Below, piece by piece: positions 1 through 10,717 of a DNA stretch of 10,717 bases. Position 1 is the first letter of the stretch; each line of letters opens with the position of its first letter. The notes under the pieces were generated by a model. It worked only from the letters and a program-made list of their open reading frames with translations. It searched no databases and was not told where the DNA came from. The stretch covers positions 1 through 10,717 of the forward strand of contig PXSL01000046.1 in NCBI GenBank assembly GCA_003022815.1, in the 5' to 3' direction. The stretch is from Halobacteriales archaeon SW_5_68_122. Its GTDB lineage: Archaea; Halobacteriota; Halobacteria; Halobacteriales; Haloarculaceae. Both the position numbers and the translations under genes were made by a program.

Positions 1-342
1 AGCCTCTACGGTATCGACAGCGACGGGTCGGACGACGTCTGGGCCGTCGGCGGCGGCGGCTCCGTCTGGCGGTACAACGGCGCCTGGAGGCGGACCGACA
101 TAGGCAACCTCACCCTGCGCGACATCGAAATCGAGGACGAGTCGGGCTACACTGTCGGCGAGAGCGGTCGGGTGTTCGAGTACGCCGCCGGCTCGTGGAA
201 CGAAGACACCACGGATACCGGGCAAAACCTCAAGGGACTCGTGCTCGGGTCGCCTAACGTCGCCGTCGGCGCCTCCGGGATCGCCATCGTCAAGGAGGTC
301 CCCGGCGATACACCCGGCAATGTGTCCGGGCTCGGGCTCTGA
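1..342 (+). CDS. C-terminal part of a beta-propeller-like repeat protein
   Basis: The reading frame is open from the first base of the window and ends with TGA at 340-342, giving the last 113 residues of a protein whose start lies outside. The sequence has repeating units of the type 'D(V/I)WAVG..G.V.RYNG.W' (about residues 17-31) and 'G.SGRVFEYAAGSW' (about 52-66). These resemble blades of YCF48/BNR/Kelch-like beta-propellers, in which a Gly-rich strand is followed by an aromatic 'Y.G.W' turn. No membrane segment or sorting signal is visible at the C-terminus, which ends Gly-Leu-Gly-Leu. Such haloarchaeal proteins are often secreted or surface-exposed, but the N-terminus that would show a signal peptide is missing. 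The function is unknown. The gene is followed by a 271-base non-coding gap, so it probably ends its transcription unit. Confidence 0.75.
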   Translation, partial: SLYGIDSDGSDDVWAVGGGGSVWRYNGAWRRTDIGNLTLRDIEIEDESGYTVGESGRVFEYAAGSWNEDTTDTGQNLKGLVLGSPNVAVGASGIAIVKEVPGDTPGNVSGLGL

Positions 343-613
343 GGCCCGGAAATCCTTCCGGTACAGTTCGCCGGGGTCGGCGCCACGAATCGCCTTAGTG
401 GTGCGGTTCCCGGGTTCCGGATGACACTTGACCCCGACCGCGAACGGTCGGAGTTCGTCTCGATAGAGCCCCACGCCGGACAAGGGGGTTATCCCCGGTG
501 GTCCCGAGCATATCCCGGGACCTCGAGACACCCGATCACGGCAACTGCCGATGGGTCCCGGTCGGGACTAACCCTGCCGAAGGAGGTTTATCGGTGGTGG
601 CCGACCGGCCGGT
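343..613. other. Non-coding gap with three short hairpins
   Basis: No convincing coding frame fills this gap; a long plus-strand frame that enters it is the Arg-rich shadow of the downstream lyase. Three short inverted repeats are visible. Bases 434-451 form a perfect 7-bp stem (CCGACCG/CGGTCGG) with a CGAA loop. Bases 485-496 form GGGG-TTAT-CCCC. Bases 500-522 form a 7-bp stem (GGTCCCG/CGGGACC) with a 9-base loop. The last 35 bases hold the promoter of the next gene. Hairpins can arise by chance in GC-rich DNA, so a small RNA or terminator role is only a possibility. No tRNA-like fold was recognised. Confidence 0.4.
578..592 (+). promoter_or_regulatory. Leaderless archaeal promoter (BRE/TATA-like) of the lyase gene
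   Basis: The sequence CCGAAGGAGGTTTATC ends about 22 bases before the ATG at 614. A purine-rich BRE-like stretch (CGAAGGAGG) is followed by a TATA-like GTTTAT. The T-rich box begins 27 bases ahead of the ATG, the usual distance from box A to the transcription start in haloarchaea, so the mRNA probably starts at or next to the start codon. The AAGGAGG also looks like a Shine-Dalgarno sequence, but it is about 27 bases from the ATG and so too far to act as one. Confidence 0.5.
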
Positions 614-1474
614 ATGGATGGGATCGGACCGCCATTGGTCACACCGTTCGATGCGTCCGGCGACATCGACCACGATGCGCTGGCCGAACTGGTCGACTGG
701 GTCGAAGCTCGCGGCGTCGACTTCATCGTGCCCTGTGGCTCCAACGGCGAGGCCGAACTGCTGACGGGCGCCGAGCGCCGAGCGGTCGTCGAGACAGTCG
801 TGGATGCCGCCTCAGTTCCAGTACTCGCCGGGACGGGCCATCCGGGGCTCCGGGAGACGCTCGAGGCGACCGAATCGGCCGCCGACGCGGGTGCCGATGC
901 CGCGCTCGTGGTCACGCCGTTCTACTACGACTACGACCAGGGCGCCCTCGAGGCCTACTACCGCGAAGTGGCCGACGAGTCGCCCCTGCCGGTGTACCTC
1001 TACTCGGTGCCCGCCTACACCGGGGTCCGGCTGGACCCGGAGACGGTCGGCGCGCTCGCCGACCACCCGAACGTCGCCGGCATGAAGGACTCCCACGCCG
1101 CTCTCGGGGAGTTCACCTGGACCCAGGAACGCATTGCCGACAGCGAGTTCGACCTCATGATCGGCAGCGCGAGCGTCCTCGCGGCGGCGCTGGACGCCGG
1201 TGCCACCGGCGGCGTGGTCGCCCTTGCGAACCTCCTGCCCGAGGAGACAGCCGAGGTATACCGCCGGCACGCGGCGGACCCAGAGGCGGCACGCCGGCTG
1301 AACGCCGAACTGGTCGAGGTGAACACCGCCATCACGGCCACGTACGGCGTTCCCGGGCTGAAGTACGCGATGCGACAGCGGGGCGCCCCGGCCGGCAGTC
1401 CGCGGTCGCCGCATCGCCCGCCGGACGAGGCGGCCGAGGCGCACCTCCGGGAACTGCTCGCCGCGGTGGAGTGA
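614..1474 (+). CDS. DapA/NanA/KDG-aldolase family lyase (class I aldolase)
   Basis: This 286-residue protein has the (beta/alpha)8 fold signatures of the dihydrodipicolinate synthase superfamily. They are the N-terminal 'PPLVTPFD' (6-13), the Gly-rich loop 'GSNGEAELL' (42-50), the proton-relay Tyr130 in 'YSVPAYTG' and the Schiff-base Lys158 in 'GMKDSH'. These match E. coli DapA Tyr133 and Lys161 in order and spacing. The Arg that in true DapA binds the carboxylate of aspartate semialdehyde (Arg138, motif YNVPxRTG) is Tyr135 here. That argues against lysine biosynthesis and favours a 2-keto-3-deoxy-sugar-acid aldolase (KDG or KDPG type) or another 2-oxo acid lyase. The substrate cannot be fixed from sequence. 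The C-terminus, with a Pro/Arg-rich 'SPHRPPDEA', is intact. The ATG at 614 is favoured by the promoter just upstream. The membrane hydrolase gene follows after 81 bases and may be read through. Confidence 0.85.
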   Translation: MDGIGPPLVTPFDASGDIDHDALAELVDWVEARGVDFIVPCGSNGEAELLTGAERRAVVETVVDAASVPVLAGTGHPGLRETLEATESAADAGADAALVVTPFYYDYDQGALEAYYREVADESPLPVYLYSVPAYTGVRLDPETVGALADHPNVAGMKDSHAALGEFTWTQERIADSEFDLMIGSASVLAAALDAGATGGVVALANLLPEETAEVYRRHAADPEAARRLNAELVEVNTAITATYGVPGLKYAMRQRGAPAGSPRSPHRPPDEAAEAHLRELLAAVE

Positions 1475-1555
1475 GACCGCCGTCCGACGGCCCGGGACCG
1501 CATCGGGCTTCGAAGGGGAACGTTCAGGTGCGGCCGACGGCTACCGACGAACCGA

Positions 1556-2125
1556 ATGCTCCCGTGGGGACACCTAGCCGTCGGCTATCTCGCCTACTCG
1601 CTGGCCGTCCGGGTCCGGAGCGGCGGCCCCCCGGCGGGCCTCGCCGTCGCCGCGCTCGGGGTCGGCACGCAGTTCCCTGACCTGATTGACAAGCCGCTAG
1701 TTTCGTGGATGAGCGTGCTTCCGGCTGGCCGGAGCCTCGGCCACTCGCTACTGTTCGCGGCCGTCTGCGGCGTCGGCCTGTGGTACCTCGGCCGTCGGGT
1801 CGACCGTCCCGACGTCGCGGCGGCTTTCCTGTTCGGACAACTCGCTCACGTCGTCGCGGACGCCCTGCCGGCCGCCCTCGACGGCCGGTGGTCCGAACTC
1901 GGCTTCCTGCTCTGGCCCGCCACGCCGGTCTTCCGGTACCCCGGCGACGACCGGGAGCTCGTCGGGTACCTGCTGTCGGAGCTGACGACGCCGCCGCATC
2001 ACGAACTCGGATTGTTTGCGCTGGCGGTGGCGCTCTGGGTCGCTGACGGCCGCCCCGGCCTGCCGGAGGCCCGGTCGTGGCTCGCGGCCCGGTGTCGCGC
2101 CCTGGTGTCGCCGCCGGACGGCTGA
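1556..2125 (+). CDS. Membrane-bound metal-dependent hydrolase, DUF457/YdjM-like
   Basis: This 189-residue protein starts 'MLPWGHLAVGYL' and carries the His/Asp pattern of the DUF457 (YdjM/LexA-binding-associated) membrane hydrolases. The putative metal ligands are His6, Asp42 in 'FPDLIDKP' (40-47), His63 in 'SLGHS' (60-64), and His98 and Asp102 in 'HVVAD' (98-102). Hydrophobic segments near residues 26-38, 60-78, 88-108 and 150-163 fit several membrane helices. The family is predicted to be hydrolytic, by resemblance to zinc-dependent phospholipase C-like folds, but the substrate is unknown. It lies 81 bases after the lyase gene with no clear box A of its own, so co-transcription is possible. 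It converges on the broken Pelota gene with a 77-base gap that holds a hairpin. Confidence 0.8.
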   Translation: MLPWGHLAVGYLAYSLAVRVRSGGPPAGLAVAALGVGTQFPDLIDKPLVSWMSVLPAGRSLGHSLLFAAVCGVGLWYLGRRVDRPDVAAAFLFGQLAHVVADALPAALDGRWSELGFLLWPATPVFRYPGDDRELVGYLLSELTTPPHHELGLFALAVALWVADGRPGLPEARSWLAARCRALVSPPDG

Positions 2126-2144
2126 TGATTATCGCGGCTACTTA

Positions 2145-2181
2145 CCGGTTCGACCGTACGAAGGGGTGCGGTCGATACCGG
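2145..2181. terminator. Inverted repeat between convergent genes, possible terminator
   Basis: An imperfect inverted repeat sits in the 77-base gap between two converging genes. CCGGTTCGACCG (2145-2156) pairs with CGGTCGATACCGG (2169-2181) over 12 base pairs, with one bulged T and a 12-base loop. Its position suits a bidirectional stop or processing site. Archaea do not rely on hairpins as bacteria do, and no long T run follows on either strand, so the role is inferred from position only. Confidence 0.35.
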
Positions 2182-2202
2182 AACGACGGATAGTAATCAG
2201 TA

Positions 2203-3185
2203 TCAGTTCAACCGGTACCGCAGCAGGGCGGCGACGCCCCCGAGGTTGGCCAGCTGCTGGCCGGGGTCGAACTCGTGGGAGAAGACGGTCACGTCGCCGC
2301 CCTGCTGTTCGACGCTCTCGACGACATCGTTGATATCGACGTCCCAGTCGCCCTCGCCGGCCCGTTCGGCGCGCAGTCGCTCGTCCAGTATTAAGAGCGT
2401 CTCAATGGCGCCGTACTCGGCGGCCATGGCCACCTCGTCGATTCCGTAGGCGACCTTCGCGCCCTCGCCGATGCGCTCCATTAGCTCGTCTATCAGCTCT
2501 GCTTCCCGGGCGATGCGGGTCTCGGTCTGGACCTGCTCGATGGCGCCCCGCTTGAGCACCTCGTGGACGCCGCGGTCGCCGACGCTTGCGGTGTCGACGG
2601 TCCGCACCCGCTCGGCCAGCTCCGGCGCCTCCGCTTCGATGTATTCGAGTGTGTCCTGTTTCGTGAACCCCGGGCCTGCGAGAATGACCGCCTCGACGTC
2701 AAGGCGGCAGAGAACCGCGGTCAGCTCCTCGAACAGCTCGTCCCGGGAGCGGGCGAACTCGCCCTTGCCGGTGGTGGCGGTGATGGAGGCCCGCTCCTCG
2801 ACGCCGTATTGAGCCGCTCGAGCTGGTCGACCTGCCAGGCCTTCTCGACAGTGAGTTCGTCGTGGGCCTCGACGTTGAGGGTGTGGTGGAAGTCGAGCTG
2901 GTCCTCGCGGGAGCAGTCGACGATCTCGCCGCCGACCCGAAGCCGGTTGGAGAACTTTGCGAACTCCACGTCGGCCACCTCCAGCCGGACCCACATGGGT
3001 TCGCGCTGGCCTCCGGTGTCGCGGGTCTTGTCGTCGTCGCGCTGGATGCGCCGGGTGGTGTCGGCCGCGGCGAGGTCCCCCGGCTCGATGACGTAGGTGA
3101 GATGCCACAGGTCGTCGAGGCTCTCCGGGACGACCGTGATGCGCTCCCGGCGACCCTCGACGCTCTCGCGGTCGGCAATGTGCAT
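2203..3185 (-). pseudogene. pelA: Pelota (aPelota/Dom34), broken by an internal deletion and frame change
   Basis: Pelota is a release-factor-like protein that enters stalled or empty archaeal ribosomes and, with aEF1A and ABCE1, splits them. The N-terminal domain runs from the ATG at 3185 to about 2811 (125 residues: '[10 protein letters not shown]', '[10 protein letters not shown]', '[16 protein letters not shown]', 'FHHTLNVEA', 'WQVDQLERL'). The central and C-terminal domains continue in a different frame from about 2814 to the TGA at 2203 (203 residues: '[20 protein letters not shown]', '[17 protein letters not shown]', '[11 protein letters not shown]', '[12 protein letters not shown]'). 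Together they give 328 residues against about 355 in the family. The missing part is roughly 27 residues at the start of the central domain. Translated as it stands, the first frame runs on into a Ser/Pro-rich tail and stops at 2721 (154 residues). No usable start is evident for the second part. A weak box A (CTTAGG, about 3209-3214) lies about 24 bases upstream of the ATG. Either a real loss of function or an assembly error. Confidence 0.85.
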
Positions 3186-3237
3186 ATCGAGCGTCGGGCC
3201 GGCGGCCCTAAGTGCGCTCCCCTTCGTCGCCGGCGAC

Positions 3238-4011
3238 CTACCTGTCGAGGGGGTCGTCCTCGGGGTTGACGTCCGTCCCCGTCGGGGAGAGGGCGTCGCC
3301 CGCCGGCGGCGTGTCCCGGTCCGTTCCGGTCCACTCGGGGGTCACCGGCTCCAGCCCCAGCGCGTCCCCGACCCCCTGCCCGTAGCAGTAGCGGACGCCG
3401 GCGGCGACGACGAAGTGCAGGAAGAAGCCGACGAGCACGGCCCGGAAGGCGTACGCGAACGGGAACAGGAGTACCTGCAGCAGCAGCGACAGCGCCCACG
3501 CGACGGCGTAGTCCTCGGTGAGTGCGCCCGAGACGACGGTCCGAAGGCCGAACGCCGCCCGGACCCGACCGGTGTAAGCGTACCGGGCGACGGCCACCGG
3601 GAGGGCGTACAGCGCGCCGAGCAGGTACATGACGGCGAACAGCGCCACCACGCCCGTTACGGACAGCGCGGCATTGGCCAGCGCCGTCGGCAGCCCGGCC
3701 GCCGAGAACAGCGTCGCCGGGTCCCGGTCGAGCCCCCTGGCGTACGCCAGCGGGCCCAGCACGACTGCTGCCGGCAACAGGTAACACGTCGAGATGAGAA
3801 GCGATGCAAGCCCGTCTCTGAACAGTCGCCCGGGGTCGTCGAACGGGGGTGGCGTCGGTCGGTCCCGGCCGATTGTCGTTCGGACGACCCGGACGTAGTA
3901 GCCACGCAGGAAGACCAACGGAAGGATACCCAGGAGCGCGGCGTACGTCAGCGGTCCCTCCAGTAGCCCATTGGGCTTCCTCGTCGGATACGACAGCGCC
4001 TCGCGGAGCAT
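3238..4011 (-). CDS. DUF4013-type polytopic membrane protein
   Basis: This 257-residue protein has the layout of haloarchaeal DUF4013 proteins: an N-terminal 'ALSYPT' (5-10), a first membrane helix (about 19-40), a 'PPPFDD.GRLF.DGL' motif (54-68), then hydrophobic segments at about 66-90, 108-142 and 166-207. A hydrophilic acidic and Pro-rich tail runs from about residue 220 to the end. The molecular function of this family is not known. The start at 4011 is supported by a clear promoter 24 bases upstream. Downstream, the Pelota gene begins 52 bases later on the same strand with a possible box A of its own, so the two may be partly co-transcribed. Confidence 0.8.
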
Positions 4012-4034
4012 ACCTAACTGACGACCCGACCCTG

Positions 4035-4046
4035 TTTATACTCCGT
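4035..4046 (-). promoter_or_regulatory. TATA box promoter of the DUF4013 gene
   Basis: On the minus strand GGAGTATAAACAGG holds a canonical archaeal TATA box (TATAAA, 4035-4040), preceded by purines that fit a BRE. The box lies 24 bases before the ATG at 4011, so transcription should start at or next to the start codon. It is the best TATA match in the window, and lies in the 67-base gap after rqcH. Confidence 0.6.
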
Positions 4047-4078
4047 GTTTTACACGTTCGGCGAGAGCCCCGGCCGGC

Positions 4079-5419
4079 CTACTCGTCGACCATCCGGCTG
4101 CCGCCCGGCGGGCAGAACTCCTGAACGCGGTCGGCGCTGGCCACCTTGCGGACGAAACTGGTGTCCTCGAATCGCTCGCGGAACTCCCGGTAGAGCCGCT
4201 TTGCGATGTCGTTCTGGGCGTACCGGCCCGGCTCCAGCCGCACCGATGTCTCCGCGCGCGGTTCGATTGCCGACGGCGGCCCGCCGACGACCCGGGTGTC
4301 CGGCTCGCACGTGATGCCGACGGCGACGCCGACCGAGGTGTCGCGGTAGTACTCCCGGTCCCCCCGGACCACGAAGCCGCCCTTCTCGATATACTCGCCG
4401 CTTTCCGGCGTTTTGGACACCTGGTCGGGGTCGACCTCGTACACGTCGCCCTCGAACGTGCCGTCCTTCCAGACCGACGAGTAGGAGACGGCGAACTGTG
4501 CGGCCTCCTCCCGGCTGGAGTCCGGAATCTCGATGTCCCGCGCCGGTTCGTCGGGCTCGGTGGCCTTCAGCACCGTCACCGGCGCGCCGTGGGCCTGGGC
4601 GTGGAAGAACCGGTCGGACGGCTCGATGTACTTCTTGACGAGCTCCTCGTTCTGGTCGGCGTTGCGCCCGCCCAACACGAGAAAGCCGTCGGAAGTCCGA
4701 AACCACCGGAACCGCTCGTACCACTTCTCGTCGTACCGGACCGGCACCGACCCCATCGAGAGGTAGTCCCGGTCGACCTCCTCTTCCTCCTCTCTGTCGT
4801 CCTCCCGGTCGGTCGCCTCCCACTCCTCGCGGCGCCCTTTGACCGCCTCAAGGTCCTCGCGGGTGTCCTCGATGGCCGCCTGGGCGCCCTCCTTCTTCTC
4901 GCGGACCCGCTTGGCCTCCGTGTAGAGCCGGTCGGCGTTCTTCTCAACGCCCATCGAGGGGTCGACCTCGATTCGCGTGTCGTCGACCTCGACGGTGACC
5001 GTCCCCGCCGCGGCGTCGACGCCGACCACCGCTTCGGCGGCGGGGATACCCTGCTCGGCGCCTTCCTCGAATGTCCCCTCGATGTCCGCCCAGCCGTGGC
5101 CCGCCTCGCGGGCCTCCCGGACCGTCGAGCATATGTCGTCGACGAGGTCGTAGTTGCCGTACAGCAGTTCGGCCTTCTGTTGTTCGGCCTCGGCCTGCGC
5201 CTCGAAGTCCTCGATGGCGCCCTCCTGCTGTTCGATGATGCGCTCGTGCTTCTCGATTTCGGTCTCGAAGTCCGGCCGGGCGCTGCCGGGGTCGCTCGCC
5301 GCCTCCTCGTCCTCCTGCTCAAGGCGGTAGAAGTACTGGTCGATGGCGCCGTTGAACGTCTCGAAGGCCGTCGCCTCGTAGCCCGCCGCGGCGTGTTCCT
5401 CCAGCGGCAGCGGCGTCAC
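4079..5419 (-). CDS. rqcH: RqcH/NFACT protein, C-terminal half (coiled coil + NFACT-R), split from N half
   Basis: This 446-residue frame is the second half of archaeal RqcH. It opens at a GTG (5417-5419) that overlaps the TGA ending the first half (GTGA). Residues 2-10 ('TPLPLEEHA') are the expected continuation of the first half's 'VVDVTPLP'. It has coiled-coil segments (about 51-90 and 160-215, Glu/Lys/Arg-rich) that in RqcH/NEMF reach across the large subunit. The NFACT-R (DUF814) domain starts with 'KWYERFRWF' (242-250 region), then 'SDGFLVLGGRNADQNEELV' and 'FFHAQAHGA', and runs to about residue 345. The C-terminus is intact. Removing one copy of the 14-bp duplication at 5405-5432 joins the halves into 743 residues, close to the usual family length. 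Without a Shine-Dalgarno ahead of the GTG, expression would depend on termination-reinitiation. It could be a working second subunit or a dead fragment. Confidence 0.75.
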   Translation of the reverse strand: MTPLPLEEHAAAGYEATAFETFNGAIDQYFYRLEQEDEEAASDPGSARPDFETEIEKHERIIEQQEGAIEDFEAQAEAEQQKAELLYGNYDLVDDICSTVREAREAGHGWADIEGTFEEGAEQGIPAAEAVVGVDAAAGTVTVEVDDTRIEVDPSMGVEKNADRLYTEAKRVREKKEGAQAAIEDTREDLEAVKGRREEWEATDREDDREEEEEVDRDYLSMGSVPVRYDEKWYERFRWFRTSDGFLVLGGRNADQNEELVKKYIEPSDRFFHAQAHGAPVTVLKATEPDEPARDIEIPDSSREEAAQFAVSYSSVWKDGTFEGDVYEVDPDQVSKTPESGEYIEKGGFVVRGDREYYRDTSVGVAVGITCEPDTRVVGGPPSAIEPRAETSVRLEPGRYAQNDIAKRLYREFRERFEDTSFVRKVASADRVQEFCPPGGSRMVDE

Positions 5420-5434
5420 GGCAGCGGCGTCACG
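5405..5434. repeat. Perfect 14-bp tandem duplication that splits rqcH
   Basis: CGGCAGCGGCGTCA occurs twice head to tail (5405-5418 and 5419-5432), and the periodicity runs on two more bases (5433-5434). On the coding strand the unit reads TGACGCCGCTGCCG. The extra copy shifts the frame by 14 bases, places TGA (5416-5418) in frame for the first half of rqcH and leaves GTG (5417-5419) as a start for the second half. Taking out one copy restores 'VVDVTPLPLEEHA' and a total of 2232 bases, an exact multiple of three. Confidence 0.9.
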
Positions 5435-6324
5435 TCGACGACGCGGCCTCGCGGCTCTCCGTTGCTCGGCTCCTCCGAGGCCTCACTTCGTTCGGCCTCG
5501 CGGCTCGCGTGTCGTCCCTCCCTATGCTCGGTCCTCCCGCTCGGCTCCTCCGAGGCCTCACTTCGTTCGGCCTCGCGTTCCTCGTACAGCCGCGGATCGG
5601 TCTCGCCGGCCAGGAGGGGTTCCCGGAGCCGTTCCAGCGCGCCGAACAGCGCCTCGTACTGGTCGGGCGTCGCCGCCTCGATGTCCACGGTCTTCTCGAC
5701 GCCGGCCCGTGTGCACAGCTCCTCGGCGTAGAGGCCGCCGAAGTTCAGCTGGGTCGCCAGCGTCCGCACCAGGTCGGTGTCCGACTCGTCCATTTTCGCG
5801 GCGAAGGCCTCGTACTCGCAATCGAGGGGGCTAAACCGCTCGTCGGGGTAGCCGTACTGGCTGCCGGGCGCGACGGTCCGGGAGCGCAGCCGGACGGTGT
5901 CCAGGCAGTCGACCACCTCCCGATCCTCGTTGGTGACCGCGACGTTGCCGTCACCGAACAGCTCCGCGACGAGGAGCGTCGTCCCGTCGTCCCGCTCGAA
6001 CCGGAAGGTGAGGATTCGGTCGAAGCCGTACTGCTCGACGCCCTCGAGGGTGGCGCCGGCGATGCGGTTCCGCAGCATCATCGCGAAGTTCGGCGGCCGG
6101 CCGGGCGCGTCCGGGACGTGCTTGGGGGCGGCGACGTGGGCCCGTTTGGGGTCGCCCACCTCGAGGATGAGTTCGACCCGGCCCCGCTCGTAGTCCCGCA
6201 TCTTCAGTCGCACCAGGTCCTCGCCATAGAGGTAGGCCTTGTCGACGACGGCGCCCGTGTAGTCCCGCAACTCGCCGACCAGCGCCGCGAGGTCGACGCC
6301 CGTCATCGCCCGCTTTCGGTCCAT
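5416..6324 (-). CDS. rqcH: RqcH/NFACT protein, N-terminal half (NFACT-N + HhH), ends at premature stop
   Basis: RqcH (NEMF/Rqc2 homologue) binds large ribosomal subunits carrying stalled peptidyl-tRNA and recruits Ala-tRNA for C-terminal tailing. This 302-residue half has the NFACT-N domain: 'TGVDLAALVGELR' (8-20), 'DKAYLYGEDLVRLKMRD' (28-44), 'GRPPNFAMMLRNRI' (75-88) and the conserved Asp102-Arg103 pair in 'GFDRILTFRF', which in NEMF/Rqc2 is needed for tRNA binding. The helix-hairpin-helix region follows at about 178-240. Residues 250-287 hold two copies of 'REAERSEASEEPS' from an internal DNA repeat. The frame ends 'VVDVTPLP' at the TGA (5416-5418) created by a 14-bp duplication. The ATG at 6324 is chosen because a T-rich box (CTTTCTC, about 6346-6352) sits 22-28 bases upstream; Met7 (6306) is the other option. 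The fragment lacks the coiled coil and NFACT-R domain, which follow as a separate overlapping frame. Confidence 0.8.
   Translation of the reverse strand: MDRKRAMTGVDLAALVGELRDYTGAVVDKAYLYGEDLVRLKMRDYERGRVELILEVGDPKRAHVAAPKHVPDAPGRPPNFAMMLRNRIAGATLEGVEQYGFDRILTFRFERDDGTTLLVAELFGDGNVAVTNEDREVVDCLDTVRLRSRTVAPGSQYGYPDERFSPLDCEYEAFAAKMDESDTDLVRTLATQLNFGGLYAEELCTRAGVEKTVDIEAATPDQYEALFGALERLREPLLAGETDPRLYEEREAERSEASEEPSGRTEHREGRHASREAERSEASEEPSNGEPRGRVVDVTPLP
5464..5577. repeat. Two 39-bp direct repeats with internal hairpin, inside rqcH
   Basis: An identical 39-base sequence occurs at 5464-5502 and 5539-5577, 75 bases apart start to start (25 codons, so both are read in the same frame). Each copy contains CGAGGCC and GGCCTCG arms around an 11-base TCACTTCGTTC spacer, a perfect 7-bp inverted repeat. 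On the coding strand each gives 'REAERSEASEEPS'. They lie in the variable linker between the helix-hairpin-helix and coiled-coil parts of RqcH, where insertions are tolerated. The form resembles small palindromic dispersed elements of haloarchaeal genomes, but only these two copies are seen here. Confidence 0.85.
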
Positions 6325-6373
6325 ATCCGACTCTGCGGCGGCCCGGAGAAAGGCCTGACGGGTTCCGCCGGGG

Positions 6374-7390
6374 TCACCCGGCGAGAATCGACTGCAGTTT
6401 CTCGCCGTTCAGGTTCCGGCCGGACACCGGTAGCACGACCGTTCGACCGGCCAGTTCGTCGCTGGCCTCAAGCAGGGCCGCCACGCTCGCGGCACACGCC
6501 ACCTCCATCAGAACGTGCTCCTCCTCGTAGAGACCGCGGACGGCCGACAGCATGGCCTCGTCGTCGACCAGCCGGAAGTCGTCTAACCGATCACGGAGCA
6601 GTCGAGTTGTCATCGCAAAGGGGACGCCGGTCGCCAGCCCCTCGGCGATCGTCTCCATGCGGTCGTGGGGCTCGAGGGTGTCCTCGGCCCAGGCGCGATA
6701 CATCGCCGGCGCGGCCGCTGACTGGACGCCGACGACATCGGCGCCGGCGATGGCGCCGACGGTCAGACAGTAGCCGGCCGCGCTGGAGCCGCCACCGACC
6801 GGACAAAAGACGGCGTCAATGTCCGGCAGGGCATCGAGTACCTCCAAGCCGGCGGTCCCGACGCCCGCCACCAGCGCCGGCTCGTTGGCCGAGTGGACGT
6901 ACCGGTAGCCCTTCTCGGCCGCCAGCCGTTCGGCGTGCTCGCGGGCGTCGTCGAACGTCTCGCCGTGGCCGACGACCTCGGCCCCGAACCGTTCCATCGC
7001 GCGGACCTTTCCCGGATTGGCGTCCTCGGGAACGCAGACGGTAGCGGGCACGCCGAACTCGCGGGCCGCGTAGGCGACCGACCCGCCGTGATTGCCGGTG
7101 CTGGCCGCGATGAGACCGCGGTCGCGGAACGCCTCGTCCAGCTGCGAGGCGAGGTTTACCCCGCCGCGGATCTTGAACGCGCCCGTCGGGAGCGTGTCCT
7201 CGCGCTTGAGGTAGACGTCGGCGTCCGTCTCCGCCGAGAGCCACTCCGAGCGAACGAGCGGCGTCTCCGGCAGGCGGTCGCCGACGACCTCCTGGGCCCG
7301 GTAGACGTCGGCCGTCGTCGGCGGCTCGAGGTCGTGATACGGGAACACCGTCGTCTCGTCGGGCGACTCGACGGGCTCATACTGGGACAT
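6374..7390 (-). CDS. PLP-dependent threonine dehydratase-like enzyme (fold type II)
   Basis: This 338-residue protein belongs to the tryptophan-synthase-beta fold of PLP enzymes. The Schiff-base lysine is Lys73 in 'LPTGAFKIRGG' (67-77), preceded by 'YLKRED' (60-65). 'STGNHGGS' (97-104) should bind the substrate carboxylate and 'PVGGGSSAAG' (197-206) the cofactor phosphate. The C-terminal 'LPVSGRNLNGEKLQ' carries the Ser expected near the pyridine nitrogen of PLP. Length and motifs fit catabolic-type threonine/serine ammonia-lyase (deaminating threonine to 2-oxobutanoate) without a regulatory ACT domain. A related role, such as threonine-synthase-like or another amino acid lyase, is not excluded. 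The frame stays open far upstream, but that extension runs antisense through the membrane-protein gene. The ATG at 7390 ('MSQYEPVE') is therefore taken, with an A-rich box (AAAAAC, about 7422-7426) upstream. It ends 49 bases before rqcH starts. Confidence 0.8.
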   Translation of the reverse strand: MSQYEPVESPDETTVFPYHDLEPPTTADVYRAQEVVGDRLPETPLVRSEWLSAETDADVYLKREDTLPTGAFKIRGGVNLASQLDEAFRDRGLIAASTGNHGGSVAYAAREFGVPATVCVPEDANPGKVRAMERFGAEVVGHGETFDDAREHAERLAAEKGYRYVHSANEPALVAGVGTAGLEVLDALPDIDAVFCPVGGGSSAAGYCLTVGAIAGADVVGVQSAAAPAMYRAWAEDTLEPHDRMETIAEGLATGVPFAMTTRLLRDRLDDFRLVDDEAMLSAVRGLYEEEHVLMEVACAASVAALLEASDELAGRTVVLPVSGRNLNGEKLQSILAG

Positions 7391-7477
7391 ACGGACGCCG
7401 AAGGGCCGCCGTCCGCATGGGTTTTTGGGTCCGCGCGAGTCCGGAACGGCTTTGCCCGCACTGGTCGCACCTCGGGT

Positions 7478-7834
7478 ATGGACGACCGTCTGGCCAGCCT
7501 CGTCGCGATGGTGGTCGGCGCCTCGCTGGCCGCCGTCGGCGCCGCCGAGTACCTCCGCCCCGGACTCGGTAGTCCCCTTGACGAGCCGTTCCCGACGGGC
7601 GTACTCGTCGTCGGGAGCGGCGTCGTCCTGTCCGGGGCCGGCGCCGTCGCCTTCCGGGCGGCGCTGGACCACCTCGCGCTCCGCATTGTCATTGCCGTCG
7701 GCTTGTTCACGCTCGCACTCGGTGTCCTCCAGCCAACCGCCCTCCGGTTCGGCGGTGTCTTCTGGCTCGCAATGGTGTCGGCCGGCCTCGTCGTCGCCGG
7801 TGCCTACCGAACCCTCTCGCACGCTGAACTTTAG
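7478..7834 (+). CDS. Small four-helix membrane protein, unknown function
   Basis: This 118-residue hydrophobic protein has four predicted membrane helices, at about residues 7-25, 38-58, 64-84 and 90-110, joined by short loops, with charged residues at both ends ('MDDR' and 'SHAEL'). No family motif was recognised; many haloarchaea encode such small hydrophobic proteins. The ATG at 7478 is supported by a T-rich box (CTTT, 7450-7453) about 25 bases upstream, as elsewhere in this window. It is divergent from the PLP enzyme (87-base shared upstream region) and is followed after 24 bases by the MBL hydrolase on the same strand, so these two may form a pair. Confidence 0.65.
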   Translation: MDDRLASLVAMVVGASLAAVGAAEYLRPGLGSPLDEPFPTGVLVVGSGVVLSGAGAVAFRAALDHLALRIVIAVGLFTLALGVLQPTALRFGGVFWLAMVSAGLVVAGAYRTLSHAEL

Positions 7835-7836
7835 GT
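7828..7836 (+). promoter_or_regulatory. Box A-like motif ahead of the first MBL gene
   Basis: ACTTTAGGT overlaps the stop codon of the membrane-protein gene and lies 23-31 bases before the ATG at 7859. That is the spacing expected for a leaderless haloarchaeal promoter. It suggests the hydrolase has its own start of transcription even though the genes are only 24 bases apart. The match to a consensus TATA box is weak. Confidence 0.3.
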
Positions 7837-7858
7837 GACTGCCCCGCGTGGTAGACGT

Positions 7859-8470
7859 ATGCCGACCGAACTCCTCGACGGCGTCTACGACATCACCTGC
7901 GCCGAGACGGAGACCGGCCGCATCCGCGCGTTTCTCTTCGCCGACGGCACGCTCGTCGACTGCGGCCTGCCGTCGACGACCGACGCGCTACTGAACGGCA
8001 TCGAGGCGACCGGGGTCGAGCCCCAGCGGCTGGTCGTCACCCACGCCGACCGCGACCACGTCGGCGGCTTCGAGGCCGTCGTCCGGGACCTGTGGCTCGA
8101 GACGCACGTCCCCGAGGGCGCGTCGGTCAACGGCGAGTTCGAGCCGGACCACCGCTACGCCGATGGTAACGAGATCGGCCGTTTCGAGGCCGTCCACGTC
8201 CCCGGGCACCGCGACCACCAGCACGCGCTAATCGACGAGGACCGCGGCGTGGCGGTACTTGCCGACGCCGTCTCCGGGGCCGACCAGCGCGGCCTCCCGG
8301 TCGGCTACTTCCACCTCCCGCCGGGCGTCTATACGGATGACCTCGACCAGGCCGAGGGGTCCCTCGAGCGGCTGGCGGAGTACGAGTTCGACGCCGGGCT
8401 CGTGTTCCACGGGTCGTCGGTCCTGAACGGCGCCGCCGAGAAGTTGGAGGCGTACGTTTACCGCGGATAG
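7859..8470 (+). CDS. Metallo-beta-lactamase-fold hydrolase with HxDxDH motif
   Basis: This 203-residue protein has the MBL fold: 'FADGTLVDCGLP' (27-38), the metal motif 'THADRDHVGG' (61-70) with His62, Asp64, Asp66 and His67, 'HVPGH' (113-117), Asp136 in 'LADAVSG' and His184 in 'LVFHGSS'. The second His of the usual HxHxDH is Asp64. This variant occurs in a number of MBL-fold hydrolases and should still bind metal. The substrate (thioester, lactone, phosphoester or other) cannot be read from the sequence. The ATG at 7859 is preferred to a GTG at 7835 because the eight extra residues are Arg-rich and unlike an MBL N-terminus, and a box A-like motif sits at the right distance from 7859. The stop codon lies only 3 bases from the stop of the converging flavoprotein gene. 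Confidence 0.8.
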   Translation: MPTELLDGVYDITCAETETGRIRAFLFADGTLVDCGLPSTTDALLNGIEATGVEPQRLVVTHADRDHVGGFEAVVRDLWLETHVPEGASVNGEFEPDHRYADGNEIGRFEAVHVPGHRDHQHALIDEDRGVAVLADAVSGADQRGLPVGYFHLPPGVYTDDLDQAEGSLERLAEYEFDAGLVFHGSSVLNGAAEKLEAYVYRG

Positions 8471-8473
8471 CGG

Positions 8474-9502
8474 CTACCTCCCGTCGGCAGCGATCCGCCC
8501 GCCGGTGTCGAGGCCGCTCTCGACGGCCAGGTGGACCCGGCCGTCGCCCTCCACCCAGTCGCCCGCCAAATAGAGGTCGTGTTCCTCGGCGGCCCGGAGC
8601 GGGTCGGCCGGCGGCGCCTCGTCCGGCAGCGCGTATCGCCACCCCTGGCGGTCGGTCCAGTCGGGGTCGGCCAGCCGGTCGTCCTCCAGCAGGTCCGCTA
8701 CGAGCGAGGCGGCGTCGGCCTTCACCGCCTCCGAGGGGTCGTCGTACCGCCGGCGCGACCACGCCGGCGACATCTGTGCGACCAGCAGTTCGCCCTCGGG
8801 GACGTGGCCCGGCTTGCAGGACTCCCGAGAGAGCCAGCCCACCTCGTGGTCGCGGTCGGTGTTGACCAGGCCGTACCACGGCACGTCGAGTTCGAACGGA
8901 TAGTGCAACAGCACCGAGTAGATGGTCCGGAACGGGACGGCATCGACCGCGGCCGTCAGCTCCTCGGCGAGCGGGTCGTCCCAGTCGGTCGCCGCCAGCA
9001 GGTCCGCGGTCTGGGGGGCCGGAGGCGTCAGGAGAACGGCGTCGAACCGGCCGAGTGCCCCGTCGTCGATGTCCCGGAGCCGCCAGCCGTCGCCGTCCCG
9101 TGACAGGCCATCGACCCGGGTCTCGAAGGCGACCTTCGCGTCCGTCTCGGCGAACAGCCGCTTTGCGAGCTGTGTGATGCCGGCCTCGTAGCTCCATTTG
9201 CGGGCCTCCTGTCGGTCGCTCTCCGATATTTGGCCAGCGTGGTCGAACGTCCACACCGGCTCCTCGACGGTCACCAGCCCCTCGATCGGCAGCGTCTCGG
9301 TGACGAGTTCGGTCACGCGGTCGCTGTCGGCCTTGATGTAGTTGGCGCCGTGGTCGTACGTACAGCCGTGCTTTCGGCGGGTCGCCGCCCGGCCGCAGAC
9401 CCCGTGGGACTTCTCAAAGACCGTCACCTCGTGGTCGGTCTCCCGAAGCGCGTAAGCGGCCGCCGCGCCGGCGGCCCCGGCCCCGACGATTGCCAGTTCC
9501 AT
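8474..9502 (-). CDS. Renalase-like NAD(P)/FAD-dependent oxidoreductase
   Basis: This 342-residue flavoprotein begins with a Rossmann FAD site: 'IVGAGAAGAAAAYALR' (5-20) holds GxGxxG at 7-12, and Glu30 ends strand 2 ('VTVFEKS') to bind the ribose. 'GVCGRAATRR' (34-43) and 'YDHGANYI' (49-56) are hallmarks of the COG3380 renalase-like family. The C-terminal 'LYLAGDWVEGDGRVHLAVESG' is the second FAD-contacting segment. Length fits the family (about 320-350). The family oxidises or reduces small substrates using FAD; the substrate here is not known, and amine oxidase/desaturase relatives exist. The ATG at 9502 is chosen because the FAD motif starts five residues later and a T-rich box (CTTTTC, about 9525-9530) lies upstream. 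The frame stays open much further upstream, but that part is antisense to the second MBL gene's frame. It follows the MBL gene by 41 bases on the same strand. Confidence 0.82.
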   Translation of the reverse strand: MELAIVGAGAAGAAAAYALRETDHEVTVFEKSHGVCGRAATRRKHGCTYDHGANYIKADSDRVTELVTETLPIEGLVTVEEPVWTFDHAGQISESDRQEARKWSYEAGITQLAKRLFAETDAKVAFETRVDGLSRDGDGWRLRDIDDGALGRFDAVLLTPPAPQTADLLAATDWDDPLAEELTAAVDAVPFRTIYSVLLHYPFELDVPWYGLVNTDRDHEVGWLSRESCKPGHVPEGELLVAQMSPAWSRRRYDDPSEAVKADAASLVADLLEDDRLADPDWTDRQGWRYALPDEAPPADPLRAAEEHDLYLAGDWVEGDGRVHLAVESGLDTGGRIAADGR

Positions 9503-9543
9503 ACCGGTGGTACGGCGGCGACCCAGAAAAGCGCGCACGCCGG

Positions 9544-10221
9544 CTACAGTTCTGCCGCCAGTTCTCGCAGTACCGCGTCGGCGCCCGGCCCGATCGGCCG
9601 GCCGTGGCCGACGCAGGCGTGCTCGAAGGACTCCCCGGCCACACGGGTGATGCTGTCGCGGATCATCGCCGTGTCGTAGGAGTCCAGCCACGGCGGCGCG
9701 ACAAACCGGCCGTCGGACGTCCACACGAGGTCGCCGAGCAGCGCCGTTCCGGACGCCTCGTGGAAGAACACGGTGTGGCCGGGGTTGTGCCCCGGGGTGT
9801 GGACCGCCCGGAAGCCGCCGACCGCGTCGCCGTCCTCGACCGGACGCACGTCGAGCCCCTCGAGACTGTACAGCCGCCGTATCGCCCGGTGGAACAGCCC
9901 CTTGTGGTGGACGAGCGGCGGCGACCACTCCCCGCGGACCAGTCGCGCGTCGGCGGCGCCGAGGTAGACCGGCGCGTCGACGGCGAGGCGGGCCAGGCCG
10001 CCGACGTGGTCGACGTCGTAGTGGGTGAGAAGGACGCGGTCGACGTCCTCGGGGTCGTACCCGGCGGCCCAAATCTCCCCGGACAATGACCGCCGCGGCA
10101 CCGGCAGCCCCGCATCCACGAGCGTCACCTCGCCGTCGTCGACCAGATACGCGTTCGCGCCGACCGGTTCCGGCCAGCCGACCTCCAGCAGATGGACCCC
10201 TTCTGTGACCCGTTCCGCCAC
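9544..10221 (-). CDS. Metallo-beta-lactamase-fold hydrolase, glyoxalase II-like, HxDxDH motif
   Basis: This 225-residue protein shows 'ANAYLVDDGEVTLVDAGLP' (22-40), the metal motif 'THYDVDHVGG' (66-75) with His67, Asp69, Asp71 and His72, 'HTPGHNPGHT' (141-150), Asp164 in 'LLGDLVW' and His206 in 'VGHGRP'. This is a complete MBL metal set, with Asp in place of the second His. Such proteins are often annotated as hydroxyacylglutathione-hydrolase-like, but the substrate is unknown. The start is uncertain. GTG at 10221 is chosen because 'AERVTEGVHLLEV' looks like a natural MBL N-terminus and GGAGG (10225-10229) lies 3 bases upstream. ATG at 10248 would add a Cys/Arg-rich stretch unlike haloarchaeal proteins, though a weak AGTATCAG sits about 24 bases before it. 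It lies 41 bases upstream of the renalase-like gene and may be co-transcribed with it. Confidence 0.78.
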   Translation of the reverse strand: MAERVTEGVHLLEVGWPEPVGANAYLVDDGEVTLVDAGLPVPRRSLSGEIWAAGYDPEDVDRVLLTHYDVDHVGGLARLAVDAPVYLGAADARLVRGEWSPPLVHHKGLFHRAIRRLYSLEGLDVRPVEDGDAVGGFRAVHTPGHNPGHTVFFHEASGTALLGDLVWTSDGRFVAPPWLDSYDTAMIRDSITRVAGESFEHACVGHGRPIGPGADAVLRELAAEL

Positions 10222-10334
10222 GCGCCTCCGTAGACGCCCGCCGCACATCAATGCCGTGTCCGTCGTCGACTGATACTGACTGAATTTCGACGCCCCGAGG
10301 TGTCGAATCTCCCGGGATAGGCACTCTGACGGGA

Positions 10335-10717
10335 TCAGGAGACGACGGGTCCCCCGGAGACGGAGACGTCACGCGCTTCGAGTGCAGCAACCACGTCCGG
10401 TACGTCCAGTCCATCGACGACTCCGAAGACGGTGAGACGGGACCGGAACGGCGCCTCCCGACTCGTGGCGAGTTCGGCGAAGCTCCCGTTCATGTCTCCG
10501 AGGGAAACACTCGACACGCCCTCGAGAGCGGCGGCGGCATAGAGTGCATGATAGGCGCCAGCCCCGTCACCGACCAGCGAGACGCTGTCGGCACCGGTCT
10601 CCGAGCGGAGGAACTCCACCGCGCGGCAGACGTCGAAGACGCGCATCCCGAAGAGCGACGTCCCCAACAGCAACGCATCGTAGGCGAGCTTGAACTCGGT
10701 CCCGTAGATTCCGTCGT
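10335..10717 (-). CDS. C-terminal part of an alpha/beta-hydrolase-fold protein lacking the Ser nucleophile
   Basis: The frame is open to the window edge, with its first complete codon at 10715, and ends at TGA (10335-10337), giving the last 126 residues. It starts 'DGIYGTEFKLAYDALLLG', then 'MRVFDVCRAVEFLRSE', 'DSVSLVGDGAGAYHALYAAA' and 'APFRSRLTVFGVVDGLDVPDVVAAL'. This order, with a helix before a buried strand ending in a Gly-rich turn and then an Ala-rich helix, is that of the nucleophile elbow in acetyl-xylan-esterase/dienelactone-hydrolase-like proteins. The elbow reads GDGAG, so the residue where GxSxG has Ser is Gly. The protein may therefore be non-catalytic or use another residue. 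No start is within the window. It ends 113 bases upstream of the MBL gene start. Confidence 0.65.
   Translation of the reverse strand, partial: DGIYGTEFKLAYDALLLGTSLFGMRVFDVCRAVEFLRSETGADSVSLVGDGAGAYHALYAAAALEGVSSVSLGDMNGSFAELATSREAPFRSRLTVFGVVDGLDVPDVVAALEARDVSVSGGPVVS

Follow-up and report, generated by a model that had tools for sequence, protein, structure and literature searches.

The question raised by this locus is whether rqcH is truly divided in two in the organism, or whether the sequence that divides it arose when the contig was put together. The window (the whole 10,717-nucleotide stretch of DNA analysed here) holds, at positions 5405–5434 on the minus strand, two perfect head-to-tail copies of a 14-bp unit plus 2 bp. 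Tandem Repeats Finder (period 14, 2.1 copies, 100% match) and an exact scan both recovered this duplication, as the original prediction had described it, and in the exact scan it was the sole perfect tandem duplication with a unit of 10–60 in the window. Only one comparable duplication (28 bp, in L026, whether coding or not) occurs in 661,307 bases from 62 related loci, the other 13 of the 14 perfect tandem duplications with units of 10–60 there having units shorter than 13 or divisible by 3; the 14-bp duplication is therefore beyond chance, and is either a mutation or a product of assembly.

The consequence for the gene is plain from the reading frames. On the minus strand, an N frame of 302 amino acids (5416–6324) runs from an ATG at 6324 to a TGA at 5418–5416 and matches NFACT_N, and a C frame of 446 amino acids (4079–5419) runs from a GTG at 5419–5417 to 4079 and matches the remainder of NFACT_N and NFACT-R. 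Stop and start share 4 nt, the GTGA at 5419–5416, just as had been predicted. The identification as rqcH also holds, with the two halves matching consecutive parts of the NCBIfam profile RqcH_arch (NF041120), positions 1–251 for the N half and 240–644 of 645 for the C half; jointly they cover 1–644, as well as PF05833 and PF05670. Alone, the C half scores above the NF041120 cut-off (542.9 versus 400 bits) and the N half below it (266.5 bits). The C half loses no coding capacity through the split, and the predicted one-copy length is correct: the two frames span 2,246 bases (6324 − 4079 + 1), and removal of 14 leaves 2,232, or 744 codons. The window is haloarchaeal, and its reading frames extend past both ends, which fits a contig that is probably draft or metagenomic.

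Relatives and constraint at the junction

The junction is open in frame in every relative's locus that reaches the site (61 of the 62 compared; L053, whose contig starts inside the C half, was excluded from the junction counts), and in none of the 61 does a tandem duplication lie 60 bases or less from it. The split is thus not conserved, as that of a natural split gene would be; nor does copy number vary at the site between species. L005 and L019, two of the 62 loci, do have a frame break away from the junction, caused by net one-base indels in the N half. A GTG codon at the junction point is itself ordinary among relatives, occurring in 34 of 61 loci by a simple pattern count, with GCG in 15. 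P0001, P0002, P0003 and P0008, all near relatives, have the full-length protein, with Ala at that point. The closest RqcH found, P0001, has the source name Halobacteriales archaeon QS_1_68_44, is 94% identical over the C half and, at full length, scores 822.1 bits against NF041120 (cut-off 400).

Constraint was compared across 81 full-length proteins out of the 120 homologues listed. When P0002 and P0003 served as outgroups, changes specific to the window numbered 1 versus 3 for P0001 in the N part (248 sites) and 7 versus 9 in the C part (443 sites). Of the columns conserved at ≥97% in the 80 other proteins, 98 fall in the N part and 158 in the C part; the window differs at one of the former, a difference that P0001 also has, and at none of the latter. 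An old pseudogene is ruled out, there being no excess of changes in either half and each half being one open frame. The split, if real, would be very recent or functional, and an artefact would fit the same conservation equally well.

A repeat beside the duplication

Close to the duplication, which on our reading of the alignment begins about 8 nt from its edge, lies an in-frame linker insert (5443–5580, minus strand; edges approximate, placed by eye against relatives without the insert). It contains two identical copies of a 30-nt repeat core, at 5464–5493, nearer the duplication, and at 5539–5568, and its DNA matches a genome-wide, multi-copy interspersed repeat family found in 14 of 20 genomes of one genus. 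Matches numbered at least 29 in G001, at least 31 in G002 and at least 73 each in G013 and G014, with five or fewer in the others; the larger counts probably fall short of the true numbers, with no more than 40 candidates scored in each genome. Twenty repeat regions, from two genomes and chosen among strong matches, were read closely. Outside the RqcH linker the same repeat forms arrays, some without an open frame across them. No title or opening abstract lines in the literature searched described the family, which is not a claim that descriptions are absent.

At the protein level, the linker is 7 or 8 residues long in 79 of 104 measurable homologues among those listed. The repeat-encoded peptide occurs there in nine of the 120 listed, and in the eight of these that could be measured the linkers are 24 to 67 long. 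Linker residues 254–270 of the P0001 model have a pLDDT below 50; a fold search with this model ranked NEMF, Rqc2, RqcH and related N-terminal domains at the top, and its pTM of 0.48 is too low for the packing of the halves to be read from it. Some Natronomonas-like species carry the repeat in frame in the RqcH linker, with insert length varying between species. Repeat copies at window positions 5464–5568 and at about 4854–4967 of L003 are more alike within a species than between species at the same place, which suggests that repeats have been replaced or converted. The repeat peptide also occurs in another haloarchaeal protein (PF23366; P0201 and P0203), where it again directly follows an LYE motif. 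P0015, from a 40.8-kb JGI contig, is an RqcH C part of 532 amino acids whose first residue, V, falls within a long linker rich in repeats, and it is perhaps another split or mis-joined rqcH; no partner was recognised among the tails of 18 proteins inspected out of 85 hits to an N-half search.

Two ways in which the repeat region might have produced the duplication were rejected. Target-site duplication by the repeat is ruled out by the position of the 14-bp copies, which are adjacent and both on one side of the insert, and hairpin-driven slippage by the predicted DNA fold of 5380–5600, which is no stabler than those of shuffled sequences (z = −0.03).

The pelota lesion and the origin of the duplication

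A second lesion lies 2.6 kb from the rqcH duplication, in the next gene but one; like the linker repeat, it does not figure in the original prediction. L001–L004 have rqcH, a DUF4013 gene and pelota next to one another, which brings two ribosome-rescue factors together at one locus. In the window, the DUF4013 gene between them (3238–4011, minus strand) has an intact frame, and pelota (3185–2203, minus strand) lacks 85 bp present in those four relatives and changes frame at the join (approximately 2808–2817). Its N fragment is a frame of 154 amino acids (2721–3185), of which some 125–130 residues have pelota homology, and its C fragment lies in another frame (2203–2814); homology to the L003 pelota ends at residue 125 and picks up at 153 in the other frame. 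Among relatives the gene is otherwise whole: in 33 of the 62 loci the retrieved flank contained a pelota frame, which in 32 of them is single and open over 359 codons or more and in L001 is cut by a contig end.

Across the order, pelota is present in 144 of 146 genomes, G106 and G113 giving no pelota match and G113 also no rqcH match. It lies in two frames in two of the 144, both times through assembly gaps, with Ns in G128 and, in G025 (L134), Ns flanked by sequence that we take to be transposase adapter-like. G028 has an intact pelota together with a second copy bearing an N-free deletion, on a 9-kb contig. The residues missing from the window (126–152) overlap those missing in G025 (104–149) and G028 (116–163), and the gap in G128 (177–232) is nearby.

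Broken copies of rqcH elsewhere have a similar look. An order-wide search gave matches in 292 of 293 genomes, with weaker matches outside those listed, and no rate of broken rqcH is drawn from it. Seven genomes with weak, double or odd rows among the matches listed were re-inspected, along with G018, G113 and the genome of L019, and five broken genes were read at base level, G029, G045 and G106 being left out. These show an extra A in a run (L080, a net one-base indel), and net one-base losses (L094 and L098); L095 has an N within sequence that matches poorly, and L097 combines an N-gap with a deletion close by that is free of Ns. All five look like sequencing or assembly lesions; pelota is intact in each of the five genomes, and no second joint breakage was seen among them.

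We consider it most probable, at roughly 0.6, that the two-copy site is an assembly or gap-closing artefact and that the organism has no such split. Next to a multi-copy repeat, two sequence ends with about 16 bases in common would have been joined without merging those bases, and the real rqcH of the organism would be continuous, as in its relatives; we infer both this assembly step and the draft or metagenomic status of the contig. Assembly error, which the original prediction had listed as its refutation, becomes the best explanation because a second gap-like, frame-breaking lesion lies on the same contig, in a gene that is otherwise intact and at a place where other assemblies fail. An artefact is favoured further because a multi-copy repeat adjoins the edge of the duplication, because no relative has the split, because neither half of rqcH shows relaxed constraint and because the five other broken rqcH genes look like technical lesions. 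Short-read assemblies tend to break at multi-copy repeats. Several points count against an artefact: neither Ns nor any of four adapter motifs were found in the window; a 30-bp feature is far shorter than an ordinary short read, and an assembler working with longer words normally needs reads that carry it; and, by gene length, we estimate at about 4% the chance that two random errors would both fall in functionally linked genes.

Next in likelihood comes a real and very recent event, in which a 14-bp duplication with 2-bp microhomology would have inactivated rqcH in one strain or population, perhaps together with a real deletion in pelota. We regard this as possible but clearly less probable. 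The duplication is exact and free of Ns or adapter, both halves are still conserved, as would be expected, and the two broken genes have linked functions and lie near each other. Pelota loss would leave RqcH with little substrate, so both genes could decay together. The lack of the duplication in relatives and the intact constraint fit a mutation of this age as well as they fit an artefact. However, no pelota break among the 144 genomes that have the gene is convincingly real, and the broken rqcH genes read at base level both look technical and sit in genomes with pelota intact.

A possible two-chain product and likeness to known systems

If the DNA is real, RqcH might still be made as two polypeptides, the N half ending at the TGA, the ribosome restarting at the overlapping GTG and the halves assembling. 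In H. volcanii, gene pairs on the same strand overlap by 4 nt, as ATGA or GTGA, far more often than they take any other arrangement, and such overlaps are efficient in reinitiation (PMC10666635) and support coupling there (PMC10666635 and PMC6728339); a coupled two-chain RqcH would thus be mechanistically possible. No coding capacity is lost, both halves are conserved, and the split follows a linker that would tolerate change, to judge from its low model confidence in P0001 and the inserts in nine listed homologues.

The overlap, however, carries no sign of selection. When 14-bp duplications were made in silico at 118,389 positions in the rqcH genes of 58 of the 62 loci (L004, L005, L019 and L053 left out), an ATGA or GTGA overlap of 4 nt arose in 51% (60,362–60,731 under two slightly different rules), and with 13-bp units it never arose. 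The overlap follows from phase and codon usage and is unremarkable, since about half of random duplications of this size in rqcH yield one; retained full coding capacity is the less common part of the outcome, with the start falling inside the second copy in only 3.8% (4,537). Because a frameshift of this size and phase so often gives ATGA or GTGA in relatives' rqcH, an overlap of this kind is not, on its own, evidence of designed coupling. The split is present in no relative that reaches the site, and an artefact or a recent event would leave both halves just as conserved. We therefore hold a working two-chain RqcH to be unlikely. Distinctly unlikely, too, is the wider reading that the contig is right and that a population truncated pelota and made RqcH two coupled chains, or lost it, so dismantling the Pelota–RqcH rescue route. 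A reversible slipped-strand switch between fused and split forms, the third outcome proposed, is very improbable: loss of a copy is in principle open to every perfect tandem duplication, but here there are only two copies, and none of the 61 relatives' loci reaching the site has a tandem duplication near it.

Were the duplication real, it would offer a test of whether RqcH works in two pieces and of whether haloarchaea can do without the Pelota–RqcH route. On the preferred reading, as an artefact, it is a caution that draft assemblies need checking against reads in pelota and at linkers bordered by repeats.

Among known cases, the gap and join lesions of draft haloarchaeal genomes (pelota in G025, G128 and G028; rqcH in G192) resemble those of the window as frame-breaking losses in the same two genes, those of G028 and G192 also being without Ns, whereas the window rqcH lesion is an exact duplication and not a loss, with neither Ns nor adapter. 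Rickettsia palindromic elements are likewise inserted in frame in genes, as a genome-wide repeat inside conserved proteins; the window repeat differs from them in host and sequence, and the likeness was judged by reading frame only. Coupled overlapping pairs of Haloferax volcanii, as described in PMC10666635 and PMC6728339, share with the window rqcH the same strand and a 4-nt GTGA overlap, but all relatives reaching the site have a single gene in place of the window halves, and any coupling here is putative. Archaeal RqcH itself (NF041120; Rqc2/NEMF family) has a profile that the halves match in consecutive parts, with the difference that the window gene is divided between two frames and has a linker insert of repeat origin.
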